Positions 1-55,127 of a stretch of 55,127 nt of DNA are shown here, piece after piece. Each line of letters begins with the position of its first letter. Position 1 is the first letter of the stretch. The stretch spans positions 1 through 55,127 of the IMG/VR virus record IMGVR_UViG_3300023179_004109; one strand, written 5' to 3'. The DNA comes from a virus. Made by a program: the position numbers and the translations under genes. Under the pieces are notes generated by a model. The model was not told the origin of the DNA. It saw only the letters and a list, made by a program, of their open reading frames with translations, and searched no databases.

Positions 1-2
1 GA

Positions 3-74
3 TGTCCTCTCTCCAAGAAGGTGTTCAGTCCAGCAGGCCCAGACGCATGTCCTGATAAAAAATGGAAACAATAA
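3..74 (+). CDS. C-terminal fragment of an upstream gene (partial)
   Basis: A reading frame open from the window edge codes for about 23 residues (CPLSKKVFSPAGP then DACPDKKWKQ) and stops with TAA at 72-74, 10 bases before the next ATG. That tight spacing is what is expected for the end of the preceding tail or head gene. The first 55 bases are clearly richer in G+C than the rest of the window. The frame used by the next gene is also open to the window edge but has no start codon before position 85. Too little is visible to name a product. Confidence 0.35.
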   Translation, partial: CPLSKKVFSPAGPDACPDKKWKQ

Positions 75-84
75 AATAAAGACT

Positions 85-360
85 ATGTCAGAATCAACAA
101 AACAGCTAACAGCTGAAGAACTACAAAGCATTAAAGATCTACAACAACAATACAATAAATTTGTATTTGAATTGGGTAGTATTGAAGCACAACTACAAGC
201 GTTACTAGCTCAAAAAACACGTATCGAAACCGAAAAAGACAATATCATTAGCGATATTACTAAATTAGGTGATAGAGAAAGAGAAGTAGTAACAGCATTA
301 CAAGAAAAATATGGCGTAGGGAATATTAATCCCGAGACTGGTGAAATTACCGCATTTTAA
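85..360 (+). CDS. Small coiled-coil protein preceding the tail sheath
   Basis: The product is 91 residues long, hydrophilic and almost entirely helical in character: residues about 8-75 are rich in Q, E, K, L and I with heptad-like spacing, suggesting one long coiled coil. The tail VGNINPETGEITAF looks like a short extended peptide. The ATG at 85 is preceded by an A-rich leader without a Shine-Dalgarno sequence. It lies directly before the sheath gene, so a virion or tail-assembly role is likely, but I do not recognise a named family. It could equally be a small chaperone-like protein. Confidence 0.75.
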   Translation: MSESTKQLTAEELQSIKDLQQQYNKFVFELGSIEAQLQALLAQKTRIETEKDNIISDITKLGDREREVVTALQEKYGVGNINPETGEITAF

Positions 361-393
361 TTAAATAACCTCTGCGTTTTGTATGGTTCTATG

Positions 394-401
394 GATATTT
401 A
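394..401 (+). promoter_or_regulatory. Weak TATATTTA-like promoter element before the sheath gene
   Basis: GATATTTA differs by one base from the TATATTTA element that recurs before genes across the window. It lies 44 bases upstream of the sheath ATG. No TTTG box is found at the expected distance upstream, so this is a weak call. Confidence 0.3.
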
Positions 402-445
402 TTACTAGGTAATCCTAATAATAAAAATCTAAACAACTATACAAA

Positions 446-2461
446 ATGAGCGAGGTAATCCTTAGTCCTGGAGTATTCCAGATCGAATCAGACCAAAGTC
501 TATACACACAAGCACCACAAGTACTTGGAGCCGCTATAGTAGGTCCAACTGTAAGTGGTCGTCCATATGTACCAACATATGTTACTACATACAGTCAATA
601 CTTATCACTATTCGGTGATGATTTTAAAAGTGGCAGTTATTATTACGAATATTTCACATCACTAGCAGCAAAAGAATACTTTAATAATGGTGGCCAAACA
701 CTATTAGTAACTAGAATCATTAGTGGTTCAGCTAATATTGGTACTTATGCTACAGCAATTCCAATTGCTATTAGTACCTTAACCAATGGTATCGCTGCTT
801 CAGCGTCTTTAAATTTAACTAATGCTGCTACTGCTCAACATTCGGCTTCTATCAACGGAACCTATACTTTAAGTTTATCTGGATCATCTGTACAGGATGT
901 TTATAATAGACTTACAGGTTCAGCAGCTTATAGTGCTATTTCTAGTAGTGTTGTTAGTGCTTCATTTTCAACTCCAAATATAATATTTACTGCTATTCCT
1001 AAAGGAACAATAGGTAATATATACAATGTTGTTTCAGGAAGTACAACAACTAATTTTGCAGGTGGTGGTAATGATATTAGTTCATTTACACTTGAAGCAT
1101 TATCTTGGGGTGATCAATTAAATAACCAATCTACATCATCTATAAACGGTGCTTTAGCTAGTGGTTCAATGTCAAATGTACGTTGGGAAGTAACTAACGT
1201 AAATAGTGGTAGTAATGGTGGTACATTTACAATCATAATACGTCGTGGTGATGATAACCAATCTCAAAAGAATATCTTAGAAACATGGGCAAACGTAAGT
1301 TTAGACCCACAATTACCTAACTACATCTCTCGCGTTATTGGTGATTTGAAACCAGTATATAACGTTGCAAATGGATATGTAGATTATCAAGGTACATATG
1401 CTAACGCTTCTCAATACGTTCGTGTATCAGCAGTAACTACTCCAAACGTCGATTCAATTGACAATAACGGTAACTTTAAAACTGGATCATATGCTAATAC
1501 TTTACCATTAGTAGGAAGTGGTTCATATGGTGGTGGTTTTATAGGAGGAGTTGCAGATACAAATGTAGCAAAATTAATGAATGAAAATATTACCTCAACA
1601 AACATTCAAGGATTTGCACCGGCTGATTACAATACAGCATTTACATTATTATCGAATAGAGACGAATATCAATTTAACGTATTAATGGCACCAGGAATTG
1701 GATTAGATTGCTCTGCTGCTGCAAATATGATTGCATGTGTTGAAGGTAGAGGAGATGCAATTGCTATTACAGGCGCGGGAGTATATGGTACCTCAATTAC
1801 AGGTGCTACAACTAATGCTGCTGGTCAATCAAGTAACTACGCCGCAACTTACTATCCATGGATTCAATTATATTCAACACAATTAGGTAAAGTTGTATGG
1901 TGTCCACCATCAACAGTAATCGGTGGTGTATTAGCATTCAACGACCAAGTAGGTGCTGAATGGTTTGCTCCAGCAGGTTTAAACAGAGGTGGTGTTCCAT
2001 CAGTAGTACGTGCAGAACGCAGATTACAACAAACAGATAGAGATACATTATACACAGGAAACGTTAACCCATTAGCTACATTCCCAGGAACTGGAGTTTG
2101 TGTTTGGGGTCAGAAAACATTACAACGTAAACCAACAGCATTAGATCGCGTAAACGTTCGTCGTTTATTGATTGCATTGAAAGGATACATTGGTGAAGTT
2201 TCACGTAACTTGGTATTTGAACAAAATACAACTGTAACAAGAAATAGTTTCTTAGCTAGAGTTAATCCATACTTAGAATCAGTAGTACAACGTCAAGGTT
2301 TGTATGCTTACAAAGTAGTAATGGATGATACAAATAACACAGCTGATGTAGTAGATCGTAACCAATTGGTAGGTCAAATCTATATTCAACCAACAAAAAC
2401 TGCTGAGTTTATTATCTTGAACTTCAACATATTACCAACTGGCGCTACATTCCCTGCATAA
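446..2461 (+). CDS. Tail sheath protein (T4 gp18-like)
   Basis: This 671-residue protein is the contractile tail sheath subunit, which polymerises around the tail tube and shortens during injection. The N-terminus (LSPGVFQIESDQS, then a Thr/Tyr-rich segment with YSQYLSLFGD) is the classic sheath start. The last ~150 residues carry the conserved sheath C-terminal domain, with a basic helix (DRVNVRRLLIALKGYI), a RNSFLARVNPYLESV-type segment and a hydrophobic terminal strand. The length is close to T4 gp18 (659). The middle is Ser/Thr/Gly-rich and variable, as is usual for the surface-exposed insertion domains. The tube gene follows 49 bases downstream, the canonical sheath-tube order. Confidence 0.95.
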   Translation: MSEVILSPGVFQIESDQSLYTQAPQVLGAAIVGPTVSGRPYVPTYVTTYSQYLSLFGDDFKSGSYYYEYFTSLAAKEYFNNGGQTLLVTRIISGSANIGTYATAIPIAISTLTNGIAASASLNLTNAATAQHSASINGTYTLSLSGSSVQDVYNRLTGSAAYSAISSSVVSASFSTPNIIFTAIPKGTIGNIYNVVSGSTTTNFAGGGNDISSFTLEALSWGDQLNNQSTSSINGALASGSMSNVRWEVTNVNSGSNGGTFTIIIRRGDDNQSQKNILETWANVSLDPQLPNYISRVIGDLKPVYNVANGYVDYQGTYANASQYVRVSAVTTPNVDSIDNNGNFKTGSYANTLPLVGSGSYGGGFIGGVADTNVAKLMNENITSTNIQGFAPADYNTAFTLLSNRDEYQFNVLMAPGIGLDCSAAANMIACVEGRGDAIAITGAGVYGTSITGATTNAAGQSSNYAATYYPWIQLYSTQLGKVVWCPPSTVIGGVLAFNDQVGAEWFAPAGLNRGGVPSVVRAERRLQQTDRDTLYTGNVNPLATFPGTGVCVWGQKTLQRKPTALDRVNVRRLLIALKGYIGEVSRNLVFEQNTTVTRNSFLARVNPYLESVVQRQGLYAYKVVMDDTNNTADVVDRNQLVGQIYIQPTKTAEFIILNFNILPTGATFPA

Positions 2462-2476
2462 GGGATGTAGTTCTTT

Positions 2477-2484
2477 AATATTTA
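2477..2484 (+). promoter_or_regulatory. TATATTTA-like promoter element before the tube gene
   Basis: AATATTTA, one base off the recurring TATATTTA element, sits 26 bases before the tail tube ATG, about the same spacing as before the genes at 3092 and 6643. No clear upstream TTTG box is present. Confidence 0.4.
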
Positions 2485-2510
2485 TTAATAGATAAAAAAC
2501 ACAACATAAA

Positions 2511-2999
2511 ATGGCAGTATTAAATCCAAATGAAATCATGTTTACAGCGTTTGAACCTAAGGTTGCAAATCGCTTTATCATGTATATAGACGGTATTCCC
2601 GCATACTTAATTAAAAAAGCTAATGCTCCTGGATTTGATGCCAGTGAGATTACATTAGATCACATTAACGTTTACCGTAAAATTAAAGGTAAAGTTAAAT
2701 GGAACGACATAACAATGGAATTGTATGATCCAATCACTCCAAGTGGTGCACAATCTGTAATGGAATGGGCTCGTTTGGCACATGAATCAGTAACAGGCCG
2801 TGATGGTTATTCCGATTTTTACAAGAAAGATCTTACTTTAAACGTTTTAGGACCAGTAGGCGATATCGTTGGAGAGTGGATTATCAAAGGAGCTTATGTT
2901 AAAACAGCTACATTTGGTGATTATGATTGGGCAACAGGTGATGCAGCTATTTCACTTAGTGTAACAGTTGCTATGGATTATTGCGTATTGAATTTCTAG
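2511..2999 (+). CDS. Tail tube protein (T4 gp19-like)
   Basis: This 162-residue protein is the major subunit of the inner tail tube. The size matches T4 gp19 (163). It begins with a FEPKVANRFIMYIDGIPAYLI-type strand, followed by KGKVKWNDITMELYDPI and an SGAQSVMEWARLAHE segment, all typical of gp19-family tubes. It lies directly after the sheath gene and before the assembly-chaperone and tape-measure genes, the standard contractile-tail order. It is followed by a strong terminator hairpin. Confidence 0.93.
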   Translation: MAVLNPNEIMFTAFEPKVANRFIMYIDGIPAYLIKKANAPGFDASEITLDHINVYRKIKGKVKWNDITMELYDPITPSGAQSVMEWARLAHESVTGRDGYSDFYKKDLTLNVLGPVGDIVGEWIIKGAYVKTATFGDYDWATGDAAISLSVTVAMDYCVLNF

Positions 3000-3019
3000 A
3001 ATCTTATACAATTTTAAGA

Positions 3020-3055
3020 AAAGCGTTTACCTATTTGGTAAGCGCTTTCTTTCTG
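3020..3055 (+). terminator. Rho-independent terminator after the tube gene
   Basis: AAGCGTTTACC (3021-3031) pairs with GGTAAGCGCTT (3037-3047) around a five-base TATTT loop, with one G-U pair and an extra A-T pair at the base. The T-rich run TCTTTCT follows. It lies 20 bases after the tube stop. The promoter for the next gene overlaps its 3' half. Confidence 0.85.
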
Positions 3056-3065
3056 CATATATTTA
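3034..3065 (+). promoter_or_regulatory. Bacteroidota-type promoter (TTTG-N20-TATATTTA)
   Basis: TTTG at 3034-3037 and TATATTTA at 3058-3065 are separated by exactly 20 bases, matching the known Bacteroidota primary-sigma layout of TTTG, 19-21 bases, TAnnTTTG apart from the last base. The element is 26 bases before the ATG at 3092. The TTTG lies partly in the terminator loop, so this region is a compact terminator-promoter switch between transcription units. Confidence 0.65.
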
Positions 3066-3091
3066 TATACGAACAAAAATAAAATAAGTTT

Positions 3092-3850
3092 ATGGCTGAA
3101 TTAAATTTACCAACAGAAATAGTTACATTACCATCAAAAGGTTTATTGTATCCTAAAGACTCACCACTTTCCAAAGGCGAAATTGAAATGAAATATATGA
3201 CGGCTAAGGAAGAAGATATCCTTACCAACAGCAATTTCATTCGTCAAGGTACAGTAATAGACAAACTATTACAAGCATTAATCGTTACAAAAATCAACTA
3301 CGATGAATTATTAATCGGCGATAAAAATGCTATACTTATCGCAGCTCGCATACTTGGATATGGTGCTGATTACTCGTTTAAATATACCAACGAACGCGGA
3401 CAAGAAACAGAAGCAAGTGTTGATTTATCAACATTAGATGAAAAACCAATAGACGAATCTTTATTTACAGCGGGTGTAAATGATTTTACTTTTAGTTTAC
3501 CTAAATCAAGTAATACTATTACGTTTAAGTTATTAACACACGGTGATGAAAAAAAGATTGAAGCTGAAATTAAAGGATTACAAAAACTAAACCCAAATAG
3601 TTCATCCGATGTAACAACTCGTATGAAATATATGATTACATCAATAAATGGTGATAGAGAAGCAAAAGCAGTACGCGACTTCGTAGATAACTACTTACTA
3701 GCACCAGACGCTAGAGCATTACGTGAATACTACGCTAAAGTACAACCAGATATTAACCTTAAGTTTATGCCTGACGATGAAAATTATACAGGGGAGGGTA
3801 TAGCGATTCCAATTTCGCTTAACTTTTTTTGGCCTGACTCCGGAGTATAG
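3092..3850 (+). CDS. Tail assembly / baseplate protein, T4 gp26-like, upstream frame of a frameshift pair
   Basis: The 252-residue product starts with a conserved TLPSKGLLYPKDSPL segment followed by KGEIEMKYMTAKEEDIL, resembling the T4 baseplate hub gp26 (T4_baseplate) family. It lies between the tube and tape-measure genes, the position held in most long-tailed phages by the first tail assembly chaperone. The zero frame ends in TAG at 3848-3850, shortly after a run of seven T, where ribosomes could move to the +1 frame and continue to 4100. It is therefore best read as the short product of a gpG/gpGT-like pair. Family membership is moderately sure; the chaperone role is inferred from position. 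Confidence 0.8.
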   Translation: MAELNLPTEIVTLPSKGLLYPKDSPLSKGEIEMKYMTAKEEDILTNSNFIRQGTVIDKLLQALIVTKINYDELLIGDKNAILIAARILGYGADYSFKYTNERGQETEASVDLSTLDEKPIDESLFTAGVNDFTFSLPKSSNTITFKLLTHGDEKKIEAEIKGLQKLNPNSSSDVTTRMKYMITSINGDREAKAVRDFVDNYLLAPDARALREYYAKVQPDINLKFMPDDENYTGEGIAIPISLNFFWPDSGV

Positions 3851-4100
3851 ACCACATCTATTTAAACAAATACATGAAATTGTATTTCATGGTGGTGGGG
3901 GTTATGATTGGGAAACCGTCTATAATATGCCATTATGGTTGCGTCGTACTACATTTAATTTATTAAATGAACATTTTAATAAACAAAATGAAGAAACTGA
4001 AAAGCAACAAAATATGCTAAAAAATAATAAATCTAGCAAAGAGATATCACGCCCCAATATTGCTAATCCAACCTATACCGCGAAGGTCCCACGAAAGTAG
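3804..4100 (+). CDS. Downstream tail-assembly frame (gp51-like), probably made by +1 frameshift
   Basis: The +1 frame is open from just after a TAG at 3801-3803 to the stop at 4098-4100. It encodes LTPEYRPHLFKQIHEIVFHG, then a GYDWETVYNMPLWLRR segment and a charged tail. The YNMP-WLRR motif resembles gp51-type baseplate assembly proteins of T4-like phages. The conserved part begins well before the first in-frame ATG at 3927, so independent initiation would lose it. Fusion at the seven-T run would give a product of about 335 residues. The order (tube, frame 1, frame 2, tape measure) is that of classic tail assembly chaperone frameshift genes. Confidence 0.7.
   Translation, partial: RFQFRLTFFGLTPEYRPHLFKQIHEIVFHGGGGYDWETVYNMPLWLRRTTFNLLNEHFNKQNEETEKQQNMLKNNKSSKEISRPNIANPTYTAKVPRK
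3824..3830 (+). promoter_or_regulatory. Candidate programmed +1 frameshift site (seven-T run)
   Basis: The zero-frame codons are AAC TTT TTT TGG. A phenylalanine tRNA on the second TTT can slide one base forward onto another TTT with full pairing, after which GGC CTG ACT continues the downstream frame. The overlap in which a shift can occur is only 3804-3850, and this is the only long homopolymer in it. A -1 shift does not reach the downstream frame; it meets TGA at once. Confidence 0.6.
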
Positions 4101-4106
4101 GGCCTT
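4083..4106 (+). terminator. GC-rich hairpin, possible terminator before the tape measure gene
   Basis: AAGG and CCC on the left pair with GGG and CCTT on the right around a nine-base loop, with one bulged T. The stem overlaps the stop codon of the downstream tail-assembly frame. The sequence after it is T-rich (CCCTTATATTTA) but has no clean U run, and it merges into the next promoter element. Confidence 0.5.
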
Positions 4107-4110
4107 CCCT

Positions 4111-4118
4111 TATATTTA
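4111..4118 (+). promoter_or_regulatory. TATATTTA promoter element before the tape measure gene
   Basis: An exact TATATTTA lies 19 bases before the ATG at 4138 and directly after the hairpin at 4083-4106. No TTTG is seen about 20 bases upstream, so it may use a phage-specific or extended form of the promoter. Confidence 0.5.
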
Positions 4119-4137
4119 TACTATATACTAATATAAT

Positions 4138-6603
4138 ATGGCAGACCCAACAGCAGAAGATATAAAAAGACTAGCCGAACAACAGGCAAAATTTAATGCT
4201 GAGATGAATAAAACTCAAGATTTACTTGAGTCTATAGATAATATCATAAGCGATAATCTTACTAAAAGCTTAGAAGATAGTCTTAAAGCGACTAGAGCCT
4301 TAAATACTGATTTTTCTTCTGGGATAGACATCACTAAACGACTATCAGAAGCTCAAAAGAAATCAACTAGAGAGATAGAAGAACTAGAATTTCAAAGAAG
4401 TAGAAATTTAGCAAAACAAGCTAATACTAGAAAAGGAGAAAAATTAGAAGAATTATTAGCTGAAAAACGTATATTAGATGCTCAATTAAAAATAATTAAT
4501 AATAATGATAACAATTTGCGCTCTCTTCAAAATGCTATTGAGGTTGAAAAACAAATTGCTGCTGAAAAAGAAAAAGCAACAGAAGAATTAAAAAAACAAA
4601 ATAGTTTAGCTAATGTTATTAAAAATGCAGCTAAAGATACTTTTAAAGATTATACAAAATTATTTTCAGTAGCTGGTATCTTCCAAACAATAGTAGAGGG
4701 AGCATTACGATTTGATAAAACATCAGCAGAGATAGGAAAAAATATAGGTTATGGAGCAGGTCAGGCTGGATTGATGGCTGCCAAAATGCAAGGGATTGCT
4801 TTAAGTTCAAGTAACATAAACGTTACTATGAAAAATGCATCCGAAGCTATGGGTGAATTAAATGCAGCTACTGGACTTGTAGCTAACTATTCAAAAGATA
4901 CTTTAGTAACACAGATAATGTTAACCAAGCAATTTGGTTTAACAGGAGAAGAAGCAGCAGGAATATATAAATTTTCAGTTCTAACAGGAAAATCATCTGA
5001 AAAAGTTAATGATGAAATGGTGGGTGCCTTCGTAGCAACCAGAAATGCATCAAAAGTAGGGGTTGATTTTAAAAAAACAATGGCCGAAGCTTCAAAAGTA
5101 TCAGGCCAATTAGCAGCAAACCTACAAAATAACCCAGCAAAAATTGTAGCGGCCGTAGTGCAGATGAAAGCATTAGGTACTTCATTAGAACAAACAAAAA
5201 ATCAAGGTGCTTCTCTTTTAAACTTTGAATCATCTATTAGTAAAGAATTAGATGCTGAGTTATTAACTGGTAAGCAATTAAATCTTGAAAAAGCAAGAGC
5301 AGCTGCATTATCTGGTGATCAAGTAACATTAGCAGAAGAATTAAATAAAAATGTAGGTACATTAGCTGATTATCAAAAAATGAATGTACTACAGCAAGAT
5401 GCATTAGCAGACGCTGTAGGTTTAACATCAGATCAATTAGCAGATCAGTTAGCTAAACAAAAATTAGCTCAAGAAAGTGGAAAATCATTAGCACAAATAA
5501 CTAAAGAAGAGGCATTAGAAGCACAAAAGCGACAAGATATACAAAAGAAGTTTAATGTTCTTTTAGAAAAAGTACAAGACTTAATAGGCAATATAGGAGT
5601 ATTATTTCAACCAGTTTTATTTGTTCTTGGAAAAATAACAGATAACGCTTTTGTATTTTATGGTTTACTAGCATTAATACTAGCAAGAACTAAATTACTA
5701 GGAACTTCTTTTACAGGAGTAGGAAGTAGTTTTAAAGGAATACTAGGAAAAATAACAGGAAAAGGAGGGGTTGGAGGAGCTGGAGTAGAAGATGCAGCAA
5801 AATCAACAGCTGATGTTGGCGGAAAAGCAGGAGCAGGTGGACCTAAAGCAGGAGAAGGAATTAAAAATACACTTAAAGGAATATCATCTGGTATTTCTTC
5901 ATTTAGTAAAGTTAGTCCGGCTGATATAGCTAAATTAGCATTTTCAGCTTTAGCCTTAGTAGCTTTAACCCCGGCAATCCCTGCTTTATTATTATTACAA
6001 TTAGTAAATGGAAAATTAATACAGAGTGCATTAACTGGAGTAGGGAAGGGATTAGCAGCATTTGGAAAAGCAGTATCAGCAGCAGCTCCGGAAATTCTAA
6101 TAGGTGAATTATTATTAGCAGGATTAGGATTATCATTAATGACATTTGTTCCTATTATTGAAGCTGTGGGTAAGGTTGTAGTTAATGTCTTCACCGCAAT
6201 AGCAGATGGAGTATCTTCTATAATAACTAGTATAGGAGATGTAGCTGCTAAATTAGGTGAAATTACACCTATGTTATTATTATTAGGCCCTGCTTTATTT
6301 GGGGTAGCAGCAGGTTTAGGAGCTATGGCTTTATCTTCTTTCTTTGCTATGCCTGTTATAGGGGCTTTAACCGCACTAGGTTTAGTAGCACCAGCTTTAT
6401 CGGCTTTAGGTATTGGTGGTGGTGGTGGTACAAAAGAAGAAGGAATTAAAGGAGCTATATCACCCGATTCAACGGCAATGATTGCAGCTATTAATGAAGT
6501 AAGAGATGCTATAAATAAATTATATAGTAAAGATTCATCAGTTCACATAGATGGTAAAAAAGTAGGTACCACATTAGCTCAAGGTTCACATAAAGTAGCG
6601 TAA
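4138..6603 (+). CDS. Tail length tape measure protein
   Basis: This 821-residue protein is expected to set tail length and to thread the tube lumen. Residues 1-160 are charged and coiled-coil-like (repeated E, K, Q, L), followed by long alanine-rich helices. Hydrophobic segments lie near residues 490-520 and between about 600 and 770, and a Gly/Ala-rich linker lies near 530-580. Such a coiled-coil N-terminal half with hydrophobic C-terminal half is typical of tape measure proteins. The end (DGKKVGTTLAQGSHKV) is a short motif seen at the C-terminus of several phage tape measures. It directly follows the tail-assembly frameshift pair and precedes baseplate genes. Confidence 0.85.
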   Translation: MADPTAEDIKRLAEQQAKFNAEMNKTQDLLESIDNIISDNLTKSLEDSLKATRALNTDFSSGIDITKRLSEAQKKSTREIEELEFQRSRNLAKQANTRKGEKLEELLAEKRILDAQLKIINNNDNNLRSLQNAIEVEKQIAAEKEKATEELKKQNSLANVIKNAAKDTFKDYTKLFSVAGIFQTIVEGALRFDKTSAEIGKNIGYGAGQAGLMAAKMQGIALSSSNINVTMKNASEAMGELNAATGLVANYSKDTLVTQIMLTKQFGLTGEEAAGIYKFSVLTGKSSEKVNDEMVGAFVATRNASKVGVDFKKTMAEASKVSGQLAANLQNNPAKIVAAVVQMKALGTSLEQTKNQGASLLNFESSISKELDAELLTGKQLNLEKARAAALSGDQVTLAEELNKNVGTLADYQKMNVLQQDALADAVGLTSDQLADQLAKQKLAQESGKSLAQITKEEALEAQKRQDIQKKFNVLLEKVQDLIGNIGVLFQPVLFVLGKITDNAFVFYGLLALILARTKLLGTSFTGVGSSFKGILGKITGKGGVGGAGVEDAAKSTADVGGKAGAGGPKAGEGIKNTLKGISSGISSFSKVSPADIAKLAFSALALVALTPAIPALLLLQLVNGKLIQSALTGVGKGLAAFGKAVSAAAPEILIGELLLAGLGLSLMTFVPIIEAVGKVVVNVFTAIADGVSSIITSIGDVAAKLGEITPMLLLLGPALFGVAAGLGAMALSSFFAMPVIGALTALGLVAPALSALGIGGGGGTKEEGIKGAISPDSTAMIAAINEVRDAINKLYSKDSSVHIDGKKVGTTLAQGSHKVA

Positions 6604-6609
6604 TATTTC

Positions 6610-6617
6610 AATATTTA
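6610..6617 (+). promoter_or_regulatory. TATATTTA-like promoter element
   Basis: AATATTTA followed by TAT lies 25 bases before the ATG at 6643, matching the spacing before the tube gene. One base differs from the common element and no TTTG box is clear. Confidence 0.35.
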
Positions 6618-6642
6618 TATCAAACAATAAAACAATACAATC

Positions 6643-6984
6643 ATGCCAGTAATTGACCAATTATCAAAAAGCAACTTAAGCTTAGCAGGTAACGGATTTA
6701 ATCCACAACCAAACAGTGCTGCTTGGGGATACATAGATGCCTCATCAAACTTAGACCCAGCCGCTAGTAGCTTACAAAATACATACTCTGTAAACAGTAC
6801 ACCAAATGTTAAGTTAAAAGACTTCAACAAAAACGGTGTAACTACAGTTAAAGCTGAATCTAGATTAGACGAATTAGATCCAAACGCTCCAAAATTACAA
6901 CCAAGAGGAGTAGTATCTCAAGCATATAAATCAAAATCAGGTCTTACATATAAAGACTTAGGACCAGCAGGCGGACGTTACTAA
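6643..6984 (+). CDS. Small hypothetical virion protein
   Basis: The product has 113 residues, no cysteine and no membrane segment, and is rich in N, S, P and L. It contains DASSNLDPAASSLQNTYSVN and ends in YKDLGPAGGRY. It looks largely extended rather than globular, like a small baseplate or tube-associated peptide. It sits between the tape measure and the tube-initiator-like gene, 10 bases before the latter, so a structural role is likely. I do not recognise the family. Confidence 0.7.
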   Translation: MPVIDQLSKSNLSLAGNGFNPQPNSAAWGYIDASSNLDPAASSLQNTYSVNSTPNVKLKDFNKNGVTTVKAESRLDELDPNAPKLQPRGVVSQAYKSKSGLTYKDLGPAGGRY

Positions 6985-6994
6985 TACTATATAA

Positions 6995-9004
6995 ATGGGT
7001 TCGTTATTAAAACTAAAAACAGATCTTAAATCTATTAAGTACGGTCACGATCGTGCTAATGGAGGAAATAGTGGACAACCTTATATTAAAACCGATATTA
7101 ATACAGTTGATAAAGGCATTAATAAGTTAAGATTTGGTAACTTTGATGATGGATTAGTTAGAGGTGGAGTTATAGGCATGTTAAATTCATCAATTACTGA
7201 TACGCTTCGTATTGGTAAATTTCTAACTGATACTCCAAAAGGTCCATTATTCATTGTAAAGCAAGTTGGCTTACAATTATCTAATCCTCGCTTAGAAACT
7301 ATAAAGTTATCTACTCCATCTTCATCTGGATTTTTAGGATCAGTAGCAAAATTATATGATAAGATTAATGATAAAGTAGATCTCGGTCCAACTCGTCTCT
7401 ATAATCTTGGTATTAATACATTAGCACAAGTACCTATTAACGGTATTGGTGGTCATATTGTAAGACATGGCTTACTACCGGTAGCTGATCCAAGCAAATA
7501 TTATGAAGCTGTAGTTACAGCTAATGATGCTAGATTTGGTGAAGGAAAAAATAACAGATTAGTAAAATTAGCTACTAAATTTGGTCTTGGAAACCCAAAC
7601 TACAAAGAAGTTTCAGGCGGCAATAAACTAATTATCGATGATTATATAGGAGGACCAGGATCAGTATATGGTATTGGAACAACACTAATTAACAGAGCTA
7701 AAGATAGAGATACATCAGATAATAGTAGAATTAGAGATGCTTTTAACTATAGTGAATATCAAGCTGGTAAAACAAGAATATCTGGATCTTTAGGAACTGG
7801 AGTAGCCGAAGTAAAAATAAAGAATACAAAAGATTTTAGAATATCCAATATTACGGGTTCAATATATAACCCAACCCCATTTGATAATTCCAAATTTCCA
7901 GAATTAGATGGTTCATTTATAAGCAATGTAGCTAAAAATAATGATACGGGTTCTTATAATAGAAATAGCACATTACCAGAAAGAAAAAATGAAAATGATT
8001 TAGTAAAAAATGGTCCTTCTTCATACCCTGATCCATCAATAACAGGTTCTTTTAAATACACATTACCTTCACTTAATTTAGTATATGGTTCTGGTCCTTT
8101 AGCATCTTATACCCAAATTAAAAAATTAAATCCAAGTGAAAAAACATCTAACTTAGATTACGGTAATACTACTAATAACCCATCAGCTAGTAGTGGAATA
8201 AAAGACCAACGCTCAATAGGTGATCAATTACCTAAATCTTTAAAAAACCCAACATATAAAAATAACTATGGTGATGTAATAACATTTAGAAAGCCATGGA
8301 ATACAATTACACGCGAAATACGAGTTGGTAGTGGACGACAAGATCAAATTAATTTAACTCCTATACTTAATAATATTGAAAATTATGATGGAAGTGATAC
8401 TCAAGGTACTCATAATATACGAGATTTAGTTAAATTTAGAATACAAGCTATAAACACAAATGGTCCTGATTTTGGATCATTAATGGTATTTAGAGCATAC
8501 TTAACAGCAATGTCTGATAGTGTAGATGCAACATGGAATGAAGTAAAATATGCAGGTAGAGGAGATAAATTTTATATATATGATGGCTTTAGTAGAAAAA
8601 TGAGTGTTAGCTTTAAAGTAGCAGCATTATCAGCGAAAGAAATGCAACCAATGTATCAAAAATTAAATTTCTTAATGAGTAATTTAATGCCTGATTATGA
8701 AAATAACTTAATGAGAGGTCCACTTGTTAGAATGACTATAGGTAATTATATTGATGCTCAATTATGCAAATTAGATTCGATATCATATACAATACCTCAA
8801 GATTCACCTTGGGAAATAGCAATAGATGAACCAGAAGGTGGTGAAAAATATTTAATATTACCTCATATTATAGAAGTACAATTAAACTTTACTCCTATTG
8901 GTTCTGAATCTAAAGCACATAATGAGCTACAAAGTAAATCTCAAACTATTTCCCACATTGCTCAAAACAATACAGGAGATATTGTTACTCAATATATAAA
9001 ATAA
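6995..9004 (+). CDS. Baseplate tail-tube initiator-like protein (gp48/gp54-like C-terminus)
   Basis: This 669-residue protein has a long, variable N-terminal two thirds. Its C-terminal domain (about residues 480-640) carries the pattern seen in T4 gp48/gp54 tube-cap proteins: RAYLTAMSDSVDATWNEVKY, AGRGDKFYIYDGFSRKMSVS and a following helix with MYQKLNFLMSNLMP. Such proteins join the baseplate hub to the first tube ring. The stop codon overlaps the next start by one base (TAATG), indicating translational coupling with the gp53-like gene. The N-terminal part is much longer than in gp54 (320 residues) and I cannot assign it. Confidence 0.65.
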   Translation: MGSLLKLKTDLKSIKYGHDRANGGNSGQPYIKTDINTVDKGINKLRFGNFDDGLVRGGVIGMLNSSITDTLRIGKFLTDTPKGPLFIVKQVGLQLSNPRLETIKLSTPSSSGFLGSVAKLYDKINDKVDLGPTRLYNLGINTLAQVPINGIGGHIVRHGLLPVADPSKYYEAVVTANDARFGEGKNNRLVKLATKFGLGNPNYKEVSGGNKLIIDDYIGGPGSVYGIGTTLINRAKDRDTSDNSRIRDAFNYSEYQAGKTRISGSLGTGVAEVKIKNTKDFRISNITGSIYNPTPFDNSKFPELDGSFISNVAKNNDTGSYNRNSTLPERKNENDLVKNGPSSYPDPSITGSFKYTLPSLNLVYGSGPLASYTQIKKLNPSEKTSNLDYGNTTNNPSASSGIKDQRSIGDQLPKSLKNPTYKNNYGDVITFRKPWNTITREIRVGSGRQDQINLTPILNNIENYDGSDTQGTHNIRDLVKFRIQAINTNGPDFGSLMVFRAYLTAMSDSVDATWNEVKYAGRGDKFYIYDGFSRKMSVSFKVAALSAKEMQPMYQKLNFLMSNLMPDYENNLMRGPLVRMTIGNYIDAQLCKLDSISYTIPQDSPWEIAIDEPEGGEKYLILPHIIEVQLNFTPIGSESKAHNELQSKSQTISHIAQNNTGDIVTQYIK

Positions 9005-9309
9005 TGACACGCTACGACAATAAAACAACATTAAAAACACCAGACGATAAACCGTATTATAAGAGTAAAATTTACCCTACAATACCTCTATCTGAAAATG
9101 ATGTGTATGTTATTACAACAATAGGAGACAGACTTGATTATATGGCTTATACTTATTATCGTGACTCGGAATTATATTGGATCATATCAATAGCAAACAA
9201 TAATGTAACTAAAGGCTCATTATTTCCAATACCAGGAACACAAATGAGGATACCATCTAATGTATCAAGTATAGTAAGTTTATTTAATAAATTCAATGAG
9301 GTAAAATAA
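9004..9309 (+). CDS. Baseplate wedge protein, gp53/LysM-like
   Basis: The product is 101 residues long. Residues 35-90 show a LysM-like or gp53-like pattern: a strand, then GDRLDYMAYTYYRDSELYW, IISIANN and a proline-containing end LFPIPGTQMRIPSN. In T4, gp53 locks wedges to the hub, and short single-domain versions are common in other contractile phages. The gene overlaps the preceding stop by one base and is followed four bases later by the hub gene. Confidence 0.75.
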   Translation: MTRYDNKTTLKTPDDKPYYKSKIYPTIPLSENDVYVITTIGDRLDYMAYTYYRDSELYWIISIANNNVTKGSLFPIPGTQMRIPSNVSSIVSLFNKFNEVK

Positions 9310-9313
9310 TGTT

Positions 9314-10876
9314 ATGTCTATATTTAAAGGAACATTTAACGATAGTATTAAGGAACAACTGAAAGTACGTCAAAAAGCAATAAACGACCGTACACCTCAA
9401 AATCTATCATATATGAATTCACGTAACGCGTGGATTAGGATGTCTTCATCTGTAAATACATTTACAGGAGGTATTGACGAAGATACAACAGCCGCAGATT
9501 TAAATGATGATGGAAAATATGATAACAAATTAGCTAAACAATACGTTTTACAAGGTGGAATCTTAAATGATAATAAATTACGAGCAGGATTAGGCGATTT
9601 CTCAAACGCATATAGCAATAAATCATTAGACGGAACAGCATATAAATTAGGTATTCGTCCTATGCCTGGTATTACTAATATAGATATTAAATCTAAAGGT
9701 GCATATGGCTCATTACGAGAAGCAACAGTAAATTTCCAATGTTGGGATATTAAACAATTAGAAGAATTAGAATTACTCTATATGCGCCCTGGGTATAGTG
9801 TACTATTAGAATGGGGATGGACTCCATTTTTAGATAATGATAATAAATACAATACTATTGTAGAATACACAGATATTATAAATACCGCTTACACTAAAGA
9901 AAAATTATTTAAATTACAATATGCTAAATCAGCAGATGGTAAATATATAGGTGAAGATGGTAAAGAACAAACAATAAAAGGATACCAAGGTAATTATGAT
10001 GCTATGTATGGTATCATTAAAAACTATGGTTGGACTGCTAGAATGGATGGAGGATATGATTGTAATACCTCAATTGTATCTATGGGTGAGGTTATGGAAT
10101 CTTTAAAAGTTAACTATTCTCCACTAAACAATGATATCCAAATTTCTACTAAAGGATTAATAGGCAAAAATGTTAGATCAGAAAACCCACCCGTTACTTT
10201 AACTCCCTCCACTTATAAAGATTTATCTAAAACATACAACCAGAATATATTAGCTGGATTATTTTATGAGTTATGGGAAATAGGAAGGCAAGTGGGAGAA
10301 GCTCAACCCGGAGCAGGAAGAGATGATACTACGGGACATAGTTTTAAATTAATAGATGATAAATATATTAGTACATATGAGATGTTTCGTATAGTTATTA
10401 ATATAAAAGGAGGAGAAAATGCAGGAAGTGGAACAGGTACTGTAGGAAAAACAGATGAACAAATATATATTACTTTAGAATCATTAGTTAATATACTTAA
10501 TAATTATGTTATATTAAAAGATGAAAAAGCTAAAACATCATTTTCTCCTTTATCTGTATTAGAATCCCCAATTAATAATAAGGGTGTAGTTGTTAATAGT
10601 CTTACTGGGGCAGGATATTTATTATCACTTGCTCATCCTCTTCAAGTATCTACTGATCCAACAGTGTGTCTTATTAAAAACCAATTATGGGGAAGTGGCT
10701 TTAAGGTTAATGTAGTAGCGGCTTCTGGATCTGCTGACCCAAATACAGGTACTCCTGTAATAACATATGGTAAACAACCAAATAATGACTATGATTCAGC
10801 TTGGTGGAAAGAATTAGCAGTAAATATATCTAATAGTCGTACGAAAAGGACAATTCTAGTATTGCTGCTGCAATAA
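9314..10876 (+). CDS. Baseplate hub protein, N-terminal part of a frameshifted gene
   Basis: This 520-codon frame encodes the N-terminal part of a large baseplate hub protein. Residues around 110-170 have the hub pattern PMPGITNIDIKSKGAYGSLR, then a QLEELELLYMRPGYSVLLEW segment and WGWTPFL, seen in structural hub proteins of T4-like phages. The last ~10 codons before the stop at 10874-10876 are low-complexity (ILVLLLQ) and unlike the rest. The next frame continues in register with clear coding sequence. Adding one A to the AAAA run at 10844-10847 joins both frames into a protein of about 1172 residues. A sequencing or assembly indel is the simplest explanation. Confidence 0.85.
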   Translation: MSIFKGTFNDSIKEQLKVRQKAINDRTPQNLSYMNSRNAWIRMSSSVNTFTGGIDEDTTAADLNDDGKYDNKLAKQYVLQGGILNDNKLRAGLGDFSNAYSNKSLDGTAYKLGIRPMPGITNIDIKSKGAYGSLREATVNFQCWDIKQLEELELLYMRPGYSVLLEWGWTPFLDNDNKYNTIVEYTDIINTAYTKEKLFKLQYAKSADGKYIGEDGKEQTIKGYQGNYDAMYGIIKNYGWTARMDGGYDCNTSIVSMGEVMESLKVNYSPLNNDIQISTKGLIGKNVRSENPPVTLTPSTYKDLSKTYNQNILAGLFYELWEIGRQVGEAQPGAGRDDTTGHSFKLIDDKYISTYEMFRIVINIKGGENAGSGTGTVGKTDEQIYITLESLVNILNNYVILKDEKAKTSFSPLSVLESPINNKGVVVNSLTGAGYLLSLAHPLQVSTDPTVCLIKNQLWGSGFKVNVVAASGSADPNTGTPVITYGKQPNNDYDSAWWKELAVNISNSRTKRTILVLLLQ

Positions 10877-12831
10877 ATGAAAGAAAAAAACTTATTGAGT
10901 TTGTTCAATTATCTGTAGGTCAAAACGGAGCAGCGATAGAAGAATTAAAAGAAATACAAAGAAGATTTATAGAAATTAAAACAACTCCTAAAATACCTCC
11001 AGGCGATATTAAAATATATAAAGATAAAACTTTAGCAGAATATAATAATTTTTATACCGTGTTAGAGGAAGGATTAATAAGAGATGATATACATCAAGCT
11101 ATTGGCTATAGAGATGCAAATAGTAAAGTTGTTAAAGGAGCTGAATTAACAATTGCAGCAGCATCAAGTGACCCATTAGCTATTGTAACAAAACAAGCAG
11201 CAGCCCAAAATAAGCAAATACAAAATAATATAGAAAAAGGAGTAGAAGGAGCTAGATTACTAAACCAACTTAAATTACCTTATTTTATAGGTAATGATTG
11301 GCAAGAAGAATTAGGTATAATAGGAAATATATATGTTAACTTAAATATGCTATATAATCTTAGTGTAAGTACAGATTTAGCAGCTCAAGATCCTAAAGAA
11401 AAAAACGATGTTGCCTTATATGATTTTGTAAAAAATATTTTAAAGAAAATATCATCAGCAACTGGTGATGTAAATAATTTAGAACTATTTATAGATCCTG
11501 CAAATAGTGTAACTAGAATAATTGATATAAACTATGTAGATACTAAAGAAAATGTAAAAAACGCATATGATAATATAGTTGAAGTTCAAGTACAAAATCT
11601 AAATTCAGTAGTACGGTCATACAAAATAGAGTCACAAATATTCCCAGACCAAATGACAACAGTAGCTATTGGCTCTCAAGTAAAAGGAGGAGCATTAGGA
11701 CAAGATAATAATACATTAGTAGATTTTAATAGAGGAATAATAGACCGGGTTGTACCTAGAAAAGTAGACCCAACTACCCCTTCTACACTAACCGACCCAA
11801 ATACTAATTTAAAAATATTAATAGATTCTTTAGGAGTATTATATACACTTTTTGGAAATCTTAAATCAAATTGGTTTGGAAGAGATGGTGAGTTTGATGT
11901 AGATGAAGCAGGTAAATATCAAAATTCATTAAAAGATTTAATAAATTTCTTTAAAGCAATAAGTACATCCCGTACAAAAAATAAAGCAATTATACCTACT
12001 AAAGTATCATTAGTAATGGATGGTATAGGAGGAATAGTAATAGGAAATCTATTTAAACTCCCTCCAAATGTATTACCTAAAGGATATAGAGGAGAAGGAG
12101 GAATAGGAAACAAAATAGGATACGCGGTTACTGGTTTAGGACATTCAATACAAAATAACGATTGGATAACTAACATAGATGCTCAATTTATAATATTAGA
12201 TGATCCAAAAGTAGGAATTGGAGGAATTGGAGGAATTAAAGTAGATTATGATAAACTAACAATAACTACTACAGGACAAGATGCTAGTGTAACTCCTGGG
12301 TCTCAATCAACAACAAATATTGGAGAAGGATCCTCACTAGAAAATAATCAAAAATATCCGGTATTAGTAAAAAGCGAAGATTTTAAAAAAGATTATAATT
12401 CCACTGTACAAAATTTAGCTAAAGTATCAACATCTGTTTCTGTAGCTGATTCTTTAAGAAAACAACTAGATAGAAAATATATAACTGAAAAAGGAGGTGA
12501 GCTATCTACTAATGGAGATATAACTGAAGATTTAAAATCAGCAATATTGGTATTCCAGAATAAATTAAAATCAACTGCTGGATTTGATTTTATCAATACT
12601 ATAGGACCAATTAGAATAACAGCAGGAAATGATACTTACCATAGAACATACGGTGACAAACGCAATAGAACAACTCATAGTCGCGGATTAGCTATAGATA
12701 TAGGAACAAAAGAATTTACACAAACCCAAATAGATAGTATAATGAACCTATTAAGAAGTTCAGGCTTTACATACGTTATATATCATGGTGGTAGTGCTCT
12801 TCATATTCATGCTAATATTTCAACTACTTAA
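10837..12831 (+). CDS. Baseplate hub protein, C-terminal part with M15-type peptidase domain
   Basis: This frame is open from 10837 (after tandem stops at 10831-10836) and continues the gene at 9314; the first usable internal start, GTG at 11059, would lose about 70 clearly coding residues. The middle is hub-like and glycine-rich. The last ~75 residues hold an M15 peptidase signature: THSRGLAID, with H and D seven residues apart, and a final HIH, which together supply the three zinc ligands. M15 enzymes cut peptidoglycan stem peptides. A hub-borne domain would open the cell wall during injection, as the lysozyme of T4 gp5 does. The next gene starts 3 bases after the stop. Confidence 0.8.
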   Translation, partial: SYEKDNSSIAAAINERKKLIEFVQLSVGQNGAAIEELKEIQRRFIEIKTTPKIPPGDIKIYKDKTLAEYNNFYTVLEEGLIRDDIHQAIGYRDANSKVVKGAELTIAAASSDPLAIVTKQAAAQNKQIQNNIEKGVEGARLLNQLKLPYFIGNDWQEELGIIGNIYVNLNMLYNLSVSTDLAAQDPKEKNDVALYDFVKNILKKISSATGDVNNLELFIDPANSVTRIIDINYVDTKENVKNAYDNIVEVQVQNLNSVVRSYKIESQIFPDQMTTVAIGSQVKGGALGQDNNTLVDFNRGIIDRVVPRKVDPTTPSTLTDPNTNLKILIDSLGVLYTLFGNLKSNWFGRDGEFDVDEAGKYQNSLKDLINFFKAISTSRTKNKAIIPTKVSLVMDGIGGIVIGNLFKLPPNVLPKGYRGEGGIGNKIGYAVTGLGHSIQNNDWITNIDAQFIILDDPKVGIGGIGGIKVDYDKLTITTTGQDASVTPGSQSTTNIGEGSSLENNQKYPVLVKSEDFKKDYNSTVQNLAKVSTSVSVADSLRKQLDRKYITEKGGELSTNGDITEDLKSAILVFQNKLKSTAGFDFINTIGPIRITAGNDTYHRTYGDKRNRTTHSRGLAIDIGTKEFTQTQIDSIMNLLRSSGFTYVIYHGGSALHIHANISTT

Positions 12832-12834
12832 ATA

Positions 12835-13347
12835 ATGTCATTAAGAATACCATCAAATCAAATTGTAAAAAGTAAATATACTATTGGAAAAGAGTATATG
12901 TTTGAAAGTACTTATAGAGAGTATCAGGGGTATTATTATGAGTTAAATGGAAAGTTATTTGCAGGTAAAGAATTTAATAATAATGCCCCCGTATTAGTAA
13001 AAATAAATTTAAATAATATTAATCCTTTGCGAACAAATCCTGCTACATTAGTATATGGAATAATATCTGGGGTAAAATTAGATAATACAAAAATTAATTC
13101 ATATTATTTTAATGTAGATACTACGGATAACGTCTTTAGATATTTTATTAAAAAAGTGAATGAAAATATAATTAAAGAAATCAATGAAGATACCTTTAAT
13201 CAAATTCAAAATAATTCAATATATCTTTCTGTATCTTTATATTATCAAAGTGGTTTTAACAAAAATGACTTAGATAATGCAGAAAAACAAATACCTGGTC
13301 TTAAAGAATATATCAATACAACTTACGCTCCAGGAGTTACAGATTAA
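12835..13347 (+). CDS. Hypothetical virion protein after the hub gene
   Basis: A 170-residue protein with no cysteine, no signal peptide and no membrane segment. It is rich in N, Y, I and K, with a beta-rich first half (YEYLNGK-like strands) and a helical end (NDLDNAEKQIPGLKEYI). It follows the hub gene with a 3-base gap and is the last gene of the tail module before a weak terminator. A baseplate or fibre-attachment role is plausible from position only. I do not recognise its family. Confidence 0.75.
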   Translation: MSLRIPSNQIVKSKYTIGKEYMFESTYREYQGYYYELNGKLFAGKEFNNNAPVLVKINLNNINPLRTNPATLVYGIISGVKLDNTKINSYYFNVDTTDNVFRYFIKKVNENIIKEINEDTFNQIQNNSIYLSVSLYYQSGFNKNDLDNAEKQIPGLKEYINTTYAPGVTD

Positions 13348-13356
13348 AAATATTTT

Positions 13357-13379
13357 TGAAAGGCTAAATCTCCTTTCAT
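13357..13379 (+). terminator. Weak terminator hairpin at the end of the tail module
   Basis: TGAAAGG (13357-13363) pairs with CCTTTCA (13372-13378) around an eight-base loop, followed by TATCTTT. It lies between the last tail gene and the first replication gene, where a unit boundary is expected. The stem is short and the tail imperfect. Confidence 0.4.
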
Positions 13380-13408
13380 ATCTTTAAGCAAACAAAAGGT
13401 TATGAAAT

Positions 13409-14704
13409 ATGTTTTATATTATTGAAAGAAAAGATCAACTAGACCAACTAGGTCCATTTAAAGATTGCTTTGTAAAGTTTATTCAAGGGAATGACAATTA
13501 CCACCCCAAATTAAGTCCGTTAAGCTTAATCTATGTCAGAGATACATCTGAACATAAAGGATACATTCTATGCTTAAACCACAATGAATCATTTTCATTA
13601 GAAATTAAAGACGCATTTGATTGGTTATTAAATAAAACCGAACGCTTATTCGTATTGAATAAGAAAGAAGCACTATATTCATTTCCACACGAACACAAAT
13701 TATTCGATATTGAATTCCTTAAACTTCCAGACTTAACAGAAGCACTCAATATACCAGCAATTAAGTACTACTACCAACATCATACTGCATTACCAAATGT
13801 TAATTGCTTAATTCCAATTAGTAAACACTATGAAGAAAACGAAAACGTATTTAGTGTAATACTACCTATAGTCCGTAGCTACCGAGCAGATAACGCCGTT
13901 TATGCGTTTAATAACGGCCCTTTAACGCGCGTATTTCACGAGATAGAATCACAAGGTATACAAGTAGATAAAAAATGCTTCGTGGATTGCTATGGCGAAG
14001 AACTAAAATATCCTCAATTTAATCTTAGCAAAAGCAAAATATACAGCCAATACAATTTACAAACACTAACTGGTAGACCATCAAACACATATAACAGCAT
14101 TAACTTCGCAGCATTAAATAAAACAAGTGGCGAACGTTTATGCTATAAGCCCGCAAATGACACATTTGTAGAATTCGATATGCAAGGATATCATCCACGC
14201 TTAATAGCTGAATTAATTAAATTTGAATTTAATAATAAAAACACATACGAGACATTAGGAGAATTATTAGGCGTCAGTACTCAGGAAGCTAAGGAATTAA
14301 CATTCAAACAATTATATGGAGGTGTATGGGATGAGTATAGAAATAAACCATTCTTCAAAGATATCGTAGCGTTAACCGATGGTATATGGGAAGAATACCA
14401 ATATGGGGGGCGATATTCGACAGAAAATCGAATATTTATATCTGACCGTGAGATGACGCAATCTAAATTGCTGAATTACATCGTTCAAAGTATGGAAACA
14501 TCAACTAATGTTAAGATGTTGATAGATATATTGGATTATTTAAAAGATAAACAAACAAAAATAGTACTGTATACTTATGATGCATTCTTATTCGATTATG
14601 CTGAATCAGACGGAAAACAAACACTAATAGATATAAAACAGTTAATTAAATACCCAGTAAACATTAAAATGGGTAAATCTTATCACGAACTAAACAAAAT
14701 ATAA
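13409..14704 (+). CDS. Small divergent family A DNA polymerase
   Basis: In this 431-residue protein the order of polymerase I motifs is intact: TGRPSNTYNSINF (residues 221-233; TGRLSS...LQNIP in PolA), motif A with Asp257 in EFDMQGYHPRLIAEL, motif B with Lys295 in AKELTFKQLYGG, a GGRYSTENR plus NYIVQSMET segment (G..T..R and the O-helix-side NAPIQG region), and motif C with Asp391 in YTYDAFLFDY. Motif B lacks the usual upstream Arg, and HDE of motif C has become YDA. The first ~200 residues show no recognisable 3'-5' exonuclease. A family B replicase lies at 31367, so this is a second polymerase, perhaps for repair, priming or gap filling. It begins the replication block and overlaps the next gene by one base. 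The ATG at 13402 is ruled out by an early stop. Confidence 0.75.
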   Translation: MFYIIERKDQLDQLGPFKDCFVKFIQGNDNYHPKLSPLSLIYVRDTSEHKGYILCLNHNESFSLEIKDAFDWLLNKTERLFVLNKKEALYSFPHEHKLFDIEFLKLPDLTEALNIPAIKYYYQHHTALPNVNCLIPISKHYEENENVFSVILPIVRSYRADNAVYAFNNGPLTRVFHEIESQGIQVDKKCFVDCYGEELKYPQFNLSKSKIYSQYNLQTLTGRPSNTYNSINFAALNKTSGERLCYKPANDTFVEFDMQGYHPRLIAELIKFEFNNKNTYETLGELLGVSTQEAKELTFKQLYGGVWDEYRNKPFFKDIVALTDGIWEEYQYGGRYSTENRIFISDREMTQSKLLNYIVQSMETSTNVKMLIDILDYLKDKQTKIVLYTYDAFLFDYAESDGKQTLIDIKQLIKYPVNIKMGKSYHELNKI

Positions 14705-15171
14705 TGGACAGTAAGATATCATTAGTAAACAATCCTAACATATTTATGGGTAATGAATGGTCACCCAACACAGACTTAATGAACAAATTATTTTGTACTT
14801 TTACATTATTGATTGATTTAGAGGAAACAGTAACAACAATTAATCGCAGATACTCAATATTATTCGGTAAAATATTTATACTTGAATCACCTCAAAGTGA
14901 TGAATTGATATGCACATACAATATTGATACCAATAATGTATCAGCAGCACCAATGCCTAATACAATATTACTACATCGCAAGAAAGAATCTAATACATTA
15001 TACACTATTAATGCACTTAATACATTGATTATGTCATTGAATGAAGGTAGATTAGATAAAAACTATATGGTGAATTGGCAGGATTATAAAAATAGTATAT
15101 TACTAACTAATGGTCTTGATTTAAGAAAATTAGATACAGCAATACATAAGATAATAGATTTCAATAAATAA
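14704..15171 (+). CDS. Hypothetical protein coupled to the family A polymerase
   Basis: A 155-residue acidic-to-neutral protein with no obvious motif, signal or membrane helix. It has a strand-rich start, a segment with LEETVTTINRRYSILFGKI and a helical C-terminus (DLRKLDTAIHKIIDFNK). Its ATG overlaps the polymerase stop (ATAATG), so it is probably co-translated with it and may act in the same process. I cannot name it. Confidence 0.75.
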   Translation: MDSKISLVNNPNIFMGNEWSPNTDLMNKLFCTFTLLIDLEETVTTINRRYSILFGKIFILESPQSDELICTYNIDTNNVSAAPMPNTILLHRKKESNTLYTINALNTLIMSLNEGRLDKNYMVNWQDYKNSILLTNGLDLRKLDTAIHKIIDFNK

Positions 15172-15227
15172 TCTTCGTAAGAAGAGTTTTGAAAACCAAA
15201 ATAAGAATCATAGATTCAACCTATATT

Positions 15228-15242
15228 GTGTTCATAGAACAC
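15228..15242 (+). promoter_or_regulatory. Hairpin in the leader of the ssDNA-binding protein gene
   Basis: GTGTTC (15228-15233) and GAACAC (15237-15242) form a perfect 6 bp inverted repeat around ATA, 22 bases before the ATG of the gp32-like gene. The bases between it and the start are A/C-rich and unstructured. In T4, gp32 represses its own mRNA by binding from a structured upstream nucleation site through an unstructured start region; this layout is compatible with that, but T4 uses a pseudoknot, which I do not see here. It could instead be an operator. A weak TCTTC-GTAA-GAAGA hairpin (15172-15185) lies further upstream. Confidence 0.4.
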
Positions 15243-15264
15243 CTAACAATTAAACCCAATTAAC

Positions 15265-16101
15265 ATGGACTTAAGTCTCATCAAGCAGAAGTTGACCGCT
15301 TCTCAAAACAAAGGTCAAAAGAAAACATACGAAAAGATCGACTACTCAAAGATCTTCTGGAAACCAAAACCAGGTAAACATCAAGTTCGTATTTTACCTT
15401 CAAAATTCAACAAAGCCGATCCATTCCGCGAAGTGTATTTCCACTATGGTTTCTCTAAAGGACCTATCTTGGCATTAACTAACTGGGATGAAAAAGATCC
15501 AATCGCTGAATTCGCAAAATCACTACGCAAATCATCGGACAAAGAAGATTGGCAATTGGCATCAAAAATCAGTCCTAAATTACGTTATTTCGTTCCTGTA
15601 ATTGTACGTGGCGAAGAAGCAGCAGGTGCTCGTTTATGGGAATTTGGTAAATTGATCTACGACCAACTCTTAGGTATTGCTAATGACGAAGATTATGGTG
15701 ATTTTACTGACATTACAGATGGTCGTGACTTTACAGTTGAAGCTGTTGAAGAAGCAGTAATGGGTAGAAAAGGTATTAAATGCACACTCCGCGTTAAACC
15801 TAAAACAACTACAATTTCAGATGACGCCGCATTCGTAACTAATGTATTAGAAAATCAACCCGATATTCTTAGCATTAACAAGCGTTACACATTTGATGAA
15901 TTGAAAGATTTATTAGATAAGTGGTTAAATCCTGAAGACGAAGAAACAACTGAGACTCCAATCGCTTCTAAAACAGAAGATGAAGAGGAAGAAGATGATT
16001 TCTTAAAGGAAATGAACAAGCCGGTAGAACAAACCTACAAACTTGATACCAACGCAGCAAAAACGTCCAACGCTGACAAATTCGACGATTTATTTAACTA
16101 G
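15265..16101 (+). CDS. Single-stranded DNA-binding protein (T4 gp32-like)
   Basis: This 278-residue protein coats single-stranded DNA during replication and recombination. It has a basic N-terminus (KQKLTASQNKGQKKTYEKID) and a central OB-fold-like core beginning KIFWKPKPGKHQVRILPSK. A strongly acidic linker (EDEEEEDD) leads to a short C-terminal peptide KFDDLFN. The acidic tail is the standard protein-recruiting end of gp32. The cysteines of the T4 zinc site are not evident, so the phage form is probably zinc-free. It sits 12 bases before uvsX, as expected for a recombination-replication block. Confidence 0.88.
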   Translation: MDLSLIKQKLTASQNKGQKKTYEKIDYSKIFWKPKPGKHQVRILPSKFNKADPFREVYFHYGFSKGPILALTNWDEKDPIAEFAKSLRKSSDKEDWQLASKISPKLRYFVPVIVRGEEAAGARLWEFGKLIYDQLLGIANDEDYGDFTDITDGRDFTVEAVEEAVMGRKGIKCTLRVKPKTTTISDDAAFVTNVLENQPDILSINKRYTFDELKDLLDKWLNPEDEETTETPIASKTEDEEEEDDFLKEMNKPVEQTYKLDTNAAKTSNADKFDDLFN

Positions 16102-16113
16102 TAAAATCAAGTT

Positions 16114-17217
16114 ATGGCCAAAGCAAAAACAGGGGAAACACTCTCGAGTGTAATATCCAAATCAATAAACTCTAAGGACGGTTTTAATTTAGATAATTTT
16201 AAAAAATCTAAATTTCTAGACCAATCTGTTAAGTTTAAAAAACAAAGATGGGTTCCATTCTCTCCTGCATTACAGGAAGCATTAGGAATACCAGGAATAC
16301 CATTAGGTGGAGTAACATTACTTCGTGGCCATTCAAACACAGGAAAATCTACAACACTATCTGAAATAGCAGCTAATGCTCAACAGATGGGAGTACTACC
16401 TGTATACATCATTACTGAGATGAAACATGATTGGGATTTCCCAAGAAAGTTAGGATTTCAAATGGAAGAGGAAGTAGATGAAGAAACTGGAGAAGTTATT
16501 AACTACAAAGGATTCTTCATGTACGTAGATAGAGGTTCCTTAAATAGCATTGAGGATATGGCTGGATTTATAGCTGATCTTCTAAACGAACAAGCACAGG
16601 GTAAATTACCATACGATTTATTATTCTTAATTGATAGTATCGGTTCAATCCCATGTAAAATGAGTATAGAAGCTAACAACAACAATCCTCAATGGAATGC
16701 AGGCGCGTATAGTCAACAATTTGGTAATTTCATTAACCAAAGAATTACACTATCACGTAAAGAAACACAACCTTACACTAATACTATAGTAGCAGTAAAT
16801 AAAGTATGGGTATCACCAGCCGAAACTAGGTTCTCGCAACCTAAAATGAGAAATAAAGGTGGAGATACAATGTTCTATGATGCTTCATTAGTATTAACAT
16901 TTGGTAATATTACCAATTCAGGTGTAAGTAAAATTAAAGCTACTAAGAACGGAAAAGAAGTAGAATTCGCAACCCGAACTAAAGTAAGCTGCGATAAGAA
17001 TCACGTTACTGGAATCACTACTAAGTCAACTATAGTAATGACACCTCATGGATTTATAGAAGATGAACCTAAAGCTATTGACAAATACAAAAAAGAGCAT
17101 AGCAGTGAATGGTCATCAATTTTAGGAACCACAGGTGAAATCAAAATTGTAGAAGATAACTCAGAATGGGAAGAAGATAACAAAAATATTCCCGTAATAG
17201 GAGTAGAGGAAAACTAG
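16114..17217 (+). CDS. uvsX: UvsX/RecA-like recombinase
   Basis: The 367-residue product is the phage strand-exchange ATPase that forms filaments on single-stranded DNA. Walker A is GHSNTGKST (residues 72-80), the catalytic glutamate region is YIITEMKHDWDF and Walker B is LLFLIDSIGSIP. A KIKATKNGKEVEF segment followed by RTKVSCDKNHVTG corresponds to the C-terminal core of UvsX. The length is close to T4 UvsX (391). The ATG at 16114 follows AAGTT, the start context common in this window. It lies between the SSB and the exonuclease genes. Confidence 0.93.
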   Translation: MAKAKTGETLSSVISKSINSKDGFNLDNFKKSKFLDQSVKFKKQRWVPFSPALQEALGIPGIPLGGVTLLRGHSNTGKSTTLSEIAANAQQMGVLPVYIITEMKHDWDFPRKLGFQMEEEVDEETGEVINYKGFFMYVDRGSLNSIEDMAGFIADLLNEQAQGKLPYDLLFLIDSIGSIPCKMSIEANNNNPQWNAGAYSQQFGNFINQRITLSRKETQPYTNTIVAVNKVWVSPAETRFSQPKMRNKGGDTMFYDASLVLTFGNITNSGVSKIKATKNGKEVEFATRTKVSCDKNHVTGITTKSTIVMTPHGFIEDEPKAIDKYKKEHSSEWSSILGTTGEIKIVEDNSEWEEDNKNIPVIGVEEN

Positions 17218-17218
17218 T

Positions 17219-18244
17219 ATGAAAAACAAATATGCCAATATGTTGGCTAAGGTAAATAATGATCAACGCGGAGTCCAAGACTCCGTTTTGATTCTGGATG
17301 GCTTAAATACATTCTTAAGAGCATTTACTATGATCAACCACATTAACCCTGAAGGCCATCACGTTGGTGGTCTGACGGGTTTCTTAAAATCTTTAGGCTA
17401 CGCTATCAAAATGATAGACCCTACAAAAGTGATTATAGTATTTGATGGTGTTGGAGGTTCCAATAGCAAACGAAATTTATTCCCTAATTATAAAGCTAAT
17501 AGGAATACAAGCCGAATGACTAATTATGCTATCTTCTCTAGTAAAGAGGACGAGAGAGAAGCTATAAATAATCAAATGGCAAGATTAATAAATTATCTTC
17601 AATGTCTACCAGTATCTATGATCTGTGTAGATGGAATTGAAGCGGACGATACAATAGGATATCTAGTAGGTAAATTTGAGAAATTTAAATCTACTAAAGA
17701 AGTAGTAATAATGTCTGCTGATAAAGATTTCCTTCAATTAGTAAGTGATAAAGTAAAAGTATATTCACCTACTAAAAAGAAAATATATAAACCCTCTGAT
17801 GTACTAGAAGAATATAAAGTTAGCAGCATCAATTTCATTAACTATAAAGTATTAATGGGAGATGTCTCAGATAATATACCAGGTATAAATGGATTAGGAC
17901 CTAAAAAACTATTCAAAATGTTTCCTGAATTAGCAACAGATATACCATTGACAGTAGAAGGTATAATAAATAAAGCTACTAAGAATATAAATGAACATGA
18001 CTTATACGCTCGCATAATAGAAAGAAAACGCCAACTAGAAATTAACAATCAATTGATGAATCTAAAGACAATTCCTATATCACAAGGTAATGAGGAACAA
18101 ATTAAAGCTAGCTTCAACTCACAGTATAAATTAAATTCACATGCTTTTATGAGTATGTATACTGCTGATAAGTTAGGCGAAAGTATACCTAATACACCTA
18201 CTTGGTTAAATCAAGTATTTGGTTCTCTAGATTCTTCTAAATAA
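17219..18244 (+). CDS. 5'-3' exonuclease (T4 RNase H / FEN-like)
   Basis: A 341-residue PIN-type flap nuclease that removes RNA primers. The acidic active site is visible in order: ILDGLNTFLRAF, VIIVFDGVGGSNSKR, DGIEADDTIGYL, MSADKDFLQLV and MGDVSDNIPGINGLGPKKLF, the last being the helix-hairpin-helix region of 5'-3' exonucleases. The start codon follows the uvsX stop after one base (TAGTATG). Length and motif order match T4 rnh and PolA-type 5' nucleases. Confidence 0.92.
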   Translation: MKNKYANMLAKVNNDQRGVQDSVLILDGLNTFLRAFTMINHINPEGHHVGGLTGFLKSLGYAIKMIDPTKVIIVFDGVGGSNSKRNLFPNYKANRNTSRMTNYAIFSSKEDEREAINNQMARLINYLQCLPVSMICVDGIEADDTIGYLVGKFEKFKSTKEVVIMSADKDFLQLVSDKVKVYSPTKKKIYKPSDVLEEYKVSSINFINYKVLMGDVSDNIPGINGLGPKKLFKMFPELATDIPLTVEGIINKATKNINEHDLYARIIERKRQLEINNQLMNLKTIPISQGNEEQIKASFNSQYKLNSHAFMSMYTADKLGESIPNTPTWLNQVFGSLDSSK

Positions 18245-18264
18245 ATTTAAATAAAATAGGTTAT

Positions 18265-19641
18265 ATGGCTACATTAAATAAGCTTAATCAATACGGAAAC
18301 GCCTTCCAGATTAAAGTATTAGGCGCATTATTAACACAACGAGATTTCCTATTAAATATAGCAGATTCATTAGACAGTGAGTATTTCGAATCACAAGCAC
18401 ATAAATGGGTAATAGAATATATTATTAAATACTTCAGCCAATACCATACTTACCCTACAATAGAAACATTAGCGATTGAAATTAAAAAGATTGATAATGA
18501 AGTATTAAGAATATCACTTACAGATTCAATACGTGAAGCATATAAAATGTCTGATGTAAGTGATCTAGAATGGGTAGAGAAGGAATTTAGTGATTTCTGT
18601 AAGAACCAGCAAATGAAAAAAGCAATTATGACATCAGTAGACCTACTAAACTTAGGCGACTATGATGGAATTAGAGGCTTAATTAACGATGCTATGAAAG
18701 CAGGTGAAGAGAAAAATATAGGTCATATATATGAAACCGATGTTGAATCTAGATATAGAAAAGACGATAGAAACGTCATTCCATTCCCTTGGAAAACATT
18801 TAATGAATTAACACAAGGTGGATACGGTAAAGGAGATCTAGTATTACTATTCGGTAACCCAGGTGGAGGCAAATCATGGGGTGTAATTGCAATGGGAGCG
18901 TATGCCGCAGCATTAGGGTTCAACGTAGTACATTATACATTAGAACTATCAGAAGGATATGTAGGTAAACGTTATGATGCAGTATTCTCAGGTGTAGATG
19001 TAGATAAATTAGATAATCATCGCAACGATGTAAACGAAGCAATCGCTAAAATAAAAGGTAAAATCGTTATTAAAGAATATGCACCAAAACGAGCATCATT
19101 AGATACAATCGAAGCACATCTACAACAATTAGAACATCAAAACGAATTTAAACCCGATATGATCATTATTGACTATTTAGATCTATTAAGAACTAAAGGT
19201 AGAAAAGAACGTAAAGATGAAATCGATGACGTTTATACTGATGCTAAAGGAATGGCTAAAGAATTAGGAATACCTGTAGTATCACCATCACAAGCAAATA
19301 GAACAGGCGCAGATAAGGACATACTTCAAGCGGAAAATGCGGCTGGCTCATACGATAAAATAATGATTGGAGATATCATTATATCGCTTGCACGTGGCAG
19401 AAAAGATAAGGTAAATGGTACTGGTAATTGGCACTTCATTAAAAATAGATACGGCGCTGATGGATTAACATTCGGCTCTCACATCAACACAGCCAACGGC
19501 TACATAGACATAAATGAACAACCTAGGGATGATGAAGAACAAGATAATAAACAAACTAAAGCATCTAGTTATTCAGACGTAGGAGTAGAAGATCGTTACG
19601 TTCTTCGAAGCAAGTTCATGAAATTAGAAAATGAAGCATAG
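18265..19641 (+). CDS. Replicative DNA helicase (DnaB / T4 gp41-like)
   Basis: This 458-residue protein is a hexameric replicative helicase of the DnaB family. It has a helical N-terminal domain (residues 1-150), Walker A GNPGGGKS (197-204), an ELSEGYVGKRYDA segment (H1a/H2 region), Walker B MIIIDYLDLLR and a SQANRTGA loop followed by KDKVNGTGNWHFIKNRYGADG, the arginine-finger/DNA-loop end. No primase domain is fused. It follows the nuclease gene and closes the replication block before the nucleotide-metabolism genes. Confidence 0.93.
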   Translation: MATLNKLNQYGNAFQIKVLGALLTQRDFLLNIADSLDSEYFESQAHKWVIEYIIKYFSQYHTYPTIETLAIEIKKIDNEVLRISLTDSIREAYKMSDVSDLEWVEKEFSDFCKNQQMKKAIMTSVDLLNLGDYDGIRGLINDAMKAGEEKNIGHIYETDVESRYRKDDRNVIPFPWKTFNELTQGGYGKGDLVLLFGNPGGGKSWGVIAMGAYAAALGFNVVHYTLELSEGYVGKRYDAVFSGVDVDKLDNHRNDVNEAIAKIKGKIVIKEYAPKRASLDTIEAHLQQLEHQNEFKPDMIIIDYLDLLRTKGRKERKDEIDDVYTDAKGMAKELGIPVVSPSQANRTGADKDILQAENAAGSYDKIMIGDIIISLARGRKDKVNGTGNWHFIKNRYGADGLTFGSHINTANGYIDINEQPRDDEEQDNKQTKASSYSDVGVEDRYVLRSKFMKLENEA

Positions 19642-19648
19642 TATATAC

Positions 19649-19656
19649 TATATTTA
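19649..19656 (+). promoter_or_regulatory. TATATTTA promoter element before thioredoxin/RNR genes
   Basis: An exact TATATTTA lies 21 bases before the thioredoxin ATG and just after the helicase stop. It probably starts the thioredoxin-nrdB-nrdA unit. No TTTG box is visible at the usual distance. Confidence 0.5.
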
Positions 19657-19677
19657 TAACTACAACAATTAAATTTA

Positions 19678-19935
19678 ATGATAACAGTAAAAAGATTTAC
19701 AAGTACATGGTGCCAGCCTTGTAAGCAGCTTTCCCCAATTATAGGACAAATACAATCAGAAATGTCAAATGTGGATTTTCAAACCATAGACGTAGATGCT
19801 AGCCCGGACCTAGTAATGAAATATAATGTAACTTCAATCCCCGCTTTAATATTTGAGAAGGATGGGCAAGAAGTAAAGCGTATCTTAGGTATGCAATCAA
19901 GATCAACATTAATTTCAATTTTAAACTCACTTTAA
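19678..19935 (+). CDS. Thioredoxin / glutaredoxin-like reductant (NrdC-like)
   Basis: An 85-residue thioredoxin-fold protein with the redox site WCQPC at residues 11-15 and a cis-proline segment (VTSIPALIFEKDG). It is shorter than bacterial thioredoxin (about 108) but similar in size to phage glutaredoxin/thioredoxins. It overlaps the nrdB start by one base, and it probably regenerates the C-terminal cysteine pair of the ribonucleotide reductase encoded next. Confidence 0.92.
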   Translation: MITVKRFTSTWCQPCKQLSPIIGQIQSEMSNVDFQTIDVDASPDLVMKYNVTSIPALIFEKDGQEVKRILGMQSRSTLISILNSL

Positions 19936-20885
19936 TGATTACAGAACCACGTTTATTCTACAAACCATTTGAATATCAAGAAGCATTTAATTTCTATAAA
20001 GACCAACATAGAGTACATTGGTTAGCTGATGAAGTTCCATTAGCATCTGATCTAAACGATTGGAAACAAAAACTAACCGAATCCGAAAAGAACTTAATCG
20101 GTAATATCTTAAAATCATTCGCTCAAACAGAAGTACACGTAAACGATTATTGGTCTACTAAAGTATCATTATGGTTTCCAAAACCAGAGATACAAGCAAT
20201 GGCTCGTGTATTTGCTGATTTTGAAAGTATACATGCTGAAGCATACGCTCGTTTAAATGAAGAATTAGGGTTAGATGACTTTGAAGCGTTTATGGAAGAC
20301 GAATCATCAAAAGCAAAAATTGATCGCTTACTAGAAGTAACAAGCGATAACATAGCAGAACAAGCATTATCACTAGCTATATTCTCAGCATTTACTGAAG
20401 GTGTAAATTTATTCTCTTCATTCGCTATATTAATGTCTTTTCAATTAAGAAACTTAATGAAAGGAACAGGACAAATAGTAGAGTGGAGTGTTAGAGATGA
20501 ATCATTACATTCAAGAGCAGGATGTTGGTTATTTAATAAGTTATTAGAAGAACAACCTGAACTTAATACATCCGAAATGAGAGATAATGTTATTGAAGCA
20601 TGTAACATATCAGTTCAATTAGAATTTGACTTCATTGATAAAGCATTTGAAATGGGTGCTGTTGAAGGATTAAATGTAGATCAATTAAAGAACTTCATTA
20701 AAGCTAGAGCAAACGAAAAAATGATCGAATTAGGTTATAATGCAATCTACAACGACATTGATCCTAATCTATTAAAACAAATGGATTGGTTCGGTCATCT
20801 AACAAGTGGTAAAACACATCAAGACTTCTTTGCGGGTCGCGTAACAAATTATTCCAAATCAGCTGCTGATTGGTCTGACCTTTAA
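19935..20885 (+). CDS. nrdB: Ribonucleotide reductase class I beta subunit
   Basis: This 316-residue radical-generating subunit has the ferritin-like diiron site. Ligands read as Glu66, Glu97, His100, Glu155, Glu189 and His192, with a radical tyrosine at Tyr104 (ESIHAEAY). The first ligand is Glu where E. coli NrdB has Asp; the spacing of 31 residues to the second ligand is conserved. The C-terminus (SKSAADWSDL) would dock on the alpha subunit. It is coupled to the thioredoxin gene and followed 15 bases later by nrdA. Order beta before alpha is the reverse of E. coli. Confidence 0.94.
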   Translation: MITEPRLFYKPFEYQEAFNFYKDQHRVHWLADEVPLASDLNDWKQKLTESEKNLIGNILKSFAQTEVHVNDYWSTKVSLWFPKPEIQAMARVFADFESIHAEAYARLNEELGLDDFEAFMEDESSKAKIDRLLEVTSDNIAEQALSLAIFSAFTEGVNLFSSFAILMSFQLRNLMKGTGQIVEWSVRDESLHSRAGCWLFNKLLEEQPELNTSEMRDNVIEACNISVQLEFDFIDKAFEMGAVEGLNVDQLKNFIKARANEKMIELGYNAIYNDIDPNLLKQMDWFGHLTSGKTHQDFFAGRVTNYSKSAADWSDL

Positions 20886-20900
20886 AAATTAAAACATAAG

Positions 20901-22625
20901 ATGAGCATACAAGTAGATACCAGTACCTGGGTAAAAGGTAAAGACTTTCCAATTTGGATGGACGAAATAGCAGTAAGTATGATTTCAAAAGGGTATTTAA
21001 TGCCTGATGAAAACGTATTTGACGCCTATAAAAGAGTAAGTAAAGCAGCATCACGCAGATTAAGACGCAAAGATCTACAACCATTCTTCAACGAAGCAAT
21101 AGTAAAAAATTGGCTATGTTTAGCATCACCAGTACTATCAAATTTAGGTACTGAACGTGGAATGCCAATTTCATGTTTTGGAATTGACGTTGGTGATTCT
21201 ATTGAAGGAATTGCTGATGCAAATTCAGAATTAATGAGATTATCATCTCAAGGTGGTGGAGTGGGAATTGGAGTATCTCGTATCAGAGGTAGAGGTAAAC
21301 ATATTAGAGATAATGGCACCTCAGAAGGTGTAGTTCCATGGTGTAAAATATATGACTCAACTATCCTAGCAACCAATCAAGGTTCAGTTAGAAGAGGAGC
21401 AGCATCAGTTAATTTATCTATTAATCATCCTGACATTGAAGAATTCCTAGGAATCCGTAGACCAAAAGGTGATGTTAATCGTCAATGTTTAAACTTACAC
21501 CAATGTGTAGTAATTGATGACGCATTCATGGATAAATTAGATAATAAAGACGAACGCTCAATGCGTTTATGGGGCGAAATATTAAAAACACGTCTTGAAA
21601 CAGGTGAACCTTATATCATGTTTGAAGATAACGTTAATAAAGCTAATCCTGAAGGATATAAAAAACTAAATCTACACGTTTCAATGACAAACATATGTAG
21701 TGAGATTTCACTATACACAGATGAATTACATTCATTCATATGTTGCCTATCATCATTGAATCTAGCACGTTGGGATGAATGGAAAGGTTATAAGTTTGAA
21801 AATGGAATGACACTACCAGAACTAACATGTTGGTTTCTAGAAGGTGTACTACAAGAATTCATTGATAGGGCTAAGAATATTAAGTTCATGGAAAACACAG
21901 TTCGCTCAGCATCTAAAGGTAGAGCAATTGGAATTGGCGTTTTAGGATGGCATACATTACTACAATCAAAGAATTTACCATTTGTAGGAATACAAGCATC
22001 ATCGTTAACAAGAATCATTTCTGAGTTTATTGAGACAGAAGCATTAAAAGCATCTAGAGATCAAGCTGAACTATACGGCGAACCAGAATGGTGTAAAGGT
22101 ACTGGATTGAGACATTCACATCATTTAGCGATTGCTCCAACAGTATCAAACGCTCACATTTCAGGTGGTGTATCTCCATCAATTGAACCTATTCCTGCTA
22201 ACGTATATAATCTTAAAACCGCTAAAGGAGTATTCATCAAACGAAATAAAATACTAGAAACGTTACTAGAGAGTAAGGGATATAACATTGATAGCGTTTG
22301 GGATCAAATCTTAAAAGATCAAGGATCAGTAATCAACGTTCCTAGCTATATCCTAACAGATGAAGAAAAATCAGTATTCTTAACGTTTAAGGAAATTAAT
22401 CAATTAGAAATAGTAAAACAAAACGCTATTAGACAAGAATACATTGATCAAGCTATATCATTAAACTTATGCTTTGATCCTAATGATACACCAAAATGGA
22501 TATCTCAGGTACATAAAGAAGCACATAAAGCAGGAATTAAAACATTATACTACCTGCGTACTGAATCAGTATTAAGAGGAGATAACTTACAAAGACTATC
22601 AGAGTGTGTATCTTGTGAGGGATAG
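20901..22625 (+). CDS. nrdA: Ribonucleotide reductase class I alpha subunit
   Basis: This 574-residue catalytic subunit reduces ribonucleoside diphosphates. Active-site elements are present: Cys92 (SCFGIDVGDS), Asn264-Cys266-Glu268 (NICSE), a partner cysteine at Cys281 or Cys282 (CCLSSLNL), the radical-transfer pair Tyr550-Tyr551 and a C-terminal CVSC (569-572) for reduction by thioredoxin. The protein is about 190 residues shorter than E. coli NrdA and starts directly in the ten-helix region, so the N-terminal ATP-cone for dATP feedback is absent. Loss of that brake is common in viral and some bacterial reductases and favours high dNTP production. Confidence 0.94.
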   Translation: MSIQVDTSTWVKGKDFPIWMDEIAVSMISKGYLMPDENVFDAYKRVSKAASRRLRRKDLQPFFNEAIVKNWLCLASPVLSNLGTERGMPISCFGIDVGDSIEGIADANSELMRLSSQGGGVGIGVSRIRGRGKHIRDNGTSEGVVPWCKIYDSTILATNQGSVRRGAASVNLSINHPDIEEFLGIRRPKGDVNRQCLNLHQCVVIDDAFMDKLDNKDERSMRLWGEILKTRLETGEPYIMFEDNVNKANPEGYKKLNLHVSMTNICSEISLYTDELHSFICCLSSLNLARWDEWKGYKFENGMTLPELTCWFLEGVLQEFIDRAKNIKFMENTVRSASKGRAIGIGVLGWHTLLQSKNLPFVGIQASSLTRIISEFIETEALKASRDQAELYGEPEWCKGTGLRHSHHLAIAPTVSNAHISGGVSPSIEPIPANVYNLKTAKGVFIKRNKILETLLESKGYNIDSVWDQILKDQGSVINVPSYILTDEEKSVFLTFKEINQLEIVKQNAIRQEYIDQAISLNLCFDPNDTPKWISQVHKEAHKAGIKTLYYLRTESVLRGDNLQRLSECVSCEG

Positions 22626-22640
22626 GCAAAATAAAAATCT

Positions 22641-22648
22641 TATATTTA
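22641..22648 (+). promoter_or_regulatory. TATATTTA promoter element 4 bases from a start codon
   Basis: An exact TATATTTA is separated from the ATG at 22653 by only four bases (CACT). If this acts as a -7 box, transcription would start at or inside the ATG, giving a leaderless mRNA. A TTG at 22613-22615 is 25 bases upstream, somewhat too far for the consensus. Confidence 0.5.
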
Positions 22649-22652
22649 CACT

Positions 22653-22814
22653 ATGGATTTAGAGCAAATAAAAATAGAAGCAGAAAAAATAAAGGAGCTA
22701 GATTTAAAATCAATACCTCCTGAAAAAGTAGATGAACTAATAGAAAAACTACTTGGAATGCTAGATACTACAGAACAACACCTATCACAACTTAAAATAG
22801 ACGATCATGAATAA
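22653..22814 (+). CDS. Small acidic helical protein (53 aa)
   Basis: This short gene starts with ATG four bases after a promoter element and ends in TAA at 22812-22814, overlapping the next start by eight bases. The product (MDLEQIKIEAEKIKELDLKS, then a PPEKVDELIEKLLGML helix) is highly charged and looks like a two-helix coiled coil. The overlap with the next gene and codon use like its neighbours support it as real. I do not recognise a family. Confidence 0.65.
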   Translation: MDLEQIKIEAEKIKELDLKSIPPEKVDELIEKLLGMLDTTEQHLSQLKIDDHE

Positions 22815-23013
22815 TACATTAGAAAGTATAATACATATTTTAGGTCTATCAATGATAATAATTGCATTGTTAGGATTCCCATTAATGATCTTATGGAATT
22901 GGCTAATGCCAACAATATTTGGACTCCCTGAAATTGGGTTCTGGCAAGCAATTGGACTTAATTTACTATCAGTAATATTAATTAAACCAACAATTAAAAT
23001 AAATAAAAACTAA
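22807..23013 (+). CDS. Small two-helix membrane protein
   Basis: The 68-residue product has two hydrophobic stretches, about residues 8-30 and 44-62, joined by a short loop containing PTIFGLPEIGFWQAIG, and ends with a basic tail KPTIKINKN. This layout suggests a two-pass inner-membrane protein. Similar short FGLPEI-FWQA proteins are, to my recollection, frequent in phages of Bacteroidota, but I know no proven function. A holin is possible but nothing lytic is nearby. Confidence 0.7.
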   Translation: MNNTLESIIHILGLSMIIIALLGFPLMILWNWLMPTIFGLPEIGFWQAIGLNLLSVILIKPTIKINKN

Positions 23014-23017
23014 AGTT

Positions 23018-23686
23018 ATGAAAAAAGGTTATGCAGCACTAGTTATCTTATTACTAACACTACTTAGTTGTAGAAAAAGTAATGACCCGTATCCATTTGC
23101 AAATAGCAAACGAACTAAATTAGTAATGAATTATCCAAGAGATAACAATGGATACTACAGAGTACCAATTGATTCTTCAACTAATACAAATAGATTCGCT
23201 ATATATGCAGAAGCTGCTAAACTAATTCCATTCTACTGGTATAATAATGTATCAGTAATGTCTGTTAAATTTGATTGTAATACATACTATCTATTAGGAT
23301 CATTAAGTGATACATTAGTAGTACATATTCCATTATACAGTCCATTTAGAAGTCTATATAGTAGTCCTTACTTCACTACACCAATACCTGTTAAAAATAA
23401 AACCGTCGTATTAAGTCAATATGCAAATAGCATTGTAGAAATAGTACAAGAAACAAGCATATACCTTAAAGAATATTATTCAGGTAATTCATACAAACCA
23501 GCAGATGAATATAAACCAGAAGAGGGAATGTATTGGAGCAAACGTATCGTAGGACCTATACCAGGATACTTTAAAGGAGATACAATAACAATATACTCTC
23601 AAACAGAGTGGGATGCTGGAAATTATACTTATGAGCATCCAAATGAAACAACTAAAATAGATAGCGTAAAAATAATCTTTAAATAA
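23018..23686 (+). CDS. Phage-encoded lipoprotein
   Basis: The 222-residue product begins MKKGYAALVILLLTLLSC: a basic start, a hydrophobic core and a lipobox with Cys18 as the lipidation site. The mature part (RKSNDPYPF...) is polar and beta-rich, with a PVKNKTVVLSQYANSIVE segment and a Thr/Asp-rich end. It should be exported and anchored in the cell envelope after acylation. In other phages such envelope lipoproteins block receptors or DNA entry of competing phages (for example T5 Llp), a possible role here. It lies between a membrane protein and the queD gene. No homologous family is recognised. Confidence 0.8.
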   Translation: MKKGYAALVILLLTLLSCRKSNDPYPFANSKRTKLVMNYPRDNNGYYRVPIDSSTNTNRFAIYAEAAKLIPFYWYNNVSVMSVKFDCNTYYLLGSLSDTLVVHIPLYSPFRSLYSSPYFTTPIPVKNKTVVLSQYANSIVEIVQETSIYLKEYYSGNSYKPADEYKPEEGMYWSKRIVGPIPGYFKGDTITIYSQTEWDAGNYTYEHPNETTKIDSVKIIFK

Positions 23687-23687
23687 T

Positions 23688-24152
23688 ATGAGTAAATTTC
23701 AATCAACAAAATTATTCGACGGATTCAGTTGTGTATTCCGTCAATGGAAAGCAGAGGGTACACATTGTCGTTTTCTCCATGGATATGGAATATCATTTAG
23801 AGTATGGTTTGAGGGTGAATTAGACGAACGCAATTGGGTTTGGGACTTTGGAGGCATGAAACGCGCTAAAGGAACTATAGATGGAATGAATCCTAAAGCA
23901 TGGATGGATTATATGTTTGATCATACAACTATAGTAGCAGAAGATGATCCAGGATTAGCTGGATTTAAAACAATGGATCAAATAGGTATAATTCAATTAA
24001 GAATAATTCCAGCAGTTGGGGCAGAACAATTTGCAAAATATATCTTTGAAAAACTAAATACGTTCATTCAAGAAGAAACAGAAGATAGAGTTAAAATAGT
24101 AAGAGTAGAATTTATGGAGCATGCTAAAAATACAGCAATATATGAAAATTAG
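23688..24152 (+). CDS. queD: 6-carboxy-tetrahydropterin synthase (QueD-like)
   Basis: A 154-residue member of the pyruvoyl-tetrahydropterin synthase family, second step of preQ0 synthesis after FolE. The active-site region reads GTHCRFLHGYGISFRVWFEG: the catalytic Cys and a zinc His are present, but the usual HGH is HGY, a variant also found in other QueD-like proteins. A WVWDFGGMKRA strand and FDHTTIVAEDDPGL (Asp-His catalytic pair) follow, and the end VRVEFMEHAKNTAIYE supplies the substrate-binding Glu. It overlaps the DpdA-like gene by about 10 bases. Neighbours encode the rest of the pathway. Confidence 0.88.
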   Translation: MSKFQSTKLFDGFSCVFRQWKAEGTHCRFLHGYGISFRVWFEGELDERNWVWDFGGMKRAKGTIDGMNPKAWMDYMFDHTTIVAEDDPGLAGFKTMDQIGIIQLRIIPAVGAEQFAKYIFEKLNTFIQEETEDRVKIVRVEFMEHAKNTAIYEN

Positions 24153-24927
24153 TCACGAGCTTCCCTTATGCTTCATGCACCACAGTACTAAATGGAATGA
24201 TTATGAATACTGTCTTCCCCATCTAGTAGATGAATATGACCAATATAGAATACATTTTCAGGTAGCTCGTATCCACAAACGTTTCATTATAATGGATAAT
24301 GGATTATTTGAAGGAGTAAAACATACACAAAAAGATCTACTATCTAAGATAAATCTAGTAAGACCAAACATATTCATAGTACCAGATGCTTGGAATGATT
24401 CAACTCAAACAATAGTAAATGCTAAAAGTTGGATGAAAAATAACAGAGCTAAAATATCAGATGAAATTGAATTAATGGCGGTATTACAAGGCGCTACATT
24501 AGCTGAACTATTAACAACATATCAAACACTAGTAGATCTAGGATATAAACATATAGCATTCAATCATTCTAGTATAGCATATCAAGATATGTATCCTAAC
24601 ATTGATCCTCTTAAAGCATCAATGTATGGCAGAATGGAATTGATTAGAAAACTAGTAGAAATGAAAACTATAGTTAAATCAAGTTATCATCATTTACTAG
24701 GATGCTCATTACCACAAGAGTTTATGGCATATAAGGACTATAAATTCATTAAATCAGTAGATACATCTAATCCTATCCTAGTAGGAGCTGAAGGTAAACG
24801 CTACACAGATAGCGGTTTAAATTGGAAACCAAAAGAAAAGCTAGAATATTACTTTGAGAAAGATTTGAGTGAGCAAAAAGAAGATATTATATTTAACGTG
24901 CAAAAATTTAAACAATTTATAAAATAA
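24142..24927 (+). CDS. dpdA: TGT-like 7-deazaguanine transferase (DpdA-like)
   Basis: The 261-residue protein (start at 24142; an in-frame ATG at 24121 would add seven residues) follows the tRNA-guanine transglycosylase barrel: Asp52 in FIIMDNGLFEG aligns with the general-acid region (TDSGGFQ in TGT), VPDAWND is at 80-86, VLQGATLAELL at 114-124, LLGCSLPQEF at 185-194, and SVDTSNP at 205-211 matches the nucleophile region GIDMFDCVxPTR. The C-terminal zinc-binding site of tRNA TGT is missing. TGT paralogues of this kind beside que genes (DpdA) swap guanine for a 7-deazaguanine in DNA. Its place between queD and queC supports this. Assignment is by motif reading only. Confidence 0.78.
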   Translation: MKISHELPLCFMHHSTKWNDYEYCLPHLVDEYDQYRIHFQVARIHKRFIIMDNGLFEGVKHTQKDLLSKINLVRPNIFIVPDAWNDSTQTIVNAKSWMKNNRAKISDEIELMAVLQGATLAELLTTYQTLVDLGYKHIAFNHSSIAYQDMYPNIDPLKASMYGRMELIRKLVEMKTIVKSSYHHLLGCSLPQEFMAYKDYKFIKSVDTSNPILVGAEGKRYTDSGLNWKPKEKLEYYFEKDLSEQKEDIIFNVQKFKQFIK

Positions 24928-24932
24928 AAGTT

Positions 24933-25211
24933 ATGGAAGAAATGATATCATTATTTGATTATTTAGGTTATGCAGCAGGACATGAATTAGGACAAAACGT
25001 AGCTGATTATGCTAAAATTAGAAAAGTAATAGGTGGAGTACGCTCTGTATCTAACCATAAATATAAAGGACCAGTTATGCTATATACTAGGGAATTTATA
25101 GATGAATATTTCGCAGTAGAAAAATTATTTAACGGTAAAGATTATACAGAGATTAACACCGAATTAAAAGAAGATAGTTTTAAAGTAGCAGAAACAAATA
25201 TAGTATTTTAA
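24933..25211 (+). CDS. Hypothetical protein in the deazaguanine locus
   Basis: A 92-residue soluble protein with a helical start (MEEMISLFDYLGYAAGHELG, then QNVADYAKIRKV) and a strand-rich second half (GPVMLYTREFIDEYF). It has an AGTTATG start, lies 5 bases after the DpdA-like gene and comes before the structured leader of queC. I do not recognise the family. Its location suggests a link with DNA modification, but nothing in the sequence proves it. Confidence 0.72.
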   Translation: MEEMISLFDYLGYAAGHELGQNVADYAKIRKVIGGVRSVSNHKYKGPVMLYTREFIDEYFAVEKLFNGKDYTEINTELKEDSFKVAETNIVF

Positions 25212-25214
25212 TAA

Positions 25215-25248
25215 AGGTTTGCAACTCCATAACCTACAATACCGGAGT
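25215..25248 (+). promoter_or_regulatory. Candidate H-type pseudoknot in the queC leader
   Basis: AGGTT (25215-25219) can pair with AACCT (25231-25235), and the loop segment ACTCC (25224-25228) with GGAGT (25244-25248), giving two 5 bp stems with linkers of 4, 2 and 8 bases. This is topologically a good H-type pseudoknot, ending 20 bases before the queC ATG. preQ1 class I riboswitches also fold as small H-type pseudoknots in front of que genes. The known preQ1-I core sequence is not present, so a new or degenerate ligand-sensing element is only a hypothesis. Chance pairing of five-base stems is possible. Confidence 0.35.
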
Positions 25249-25268
25249 ATACAATTTAATTATTTAAA

Positions 25269-26111
25269 ATGAAAAAACAAGCAGTATTAAGCCTATCAGG
25301 TGGAATGGATTCATCTACACTATTACTTCATTTATTAGCTGAAGGTTATCAGGTAACAGCATTAGGATTTGACTACGGTCAAAAACACAAAGTAGAATTA
25401 GAGCGTGCTACATCACTAGTAAAGTATATTAATGACGTTATGTTTGAAACTAAACGAGACAATTTCATTAAACATCAAATTATTAAATTAGACGGATTAT
25501 CACAATTATTAAACTCAGCACTAGTAGAAGGTGGAAAAGATGTTCCTGAAGGTCACTACGAACAAGACAACATGAAAGAAACAGTTGTTCCTAATCGTAA
25601 TAAGATATTCAGTTCATTAATCCAAGCAGTAGCATTATCAATCGCTACTAAAGGAGAAAAACAAGAGTGTGTTATTGCAATGGGAATCCATGCTGGTGAT
25701 CATGCTATTTATCCTGATTGCAGACAAGAATTTAGAGATATTGATTTTGAAGCATTTAAAACGGGTAACTGGGATTCTGAATTAGTATCTGTTTATACTC
25801 CGTACTTGCACGAAGATAAATTCGGTATATTGCAAGATGGATTAGCAGCATGTAACAAATTAGGTCTTGAATTTGATGAAGTATATAAGCGCACAAACAC
25901 ATCTTACAAACCAATTAAATTATCAAAGGATATATGGTTATCTGATTATAAATCAGCAGCATCAGTAGAACGTGTAGAAGCATTTATTAAATTAGGTAGA
26001 CCAGATCCAGTACAATATGGTGAAGTAGTAGAAGGTGGTGGAATAAGAATAGTAAAATGGGCAGAAGTAAGAGCATCAGTAAAAGAAGTATTAGATGCAC
26101 ACAATTCGTAA
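25269..26111 (+). CDS. queC: 7-cyano-7-deazaguanine (preQ0) synthase, QueC-like
   Basis: This 280-residue protein is an ATP-dependent enzyme converting carboxy-deazaguanine to preQ0. The PP-loop SGGMDSS is at residues 10-16, followed by GFDYGQKHKVEL, a VVPNRNKIFSS segment and IAMGIHAGDHAIYPDCRQEF, all diagnostic of QueC. The C-terminal region that normally holds four zinc cysteines (SCY ... CGxCxSC) reads TSYKP ... DYKSAASVER: the four positions are Ser212, Asp226, Ser229 and Ser232. The fold must therefore be stable without zinc, or the enzyme has changed. It is longer than E. coli QueC (231). Probably regulated with the structured leader upstream. Confidence 0.92.
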   Translation: MKKQAVLSLSGGMDSSTLLLHLLAEGYQVTALGFDYGQKHKVELERATSLVKYINDVMFETKRDNFIKHQIIKLDGLSQLLNSALVEGGKDVPEGHYEQDNMKETVVPNRNKIFSSLIQAVALSIATKGEKQECVIAMGIHAGDHAIYPDCRQEFRDIDFEAFKTGNWDSELVSVYTPYLHEDKFGILQDGLAACNKLGLEFDEVYKRTNTSYKPIKLSKDIWLSDYKSAASVERVEAFIKLGRPDPVQYGEVVEGGGIRIVKWAEVRASVKEVLDAHNS

Positions 26112-26132
26112 ACAAAAATCAAATATACAGTT

Positions 26133-26363
26133 ATGAGTTATCAAACAAAAGTTCGTGCTAATTACATGAACAGAACAGCAAAGTTAGCCTTCTTTAAAGC
26201 CCGTAGACGCACAGGCGACGTTACTAAAGTAGCAGAAACAGTAGGTTATTCAACTAGTCACGTATCTAATACAATTAGTGGTACTAGGAGAATTAACAAT
26301 ACAATTGCAAATGCAATGTATTCACTAACACGCAGACGCATCAAAAACAGTGAGTTAGCATAA
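26133..26363 (+). CDS. Small basic helix-turn-helix protein
   Basis: A 76-residue, strongly basic protein. Residues about 28-60 (GDVTKVAETVGYSTSHVSNT, then ISGTRRINN) have the shape of a Cro/XRE-type helix-turn-helix, with the recognition helix at STSHVSNTI. Arg-rich flanks (FFKARRRTG, SLTRRRIKN) would contact DNA backbone. It follows queC and ends just before a strong terminator, so it may regulate this locus. A nucleoid-type DNA-binding role is an alternative. Confidence 0.78.
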   Translation: MSYQTKVRANYMNRTAKLAFFKARRRTGDVTKVAETVGYSTSHVSNTISGTRRINNTIANAMYSLTRRRIKNSELA

Positions 26364-26377
26364 GCTAATCCATACCC

Positions 26378-26417
26378 AAGATCTCAGTTGCCCCGTAAGG
26401 CAATTGGGATCTTTTTT
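26378..26417 (+). terminator. Strong Rho-independent terminator after the HTH gene
   Basis: AAGATCTCAGTTGCC (26378-26392) pairs with GGCAATTGGGATCTT (26399-26413) over 15 positions, with two G-U pairs and a six-base loop, followed by a run of six T. It ends the queD-dpdA-queC-HTH unit and is the best terminator in the window. Confidence 0.93.
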
Positions 26418-26429
26418 AAACTTAACATT

Positions 26430-26555
26430 ATGATAGAATTTATAGAACATACTTTAGGATTGTGTGGAGAAAAGCATTTTAGTATTGCAGCAGTAATATT
26501 GGATTGGCAAAACTTTAGTTCTATATTAAACTATATTAAATCATTATTCAAATAA
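26430..26555 (+). CDS. Small protein (41 aa) downstream of the terminator
   Basis: An ATG at 26430 opens 41 codons ending in TAA at 26553-26555. The product starts MIEFIEHTLGLCGEKHFSIA and ends ILNYIKSLFK. I recall similar IEHTLGLCGE short proteins in other phages with deazaguanine genes, which supports it as real, but I cannot run a search. It has a single Cys and an amphipathic character. No function known. Confidence 0.6.
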   Translation: MIEFIEHTLGLCGEKHFSIAAVILDWQNFSSILNYIKSLFK

Positions 26556-26573
26556 AACATGGAGGATAAAACT

Positions 26574-26723
26574 ATGAAGTGTATTAAAAGTAATAAAACC
26601 GGAAACATCATCCGAGTAAGCAATCAACAAGCAGATCAAACTGTAGGCAAGGAATGGAAATTCGTATCTAAATCAGAGTGGAAAAATAAAGATAAAGCCG
26701 ATAATAATGAAACAAAAGCTTAA
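26574..26723 (+). CDS. Small basic protein (49 aa) with a canonical ribosome binding site
   Basis: The ATG at 26574 is preceded by GGAGG at 26561-26565 with an 8-base spacer, the clearest Shine-Dalgarno sequence in the window. An in-frame ATG at 26559 overlaps that site and is less likely. The 49-residue product (MKCIKSNKTGNIIRVSNQQA, then VGKEWKFVSKSEWKN) looks like a small strand-rich phage protein with a Lys/Asn-rich tail. It overlaps the next start by 17 bases. Function unknown. Confidence 0.65.
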   Translation: MKCIKSNKTGNIIRVSNQQADQTVGKEWKFVSKSEWKNKDKADNNETKA

Positions 26724-26970
26724 AGAAGCAGCTATACTATTCTTCATACAAATATGCTCATATGGCTTATTATGTATCAATTTTAGAGCAGTAGCACAAA
26801 CACAATATCACTTAGCAGCAATGACTGACTTCGCTTTAGCTAGTATGTCGTTCTTCATTATTAGAAAGATAGCTAGAAGTGAAGATGCAGTACATCAGTG
26901 GTTAGGATATGTAGCTGGTAGTGTAACCGGTTCATATTTAGGAATTTATCTATCAACATTAATACATTAA
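26707..26970 (+). CDS. Small membrane protein (87 aa)
   Basis: The product has a basic start and two or three hydrophobic segments: about residues 9-25, 40-55 and 66-84 (the last glycine-rich). It is probably an inner-membrane protein. Cys is present in the first segment. It is sandwiched between small genes and queE and overlaps the preceding gene. I do not recognise the family; membership in the deazaguanine locus is by position only. Confidence 0.72.
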   Translation: MKQKLKEAAILFFIQICSYGLLCINFRAVAQTQYHLAAMTDFALASMSFFIIRKIARSEDAVHQWLGYVAGSVTGSYLGIYLSTLIH

Positions 26971-26971
26971 T

Positions 26972-27871
26972 ATGAGTAAAATAGAATCAAATAAGCTACT
27001 AATCAGTAGCGACTTTTATTCCGTCCAAGGAGAGGGAATAAGTACTGGAATACCATCGTACTTCGTACGTTTAGCACTATGTAATTTAACTTGTGGTATG
27101 TCTAGACCATTCACTAACAAACTATTAAAGGAATCAGCATTAGCTGATGGTGAAATATTTAAAGGTGATTTAGAATTAGAAGGTAAAGCTACTTGGACTT
27201 GTGATAGTACATCCCAGTGGTTATGGAGAGGTGAAAATAAAGATTTCCAATACCTAATTGATCAATGGAAAGAACAAGGTATATACGATGATATCTTAAG
27301 CGGTACTATTCATATTATTTGGACAGGTGGTGAACCTACAATTAAAGGACATCAAGAGGCTATCTACAACTTCACTCAGTATTGGTTTAATCAATATCCA
27401 ATAGCAGAAAGAGCTTTAGGAAAAAATAAAAATCATTTAAAATTCTATTCTAATTTTGATTATCTTTCCGAATTAAAACCATTCTATGAAATTGAAACTA
27501 ACGGTACAATTGTAATTGAACATCCGTTATTTAATATGTTAGATCAAATCAACTGCTCACCTAAGTTATCTAATTCAGGTATGACAGAAAAGCAACGGAT
27601 CAATCCAGAAGCAATAGAGCGCATTAAACAACATTCCAATTATCAATTTAAATTTGTAATCAGTAATGAAGAAGATGTTAAAGAATTATTTCGTGATTTT
27701 ATCGTACCATTTAGCATACCTCTTAAGAATGTAGTTTGTATGCCAGGTTTAGATAGTCAAACTGACTTCCATGAGCGTACTCAATTCGTATTGGAAATGG
27801 CTAAAAAATATAAATTTAGAGGATTAACAAGATTACACATCTCAGCTTGGGATAAAACATTAAACGTATAA
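26972..27871 (+). CDS. queE: 7-carboxy-7-deazaguanine synthase (QueE), radical SAM
   Basis: A 299-residue radical SAM enzyme, third step of preQ0 synthesis. The start FYSVQGEG is the QueE signature. The iron-sulfur cysteines are Cys37 and Cys41 in LCNLTCG and Cys77 in TWTCDST, with an insertion of about 35 residues between the second and third, a known variant. SAM and substrate motifs follow: WTGGEPT, YEIETNGT, NCSPKLSNSG and FKFVIS. It is two bases downstream of the membrane protein gene and in a unit with FolE. Confidence 0.93.
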   Translation: MSKIESNKLLISSDFYSVQGEGISTGIPSYFVRLALCNLTCGMSRPFTNKLLKESALADGEIFKGDLELEGKATWTCDSTSQWLWRGENKDFQYLIDQWKEQGIYDDILSGTIHIIWTGGEPTIKGHQEAIYNFTQYWFNQYPIAERALGKNKNHLKFYSNFDYLSELKPFYEIETNGTIVIEHPLFNMLDQINCSPKLSNSGMTEKQRINPEAIERIKQHSNYQFKFVISNEEDVKELFRDFIVPFSIPLKNVVCMPGLDSQTDFHERTQFVLEMAKKYKFRGLTRLHISAWDKTLNV

Positions 27872-27872
27872 T

Positions 27873-28106
27873 ATGGCAAAAGATCATTGTGTCCTATGTG
27901 GAGTAGAAACTACATACGACTTTAACACTCATATCGACATGAGACACGGCTACATTGAAGGAGCAGGTCAACTATGTTCTAAATGCTACAGCAGAGGAAC
28001 CGAACACGGAGCTATAGCAGTAGACTATAACATCATTTTAGGAACTCCTAACGATCAAGAGTTGGGAGCCAAAGTAAGGGAATTATATTGGGAACGTAAA
28101 AATTAA
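27873..28106 (+). CDS. Small zinc-ribbon protein
   Basis: A 77-residue protein with two Cys pairs, CVLCG (residues 6-10) and CSKCY, and histidines between them, typical of a structural zinc ribbon. The second half (VDYNIILGTPNDQELGAKVREL) is helical. It starts one base after the queE stop and ends four bases before folE, so it belongs to the same unit. Its role is unknown; a DNA- or RNA-binding adaptor is a possibility. Confidence 0.75.
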   Translation: MAKDHCVLCGVETTYDFNTHIDMRHGYIEGAGQLCSKCYSRGTEHGAIAVDYNIILGTPNDQELGAKVRELYWERKN

Positions 28107-28110
28107 ATAA

Positions 28111-28743
28111 ATGGAATTATTAAAAAAATCAAACGGTAGTCTATCCCGTACACCAGAAGAAATAGAACAAATGATCAATAATGCTACAATAGCATATGCT
28201 AACTTCCTTACAGCAGTTGGATTTGACTATACAGCAGATAGACAAACCGAAGATACACCTCGTCGTGTAGCTAAAGCATGGCTTAAGGACCTAATTATAG
28301 GTTCAGTAACAAACGAACCAAACATCACTACATTCCCTAACGATGAAGGATATGATGGATTAGTAATTCAATCAGGTATTCCTATCACTAGTATGTGTGC
28401 ACATCACAATCTAGCATTTACTGGATTCGCTACAGTAGCATACGTTCCAGGTGAAAATGTAATCGGATTATCAAAATTAAATCGTATCGTTGAATGGTTC
28501 GCTCGCAGACCACAAATGCAAGAATCACTAACACAACAAATACATGATTATCTTGCTAGCAAGATGGACTGTAAATCAGTAGCAGTAAGCATCGCTTGTA
28601 AACATACATGCTGCTCACATAGAGGTATTAAACACGCCTCAGTAATGTCAACAAATAAATTCAGTGGAGTATTCATGGAACGAGATAATTTAATCCGTGA
28701 AGAATTACTATCAGCAATCGAAATGAACGGAACTAAATTCTAA
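28111..28743 (+). CDS. folE: GTP cyclohydrolase I (FolE)
   Basis: This 210-residue protein catalyses the first step from GTP to dihydroneopterin triphosphate, the entry to preQ0 synthesis. Motifs: EDTPRRVAKAW, then MCAHHNLAFTG with the zinc Cys and His, VIGLSKLNRIVEWFARRPQMQE for the GTP-binding helix, and ACKHTCCSHRGIKH with the second zinc Cys and substrate Arg. The length is near that of E. coli FolE (222). It completes the set with QueD, QueE and QueC. Confidence 0.95.
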   Translation: MELLKKSNGSLSRTPEEIEQMINNATIAYANFLTAVGFDYTADRQTEDTPRRVAKAWLKDLIIGSVTNEPNITTFPNDEGYDGLVIQSGIPITSMCAHHNLAFTGFATVAYVPGENVIGLSKLNRIVEWFARRPQMQESLTQQIHDYLASKMDCKSVAVSIACKHTCCSHRGIKHASVMSTNKFSGVFMERDNLIREELLSAIEMNGTKF

Positions 28744-28745
28744 TT

Positions 28746-29132
28746 ATGAAGAAAAAATACTACAGCTGGGAAGATATAGACGAGCATATGGAAATGTTAT
28801 CTTTGGATATCATGAAAAGTGGAGTTAACTTTAATAAAATATATGGTATACAAAGAGGTGGATTAATTCCTGCAGTAATGCTATCTCATATACTAAATAC
28901 TCCTATATCTGATATAATAGATTCTCATACACTAATAGTAGATGATATCTGCGATACTGGAGAAACACTAAAATTCTATGTAGAACAAAAGTACCTAACA
29001 GTAACACTCCATTATAAACACTCAGCAATCGTTGAACCTACGTTTTGGAGAGAATTAGTAGATGACGAAACATGGATTGTATATCCTTGGGAAAGGACAG
29101 ACTCAAATACAATAGCAGACTATAAAAAATAA
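28746..29132 (+). CDS. Phosphoribosyltransferase (purine PRTase-like)
   Basis: The 128-residue protein has the PRTase fold signature: IYGIQRGGLIPAVMLSH, a pyrophosphate-binding loop, and LIVDDICDTGETLK, the 13-residue PRPP motif. The end WIVYPWERTDSN resembles xanthine-guanine or hypoxanthine PRTases. It is shorter than XGPRT (152). It may salvage a base into a nucleotide, or prepare or remove a deazaguanine intermediate given its place next to folE, but this is inference. Confidence 0.82.
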   Translation: MKKKYYSWEDIDEHMEMLSLDIMKSGVNFNKIYGIQRGGLIPAVMLSHILNTPISDIIDSHTLIVDDICDTGETLKFYVEQKYLTVTLHYKHSAIVEPTFWRELVDDETWIVYPWERTDSNTIADYKK

Positions 29133-29134
29133 TT

Positions 29135-29296
29135 ATGCAACCAAAAGAAAGTAAAACAAATTGGCACTTTCAAATTAGCTTAGCTAAATCTTGTCTTCGA
29201 ATAATGGCAGGCATTGCACTTATTAGAGGTGAATTGTTAAATGCTGGTACATTATTAATAGTAGCAGAAGTACTAGGAATTGTTGAAGAATTTTAA
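29135..29296 (+). CDS. Small hypothetical protein (53 aa)
   Basis: An ATG two bases after the PRTase stop opens 53 codons to TAA at 29294-29296. The product NWHFQISLAKSCLRIMAGIA followed by a LINAG-like and EVLGIVEEF end is amphipathic, with one moderately hydrophobic helix. I recall similar short proteins in other large phages. The next gene starts 11 bases later. Function unknown. Confidence 0.65.
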   Translation: MQPKESKTNWHFQISLAKSCLRIMAGIALIRGELLNAGTLLIVAEVLGIVEEF

Positions 29297-29307
29297 AAAA
29301 ATAAAAT

Positions 29308-29835
29308 ATGTTAAACGCAAAACAAATATTAGAAGAAAACCTATTACAATTACAAACAGCACAAGGCAAACCAGCACAAGTTGGATACGATCTTACACTT
29401 AAAGCAGTACAAAAAGTAGGTAATAGCATTGGTAGAGGCATTGAAGTAGCCGGTAAAATTGGTAAAATATTAAAAGATAAAACCGAACTTACAACTTACA
29501 CTCCTAAAGATATTATTAATTTAGATGGAGTTAGAGGATGGTTATTACACGAGGGTGTATTTGATATCACATTTAATGAAGGATGTAAAATACCAGAAAA
29601 TCGAGTAGCGTTTATTAAACAACGATCATCTCTCTATCGCAATGGTGCTATAATCAACAGTCCTGTATTTGATCCCGGCTTTGAAACAGCAAATATGGGT
29701 ACTATACTATATGTACATGAAACAATATTTATTGAAGAAAATGCACGTGTAGCACAAATATACTTCCACGAATGCAATGGCGCTGAACTATACAACGGAC
29801 AGTGGCAAAACGATAAGCAACGCAGTTCACTATAA
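29308..29835 (+). CDS. dUTPase / dCTP deaminase family protein
   Basis: A 175-residue trimeric dUTPase-fold protein. Motifs: VGYDLTL (motif 1), IKQRSSLYRNGA (motif 2, with the phosphate-binding Arg-Ser-Ser), INSPVFDPGFETANMGTILYV (motif 3) and ENARVAQIYFHE (motif 4). It either removes dUTP or deaminates dCTP, supplying dTTP precursors and keeping uracil out of DNA. The sequence alone does not settle which. It is last in the unit and is followed by a terminator. Confidence 0.85.
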   Translation: MLNAKQILEENLLQLQTAQGKPAQVGYDLTLKAVQKVGNSIGRGIEVAGKIGKILKDKTELTTYTPKDIINLDGVRGWLLHEGVFDITFNEGCKIPENRVAFIKQRSSLYRNGAIINSPVFDPGFETANMGTILYVHETIFIEENARVAQIYFHECNGAELYNGQWQNDKQRSSL

Positions 29836-29840
29836 TATTA

Positions 29841-29874
29841 ATAGCTCCTCATATCGAGGGGCTATCTTTCTTTT
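29841..29874 (+). terminator. Rho-independent terminator after the dUTPase-like gene
   Basis: ATAGCTCCTC (29841-29850) pairs with GAGGGGCTAT (29856-29865) around ATATC, with one G-U pair, followed by CTTTCTTTT. It directly precedes the promoter element of the fibre gene. Confidence 0.88.
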
Positions 29875-29881
29875 ATATTTA
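29874..29881 (+). promoter_or_regulatory. TATATTTA promoter element before the fibre genes
   Basis: An exact TATATTTA follows the terminator and lies 16 bases before the ATG at 29898. No TTTG box lies about 20 bases upstream. Confidence 0.5.
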
Positions 29882-29897
29882 TATATAAATAACATAG

Positions 29898-30701
29898 ATG
29901 GCAATTGTATATCGCGTAACGAACGCTCCTAATACAGGAAGTTCAGTCATTAAAAACACTACATTAACATACGCCGAAGGTGATGGTAACTTCGCTGTAT
30001 TGGAAAATTTATCTTCCTCTTACGTCGCCTTTATCCGCTCGTATAATACGGGTTCATTTACTGGATCCTTTACAGGTTCATTTCTTGGAACGGCGTCATA
30101 TGCAAAATATGCTGAAACATCATCGTATGCTACTTCATTCACTGTAGCAAATACATTAACAGCAACAACAATAGTAGTTCAAGTTATTACTTCAAGTGTT
30201 GATTATGTAACTGGCTCTACTCGCTTTGGAAGTCTTATAGGTAATACTCATATATTTACAGGAAGTGTAAGTGTTAGTGGTAGTATAACAGGAACTAGTG
30301 GAGTGATTAATAATTTAACAGCATCATACGCTATATCTAGTTCATATGCACTTAATAGTATTAATACAACAAGTGCATCTTATGCTTTAACAGCATCTTA
30401 TGCTTATAACGCATCAAACGCTTCTAGTGCTTCATATGCATTAAATGCATCAAACGCTACTAGTGCTTCATTTGCTACTAATGCTGTAACAGCATCTCGT
30501 GCATTAAATGCTAACACAGCATCTTATGCTACATTTGCAGCAACGGCAACTACTGCATCTTATGTATCAGGTGCTATATCAAATTTAACTGATATATATG
30601 CAAGTACTGCTAAAATTGATAATATCATTACTTTAACATTAGCTGAATATAGTGCTATTAGTGCTTCTGCTTTATCAAGCACACTTTACGTGATAATATA
30701 A
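29898..30701 (+). CDS. Tail-fibre-like repeat protein
   Basis: A 267-residue Ala/Ser/Thr-rich protein with repeated SFTGSF units (residues ~50-65) and many copies of ASYA/TASYAL/NASNA from about 140 to 225. The centre carries a VDYVTGSTRFGSLIGNTHIF segment seen in fibre and virion proteins of other large phages. The start (MAIVYRVTNAPNTGSS) is typical of proteins that trimerise on the virion. The repeats would form a long thin stalk. The C-terminus has no chaperone domain, and the next gene starts 4 bases later. Confidence 0.82.
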   Translation: MAIVYRVTNAPNTGSSVIKNTTLTYAEGDGNFAVLENLSSSYVAFIRSYNTGSFTGSFTGSFLGTASYAKYAETSSYATSFTVANTLTATTIVVQVITSSVDYVTGSTRFGSLIGNTHIFTGSVSVSGSITGTSGVINNLTASYAISSSYALNSINTTSASYALTASYAYNASNASSASYALNASNATSASFATNAVTASRALNANTASYATFAATATTASYVSGAISNLTDIYASTAKIDNIITLTLAEYSAISASALSSTLYVII

Positions 30702-30705
30702 ATGT

Positions 30706-31310
30706 ATGGGTAGTTTAAGAATAGGTACAACATTAATAAGTACAATAGGGCAATTAAAATTAGGAAGTAGTAACGTACTTGCTGTATATGACGGAAATGT
30801 GCAAGTATTTCCTGCATCTACAACCACTACTAGTAAACAACCACAACAACAACTGCGGCCCCAACGACTAGTACTACTACTACTACTACAACTGCGGCCC
30901 CAACGACTAGTACAACAACCACAACAACAACTGCGGCCCCAACGACTAGTACAACTACTACTACTACAACTGCGGCACCAACAACTAGTACAACAACTAC
31001 TACAACAACTGCTGCTCCAACAACTACTACAACCACTACTAGTACAACAACTACTACAACTACAGTAGGATTTGAAACGTATTCTGTTAGAGTAGATACT
31101 AATCCTTACCCACTTATATGTACTCAATCACCTATAAATGTTTTTACTTCATTAGGAGCTACAATTACAACTGGTACTGCAGTATTTACTAATAATAGTT
31201 TAACTACATATTTAACAGGATACAATTACATAGCCCCAGCAAGTGGTGAGGTATTTGAAATTGGTTCAGGTACAGGTGTAATTGGTATAACTACTAGTAA
31301 TTTTTGTTAA
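30706..31310 (+). CDS. Threonine-rich stalk virion protein, broken by a one-base deletion
   Basis: The first ~43 codons (MGSLRIGTTLISTIGQLKLG, then VLAVYDGNVQVF) are normal coding sequence. At about 30835 the frame changes: AGTAAACAACC stands where the following repeats have AGTACAACAACC, so one C is missing. Read with the base restored, the protein continues as repeats of TTTTTTAAPTTS and ends with a globular C-terminus (VGFETYSVRVDTNPYPLICT ... GVIGITTSNFC) at 31308-31310, about 201 residues in all. Read literally, the zero frame gives a low-complexity Q/L/R tail to 31068, which is not credible. It is probably a fibre or head decoration with a poly-Thr stalk. Confidence 0.75.
30852..31007 (+). 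repeat. Tandem 39-base repeats encoding a Thr-rich stalk
   Basis: Four consecutive 39-base units start at 30852, 30891, 30930 and 30969, each opening with ACTGCGG and containing CCAAC-ACTAGTAC. A diverged fifth begins at 31008. Each encodes 13 residues of the form TAAPTTSTTTTTT. Divergence grows toward the 3' end. Such repeats are prone to slippage, and the deletion that breaks the reading frame lies just before them. Confidence 0.88.
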
Positions 31311-31330
31311 AAACATATAATAAATTTAAG

Positions 31331-31362
31331 TTGGGAACTGCAAAGTTCCCTTCTTATATTTA
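31331..31362 (+). promoter_or_regulatory. Promoter of the DNA polymerase gene (TTG-N21-TATATTTA)
   Basis: TATATTTA at 31355-31362 is four bases (ACGT) from the ATG at 31367. A TTG at 31331-31333 is 21 bases upstream of it, a good match to the Bacteroidota layout. The terminator hairpin fills the spacer. Initiation at the normal distance would give a leaderless message. Confidence 0.55.
31333..31356 (+). terminator. Rho-independent terminator before the DNA polymerase gene
   Basis: GGGAACT (31333-31339) pairs perfectly with AGTTCCC (31344-31350) around GCAA, followed by TTCTTAT. It ends the fibre unit and overlaps the polymerase promoter. Confidence 0.82.
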
Positions 31363-31366
31363 ACGT

Positions 31367-33955
31367 ATGTATCAATCAATATATTACGATCGCCCAACAT
31401 ACACTTATTATCTAAGAGATGATGAGAAAGGCTGGCTCGATTTCAAATACACTCCCGAACTATATAAAATAACTCCAAATGGACCTCTAGAAACACTAGA
31501 CGGTAAACGTGCTACACCTGTAGAAAAATACGAATGGAAAGACACTTCATTATACGAGCAAGACGTTGATAAATGTACTCGAGTACTAATTGACCTATAC
31601 AAAGATAGCGATGATGCTCCTAAATTTCAAAACATAGTATACTTTGATATTGAGTGTGAAATTGGAGGAACATTAACAACAGAATATATCAAAACAGCAC
31701 CTATGAAGATGACTTCAGTTGCTATATATGATTCTACTACTAAAAAACACTACTGCCTAATACTAGATGAAAAGCAACAACTTACATCTATAGAAGAAGA
31801 AAATAGACAAATAAAACCTTACCGTACTGAAGCAGATATGCTCTCAGCATTCCTAGACTTATGGGAATATCTAGACCCAACTATCATTACAGGATGGAAT
31901 AGTGGATTCTTCGATGTACCCTATCTATATTATAGACTATGCAATGTATTAGGTAAAGACCAAGCAATTCGCTTATCTCCAATCCGCAAATTTAACTTTA
32001 CTGAATGGGATACATCTCAACCTATTGAAATAGGAGGTATTAATCATCTAGATTACATGTTACTATTTAAAAAGTACATTGTAAAGCAAGAACCATCATA
32101 TAAATTAAATGATGTAGGAGAAAAATACGTTAAATTAGGTAAAGTAGAATACGAAGGCTCATTAGATAAACTATTCGTAGATGATATAAATAAATTCATT
32201 GAATATAATATTCGTGACGTTGAAATTATCATTGAATTAGAGAAGAAATTAAAGTTCATGGACTTAACAGTAGCAATCTGTCATCTATGTCATGTACCAT
32301 ACGAACAAATTTACCTATCAACAGTATTAAATGATGGAGCTATATTGACATATCTTAAACGTCAAGGTATAGTATCACCAAATAAACCAACTACAATCAA
32401 TCCAATACTGAAAGAGAGTAATAATGATGAATATGCAGGTGGTTATTTAAAAGATCCAGTACCAGGATTATACGAGTGGGTTATTGATTTGGACTTTACC
32501 TCCCTATACCCCTGTATTATTCGCTCACTCAATATTGGAATTGAAACACTAATAGGTAGAATAGTAAATAATGGTAAATACGACAATCACTGGACGTATG
32601 CTGAATTGAAAGAGATGGATCCTACTGACTTAGTAGTGATTGAACGATTAAATGAAGACTTTACTTTATCTCGCTCACAAGTAGCAGTAAGTAAGATACT
32701 GAACATGATAGAGGCAAACGCTTGGATTACAGCAGCATCAGGCGCAATATTTCAAACCACTAAATCATCAGTAGTATGTGAAGTACTAACTGATTGGTTT
32801 AATAAGCGAGTTGAATATAAAAACATGATGAAAGCAGCATATAAAGCTGGAGATACAGTTAAATATGAATTCTACCATCGACTACAACACGCTTATAAGA
32901 TTAAATTGAATGACGTTTATGGATGCTACGCTATCAATAGTTGGAGATACACAGACGGACATAAAATAATATCATCAGCAATTACATTAACAGGACAAAG
33001 ACTAATACAAGAATCAATCGTATTTGTAAATAAATGGTTAAATGAACAACTAGAAACTGAAGGTAAAGATTACGTAGTAACATCAGATACAGATTCACTA
33101 TTCGTTCAAGTTAAAGATTTAGCATTACGTCGTAATCCTGATCTAGCTACTGCTAGTAAGGATGAATGGGTAACTAATATCTTAAAAATCACAACTGAAA
33201 TACAAAAAGCAGCAAATGATTATATTTCTACCTTCGTTAGGAAAACATTTAACATACTAGATAATAGAGAGCATTACTTAGAATTAAAGCAAGAAGTAGT
33301 CATTGAGAGAGGATACTTTGCAGGTAAACGTCGTTATGCAATGGCAATTGTAAATAAAGAAGGCTTACCTGTAGATGAAATGGTGATGATGGGATTAGAT
33401 ATGATGAAATCAAATATGCCTCCACTATATAAGAAATTCGGACACGGACTATTAACAGAAATAATGGCGGGTAAACCTAAATCCGAAATTGATAAATGTA
33501 TAGTAAATTTTAAAACATCACTAGATCAACTACCCTGGAGCGAGTTAGCAAGACCAACAGGCGTTAAACAAATAAACTCATATATTGCTAAACGCCCATC
33601 ACCAGGTGAAATATTCAGTGAATTTAAATTAAAAGCACCTATTAACACAAAGGCAGCAGTATATTATAATGATTTGCTAAAATTCAAGAAAGCAGATAAA
33701 ACATTCACAAGATTCACAGAAGGCGATAAGATGAAATATGTATCATTGAAGCCCAATCCCTTTAACATTAACGTAATAGGTTTTACTGGATATAATGATC
33801 CTGAATTTATCACATCTTTCATAGATAAGTATGTAGATAGAGAGGATGCATTTAACTCAGTACTATTAAATAAGTTAACTGGCATATACAGTGATCTAGG
33901 TTGGGACTTCCCCGTATTAAACGCTAAAGTTTTAAAATTCTTTAAATTCAATTAA
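31367..33955 (+). CDS. Family B DNA polymerase (T4 gp43-like replicase)
   Basis: An 862-residue replicative polymerase with proofreading. Exo I is YFDIECEIGG (Asp94, Glu96), Exo II is WNSGFFDVPYL, Exo III lies in EYNIRDVEIIIELEKK. Motif A is DLDFTSLYPCIIR (Asp376), motif B KIKLNDVYGCYA (from Lys511), motif C SDTDS (Asp574, Asp576), followed by a KRRYAM segment. The end FFKFN is a short hydrophobic peptide like the clamp-binding C-terminus of gp43. It heads a block with the sliding clamp and clamp loader, as in T4. Confidence 0.96.
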   Translation: MYQSIYYDRPTYTYYLRDDEKGWLDFKYTPELYKITPNGPLETLDGKRATPVEKYEWKDTSLYEQDVDKCTRVLIDLYKDSDDAPKFQNIVYFDIECEIGGTLTTEYIKTAPMKMTSVAIYDSTTKKHYCLILDEKQQLTSIEEENRQIKPYRTEADMLSAFLDLWEYLDPTIITGWNSGFFDVPYLYYRLCNVLGKDQAIRLSPIRKFNFTEWDTSQPIEIGGINHLDYMLLFKKYIVKQEPSYKLNDVGEKYVKLGKVEYEGSLDKLFVDDINKFIEYNIRDVEIIIELEKKLKFMDLTVAICHLCHVPYEQIYLSTVLNDGAILTYLKRQGIVSPNKPTTINPILKESNNDEYAGGYLKDPVPGLYEWVIDLDFTSLYPCIIRSLNIGIETLIGRIVNNGKYDNHWTYAELKEMDPTDLVVIERLNEDFTLSRSQVAVSKILNMIEANAWITAASGAIFQTTKSSVVCEVLTDWFNKRVEYKNMMKAAYKAGDTVKYEFYHRLQHAYKIKLNDVYGCYAINSWRYTDGHKIISSAITLTGQRLIQESIVFVNKWLNEQLETEGKDYVVTSDTDSLFVQVKDLALRRNPDLATASKDEWVTNILKITTEIQKAANDYISTFVRKTFNILDNREHYLELKQEVVIERGYFAGKRRYAMAIVNKEGLPVDEMVMMGLDMMKSNMPPLYKKFGHGLLTEIMAGKPKSEIDKCIVNFKTSLDQLPWSELARPTGVKQINSYIAKRPSPGEIFSEFKLKAPINTKAAVYYNDLLKFKKADKTFTRFTEGDKMKYVSLKPNPFNINVIGFTGYNDPEFITSFIDKYVDREDAFNSVLLNKLTGIYSDLGWDFPVLNAKVLKFFKFN

Positions 33956-33957
33956 CA

Positions 33958-34188
33958 ATGATCCGTCTAAACGAGAGTACCAAGCAAATAAGAGTAGATA
34001 CAATTATTAAAATTATAGAGCAAGACGGTACTGAAGTGACGGCATTAGTAACAATACTGGTAGGGGTGAATAAAGTGAAAGAAGACAAATGGTATAACAT
34101 ATACAAAATTGCAAATACACTATTCAATAAAGATTTCATATTGGATAGGCGGTTAACGCCTAAGAAATCATGGTGGAAAATTTGGTAA
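33958..34188 (+). CDS. Hypothetical protein between polymerase and clamp
   Basis: A 76-residue basic protein with strand-rich first half (STKQIRVDTIIKIIEQDGTE, VTILVGVNKV) and a Trp-rich basic end KKSWWKIW. It starts two bases after the polymerase stop. The clamp promoter overlaps its last codons. It might be a small polymerase accessory factor, but I do not recognise it. Confidence 0.7.
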   Translation: MIRLNESTKQIRVDTIIKIIEQDGTEVTALVTILVGVNKVKEDKWYNIYKIANTLFNKDFILDRRLTPKKSWWKIW

Positions 34189-34212
34189 GTCACAATAAAA
34201 GTTATATATTTA
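34181..34212 (+). promoter_or_regulatory. Bacteroidota-type promoter of the sliding clamp gene
   Basis: TTTG (34181-34184) and TATATTTA (34205-34212) are separated by 20 bases, matching the consensus spacing, and the last A is four bases (AGTT) before the clamp ATG at 34217. This is the best promoter in the window and predicts a leaderless or nearly leaderless clamp mRNA. Confidence 0.65.
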
Positions 34213-34216
34213 AGTT

Positions 34217-34942
34217 ATGAAAAAGTTATATTTAGAAGACGTTATCGAAAAATACTATCTAGGTGGACTAGTAGAGCGTGTTAAAATTAATGTTAAAGAC
34301 AAAACATTAACAACTAAATTCCTAGCCACTAAGAAAAATCTAGTAGGAACAATTACAGCCCCCAACATCGAATTAGAAGATTGCGAGTTTGGTGTTTATG
34401 ATACCTCTCAACTACTAAAATTAATCGGTATTACAGATCACTTCCTAATGCTAAACGTTGAAAAGCACAGTAAAATAGCAAACAAGCTATTAATTGCAGA
34501 CAACGAATTTAATCTAGAATACGCCTTAGCGGATGTAATGCTAACTCCCGCAGTCCCATCTATTGAAGAACCAGAATATAATATGATTGCTGATGTAGAC
34601 ACTGACTTTGTATCTCGCTTCCTAAAAGCAGCTAAAGCATTAAACACAGAAATATTCATCGTTGAACAATCTACAGACGCTGAAGGTGAAAAAGCGATAA
34701 AATTTACATTAGGTGGAACAGAAGGTTATACTAATAAGATTAACTTTACATTAACCACACTAGTACATGGTAGAGTAGGTAAAATTACTAAGTTTACATT
34801 AGCTGAATTCAATGAAATACTATTAGCAAACAAAGAATTTAAAGCAGGTAAATTAAGCATTAGCGTAGATGGATTACTAAAGATAGAATTTATCAACGAA
34901 GAAGGAGTAACAGCTTCATATATTCTCGTCGGTAAGGAATAA
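34217..34942 (+). CDS. Sliding clamp (T4 gp45-like)
   Basis: The 241-residue protein is the DNA polymerase processivity clamp; T4 gp45 has 228. It reads as a two-domain alternating strand-helix protein: an N-terminal domain with FGVYDTSQLLKLIGIT and a second with DTDFVSRFLKAAKALNTEIF and a KFTLAEFNEILLANKEFK segment, ending in ILVGKE. The weak sequence conservation is typical; the position between polymerase B and clamp loader supports the call. Confidence 0.88.
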   Translation: MKKLYLEDVIEKYYLGGLVERVKINVKDKTLTTKFLATKKNLVGTITAPNIELEDCEFGVYDTSQLLKLIGITDHFLMLNVEKHSKIANKLLIADNEFNLEYALADVMLTPAVPSIEEPEYNMIADVDTDFVSRFLKAAKALNTEIFIVEQSTDAEGEKAIKFTLGGTEGYTNKINFTLTTLVHGRVGKITKFTLAEFNEILLANKEFKAGKLSISVDGLLKIEFINEEGVTASYILVGKE

Positions 34943-34947
34943 TCTCC

Positions 34948-34959
34948 ATATACGTATAT
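34948..34959 (+). promoter_or_regulatory. 12-base palindrome upstream of groES
   Basis: ATATACGTATAT is a perfect palindrome 36 bases before the groES ATG. A related sequence, CCATATAGACGTATATATTTA, occurs at about 40149-40168 over another promoter. It may be an operator, but AT-rich palindromes also arise by chance. The rest of this gap contains no TATATTTA element. Confidence 0.3.
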
Positions 34960-34995
34960 ACGCAAACACAAAGTTATAATAAATAAAAGTTACAA

Positions 34996-35286
34996 ATGAC
35001 AATCAAACCGTTACACAACCACGTCGTGGTTAAACAAGTAGATGAAACCGAAACAATGTATGGTAACATCATCGTACCAGATGCAGGTAAAGAGAAACCA
35101 CTAATGGGTGAAATTATCGCTACAGGCCCCGGTATCATCAACATGAATGGAATCTTAATTCCAAATACACTATTAGTAGGTCAAAAAGTAGTATTCCCAT
35201 CATTTGGAGGACAACGCGTCTCTATAGGTGGAGAAGATTACCTAATCTACAAAGAACAAGACATATTCGCAATTCTAGAAGACTAA
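34996..35286 (+). CDS. groES: Co-chaperonin GroES
   Basis: A 96-residue co-chaperonin with the family start IKPLHNHVVVKQVDETETMYGNI-like strand, a mobile loop (ETMYGNIIVPD), GEIIATGPGI and a final EDYLIYKEQDIFAILED typical of GroES. It caps the GroEL chamber. The size equals bacterial GroES (97). It is followed 11 bases later by groEL, the normal operon order. T4 instead encodes only a GroES substitute, gp31. Confidence 0.95.
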   Translation: MTIKPLHNHVVVKQVDETETMYGNIIVPDAGKEKPLMGEIIATGPGIINMNGILIPNTLLVGQKVVFPSFGGQRVSIGGEDYLIYKEQDIFAILED

Positions 35287-35297
35287 AACCAATATAA

Positions 35298-36920
35298 ATG
35301 AGTAAAATAATCAGTTTCGACCGCGAAGCAAAACAAAAACTTCAAGCAGGCATCGACAAAGTAAATAAAGCAGTATCCGTTACAATGGGTCCCTTCGGAC
35401 GTAACGTATTAATTGAAAAAGAACATGGTCAAGTAGCATCCACTAAAGATGGAGTTACCGTTTCAAGAACCATTACATTGGAAGATCCAATTGAAAACAT
35501 GGCGGCTACAGTAATTAAACAAGCAGCAGAGAAGACAGTAAGTGCAGCAGGGGATGGAACAACAACAGCAACCGTATTAGCTCACTCAATCGCTTCACAA
35601 GCCCTAGATACTACATCATACCCATCAACAAACGCAACTCAAGTAAAGCGTGGTATCGAACAAGCAGTTAAAGCAGTAGTAGCAGAATTGAAGCAAATGT
35701 CTCGCCCTATTGAAAGCGAAGATCAAATTAAACAAATTGCTACATTATCAGCTAATGGAGATGCTGAAATAGGTGAATTAGTAGCTACAGCATTAGATAA
35801 AGTAGGAAGAGACGGAGTCGTTACAGTAGAGGAATCGCGTACTGGGGAAACTAGTTTAGAAGTAGTAGAAGGTATGCAGTTTGATAGAGGATATAAGTCG
35901 CACTACATGGTAACAGATAACAACACAATGTCTGCTAACCTAACAGATGCATTAGTATTGCTAGTAGATAGTAGAATTTCAGCAGTGAAAGATCTATTAC
36001 CGATTTTAGAATCAGTATCATCAGATAATAAATCATTATTGATTATAGCTGAAGATATTGATGGTGAAGCGCTAGCAACATTGATTGTAAATAAGATGAG
36101 AGGTATTTTGAAGGTAGCTGCTGTTAAAGCACCTGACTTTGGAGAACGCCGTTTATTAATTTTAGAAGACATTGCAACCATTACAGGTGGAACAGTAGTA
36201 TCACCTCAAAAGGGAATGAAATTAGATAAATTCAATAAAACATGGTTTGGATCTGCACGTACAATTACTGTAGGTAAGGATACAACTACAATTATTGATG
36301 GTAAAGGAGATACACAAACAATCGAAACACGTGTATTAGAATTGAAAGCACAAATTGATAAATCAAGTTCACCATATGAAATTGAGAAACTACAAGAGCG
36401 CCTAGCTAAAATGATTGGTGGAGTAGCTATTATCAATGTAGGAGGAGGAACGGATATTGAGATGAAGGAAAAGAAAGATCGCCTTGATGATGCTCTACAA
36501 GCAACACAAGCAGCATTAGATGAAGGTATATTACCTGGAGCTGGAGTAGCATTACTACAAGCTAGAAAGGTACTTAAAGATGATTTAGATAATAAAAATG
36601 ATATATCTAAAGGAGCAGCAATAGTATTTGCAGCTTGTGGAAAACCATTTAAACAAATTCTAGAAAACGCAGGTGAAGATGCTAGTGAATGGTTAATGCA
36701 ATTACTTAAAACTAAAAATATGGTTCCTAATATTACTGAAGGGAAAATAGTAGATGCATTCGATGCAGGCATTATTGATCCTACTAAAGTAGTAAGATCA
36801 GCATTAGAAAATGCAGCTGCAGCAGCAGTAACATTACTGATGACAGAATGTGTAATCCATGACAAGCCTGATACTAAGAAAAAGGTAGAAGACTTTGGGA
36901 TGGCAGAGATGGGAATGTAA
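35298..36920 (+). CDS. groEL: Chaperonin GroEL
   Basis: This 540-residue chaperonin is full length (E. coli 548). The ATP site reads [11 protein letters not shown] and [12 protein letters not shown]; the catalytic Asp is in [10 protein letters not shown] after [10 protein letters not shown]; the apical domain and hinge ([15 protein letters not shown]) are intact. The C-terminus ends FGMAEMGM instead of the long GGM repeats of bacterial GroEL. It would fold phage proteins such as the capsid. The pair is probably acquired from a bacterial host and then AT-enriched like the phage. Confidence 0.97.
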
Positions 36921-36946
36921 TTTCACAGTACAATAAAAATATAGTT

Positions 36947-37885
36947 ATGAAGCAACACACACTCTGGATAGAGAAATATAGATCACAAACCCTAGAACAA
37001 TATATCGGAAATGATGCGATCAAAGATCGCATCGCCGATTGTATTGCTAAAAACGATATACCACACTTTATATTTAGTGGAACAGCAGGTACAGGTAAGA
37101 CAACATTAGCTAAACTAATAGTAAATAACATTAAATGTGATTACCTATACTTGAATGCTAGTGATGAAAATGGAATTGATATCATTAGAGATAAAGTAAA
37201 AGGCTTCGCATCATCAGCCTCATTTAATCCACTCAAAGTGATTATATTGGATGAAGCAGATTTCCTCACTCAACCTGCTCAAGCAGCACTTAGAAATATT
37301 ATTGAAGAATATTCAATTAATACACGTTTCATCTTAACTTGTAATTATATTGAGCGTTTAATTGAACCACTACAGTCCCGCTGTGAAATTAATATCCTAA
37401 AACCACCAACTAAAGGTGGAGTAGCTAAACACATCTGCACTAATATTTTAGATGTTGAAAAGATAACATATGAAATGAAGGATATAGCTCAGGTAGTAAA
37501 TACATTCTACCCTGATATTCGCTCTATTATTAAAGTATTACAACAAAACACTATACTTGATCATTTATCAGGAGAAAATATATTAGTAATAGATAAAATA
37601 GATGATAACTGGTGTAAGCAACTCGTTCAAATACTAAATAAACGCGATAAGGATGCTTGGTTTCAAATACGCCAACTTGTAGCAGATTCGCAAGTAGATG
37701 ATTTTCAAATCGCTTATAGATATATGTTTGAACATATGCCTGAATTTAGTTATGGAAACGATGCTAATCTATCAGTTATATTAGATGATTTTATTTGGAG
37801 ATCAAGTGTAGTACCTGATAAAGAAATTAACTTCGCAGCAGCAATCGCTAAAATATTAGACATAACCAAAAAACAAATATTATAA
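36947..37885 (+). CDS. Clamp loader large subunit (T4 gp44-like)
   Basis: A 312-residue AAA+ ATPase of the RFC/clamp-loader type. Walker A is GTAGTGKT (residues 45-52), Walker B VIILDEAD (98-105), sensor 1 ILTCNY and the SRC motif is at 144-146 with its trans-acting arginine. Length matches gp44 (319). Its start follows ATAGTTATG, and it overlaps the next gene by one base. With the gp62-like gene it would load the clamp. Confidence 0.94.
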   Translation: MKQHTLWIEKYRSQTLEQYIGNDAIKDRIADCIAKNDIPHFIFSGTAGTGKTTLAKLIVNNIKCDYLYLNASDENGIDIIRDKVKGFASSASFNPLKVIILDEADFLTQPAQAALRNIIEEYSINTRFILTCNYIERLIEPLQSRCEINILKPPTKGGVAKHICTNILDVEKITYEMKDIAQVVNTFYPDIRSIIKVLQQNTILDHLSGENILVIDKIDDNWCKQLVQILNKRDKDAWFQIRQLVADSQVDDFQIAYRYMFEHMPEFSYGNDANLSVILDDFIWRSSVVPDKEINFAAAIAKILDITKKQIL

Positions 37886-38133
37886 TGGAGCAACAACAAG
37901 TAAATATCAGCTTAGATAAAACAACAGGTATATCATGTGATAGCTGCAAAGGTGAAGTATTTCAAGAAGGAGTAATGCTTAGAAAAGCATCTCGATTCTT
38001 AACAGGTACAGCTCAAGATGCATTAGTACCAATTCAAGTGTTCGTATGTGCTAAATGTGGAAACGTAAATAATGAATTCCTACCTTTACAGTTAAGAACT
38101 GATGAAGCAGAAATTATAGAAGAAAATAACTAA
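37885..38133 (+). CDS. Small zinc-binding protein in the clamp-loader block
   Basis: An 82-residue protein with CDSCKG (residues 18-23) and CAKCGN about 40 residues later, a typical zinc ribbon. The segment between contains RKASRFLTGTAQDALVPI, and the end is acidic. It overlaps the gp44-like stop by one base. I recall similar short zinc proteins encoded beside clamp-loader genes in other T4-like phages, but no function is known to me. Confidence 0.75.
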   Translation: MEQQQVNISLDKTTGISCDSCKGEVFQEGVMLRKASRFLTGTAQDALVPIQVFVCAKCGNVNNEFLPLQLRTDEAEIIEENN

Positions 38134-38135
38134 CA

Positions 38136-38390
38136 ATGCTTAATATATTTAAACAAATAAAACAACTTAAAATGAAAAAAGAAGAATTAGAATTGGAAAG
38201 AGAAAAAATGTTAGAGGTTATAAATAGATTAAATATTGCTAATAAAGAGCAAACTAATTTAATAGGCCAATTACGCACAGAATTAAATGATGCTATTAAT
38301 CGAGTAAGAGAATTAGCTGAGCAACTTAACATGAAAGAAGCACAACAAAAGGCAGCAACACAATTTAATGACAACGATAGAAATTACTAA
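38136..38390 (+). CDS. Coiled-coil protein
   Basis: The 84-residue product is one long amphipathic helix: residues 5-75 are rich in K, E, L, Q and N with regular hydrophobic positions (MKKEELELEREKMLEVINRL and following). It starts two bases after the zinc protein and overlaps the gp62-like start by one base. Its function is unknown; a scaffold or accessory to the clamp loader is possible from position. Confidence 0.72.
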   Translation: MLNIFKQIKQLKMKKEELELEREKMLEVINRLNIANKEQTNLIGQLRTELNDAINRVRELAEQLNMKEAQQKAATQFNDNDRNY

Positions 38391-38770
38391 TGTCAACAAT
38401 ATTTGACCATATTAAAAATATTACTACTAATAAGGGTCCGTACCTGGGAGACGAGGGATGGAACAATTGGATGATCAATCGCTTCCTAAGTATGGACCCA
38501 GATTACTGCGAAGTAGTAAACATCATTCAGAAGAATACCTGGCAGATGAAGGGAGAAAATCTATATAATCTATATAAAGATCTTATTCCTAAACAATACA
38601 AGTATCTTAAGTATATAAAAGCATCTAAAAAGATAGATTATAAACCTGAAGAAGTAGAAGCGGTACAAGTATACTTTGAAGTTAGTAAAAAAGAAGCTAA
38701 AGAATATATAAACATGCTTCCTAAAACTGAATTAGAAACAATCACATCTCAAATACATGGCGAAATGTAA
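38390..38770 (+). CDS. Clamp loader small subunit (T4 gp62-like)
   Basis: A 126-residue protein resembling gp62: an N-terminal IFDHIKNITTNKGPYLG helix, then the family signature WMINRFLSMDPDYCEVVN, a LYKDLIPKQYKYLKYIK segment and a C-terminal KKEAKEYINMLPKTEL helix. It is shorter than T4 gp62 (187). Order gp44 then gp62 is inverted relative to T4, with two small genes between. It would complete the loader with the gp44-like ATPase. Confidence 0.82.
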   Translation: MSTIFDHIKNITTNKGPYLGDEGWNNWMINRFLSMDPDYCEVVNIIQKNTWQMKGENLYNLYKDLIPKQYKYLKYIKASKKIDYKPEEVEAVQVYFEVSKKEAKEYINMLPKTELETITSQIHGEM

Positions 38771-39224
38771 TTTACATTCATGGGAAGGATCACCTCAAAT
38801 GGATTATTGCTACATGTGTGAAAAAGAACAATATAAAACAAACGTTATGAACAACAACACCACGGAAACAAGATTAGCCATTTCACAATCGCTAATGCAG
38901 GAATCAGCCCCAGACTATATAGATAGACATCTATTAGCAGCTTTAGTTGAAGTAGCTACTCATCTACCTAAAGATTCTATTACATGCGCAGTAATGGAAG
39001 ATCTAAAGCATAGAGCAGATCGTGGGTTAAAAAAGTATAATACCACATTGGGTGAAAATAATCATCAAAATATGCTACAACATGCATATGAAGAAGCTCT
39101 TGATATGGCTCAATACCTTAAGAAAGAGATCATTACTTTAAATACTATTCAAGACTTAGTTAGTAAACACCCCAATGACACTGAATTAGGAATGCTAATA
39201 CGAAACAAATATGGCAAAGCCTAA
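38757..39224 (+). CDS. Hypothetical protein, possible MazG-like helical C-terminus
   Basis: A 155-residue protein with an N-terminal Cys/His cluster (KCNLHSWEGSPQMDYCYMCE), which may bind zinc, and a helical C-terminal half with RADRGLKKYNTTLGENNHQN and HAYEEALDMAQYLKKEI. That pattern resembles MazG-type or related nucleotide pyrophosphohydrolases, but the acidic metal site is not clear. An in-frame ATG at 38847 follows CGTT and would remove the Cys cluster. I keep the upstream start because the cluster looks functional and the 14-base overlap is normal here. Confidence 0.65.
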   Translation: MAKCNLHSWEGSPQMDYCYMCEKEQYKTNVMNNNTTETRLAISQSLMQESAPDYIDRHLLAALVEVATHLPKDSITCAVMEDLKHRADRGLKKYNTTLGENNHQNMLQHAYEEALDMAQYLKKEIITLNTIQDLVSKHPNDTELGMLIRNKYGKA

Positions 39225-40155
39225 ATTGACAGAAATTGAATTAAGTATTAAGAAATATATTCCTCCTAAAGTAAATCCAGCATACCAACGCTTAGTATCT
39301 TATTCCCAATACTCTATGTGGGCTACTTGTCCTCATAGATGGGCAATGAAATACATTGAGAATAAAGAACCTTACCAGGCTAGTATTCATACCGTATTCG
39401 GAACGGCATTTCATGAAACATTACAAGAATATCTTAAAGTAATGTATAATGAAAGTGGATCAGCCTCTGATAAAATGAATCTAGAAGAATTATTCCAAGA
39501 ACGATTTAGAGAAGTATATTCTAAAGAATATAAATCAGCTGGAGCTCACTTTAGTAGCCCTACTGAAATGAGAGATTTCTTCGATGATGCAAGAGCAATG
39601 CTAACCTGGATTCAAAAAAGAAGAAATAAAATATTCACTATTCGTAATGTAAGATTACTAGGAATAGAAATACCTTTACTACTTAAATTATCAAACAATC
39701 TCTACTACAAGGCATTCGTTGACTTTGCAGTATATGACCTAGATTTAAAAAAAGTTACTATATATGACATCAAAACATCAACGCGTGGATGGAGTGACGC
39801 TGAAAAAAGAGACGATAAAAAAACTGCTCAAATCTTACTATACAAAGAGTATTTCGCAAGACAATACGGATTTGACGTCGAGCAAATCGAAGTCGAGTTC
39901 TTCATCGTTAAGCGAAAAATCTATGAACAAGCTGAATACCCTATTCCCCGGATTCAGTCATTTAGACCAGCTAGTGGAAAAGCCAAACGACGAAACGCAG
40001 TAGATAGCTTTCAAGACTTCATTAAAGATTGCTTCGATGAAAGTGGAAAACCACAAATAAAGTCTTACCTTAAAAATGTAGGTGAGAGTAGTTGTAAATG
40101 GTGTCCTTATAAAGATGATGCAAGTCTTTGCGATAAGAATGCGGTTTCCATATAG
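39211..40155 (+). CDS. PD-(D/E)XK nuclease with likely Fe-S cluster (RecB/Cas4-like)
   Basis: A 314-residue nuclease-fold protein. An N-terminal Cys in YSQYSMWATCPHRW and a C-terminal cluster CKWCPYKDDASLC supply four cysteines in the arrangement of AddB/Cas4-type iron-sulfur nucleases. The catalytic core reads TAFHETLQEYL (the His/Glu helix), FVDFAVYDLD and VTIYDIKTS (Asp and Asp-x-Lys), followed by KTAQILLYKEYFA (the Gln/Tyr helix). It is expected to process DNA ends in recombination or degrade host DNA. It closes the replication block and overlaps the preceding gene by 14 bases. Confidence 0.85.
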   Translation: MAKPKLTEIELSIKKYIPPKVNPAYQRLVSYSQYSMWATCPHRWAMKYIENKEPYQASIHTVFGTAFHETLQEYLKVMYNESGSASDKMNLEELFQERFREVYSKEYKSAGAHFSSPTEMRDFFDDARAMLTWIQKRRNKIFTIRNVRLLGIEIPLLLKLSNNLYYKAFVDFAVYDLDLKKVTIYDIKTSTRGWSDAEKRDDKKTAQILLYKEYFARQYGFDVEQIEVEFFIVKRKIYEQAEYPIPRIQSFRPASGKAKRRNAVDSFQDFIKDCFDESGKPQIKSYLKNVGESSCKWCPYKDDASLCDKNAVSI

Positions 40156-40160
40156 ACGTA

Positions 40161-40168
40161 TATATTTA
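40161..40168 (+). promoter_or_regulatory. TATATTTA promoter element before the RHH gene and glycan cluster
   Basis: An exact TATATTTA lies 16 bases before the ATG at 40185 and just after the nuclease stop. It may start the long glycan unit. It overlaps a near-palindrome related to the one before groES. The nearest TTTG is 30 bases upstream, too far for the consensus. Confidence 0.45.
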
Positions 40169-40184
40169 TATCAAATATAATATT

Positions 40185-40376
40185 ATGGCAAAGATGCAAT
40201 TAACCTCAGTAAAAATTCCCGAAGATCTATTCGAACAATTCAAAATAGCATGTGTTAGATATAAATTCAGCGTACAAAAATTAACAGAACGCGGTATGTT
40301 TCTATATCTAACAGATGAAGAATGGAGAAAAACAATTCACAATACCCTAGACACACAATTAACAGGAAGTTTATAA
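40185..40376 (+). CDS. Small ribbon-helix-helix-like protein
   Basis: A 63-residue protein that begins with a basic strand (MQLTSVKIPEDLFEQFKIAC) followed by two helices (RYKFSVQKLTERGMFLYL). This strand-helix-helix pattern is typical of Arc/MetJ-type DNA-binding dimers. The end is polar. It stands alone between the nuclease and the glycan cluster, 18 bases before the first glycosyltransferase, so it could control that cluster. The function is unproven. Confidence 0.72.
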   Translation: MAKMQLTSVKIPEDLFEQFKIACVRYKFSVQKLTERGMFLYLTDEEWRKTIHNTLDTQLTGSL

Positions 40377-40394
40377 AATCAAAACACGTTACGA

Positions 40395-41885
40395 ATGAAA
40401 GAAGGTTATATTGAGCAATCAAAACGTAAGAAAATCTTACTATTATGTGATGATATTAGAATGACATCTGGTATCTCAACAATGGCGCGCGAAATTGTCA
40501 TTGGAACTGCCCATCGTTTTAATTGGGTGAATGTTGGTGGAGCTATTAACCACCCCGACCAAGGTAAACGCTTTGATATTAATGCTGACACTAGTGCACA
40601 AGCAGGAATACCAGATGCTAGTGTTACTTTGTATCCAATCAATGGATATGGCGACCCATCATTTCTAAAACAAATGATAGCAATAGAAAATCCAGATGCA
40701 TTAATGATGTTTACTGATCCAAGATATTGGATTTGGTTATTTCAAATGGAGCATGAGATAAGGAATAAAATGCCTATTATCTATTTGAATATATGGGATG
40801 ATTTACCTTACCCCATGTATAATAAGCCATACTATGAATCATGTGATACTCTGTTAGCAATCAGTAAACAAACTGAAAATTTAAATAGAGCAGTATTAGG
40901 ACCAGAGCTAGCAGCTGAAAAAGTAATTAAGTATGTTCCTCATGGTATTAATGAAAATATATTCTTCCCTATTACTACTGAACATGTTGAATATTTAGCA
41001 CTACAAGACTTTAAAAAACAATTATATGGAGATAAATCGTACGACTTTACTGTACTATATAATGCGCGTAACATCCGTCGTAAATGCGTTCCTGATTTAA
41101 TGTTAGCTTGGAAGATATTTATTGATGAACTTCCAGAAGCTAAAGCTAAGAAATGCGCTTTAGTACTACATACTCAAATTGCAGATGAAAATGGTACTGA
41201 CTTACAAGCAGTAAAAGATATGTTATTTGGATATGAAGAAAAATATAATATCATATTCGATCAAAATAAGTATCCTGCTAACATAATGAATTTACTCTAC
41301 AATGCTACAGATGTGAATGCATTAATTAGTAGTAATGAAGGTTGGGGATTATCATTAACAGAAGCAATGATGTGTGGTAAACCAATTATCGCTACCGTTA
41401 CAGGTGGAATGCAAGACCAAATGCGTTTTGAGAATGAAAATGGTGAATGGATTAAATTCACTGAAGAATTTGGTTCTAACCATAGAGGTAAATATAAAAA
41501 ATGTGGGATATGGGCATTCCCAGTATTTCCATCTAATTCATCAATTGTAGGTTCAATTCCAACCCCTTATATTTTTGATGATAGAGCAGAACCATTCGAT
41601 ATTGCTGATCAAATTCAAGAGGTATATGCTTTAAAAACAAATCAAGTTGAAGAGTATGGGTCTCATACTAGAGGATTTCAAACATACGAAGAAGTTTGTA
41701 AAGCAGCTAGAGATTGGGTTACATCAGACGAATCAATGCAATCAGCAAGATGGATGGCTAAAAATACAATCGATGGAATTGAAGAAACATTCGCTAACTG
41801 GCAACCACGTCATTCATTTGAATTAATTCAAGTAGAAACTCCAAAACAACCAAAACATTACAATAAATACGTTATAGCAAAATAA
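40395..41885 (+). CDS. Glycosyltransferase, GT4-like (GT-B fold)
   Basis: A 496-residue glycosyltransferase. The N-terminal Rossmann half starts KKILLLCDDIRMTSGISTMA. The C-terminal half has VPHGINENIFFP, a DFTVLYNARNIRRKC start of domain 2, and the nucleotide-sugar site SSNEGWGLSLTEAMMCGKPI followed by ATVTGG, with the conserved Glu residues of the GT4 E-x7-E motif. Donor and acceptor cannot be read from sequence. It is the first of several transferases, with the next starting one base after its stop. Confidence 0.88.
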   Translation: MKEGYIEQSKRKKILLLCDDIRMTSGISTMAREIVIGTAHRFNWVNVGGAINHPDQGKRFDINADTSAQAGIPDASVTLYPINGYGDPSFLKQMIAIENPDALMMFTDPRYWIWLFQMEHEIRNKMPIIYLNIWDDLPYPMYNKPYYESCDTLLAISKQTENLNRAVLGPELAAEKVIKYVPHGINENIFFPITTEHVEYLALQDFKKQLYGDKSYDFTVLYNARNIRRKCVPDLMLAWKIFIDELPEAKAKKCALVLHTQIADENGTDLQAVKDMLFGYEEKYNIIFDQNKYPANIMNLLYNATDVNALISSNEGWGLSLTEAMMCGKPIIATVTGGMQDQMRFENENGEWIKFTEEFGSNHRGKYKKCGIWAFPVFPSNSSIVGSIPTPYIFDDRAEPFDIADQIQEVYALKTNQVEEYGSHTRGFQTYEEVCKAARDWVTSDESMQSARWMAKNTIDGIEETFANWQPRHSFELIQVETPKQPKHYNKYVIAK

Positions 41886-41886
41886 T

Positions 41887-43197
41887 ATGAAACAACTAAT
41901 ATTCATAAGTTGTCCTATAGACACTTACAGTGGTTACGGTGCTCGTAGTAGAGATATCGTAAAAGCGCTTTTAAAACCAAATAAATACGATATAAAAATT
42001 ATATCACAACGATGGGGTAATACACCATTCGGGTTTTTAAAAGCAGATAATGCTGAAGACAAACAAATTTTAGATTGTATTTGGGATCAACCCCAACTAC
42101 CTAGACAGCCTGATATTTGGATTCAAATTACAGTTCCAAATGAATTCCAACCCGCAGGAAAATACAATATTGGTATTACAGCTGGTATTGAAACGACATT
42201 ATGTGATGCTACTTGGGTTGAGGGTGTAAATAGAATGAATTTAACATTAGTATCATCTGAACATGCTAAAAGAGTATTTGAACAATCTGCATTCGAACAG
42301 CGTGATACTGCTACTCAACAAGTAGTCAAACATATTAGGCTAGAAAAACCAGTTGAAGTATTATTTGAAGGAGTAGATACTAAAATATATGAAAAAATAG
42401 ATGCAGTAAATGAAAGTCAAGTATGGGATATAGTAGATACTATTCAAGAAGATTTTAATTTCCTATATGTTGGACACTGGCTTCAGGGCGAATTAGGACA
42501 GGATAGAAAAGATACAGGTATGTTAGTTAAAACATTTCTTGAAACATTTAAAGGCAAAGGTAAAAAACCAGGATTGATTATGAAAACTTCTACGGCTACC
42601 TATTCTATAATGGACCGAGATGAAATATTAGATAAAATTCAAAAGTTAAGGCTATTAGTAGGTGATCAAGATTTACCAAATATCTATTTACTACATGGTG
42701 GATTAACAGATGGAGAAATAAATGAATTATATAATCATCCTAAAGTAAAAGCACACGTGTCATTTACTAAAGGTGAAGGATATGGCAGACCACTACTTGA
42801 AGCCTCCATCAGTCAAAAACCTGTAATTGCTTCTAATTGGAGTGGACAAATCGATTTCCTAGATAAAGATATGTCTGTATTATTAGCAGGTGAAGTAAGA
42901 CAAATTCACCCATCAGCAACAGTAGCAAATATGTTAATTCCAGAAAGTGGATGGTTTACTGTTGATTATGAGAAAGCAGCTGGTATATTAATAGATGTTT
43001 ATAAAAATCATAAAAAATACCTTGATGGGGCAAAGAGACAAGCGTATCGTTCACGTACAGAATTTAGTTTAGATAAAATGACTGAAAAATTAAATTCAAT
43101 AATTGATGAAAAAGTACCAAAACAAGTAGCACTTAAATTGCCTCAGCTTAAGAAAATCGAATTACCTAAATTTAAAAAAGTAGACGATGCAAAATAA
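41887..43197 (+). CDS. Glycosyltransferase, GT4-like
   Basis: A 436-residue GT-B protein. The start FISCPIDTYSGYGARSRDIV is a nucleotide-binding strand and glycine-rich loop. The C-terminal half has FLYVGHWLQGELGQDRKDTG, KTSTATYSIMD and the donor site FTKGEGYGRPLLEASISQKP followed by VIASNWSGQ. It resembles the preceding transferase in architecture but not closely in sequence. A Lys-rich tail follows the catalytic domain. A small hairpin (43198-43210) lies just after it. Confidence 0.87.
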   Translation: MKQLIFISCPIDTYSGYGARSRDIVKALLKPNKYDIKIISQRWGNTPFGFLKADNAEDKQILDCIWDQPQLPRQPDIWIQITVPNEFQPAGKYNIGITAGIETTLCDATWVEGVNRMNLTLVSSEHAKRVFEQSAFEQRDTATQQVVKHIRLEKPVEVLFEGVDTKIYEKIDAVNESQVWDIVDTIQEDFNFLYVGHWLQGELGQDRKDTGMLVKTFLETFKGKGKKPGLIMKTSTATYSIMDRDEILDKIQKLRLLVGDQDLPNIYLLHGGLTDGEINELYNHPKVKAHVSFTKGEGYGRPLLEASISQKPVIASNWSGQIDFLDKDMSVLLAGEVRQIHPSATVANMLIPESGWFTVDYEKAAGILIDVYKNHKKYLDGAKRQAYRSRTEFSLDKMTEKLNSIIDEKVPKQVALKLPQLKKIELPKFKKVDDAK

Positions 43198-43241
43198 TAC
43201 AGGTGCTGTAATTTATACTTACCAAAATAATACATTAAATT

Positions 43242-43634
43242 ATGAAAGAATTACTTACAATATGTCCTAGATGTGGTTCGAACGCATGTAGTGAAGTATC
43301 AAATAATAAATTAACTGTATGGAATTGCTTTGGATGTGGATTTACATCTAACTCTACCCTTACAGAAAAAAATATAGAATCAACAGAAGAAGTATTACCC
43401 GAACTATATAAAGCACTTAAATTTAAAAGTACAGACGAATTATATTGGTATCCTATGTCTGTAATACTAGAAAATAAAGCAATGGTATTTGCAGAAGGTA
43501 AAACAATTGAAGATTGGAAATGGTCAGCTGTACAATCTAAAGAAGATAAACCTGATATGTCTACTAAAAAAGAATTTGCAGAACGTGAGTTTATGGATGC
43601 GTTAGAATATATTGGTTACTTTAATCAAAAATAA
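43242..43634 (+). CDS. Zinc-ribbon hypothetical protein
   Basis: A 130-residue protein with an N-terminal zinc ribbon (CPRCGSNACSEV ... CFGCGF, residues 8-32) and a larger Trp-containing C-terminal part (DELYWYPMSVILENKAMVFA, DWKWSAVQ). It lies in the glycan cluster, two bases before a GT2 gene. The C-terminal part is of a type I recall from other large phages without a known function. No enzymatic motif is visible. Confidence 0.72.
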   Translation: MKELLTICPRCGSNACSEVSNNKLTVWNCFGCGFTSNSTLTEKNIESTEEVLPELYKALKFKSTDELYWYPMSVILENKAMVFAEGKTIEDWKWSAVQSKEDKPDMSTKKEFAEREFMDALEYIGYFNQK

Positions 43635-43636
43635 AT

Positions 43637-44263
43637 ATGCCTACAATTAGTTATGCAATTACAGCATGTAACGAACATGTTGAATTAGAACGTCTATTAA
43701 ATCAATTAAATGAAAGTATTCGTCTTGAAGATGAAATAGTAGTTCAATTAGATATAACAGCTACTGCTGAAGTTAAAGCTGTAGCTGAAAAATATAATGT
43801 AGGAGCTCCATATGAGTACCACAGAATACAAGCTACATTAAATAACGATTTCGCATCATTTAAAAATAATCTTAGCGAACATTGCACACGCGACTACATC
43901 TTTCAAATAGATGCTGATGAATATCCACACCCAGAATTAATCGAAAATTTACCTGCTCTTCTTGAACATAATCCCGAAATTGATGTATTTCTAGTTCCTA
44001 GAATCAATACAGTAGAAGGATTAACTGAATCCCATATTAAACAATGGGGGTGGAATGTACAAAATAACAGAGTTAATTTTCCAGACTATCAATGGAGAAT
44101 ATGGATAAATAAGAAAAATATTAAATGGATAAATAAAGTCCATGAACGATTAGATGGTTTTGGATTATATTGTAATTTACCCTTATTAGATGAATTATGC
44201 CTATACCATCCAAAAGATATAATTAGACAAGAAAAACAAAATCAATATTATAATACATTATGA
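43637..44263 (+). CDS. Glycosyltransferase family 2
   Basis: A 208-residue GT-A transferase. The start TISYAITACNEHVELERLL is the GT2 nucleotide-binding strand and loop, IVVQLDITAT follows, and the metal site is QIDADEYPHPEL (Asp-x-Asp). The later segment WRIWINKKNIKWINKVHERL corresponds to the acceptor side of LpsA/WcaA-type GT2 proteins. It is short, with only the catalytic domain. Its stop overlaps the next gene by four bases (ATGA). Confidence 0.86.
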   Translation: MPTISYAITACNEHVELERLLNQLNESIRLEDEIVVQLDITATAEVKAVAEKYNVGAPYEYHRIQATLNNDFASFKNNLSEHCTRDYIFQIDADEYPHPELIENLPALLEHNPEIDVFLVPRINTVEGLTESHIKQWGWNVQNNRVNFPDYQWRIWINKKNIKWINKVHERLDGFGLYCNLPLLDELCLYHPKDIIRQEKQNQYYNTL

Positions 44264-44664
44264 GTAACAGAAAATACCTCCCAACACTAAGTGAATTAGT
44301 TGACCGTTTAAGTATAGCTCAACTAAAAGAAGTATTCATCGCTGAACATAAAGATGAATATGCTACAGAAATAGCTGATATAGTTCATGATATTCAACTA
44401 TACCTAAAAGAAAGTAAAGAACCTATTACAGCAGAAACAATTAGAGCAATTATAGTATTATCTCAAATGAATTTACATATTTGGCATAACGAGTCAAACT
44501 ATCGTAAAGGAATTAAAGATGGTAACAACTTAGAATTAACCCACGGATTAAATGGCATTCGCAATACAGCTAAAAATAAAATCCAGGAAGTAATGGGTGG
44601 TAGAAAAGATTATAAAATAGATTGTTTAGCTGCTGATTTTAAAGATTGGGAAATAAGCTGGTAA
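44260..44664 (+). CDS. Hypothetical helical protein in the glycan cluster
   Basis: A 134-residue, mainly helical protein (TLSELVDRLSIAQLKEVFIA, ATEIADIVHDIQLYL, LSQMNLHIWHNESNYRKGI, LTHGLNGIRNTAKNKI). The regular pattern of conserved-looking Asp, Glu, Asn and Arg suggests an enzyme or a scaffold. It overlaps the GT2 gene by four bases and precedes the HAD gene by four bases. I recall related proteins in sugar-biosynthesis clusters of other phages and bacteria, without a known activity. Confidence 0.72.
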   Translation: MSNRKYLPTLSELVDRLSIAQLKEVFIAEHKDEYATEIADIVHDIQLYLKESKEPITAETIRAIIVLSQMNLHIWHNESNYRKGIKDGNNLELTHGLNGIRNTAKNKIQEVMGGRKDYKIDCLAADFKDWEISW

Positions 44665-44668
44665 AATA

Positions 44669-44971
44669 ATGGAAAAAAAATTAACTATATACGTTGACAT
44701 AGATAATACTATCTGTGAAACTAATGAAAGCGACTATATTAATTCAAAACCAATATTTACTAATATAGAAAAAATTAATAAATTATATGATGAAGGACAT
44801 ACAATAATATATTGGACTGCTAGAGGAGCTGCATCTAAAATAGACCATACTGATTTAACATCAAGTCAACTTAAAGAATGGGGATGCTTATTTCATCAAT
44901 TAAAAATGAATAGTAAACCTTCTTACGATTTATTAATATGTGATAAAACTAAAAGAATAGAGGAAATATGA
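44669..44971 (+). CDS. HAD-superfamily phosphatase, capsule/sugar-biosynthesis type
   Basis: A 100-residue compact HAD protein. The nucleophile motif is YVDIDNTICE (Asp-x-Asp), motif II is in HTIIYWTARG, and a Lys followed by a terminal Asp (YDLLICDKTKR) supplies motifs III/IV. No cap domain. Similar short HAD proteins occur in capsule loci and may dephosphorylate a sugar phosphate. It overlaps the nucleotidyltransferase gene by four bases, which suggests sequential steps, for example phosphate removal before nucleotide activation. Confidence 0.82.
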   Translation: MEKKLTIYVDIDNTICETNESDYINSKPIFTNIEKINKLYDEGHTIIYWTARGAASKIDHTDLTSSQLKEWGCLFHQLKMNSKPSYDLLICDKTKRIEEI

Positions 44972-45369
44972 AAAAAATATGGGTAAATGGCTCATTTGAC
45001 GTTTTACATATAGGGCATATCAGATTACTTGAATACGCTAGTACACTAGGAAGTGTTAAAGTAGGAATTGATAGTGATAAAAGAATTAAAAAATTTAAAG
45101 GCCCAAATAGACCATTTAATTCACTTGATGATAGAGCAGAATTTTTACGCTCTATAAAGTACATTGATAGTGTTGATGTATTTGATACAACTGAACGATT
45201 AGTTGATCTTATTAAACAATATCAACCTGATTATATGGTTATAGGAAGTGATTATAAAGATAGACCAATCGTTGGTTCTAAATTTATAAAAGAAATTATA
45301 TATTTTAATCGAATAGAAAATAAATCAACAACTAATATATTAAATTATGGAAAAACCAATAGTTTGTGA
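44968..45369 (+). CDS. Sugar-phosphate nucleotidyltransferase (HldE C-domain/TagD-like)
   Basis: A 133-residue cytidylyltransferase-fold enzyme. The HxGH motif is VLHIGH in GSFDVLHIGHIRLLEYA, followed by KFKGPNRPFNSLDDRAEFLR, YMVIGSDYKDRPIVGS and a terminal STTNILN, the last being the substrate/ATP loop (S-T-T) of HldE/TagD-type transferases. It most resembles the heptose-1-phosphate adenylyltransferase domain. It could activate the sugar made in this cluster. The reading frame ends inside the start of the cupin gene. Confidence 0.87.
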   Translation: MKKIWVNGSFDVLHIGHIRLLEYASTLGSVKVGIDSDKRIKKFKGPNRPFNSLDDRAEFLRSIKYIDSVDVFDTTERLVDLIKQYQPDYMVIGSDYKDRPIVGSKFIKEIIYFNRIENKSTTNILNYGKTNSL

Positions 45370-45718
45370 GGGTTGTAAAGTACCTAAAGGATGGGGTGAA
45401 GAATTAATCATTGAAAATAATGATAAATACTGCGGCAAACTACTCATATTCAAAGCAGGCTGCAAATTCAGTATGCATTACCATATGATCAAAGATGAAA
45501 CATGGTATGTAGATAAAGGTACATTCCTATATAGATGGATTGATACAGAAACAGCTGAAGTACATGAGGAACACCTTAAATCAGGGGATATTGTAAGACA
45601 AAGACCAGGTCAACCACATCAGTTGGAAGCCATAGAAGAAGGCGTTATATTTGAAGTATCAACAACACATTCAGATTCTGATTCATACCGTGTATGGAAA
45701 GGAGATTCACAAAAATAG
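45347..45718 (+). CDS. Cupin-fold sugar-phosphate isomerase-like protein
   Basis: A 123-residue cupin. Metal-site motif 1 is FKAGCKFSMHYHMIKDETWYV (split: His-x-His ... Glu), motif 2 is QRPGQPHQLEA, and the end FEVSTTHSDSDSYRV resembles mannose-6-phosphate isomerase type II C-domains. It might isomerise a sugar phosphate or epimerise a nucleotide sugar. It overlaps the nucleotidyltransferase gene by 23 bases and is followed directly by the RfbH-like gene. Confidence 0.83.
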   Translation: MEKPIVCEGCKVPKGWGEELIIENNDKYCGKLLIFKAGCKFSMHYHMIKDETWYVDKGTFLYRWIDTETAEVHEEHLKSGDIVRQRPGQPHQLEAIEEGVIFEVSTTHSDSDSYRVWKGDSQK

Positions 45719-45720
45719 CT

Positions 45721-47079
45721 ATGCAAGAACTATATCAAGATTTAGAAGGTTATAATAATGTCACTGAAAAAGAAATATTAAAATTAGTAGATAGATACAT
45801 CCAACAAAAACACTCTGAAAAAACTTGGGAAGCAGGTAAAGATTGGGTTCAATATGCAGGACCATATTTTGATTCATCAGAATATATAGCTGCTGTTAAA
45901 TCATTATTAGGTGAGTGGTTAGTACTAGGTGCTGATGCAATTAAATTTGAATCTAAATTTCCTAAACTATTTGGTAAAAAATATGGTTTATTAACCAATA
46001 GTGGTTCAAGTGCTAATCTATTAATGATGGCGGCTATGACCTCTAAACGCGGCTATAATATGCCTAAAGGGACGAAAGTAATTACTCCAATAGCTGGTTT
46101 CCCAACTACGGTAGCTCCAATTATCCAATTAGGATTCGTCCCTATATTCGTTGATATCGAGCTTGAAACATTAAACCTCGATTTAAATCAAGTTGAACAA
46201 GCTTGTATTGATAATCCTGATGCTAAAATTATTACATTTGCTCACGTATTAGGTAATCCACCTAACATGAATCGCTTAATGGAAATAGTTGAAAAATATA
46301 AATTAATACTATTAGAAGACTGTTGTGATGCTTTAGGTTCTACATTTGAAGGTAAGCCACTAGGTTCATTTGGTGAAATGGCTAGCTGCTCATTCTACCC
46401 AGCACACCACATTACAATGGGTGAAGGTGGATTTGTAGCAATGAATAATCAAAATACTGAACGTATTGTTCGTAGCTTTAGAGAATGGGGTAGAGGATGT
46501 TATTGCGTTGGTAAACAAAACTTATTAGAAAACGGAACATGCAAATGTCGCTTCAGTAACTGGTTACCTTCCTTACCAAATGAAATATTTGATCACAAAT
46601 ATGTCTATGAGGAGATTGGATATAATATGAAACCAATTGAATTACAAGCATCCATTGGTTTAGTTCAAATGGAAAAATTAGAAGAAATAGGTATTAAAAG
46701 AAAAGAAAACTATAAAGACCTATTTCAATCCTTTAGTAAATACAGTCAATATTTTCATTTACATAAAGCACAATCTGGGGCTGATGTTGATTGGTTTGCT
46801 TTCCCTATAACAATTAAGGATGGAGCTCCATTTAAGCGTTCTGATATATGTCAATTTTTTGAAGCACATAAAATACAAACACGCCCTTACTTTGCAGGCA
46901 ATATTATGTTACAACCAGCTTATACACATTTAGCTGATTCTAAAGAGGTAATTGAACAATATCCTGTAGCAAGAAAAGTAACTACAGATACATTCTTCTT
47001 AGGTACTTCACCTGTAATCAATAAGGAAAAAACTGATTATATTCAAACAATATTAGATAAATTTATTTTACAACTATGA
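45721..47079 (+). CDS. RfbH/E1-like PMP- and [2Fe-2S]-dependent sugar 3-dehydratase
   Basis: A 452-residue DegT/DnrJ/EryC1-fold enzyme. I chose ATG 45721, two bases after the cupin stop; an in-frame ATG at 45694 would overlap the cupin gene. The usual PLP lysine is replaced by His230 in SFYPAHHITMGEGG, the hallmark of 3-dehydratases RfbH (E1) and ColD. Cysteines Cys202, Cys260 and Cys262 have the exact C-X57-C-X1-C spacing of the E1 [2Fe-2S] site, with the fourth at Cys274 or 276 (X7 in E1, here longer). It should remove the C3 hydroxyl of a CDP-4-keto-6-deoxyhexose, as in 3,6-dideoxysugar synthesis. ColD lacks the cluster, so RfbH fits better. Confidence 0.88.
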   Translation: MQELYQDLEGYNNVTEKEILKLVDRYIQQKHSEKTWEAGKDWVQYAGPYFDSSEYIAAVKSLLGEWLVLGADAIKFESKFPKLFGKKYGLLTNSGSSANLLMMAAMTSKRGYNMPKGTKVITPIAGFPTTVAPIIQLGFVPIFVDIELETLNLDLNQVEQACIDNPDAKIITFAHVLGNPPNMNRLMEIVEKYKLILLEDCCDALGSTFEGKPLGSFGEMASCSFYPAHHITMGEGGFVAMNNQNTERIVRSFREWGRGCYCVGKQNLLENGTCKCRFSNWLPSLPNEIFDHKYVYEEIGYNMKPIELQASIGLVQMEKLEEIGIKRKENYKDLFQSFSKYSQYFHLHKAQSGADVDWFAFPITIKDGAPFKRSDICQFFEAHKIQTRPYFAGNIMLQPAYTHLADSKEVIEQYPVARKVTTDTFFLGTSPVINKEKTDYIQTILDKFILQL

Positions 47080-48023
47080 AAGTAGTATACATAACGGGAT
47101 GTTTAGGATTTATAGGTTCACATGTTACTAGACTTTGTTTAGATCAAGGTTGGTATGTAAGAGGTGTTGATAAATGTACTTACGCCGCCAATATAAATTT
47201 ATTACAACAGTTTCAGGAATGTAATAATTTTAAATTTGAAAATAAAGATATTAATGATTTAAAATTTCTATACGATTGTGATTATGTTATTAATACAGCT
47301 GCTGAAACGCACGTTGGTAATTCAATAGCTAATAGTGATGATTTTGTTAGTTCTAATATTAATGGAGTTCATCATTTATTAGAATTACTTAGAAACTATA
47401 GACAAGAAACAGCTAAAACACCTACATTATTACACTTCAGTACAGATGAAGTTTATGGAGATATAGGTGATGGAGCTCATACTGAAACTGACCTACTTAA
47501 ACCATCAAACCCATATTCAGCAACTAAAGCAGCTGCGGATATGTTAGTATTAGCTTGGGCTAGAACGTATAATTTATCTTATGTTATTGTTAGACCAACT
47601 AACAATTATGGAGTAGGACAATACGTTGAGAAATTAATCCCTAAAGCATGCAAATATCTCCAGTTAAATAGAAAAATACCTCTGCACAACAGCGGAACTC
47701 CAATTAGAAACTGGCTACATGCTCATGATACAGCTAGAGCTATTATTAAAATTATTGAAAGCGGAGTGCAAAACGAAATATTCAATATTGCTGGTGGATT
47801 TGAACAATCAAACTACAATACAATAAAGAAATTAATTTATGAATATAACGGCGATACTGAAGTAAATAAGTACATTGATTGGTCTTATTCTAGAGTAGGA
47901 CAGGATATTAGATATGCTTTAGATGATTCTAAATTAAAAGCATTAGGTTGGGAACCTAAAATGGAATTTGATAAAGAATTACCTTACATTGTAAATTATT
48001 ATAAAAATAAATTTATATGGTAA
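47076..48023 (+). CDS. NAD-dependent nucleotide-sugar 4,6-dehydratase (RmlB/RfbG-like)
   Basis: A 315-residue extended SDR. The NAD motif is TGCLGFIGSHV, the catalytic region HFSTDEVYGDI (Thr-Asp-Glu as in 4,6-dehydratases) and the Tyr-x3-Lys is YSATKAAAD. VRPTNNYGVGQ and PIRNWLHAHDTARAI follow, as in RmlB. The TDE signature indicates a 4,6-dehydratase, giving the 4-keto-6-deoxy sugar that the RfbH-like enzyme would use. It overlaps the RfbH gene by four bases. Confidence 0.88.
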   Translation: MKVVYITGCLGFIGSHVTRLCLDQGWYVRGVDKCTYAANINLLQQFQECNNFKFENKDINDLKFLYDCDYVINTAAETHVGNSIANSDDFVSSNINGVHHLLELLRNYRQETAKTPTLLHFSTDEVYGDIGDGAHTETDLLKPSNPYSATKAAADMLVLAWARTYNLSYVIVRPTNNYGVGQYVEKLIPKACKYLQLNRKIPLHNSGTPIRNWLHAHDTARAIIKIIESGVQNEIFNIAGGFEQSNYNTIKKLIYEYNGDTEVNKYIDWSYSRVGQDIRYALDDSKLKALGWEPKMEFDKELPYIVNYYKNKFIW

Positions 48024-48529
48024 GATTAGCTAATGGTCGAGGACAGTTAGGAGAAAAATTACAACAATATTTAAATATTCAATCAGATAAAGATATAGTA
48101 ATATATCATACATGGCAAGTTACATACTCTGGCGACTCAAATATGAGTGAGGAAGTGATACAACTTAACGAATATAATAAATTAGTTGAATTTTCTAAAA
48201 ATAACCCTAACTTTAAAATAATATTTATTTCAACTGCATCACAACGTAGTAGTTGGTATACTTACTATAAAGAACAAGCAGAAGCTTATCTTTTGGCTAA
48301 TCACGATTCTTGCATTATATTAAAATTCCCAACATTTATAGGGAAAGGTATATTACCTAAATTAAAATCAGGTGAAATAAAACCATACGGAACTATAGAA
48401 TTAATTACTCTAGATAGAGTATCTGAAATAGTAGGTCAATATCTATTTTATGATGATTTAAAAAGAGTGTTTATAATAGAAGGAGAAAAAATAGAGGCTA
48501 AAACACTAGTAGAAATATTAAACGTATAA
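48017..48529 (+). CDS. Short SDR-like sugar dehydrogenase/epimerase
   Basis: A 170-residue protein with only part of an extended SDR. It has FISTASQRSSWYTYYKEQAE, a Tyr-x3-Lys-like element, and LKFPTFIGKGILPK as in the C-terminal part of sugar epimerases, with a late GEKIEAKTLVEIL helix. The usual GxxGxxG start is only hinted at (NGRGQLGEKL). It may be a reduced member or a partner of the preceding dehydratase, which it overlaps by seven bases. Confidence 0.68.
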   Translation: MVRLANGRGQLGEKLQQYLNIQSDKDIVIYHTWQVTYSGDSNMSEEVIQLNEYNKLVEFSKNNPNFKIIFISTASQRSSWYTYYKEQAEAYLLANHDSCIILKFPTFIGKGILPKLKSGEIKPYGTIELITLDRVSEIVGQYLFYDDLKRVFIIEGEKIEAKTLVEILNV

Positions 48530-49443
48530 TGGTTATAAAAATAACATATCATTTAATGCCTTGGGAAATTGATTATGCATTGCAATCATTTACTCAATTT
48601 AAAAAATCTAAATATTATCTTGAAAAAGGTGATACTGTTAAAATTGATTCATTCTTAAATCTATCTAGCTATCTTATCGATTGGGATAAAAGTAAATTAC
48701 CAAAAGAGTTCTTTATTCAAAAATATAAGGACCTATCTAACTTGCTAATTGATTATGATCATACTCCGTTCATATATGAAGGAGATGAGTTGTTTGGTAT
48801 TTTAGATAAACAGAGAATGGCCTATTCTTCTGATGTCGATTACTATATTGAATTATGTCCTGACATGTATTTTAGTGAAACCTTACTTGCATCACTAATA
48901 AGTGCAGCTAAAGTAGTACCTAATAAATACTTTGCCATCACTCCACAATTATACAAAATGTGGGACTGGACTTGGGATGTATTAGTAGCTGATAGACATA
49001 TGAATATACCTTATGACCAATGGGATAAAGCAGATTTATTTGATATTAGATGGGATTTTAAAAATGCAAATATAGAAAGACAACTTAAATCATCTCCAGT
49101 AAGTAAATGGTGTAATTGGTTTGATCTATATAATAAAGCATTCTATGAGGAAATGATTCCAGTGCATGATGATTGGCATGGATACGGACCTGGAGATACT
49201 TATGGGATGATAATTTCAGAGCATGCTAAAAAACAGGGTGCTGATTTTCAACAGTATATTTTAGAGGGTGAGCTTATATTTGAATATCCAATTGGCCCCT
49301 TAAAACAACGTAATGTTAGTAGTGTTTATAGAGATATGATTGTAACTAAAAATGTTCCTAACCAAAGAGCAGTATTCGAGGCCAAGTTTAATGATTACCT
49401 TAATATAGGAGTTCAACAACTAATTAATAAAAAAATAATCTAA
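48529..49443 (+). CDS. Putative GT-A-type glycosyltransferase
   Basis: A 304-residue protein I do not recognise by name. SDVDYYIELCPDMYFSETLL looks like the acidic metal motif of a GT-A fold, and a later DDWHGYGPGDTYGMIISEHA segment resembles the acceptor/catalytic Asp region. There are no membrane segments or signal peptide. It lies in a run of transferases with one-base overlaps on both sides. It could be a sugar transferase acting on the cluster's glycan. Confidence 0.62.
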   Translation: MVIKITYHLMPWEIDYALQSFTQFKKSKYYLEKGDTVKIDSFLNLSSYLIDWDKSKLPKEFFIQKYKDLSNLLIDYDHTPFIYEGDELFGILDKQRMAYSSDVDYYIELCPDMYFSETLLASLISAAKVVPNKYFAITPQLYKMWDWTWDVLVADRHMNIPYDQWDKADLFDIRWDFKNANIERQLKSSPVSKWCNWFDLYNKAFYEEMIPVHDDWHGYGPGDTYGMIISEHAKKQGADFQQYILEGELIFEYPIGPLKQRNVSSVYRDMIVTKNVPNQRAVFEAKFNDYLNIGVQQLINKKII

Positions 49444-50312
49444 TGAATATATTTTCTAATTTTAGACCTGAAAGTAGTTCTGTTTATGATGGGATTAGAT
49501 TATTGGATAAACCAATAACATTCTTCTATGACTTTATACCTCAAAGTATAGAACAACTCAATATTAATCCTTATAATTTCATTATGCTTCATGAGCCAGA
49601 TGAATTTTTCGGAATGCATAGTTGGATCTTGAATAATCATCATTTATTTACAGGTATATTAACTTGGAATAAAGAATTATTAGAAAAATGCCCTAACGCC
49701 ATTTTATTTCATCATGTTGGTGAAGGCGGGTGTGGGATGGAGATTAATAATTATCTAGAAACATTTAATGAAGAATATCCTGATAAATCATTTAATGTTA
49801 GTTTCTTAAGTGGAGCTAAATCATTAGTTGATGGACATAAATTTAGACAAGAAATATATAAAATAGGAGATCAAATTTATATTCCTAAAAAATGGTTCTA
49901 CACATTAGATGATTTTAATGAAGATAATTTTAAAAAGGGAGGTGTTGGTCGTCCTGACAATATATGGCACTCTAAAAAAATATGCTACATCAACACTATG
50001 TTTCATATTGGTGTAGAAAATGTTAATACTAATAATTGGTATACAGAAAAAATAACAGATGCTTTTGCTACTAAAACAGTTCCTGTATATTGGGGTTGTC
50101 CTAATTTAGGAGATTTAGGTTATGATGAAAAAGGTATTTTAAGATTTAACACTATACCTGAACTTATTTCTTTAGTTAATTCATTAACACCTGAAAAGTA
50201 TTATGACATGCTACCACATATAGAATATAACTGTGAAATGGTTAAGCATCATAGAATTAAAGATAAATTAGAGGAGTTTTTTAAAGAAATAATTAAAATT
50301 AACAATTTATAA
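49443..50312 (+). CDS. Fucosyltransferase-like glycosyltransferase (GT10-like)
   Basis: A 289-residue GT-B-type protein whose C-terminal half carries the alpha-1,3-fucosyltransferase pattern: FHIGVENVNTNNWYTEKITD followed by AFATKTVPVYWGCPNLGDLG (the EN ... YxTEK ... PVYWG motif of family GT10). The N-terminal half (acceptor side) is variable, as usual. GT10 uses GDP-fucose or a related GDP-6-deoxy sugar; the donor here is not certain. It is the last gene before an intergenic promoter element. Confidence 0.82.
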   Translation: MNIFSNFRPESSSVYDGIRLLDKPITFFYDFIPQSIEQLNINPYNFIMLHEPDEFFGMHSWILNNHHLFTGILTWNKELLEKCPNAILFHHVGEGGCGMEINNYLETFNEEYPDKSFNVSFLSGAKSLVDGHKFRQEIYKIGDQIYIPKKWFYTLDDFNEDNFKKGGVGRPDNIWHSKKICYINTMFHIGVENVNTNNWYTEKITDAFATKTVPVYWGCPNLGDLGYDEKGILRFNTIPELISLVNSLTPEKYYDMLPHIEYNCEMVKHHRIKDKLEEFFKEIIKINNL

Positions 50313-50322
50313 TAAACAAGTA

Positions 50323-50330
50323 TATATTTA
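50323..50330 (+). promoter_or_regulatory. TATATTTA promoter element within the glycan cluster
   Basis: An exact TATATTTA sits 19 bases before the ATG at 50350, in one of the few true gaps of the cluster. No TTTG box lies at the consensus distance. It would start a second glycan transcription unit. Confidence 0.5.
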
Positions 50331-50349
50331 CATCAAATAATAATTAAAC

Positions 50350-51288
50350 ATGAAAACAGTTTTGATAACAGGTGGCGCTGGCTACCTAGGTTCTGTTCTA
50401 ACAGAAGTACTAATCAACAAAGGTTATAAAGTTACAGTCTTAGATAACCTAATCTATAAACAAACATCAGTAGCTCCTTTTGTTTATAATCCTAATTTTA
50501 ATTTTGTTTTAGGAGACGTAACGGACAATGCTGTTCTTAGACCATTAGTGGAATCACATGATGTAATTATCCCGTTAGCTGCTATTGTAGGTATGCCTGC
50601 TTGTAAAGCACAACCTGAACTAACAGTTAAAGTAAACTATTTACAAGTAAAAAATATTACAGAGTGGATTAATAAGAATCAAATGGTATTAATTCCAAAC
50701 ACTAATAGCCAGTATGGTTCATCAACTGAAATCATTACTGAAGATTCTCCATTTAAACCATTATCTCTATATGCTGAAACAAAATGTGATGCTGAGAAAG
50801 TAGTATTAGAATCAGGTAATGGTATTGCCTTGCGCTTAGCAACAGTATTTGGTATGTCATATAGAATGAGAATGGATTTATTAGTAAATGACTTTGTTTA
50901 TAAAGCAGTAACTGATGGTTATTTAGTGTTATTTGAATCTCATTTCATCCGCAATTACATTCATATCAGAGATATCGCTAATACATTCTTATTTATGATT
51001 GAAAATTATGAAAAATGCAATAATAATGCATTTAATGTTGGATTAACATCAGCTAATTGCACAAAACTAGAATTAGCAGAAACAATCCAGAAATACATTC
51101 CAGATTTAGTTATTGTTGAAAATAATTTCAAACAAGACTTCGATCAGAGAAATTATATAGTTTCAAATGCTAAATTAGAATCATTTGGATGGACTCCTCA
51201 ATTCAGTTTAGAAGACGGTATTCAAGAATTAATAAAAGGATATCAATTAATCACTAAATTTAAAAATAAAGACTTTACAAATCTATAA
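50350..51288 (+). CDS. NAD-dependent sugar epimerase/dehydratase (extended SDR)
   Basis: A 312-residue extended SDR. The start is TGGAGYLGSVLTEVLINKGY, LDNLIYKQTSV follows, and the catalytic element reads NTNSQYGSS with YAETKCDAE as Tyr-x3-Lys. HFIRNYIHIRDIANTF is the usual C-terminal substrate motif. It lacks the TDE triad, so it is more like an epimerase, reductase or UDP/CDP-sugar 4-dehydrogenase than a 4,6-dehydratase. It overlaps the next gene by one base. Confidence 0.86.
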   Translation: MKTVLITGGAGYLGSVLTEVLINKGYKVTVLDNLIYKQTSVAPFVYNPNFNFVLGDVTDNAVLRPLVESHDVIIPLAAIVGMPACKAQPELTVKVNYLQVKNITEWINKNQMVLIPNTNSQYGSSTEIITEDSPFKPLSLYAETKCDAEKVVLESGNGIALRLATVFGMSYRMRMDLLVNDFVYKAVTDGYLVLFESHFIRNYIHIRDIANTFLFMIENYEKCNNNAFNVGLTSANCTKLELAETIQKYIPDLVIVENNFKQDFDQRNYIVSNAKLESFGWTPQFSLEDGIQELIKGYQLITKFKNKDFTNL

Positions 51289-52247
51289 TGAAAATATTAG
51301 TAGTATATAACATTTGTGGTTTAAAATTTGATAATTTAGAAATGTGGTCTAACCACCTTAAAGACATTTTAAATCAAGACCACCCTAACTTTACTGTGGC
51401 TGTTTCTGGTTGTATCGTTTCAGACAAAAGTAAAAATGAACTTCAAAAACTTAAAGACAAGTATAGTAATATTTGTTTTAATTGGATAGAAGACTTATTA
51501 CCAGTTAATGCAACATTCAACCACACAGCACAAGTTTGCACTGAACAATTTGGAGAATATGATGGTTATCTTTACGTAGCATCAGATGTTAAATTTGGTA
51601 CTGATGATAAAGTAATAAGCAAATTAGCTTATTTACATGAAAATAGTAACAGTGCTATGACTTATGCTTTAGTAGATAATGACCATGGATTAGATGGTTG
51701 GTATGCTGATTGTTGGAATGAATTAGATAAATTATTAGAAACAGATCATTTTTCAATTAATATAGGCCGTACAGCAAATATGCATGTTATCTTATTTGAT
51801 AAAGAAATATATAAACAATTTAACCACCAAATAATCCCAGACATATTTGCTACTCACTGTACTGAAACAACATACAGTTTCTTAGCAGCGGCTTTAAGTA
51901 AAAAATATATTGTACATAATAAAGATATTATGTTAAAACATATTGGGTTTGCTGATGGTCATAGTGTTGGTTTTATAGGTGAAATTGCATACAATAATAA
52001 CCTTGCTTGGAAACACCTATTTAAATCTAAAATAACAGCTGAAGAGAGATTATTAAATGATGAAGCTAAGGCAAGTGGGTTTGGATACGAAGAACATAAA
52101 GGTCTTTTAATGCACGATGAATCAATGTATGATGATAATGAAAATCACATTGAACCTCAAAAATTACTTGGCTTCCTTAAAAAAGCTATATACCTTTCAG
52201 AGGACGAATTTAACTACAATAATATTAAATATCAATTTACAATATGA
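51288..52247 (+). CDS. Putative glycosyltransferase (GT-A-like)
   Basis: A 319-residue protein starting MKILVVYNICGLKFDNLEMW. A GEYDGYLYVASDVKFGTDDK segment fits a GT-A Asp-x-Asp-like metal site (SDV), and SINIGRTANMHVILFDKEIY with a later LKHIGFADGHSVGF resembles the acceptor region of polysaccharide transferases. The last ~70 residues are acidic and helical. I do not recognise a family firmly. It overlaps the radical SAM gene by four bases. Confidence 0.65.
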   Translation: MKILVVYNICGLKFDNLEMWSNHLKDILNQDHPNFTVAVSGCIVSDKSKNELQKLKDKYSNICFNWIEDLLPVNATFNHTAQVCTEQFGEYDGYLYVASDVKFGTDDKVISKLAYLHENSNSAMTYALVDNDHGLDGWYADCWNELDKLLETDHFSINIGRTANMHVILFDKEIYKQFNHQIIPDIFATHCTETTYSFLAAALSKKYIVHNKDIMLKHIGFADGHSVGFIGEIAYNNNLAWKHLFKSKITAEERLLNDEAKASGFGYEEHKGLLMHDESMYDDNENHIEPQKLLGFLKKAIYLSEDEFNYNNIKYQFTI

Positions 52248-53773
52248 TAGATGTTTTATTTATAACACCAGGTAATGCTAGTGGCATATACCAAAATTTA
52301 GCTAGTAATTATGCAGCAATTGAACCCCCTACCTGGGCATTGCTACTAGCAGAATCATGTCGTTCAATAGGACATAAAGTAAGTCTTATCGATATTAACG
52401 CTGAGCAATTAGAAAATAGTGAAGTAGTGGATAGAATTAAACTATTAAACCCACGCTTAATATGTTTCGTAGTATACGGACAAAATGTAAATTCAGGTAC
52501 TGTAAATATGAGTGGTGCTACTTATACTTCTAATTATATTAAAGAAGTAGGTATTACAATACCAATTGCTTATGTAGGTTCATACGTTCAAGCAGTTCCT
52601 ATTAAAGCACTTAAAGAAGAACCATCAATTGATTTTGCATTTATAAATGAAGGAGTATATGCATTAAGAAACGTATTAGCTCAAGAAATAATTGATATTA
52701 CTAATTTAGATCATATTAAAGGTATTGTTTGGAGAAAAGACGGAATACCTAAAATGAATCCTGCTGAAAAAGTAGTACCAAACGAAAGAATGGATATTGA
52801 TCTTCCAGGGTATGCTTGGGATCTATTACCTAGCAAAGAAAAACCACTTGATTTATACAGAGCACCTATGTGGCATGCTGAATATGATCAAGATAAAAGA
52901 TCACCATACGCAGCAATTCAAACATCTTTAGGATGTCAATTTGGTTGTGAATTCTGTATGATTAACATCATAAACAGAAATGATGACGAAGAAATTGGAG
53001 TTGCTGGTAACTATAGTGCTATGCGTTATTGGTCTCCTGAGTTTATTATTAAAGAATTTGATAAGTTAATTGAATTAGGAGTTTATACTATTAAAATTAC
53101 AGATGAATTATTCTTATTGAATAGAAAATATTATGTTCCACTATGTGAAATGTTAAGAGATAGAGGTTACGGTGATAAACTAAGAATGTGGGCTTATTCA
53201 AGAGTGGATACAGTAAAGCGACCTGAATTACTAGAACTAGTACGTTCAGCTGGTATTAAATGGTTAGCTTTAGGTATTGAAAGTGGAGATAAAAATGTAA
53301 GATTAGAAGTATCTAAAGGTAAATTTGAAGATGTAGATATTGATAAAGTAATAGAACAAGTACATGCTGCTAATATTGAAGTAATGGCTAATTATATTTT
53401 TGGATTACCAGGTGATACTCAAGAAAGTATGCAGAAAACTTTAGAATTGTCAAAAGAATTATGTACATTTGGATGGAATGCATATGCAGCAATGGCACTA
53501 CCAGGAAGTCAGTTATATAAAAATGCTATTATAAATGGTACTCCATTACCAACTACGTATGAAGGTTATTCGTTTCATGGATATGATACATTATCCCTAC
53601 CAACAAATACCTTAACATCCGCTGAAGTACTAGCATTTAGAGATAAAGCGTTTGATGAATATCATTCATATGCTCCATTCCAGGAAAAAGTAAAAGCAAA
53701 ATTTGGACAAGTAGCGGTTGATAATATTAATGAAATGCTTAAAGTTAAATTAAAAAGAAAAATTCTTGAATAA
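52244..53773 (+). CDS. B12-binding-domain radical SAM protein
   Basis: A 509-residue radical SAM protein. Residues 1-180 form an N-terminal cobalamin-binding-like Rossmann domain (LLLAESCRSIGHKVSLIDINAE, RLICFVVYGQN, FAFINEGVYALRN). The 4Fe-4S motif is LGCQFGCEFCM (Cys231, Cys235, Cys238), followed by IKITDELFLLN, WLALGIESGD and NYIFGLPGDTQESM, as in the BchE/HpnR/fortimicin type. Members methylate unactivated carbon or rearrange sugars and lipids. In this cluster it may C-methylate a sugar. It overlaps the next gene by one base. Confidence 0.9.
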   Translation: MIDVLFITPGNASGIYQNLASNYAAIEPPTWALLLAESCRSIGHKVSLIDINAEQLENSEVVDRIKLLNPRLICFVVYGQNVNSGTVNMSGATYTSNYIKEVGITIPIAYVGSYVQAVPIKALKEEPSIDFAFINEGVYALRNVLAQEIIDITNLDHIKGIVWRKDGIPKMNPAEKVVPNERMDIDLPGYAWDLLPSKEKPLDLYRAPMWHAEYDQDKRSPYAAIQTSLGCQFGCEFCMINIINRNDDEEIGVAGNYSAMRYWSPEFIIKEFDKLIELGVYTIKITDELFLLNRKYYVPLCEMLRDRGYGDKLRMWAYSRVDTVKRPELLELVRSAGIKWLALGIESGDKNVRLEVSKGKFEDVDIDKVIEQVHAANIEVMANYIFGLPGDTQESMQKTLELSKELCTFGWNAYAAMALPGSQLYKNAIINGTPLPTTYEGYSFHGYDTLSLPTNTLTSAEVLAFRDKAFDEYHSYAPFQEKVKAKFGQVAVDNINEMLKVKLKRKILE

Positions 53774-54366
53774 TGACAAAAGAACAATTAATTGCTTTTG
53801 AAGATGACATAGCAGAATGTTTCAATAATGCTATGATCAAAGCCCCAGTTCATTTATATTATGGAAATGAAGATCAGATGATTAATATATTTCAAAAAGT
53901 ACAACCTGAAGATTGGGTATTCTGTACTTGGAGATCACATTATCAATGTCTGCTTAAAGGCGTTCCACAAGAACAAATCAAACAAGATATTTTAAGCGGT
54001 AAATCTATTACTCTCTGCTACCCTGAGTATAATATTTACTCTTCAGCTATAGTAACAGGTAATATTCCTATTGCAACAGGCACAGCATTAGATATTAAAC
54101 GTAAAGGCGGTACTAATCACGTATGGTGTTTCGTTGGAGAAATGACTTCAGAAACAGGTACTTTCTTTGAAAATTGGAAATATGCAGTAAATCATGATTT
54201 ACCAATCACATATGTAATTGAAGATAATGGTAAATCTGTTTGTACTGATACTAAAGCAGTTTGGAATAGTGAATTATATTTCGCTAATGAAACTAAAAAA
54301 ATTATCTATTACAAATACGAAACAAAATATCCTCACGCTGGTGCAGGTAAACGAATTCAATTTTAA
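53773..54366 (+). CDS. Thiamine-diphosphate E1 alpha-like subunit (TPP-binding domain)
   Basis: A 197-residue protein resembling the E1 alpha (TPP-binding) subunit of 2-oxoacid dehydrogenases. The TPP motif aligns as GEMTSETGTFFENWKYAVNH ... VIEDNG, in the place of GDGAxxEGxxxEALN ... NNG. Upstream, TWRSHYQCLLKGVP and SAIVTGNIPIATGTALDIKR match the core before it. It is about half the length of a normal E1 alpha (about 350), so it is a compact form. It lies four bases before the beta-like gene. Confidence 0.82.
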   Translation: MTKEQLIAFEDDIAECFNNAMIKAPVHLYYGNEDQMINIFQKVQPEDWVFCTWRSHYQCLLKGVPQEQIKQDILSGKSITLCYPEYNIYSSAIVTGNIPIATGTALDIKRKGGTNHVWCFVGEMTSETGTFFENWKYAVNHDLPITYVIEDNGKSVCTDTKAVWNSELYFANETKKIIYYKYETKYPHAGAGKRIQF

Positions 54367-54369
54367 TAT

Positions 54370-54906
54370 ATGAAATATTTTGATGAGCTAAAACGCTCAA
54401 TGGACTGGCTCAATGAAAAACCAGATACACTATTTTTAGGACAAGCTGTAGAATATGCTGGTACTGCTATGACTAATACACTTAAAGATGTAAATAAGAG
54501 CAAATTACTTGAAATGCCAGTTAATGAAGATATGCAAATGGGTATGACTTTAGGAATGGCATTAAATGGTACTGTACCTATTTCTATTTACCCTAGATGG
54601 AATTTTTTATTACTAGCAGCTAATCAGCTTGTAAATCATTTAGACAAAATTAAAATTATGTCTGATGGTGGGTATAAACCTAGAGTAATTATTAGAACAT
54701 CTATTGGAGCACAACGTCCTCTTCATCCTCAACATCAACATATTGCTGATTTTACGGGTGGATTTAGATCAATGTGTGACTTTGTAGATATAATTAGATT
54801 AGATGAGCCATATCAGATATTTGAATCATTTAAATATGCTTACGAAAGAACAGACAACCGCCCTACTATCTTAGTTGAATGGGGTGATTATTACGGAGAA
54901 AAATAA
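54370..54906 (+). CDS. Thiamine-diphosphate E1 beta-like subunit (Pyr domain only)
   Basis: A 178-residue protein matching the N-terminal (Pyr) domain of E1 beta. FLGQAVEYAGTAMTNTLK, MPVNEDMQMGMTLGMALNGT (with the catalytic Glu that activates TPP) and NFLLLAANQLVNHLDKIKIM correspond to the E1 beta pattern. HPQHQHIADFTGGFRS follows. The C-terminal transketolase_C domain (~130 residues) is absent. With the alpha-like gene it could form a split carboligase that adds a two-carbon unit to a keto sugar. Confidence 0.82.
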   Translation: MKYFDELKRSMDWLNEKPDTLFLGQAVEYAGTAMTNTLKDVNKSKLLEMPVNEDMQMGMTLGMALNGTVPISIYPRWNFLLLAANQLVNHLDKIKIMSDGGYKPRVIIRTSIGAQRPLHPQHQHIADFTGGFRSMCDFVDIIRLDEPYQIFESFKYAYERTDNRPTILVEWGDYYGEK

Positions 54907-54916
54907 AATACAACAT

Positions 54917-55127
54917 ATGAGTAATTTCTATTTACCTTTAATGAGTGATAATATTGACAAACAAGATATTAATTCATTAATTGAATTTTTAAGTCAAGAC
55001 CAAATACCTAAATTAACAAACGGACCTAAAGTGGTTGAATTTGAAAATGCTTGGGGAGAATGGCTAGGTACAAAATATAATTTAATGGTTAACTCTGGAG
55101 CATCAGCAAATGAATTAACTATGCTAG
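54917..55127 (+). CDS. DegT/DnrJ/EryC1-family enzyme, N-terminal part (runs off window)
   Basis: The first 70 codons of a PLP-fold enzyme: MSNFYLPLMSDNIDKQDINS, a GPKVVEFENAWGEWLG region and NLMVNSGASANELTML, which is the first nucleotide-sugar aminotransferase motif (N-S-G-x-S/T-A-N). It is a second member of the family beside the RfbH-like gene. The position of Lys or His at the cofactor site lies beyond the window, so aminotransferase and dehydratase cannot be separated. It starts 10 bases after the E1 beta-like stop. Confidence 0.88.
   Translation, partial: MSNFYLPLMSDNIDKQDINSLIEFLSQDQIPKLTNGPKVVEFENAWGEWLGTKYNLMVNSGASANELTML

Follow-up and report, generated by a model that had tools for sequence, protein, structure and literature searches.

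Comparative evidence for programmed +1 frameshifting at a conserved UUU_Y site in a T4 gp26/gp51-type tail gene

The DNA analysed here (the window: 55,127 nucleotides, positions 1 to 55,127 of IMG/VR virus record IMGVR_UViG_3300023179_004109) very probably carries a T4 gp26/gp51-type tail assembly chaperone gene that is decoded by programmed +1 ribosomal frameshifting, as judged from sequence comparison. On the + strand a run of T4-type tail genes reads sheath, tube, gp26-type ORF, a domain in the +1 frame and a tape-measure-like gene (Table 1), the last having equivalents in Flavobacterium phage immuto and Bacillus phage SP-15 that are annotated "tail tape measure protein". The gp26-type gene and the +1 domain thus lie where G/GT chaperone genes lie, between tube and tape measure, and the gene order agrees with the original prediction on this point. 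The conserved +1 UUU_Y site and an upstream GGAGG element are apparently new. This is a provisional statement, as we found no report of them in the literature and most subscription papers were out of our reach.

Table 1. Features of the tail chaperone region (window coordinates)
Feature	Position	Strand	Basis or remark
Sheath	446-2461	+	T4-type tail gene
Tail tube protein, upstream	2511..2999	+	phrog_4542, E 2e-20
gp26-type ORF, short chaperone form (TAC-N)	3092..3850	+	ATG 3092 to TAG 3848-3850, 252 aa
GGGGAGGGTATA, SD-like element with GGAGG at 3793-3797	3791..3802	+	third codon positions invariant in window clade
Overlap of frame 0 and +1 frame	3804..3850	+	ORF coordinates and relatives
Slippery site C TTT TTT TGG	3823..3832	+	invariant in 110/110 relatives
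TGGCCTGAC	3830..3838	+	frame 0 reads W-P-D; +1 reads (T)GGC CTG AC = G-L-T
+1 frame domain after putative slip, gp51-like C-terminal part of long form (TAC-NC)	3831..4100	+	89 aa, three helices
Probable tape measure protein, downstream	4138..6603	+	821 aa; position, length, equivalent gene annotation

The gp26-type ORF ends inside the +1 frame, an open stretch spanning 3804 to 4100 that directly follows a TAG (3801-3803) and has its first ATG at 3927. The overlap contains seven consecutive T, read in frame 0 as AAC(3821-3823) TTT(3824-3826) TTT(3827-3829) TGG(3830-3832). The stop, the startless open frame and the T run were therefore all as first described. The + strand of the window has no second T7, compared with 16 A7 (window T 0.288, A 0.389). 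Outside the two Phe codons of the run, the gp26 gene contains no in-frame TTT with a pyrimidine after it.

Relatives share this organisation. A first set, drawn from two IMG/VR scans, comprised 110 distinct junctions down to ~62% protein identity; all 110 have the same +1 relation and keep CTTTTTTTGGCCTGA, i.e. (A/G)C-TTTTTTT-GGCCTGA. In 95 of them the +1 frame has no upstream ATG, GTG or TTG, in five a +1-frame stop codon stands immediately 5' of ACTTTTTTTGG, and in 104 the first ATG past the slip site is codon 32, which lies within the conserved domain. Between the gp26 stop and that ATG the +1 frame is under purifying selection (pN/pS 0.145, 108 relatives), and over the same startless stretch it is stop-free in 108, while the other two frames have stops in 108 and 86. 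As in G/GT genes, there is an overlapping second frame that lacks a start and is under selection. A blind search of all IMG/VR contigs with the 16-mer RCTTTTTTTGGCCTGA led to the same place: among the matches listed, 119 of 120 mark the 3' end of an ORF matching a gp26 profile, always in the same frame, and they include very distant lineages. Since motif and frame are kept in 110/110 relatives and 119/120 of the blind matches listed fall at this position, the site is not a chance occurrence.

Variant junctions came from an additional, motif-independent set of relatives. Overall, in 281 of the 283 distinct junctions compared a Phe codon UUU precedes U or C, at either or both of two neighbouring codon positions, with the proviso that 114 of the 283 stem from the motif search and hence carry the T run by selection. 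A conserved slippery site, as found in G/GT genes, is therefore present, of the +1 type and not the usual -1. Conservation of the T run itself, as originally foreseen, holds for the 110 relatives collected first; the run is not essential in general, given relatives that use UUU_C without it. In the two junctions lacking UUU_Y altogether (L316 and L321), the downstream ORF lies in a different frame and starts from an ATG of its own just past the gp26 stop. Separate genes with their own starts, which the original prediction had counted against itself, thus do occur, and exactly these two lineages have lost the slippery site, so that they are a natural control for it. They make the domain from a separate gene, and fusion is accordingly dispensable in some phages. 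Besides its own ATG, the gp51-like ORF of L316 and L321 has a longer N-terminus. Another relative (L030) has a +1 frame of 897 aa that apparently continues into the tape measure gene, reflecting either a real fusion or a sequence error.

In the mechanism we propose, most ribosomes would stay in frame 0 and make gp26 (TAC-N), while a fraction would slip by +1 with tRNA-Phe on UUU in the P site, re-pairing on the overlapping UUU (codons 3824-3826 and 3827-3829). Reading would continue with GGC CUG AC... to yield the 335-aa long form (TAC-NC), in which gp26 continues into a helical domain of gp51 type; in immuto, a slip at the first Phe codon would give the junction peptide ...GVSFFGLTPEYR. If the two products divide their work as lambda gpG and gpGT do, the short form would serve as a coat on the tape measure, and tube subunits would be recruited through the fused domain. 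Comparison displays the overlap, the missing start, the selection on the +1 frame and UUU_Y directly; the slip event and its efficiency we infer.

The variant junctions bear most strongly on rival routes into the same frame. In TTT CTT TGG, TTT CTA TGG and TTT CTT TAC the first position (UUU to UUC) is the only one where tRNA-Phe can re-pair, and in TTC TTT TGG the second is; these TTT CTT, TTT CTA and TTC TTT variants offer no -2 re-pairing and have a longest T run of 4. Because such variants without a T run exist, a +1 slip of tRNA-Phe on a Phe codon, as originally predicted, is the one mechanism compatible with all relatives, and both -2 slippage and transcriptional slippage are disfavoured. 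A -2 ribosomal slip on the T run, of the type described for phage Mu, would reach the same frame, and T7 does allow the second tRNA-Phe to re-pair at -2 in 243 of the 283 junctions; we nonetheless regard it as unlikely, since re-pairing is impossible in the variants just listed, although their frame relation and protein are unchanged. More improbable still is slippage of RNA polymerase on T7, giving mRNAs of altered length: the site does contain a 7-base homopolymer, yet relatives whose run is just 3 or 4 T long keep the arrangement.

That the +1 ORF is instead a separate gene, translated from a non-standard start (e.g. CTG 3834) or by re-initiation, seems to us just as improbable as polymerase slippage. 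The separate gene of L316 and L321, with its ATG just past the gp26 stop, gives this idea a precedent, and the CTG is invariant among relatives. However, dual coding (P-D over L-T) forces that CTG, most relatives have no ATG, GTG or TTG near the stop, the slippery site is gone precisely where a true ATG exists, and neither the T run nor the synonymous constraint 5' of it would have an explanation. An indel at the T run, introduced in sequencing or assembly and splitting one continuous ORF, would be conceivable given that homopolymers are error-prone on some platforms; its probability is negligible, as the same frames recur in 110 independent contigs and several isolate genomes (e.g. RM378, SP-15 and immuto), some without the run, and relatives had already refuted it.

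Synonymous conservation is unusual at two places near the 3' end of gp26, GGG GAG GGY ATA (3791-3802) and TTT TTT TGG CCT GAC. Slipping plus dual coding in frame 0 and +1 would account for the second and not for the first, dual coding explaining the conservation of TGGCCTGAC in particular. Elsewhere in gp26, in-frame UUU is followed by a pyrimidine less commonly than other NNT codons are (16.8% vs 31.0%), as expected if UUU_Y is slippery. Some points count against the +1 reading: UUU_U reportedly works less well than CUU_U for +1 shifting (PMC5009743), neither a stop codon nor a conserved downstream structure is there to aid the slip, the +1 domain is only weakly related to gp51, and L316 and L321 do without the fusion. 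RNAalifold on the aligned relatives found no RNA structure 3' of the slip site, and Rfam gave no match. A weak GGGY/GGCC pairing around the site was rejected, being without covariation and of a kind the ribosome would melt.

The original prediction missed the conserved GGAGG upstream. This SD-like GGGGAGGG recurs in relatives at the place it has in the window, its synonymous positions invariant. At this site the otherwise rare Gly codon GGG is identical in every pair, whereas nearby four-fold sites mostly differ in roughly 40-65% of pairs. Within 75 nt upstream, 230 of 282 junctions have a GGAGG, where synonymous codon shuffling predicts 33.7, though the sequences are related and the counts not independent. 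Members of the window clade have the first G 31 nt 5' of the first Phe codon, and across relatives its distance to the slip codon is usually 30-31 nt. In a lineage able to slip only at the first Phe codon GGAGG starts 30-31 nt before it, and in a group able to slip only at the second it stands 28 nt before the first and 31 before the second; some lineages have it at 22 nt. As ORF starts in the window are mostly without Shine-Dalgarno sequences (48/52), GGAGG is not the usual initiation signal of this phage. Neither tRNA genes nor a phage-encoded bS21 were found in the window.

Other sources of the GGAGG conservation were considered and set aside. Internal initiation lacks a conserved +1-frame start codon at a fitting distance; an overlapping gene is argued against on the same strand by stop codons that interrupt the other sense frames of nearly every relative, and on the opposite strand by stops in each of the three antisense frames, which many to all relatives have. 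By these comparisons, selection acts on the nucleotides of the element itself, which probably has a modulating effect on the frameshift. Placed with its first G 30-31 nt 5' of the slipping Phe codon, GGAGG might even be a new kind of +1 stimulator that contacts the anti-SD internally, or spaces ribosomes, from a fixed distance in phages mostly without SDs at gene starts, within a chaperone family that evolved between +1, -1, gene duplication (T4) and a separate start; we consider this possible rather than probable.

We infer the chaperone function from position, family and published work on T4. The gp26-type ORF scores 28.6 bits against PF12322 (T4_baseplate), above the curated cut-off of 24.5, and hence belongs to this family; it also matches phrog_150 (E 3.5e-11). 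The fused product was modelled as two separate parts. AlphaFold gave a pLDDT of 93.6 for the gp26-type part, whose viral structural neighbours are baseplate hub subunits of T4-like phages. Among the PDB matches listed, the highest target-normalised TM-score was 0.47 for the HK97 chaperone 2OB9, with a non-significant E of 3.7. The +1 domain (pLDDT 79) is modelled as three helices. Of the original prediction of a conserved gp51-like domain, the conserved domain under selection was confirmed, while similarity to gp51 is weak: phrog_634 (T4 gp51) gives an E of 0.0017 for the window and matches 2 of 58 members, hhalign gives P 0.034 over 51 columns, and the structural neighbours, all non-significant, include the Moogle 'tape measure chaperone' and ZZ1 gp51. 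On the phrog_150 profile, T4 gp51 covers positions 3-281, T4 gp26 positions 10-236 and the fused +1 product of a relative (L203) positions 25-281. Eleven of 58 relatives have a +1 domain (3831-4097 in the window) with a match to Pfam DUF6760, at best E 1.6e-5; this family, of unknown function, is possibly, by sequence, a wider relative of the chaperone C-domain.

The +1 layout is found in isolates, namely immuto, Microcystis phage Mel-JY01, Rhodothermus phage RM378, SP-15, Listeria phage LIS04, Streptococcus phage SagM-GXN1 (UUU_CGU) and Xanthomonas phage phiXF1, and also in uncultured LR756508. XacN1, RAS14 and LR756511 have a -1 second frame, with T_TTT_TTT or T_TTT_TTC. Cyanophages P-SSM2 and S-PM2 share with the window the gp26/gp51 family, the overlap and an upstream GGAGGG, but shift by -1 at T_TTT_TTC, with GGAGG about 10 nt before the run. 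In T4, gp26 is the short form and gp51 the long one (a gp26-like part plus a C-terminal extension); unlike the window's one gene plus +1 frame, these are separate genes on opposite strands, gp51 being a full-length paralog of gp26 (blastp 2e-6). Taken together, these layouts imply that the family uses at least four arrangements of the two parts. The large related contigs searched (126-188 kb) each have one gp26 copy and no second, long T4-like paralog; no relatives were found in bacterial genomes, nor in plasmids searched with the gp26 of SP-15 and of a further relative (L186).

Release factor 2 (prfB) offers another +1 shift with an upstream SD-like element. It slips at CUU, with a stop codon next and the SD at a distance of 3 nt; the window differs in both respects, having the sense codon UGG in the A site and a GGAGG that starts 31 nt upstream and ends 26 nt before the slip codon. 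Lambda gpG/gpGT resembles the window in lying between tube and tape measure, in overlapping near the 3' end and in giving a short and a long product (Xu, Hendrix, Duda 2004; PMC5009743). It and its counterparts usually shift by -1, at X_XXY_YYZ where the second frame is -1, whereas the second frame in the window is +1, at UUU_Y. A closer parallel in direction is the chaperone of HSTV-2, a myovirus like those compared here but archaeal, for which a +1 shift is very likely (PMC5009743). Influenza A PA-X (UCC_UUU_CGU) likewise shifts by +1 where a pyrimidine follows the P-site UUU, and needs no stop codon (PMC5009743), in an unrelated virus and on the eukaryotic ribosome; the UUU_CGU of SagM-GXN1 is the same as in PA-X.

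That T4 gp26 and gp51 correspond to the G/GT pair, also part of the original prediction, is right and already published: Vladimirov, Gautam and Davidson 2022 (Virology 566:9-15), as reported in PMC10885494 and PMC12846349, identified the chaperones in T4-like phages, T4 gp26/gp51 among them. A review had described G-T frameshifting as widely conserved 'except T4' (PMC5009743). Our comparison suggests that +1 shifting in the T4-type chaperone family spans a wide range of environmental phages and isolates, its signal being kept in hundreds, and that the two genes of T4 are one of several solutions. With its series of natural +1 variants, UUU_U and UUU_C, and a further conserved element upstream, the site would be useful for studying +1 programming without a stop codon.

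Annotation could be corrected in immuto (L281, 3839-3949) and SP-15 (L284, 3755-3874), where the +1 domain is annotated only as a hypothetical ORF of ~40 aa, an internal fragment of it. Elsewhere in the window, ORFs at 25269-28743 resemble QueC, QueE and FolE by eye, a possible 7-deazaguanine modification cluster, and an ORF at 35298-36920 resembles, again by eye, a phage-encoded GroEL-type chaperonin.
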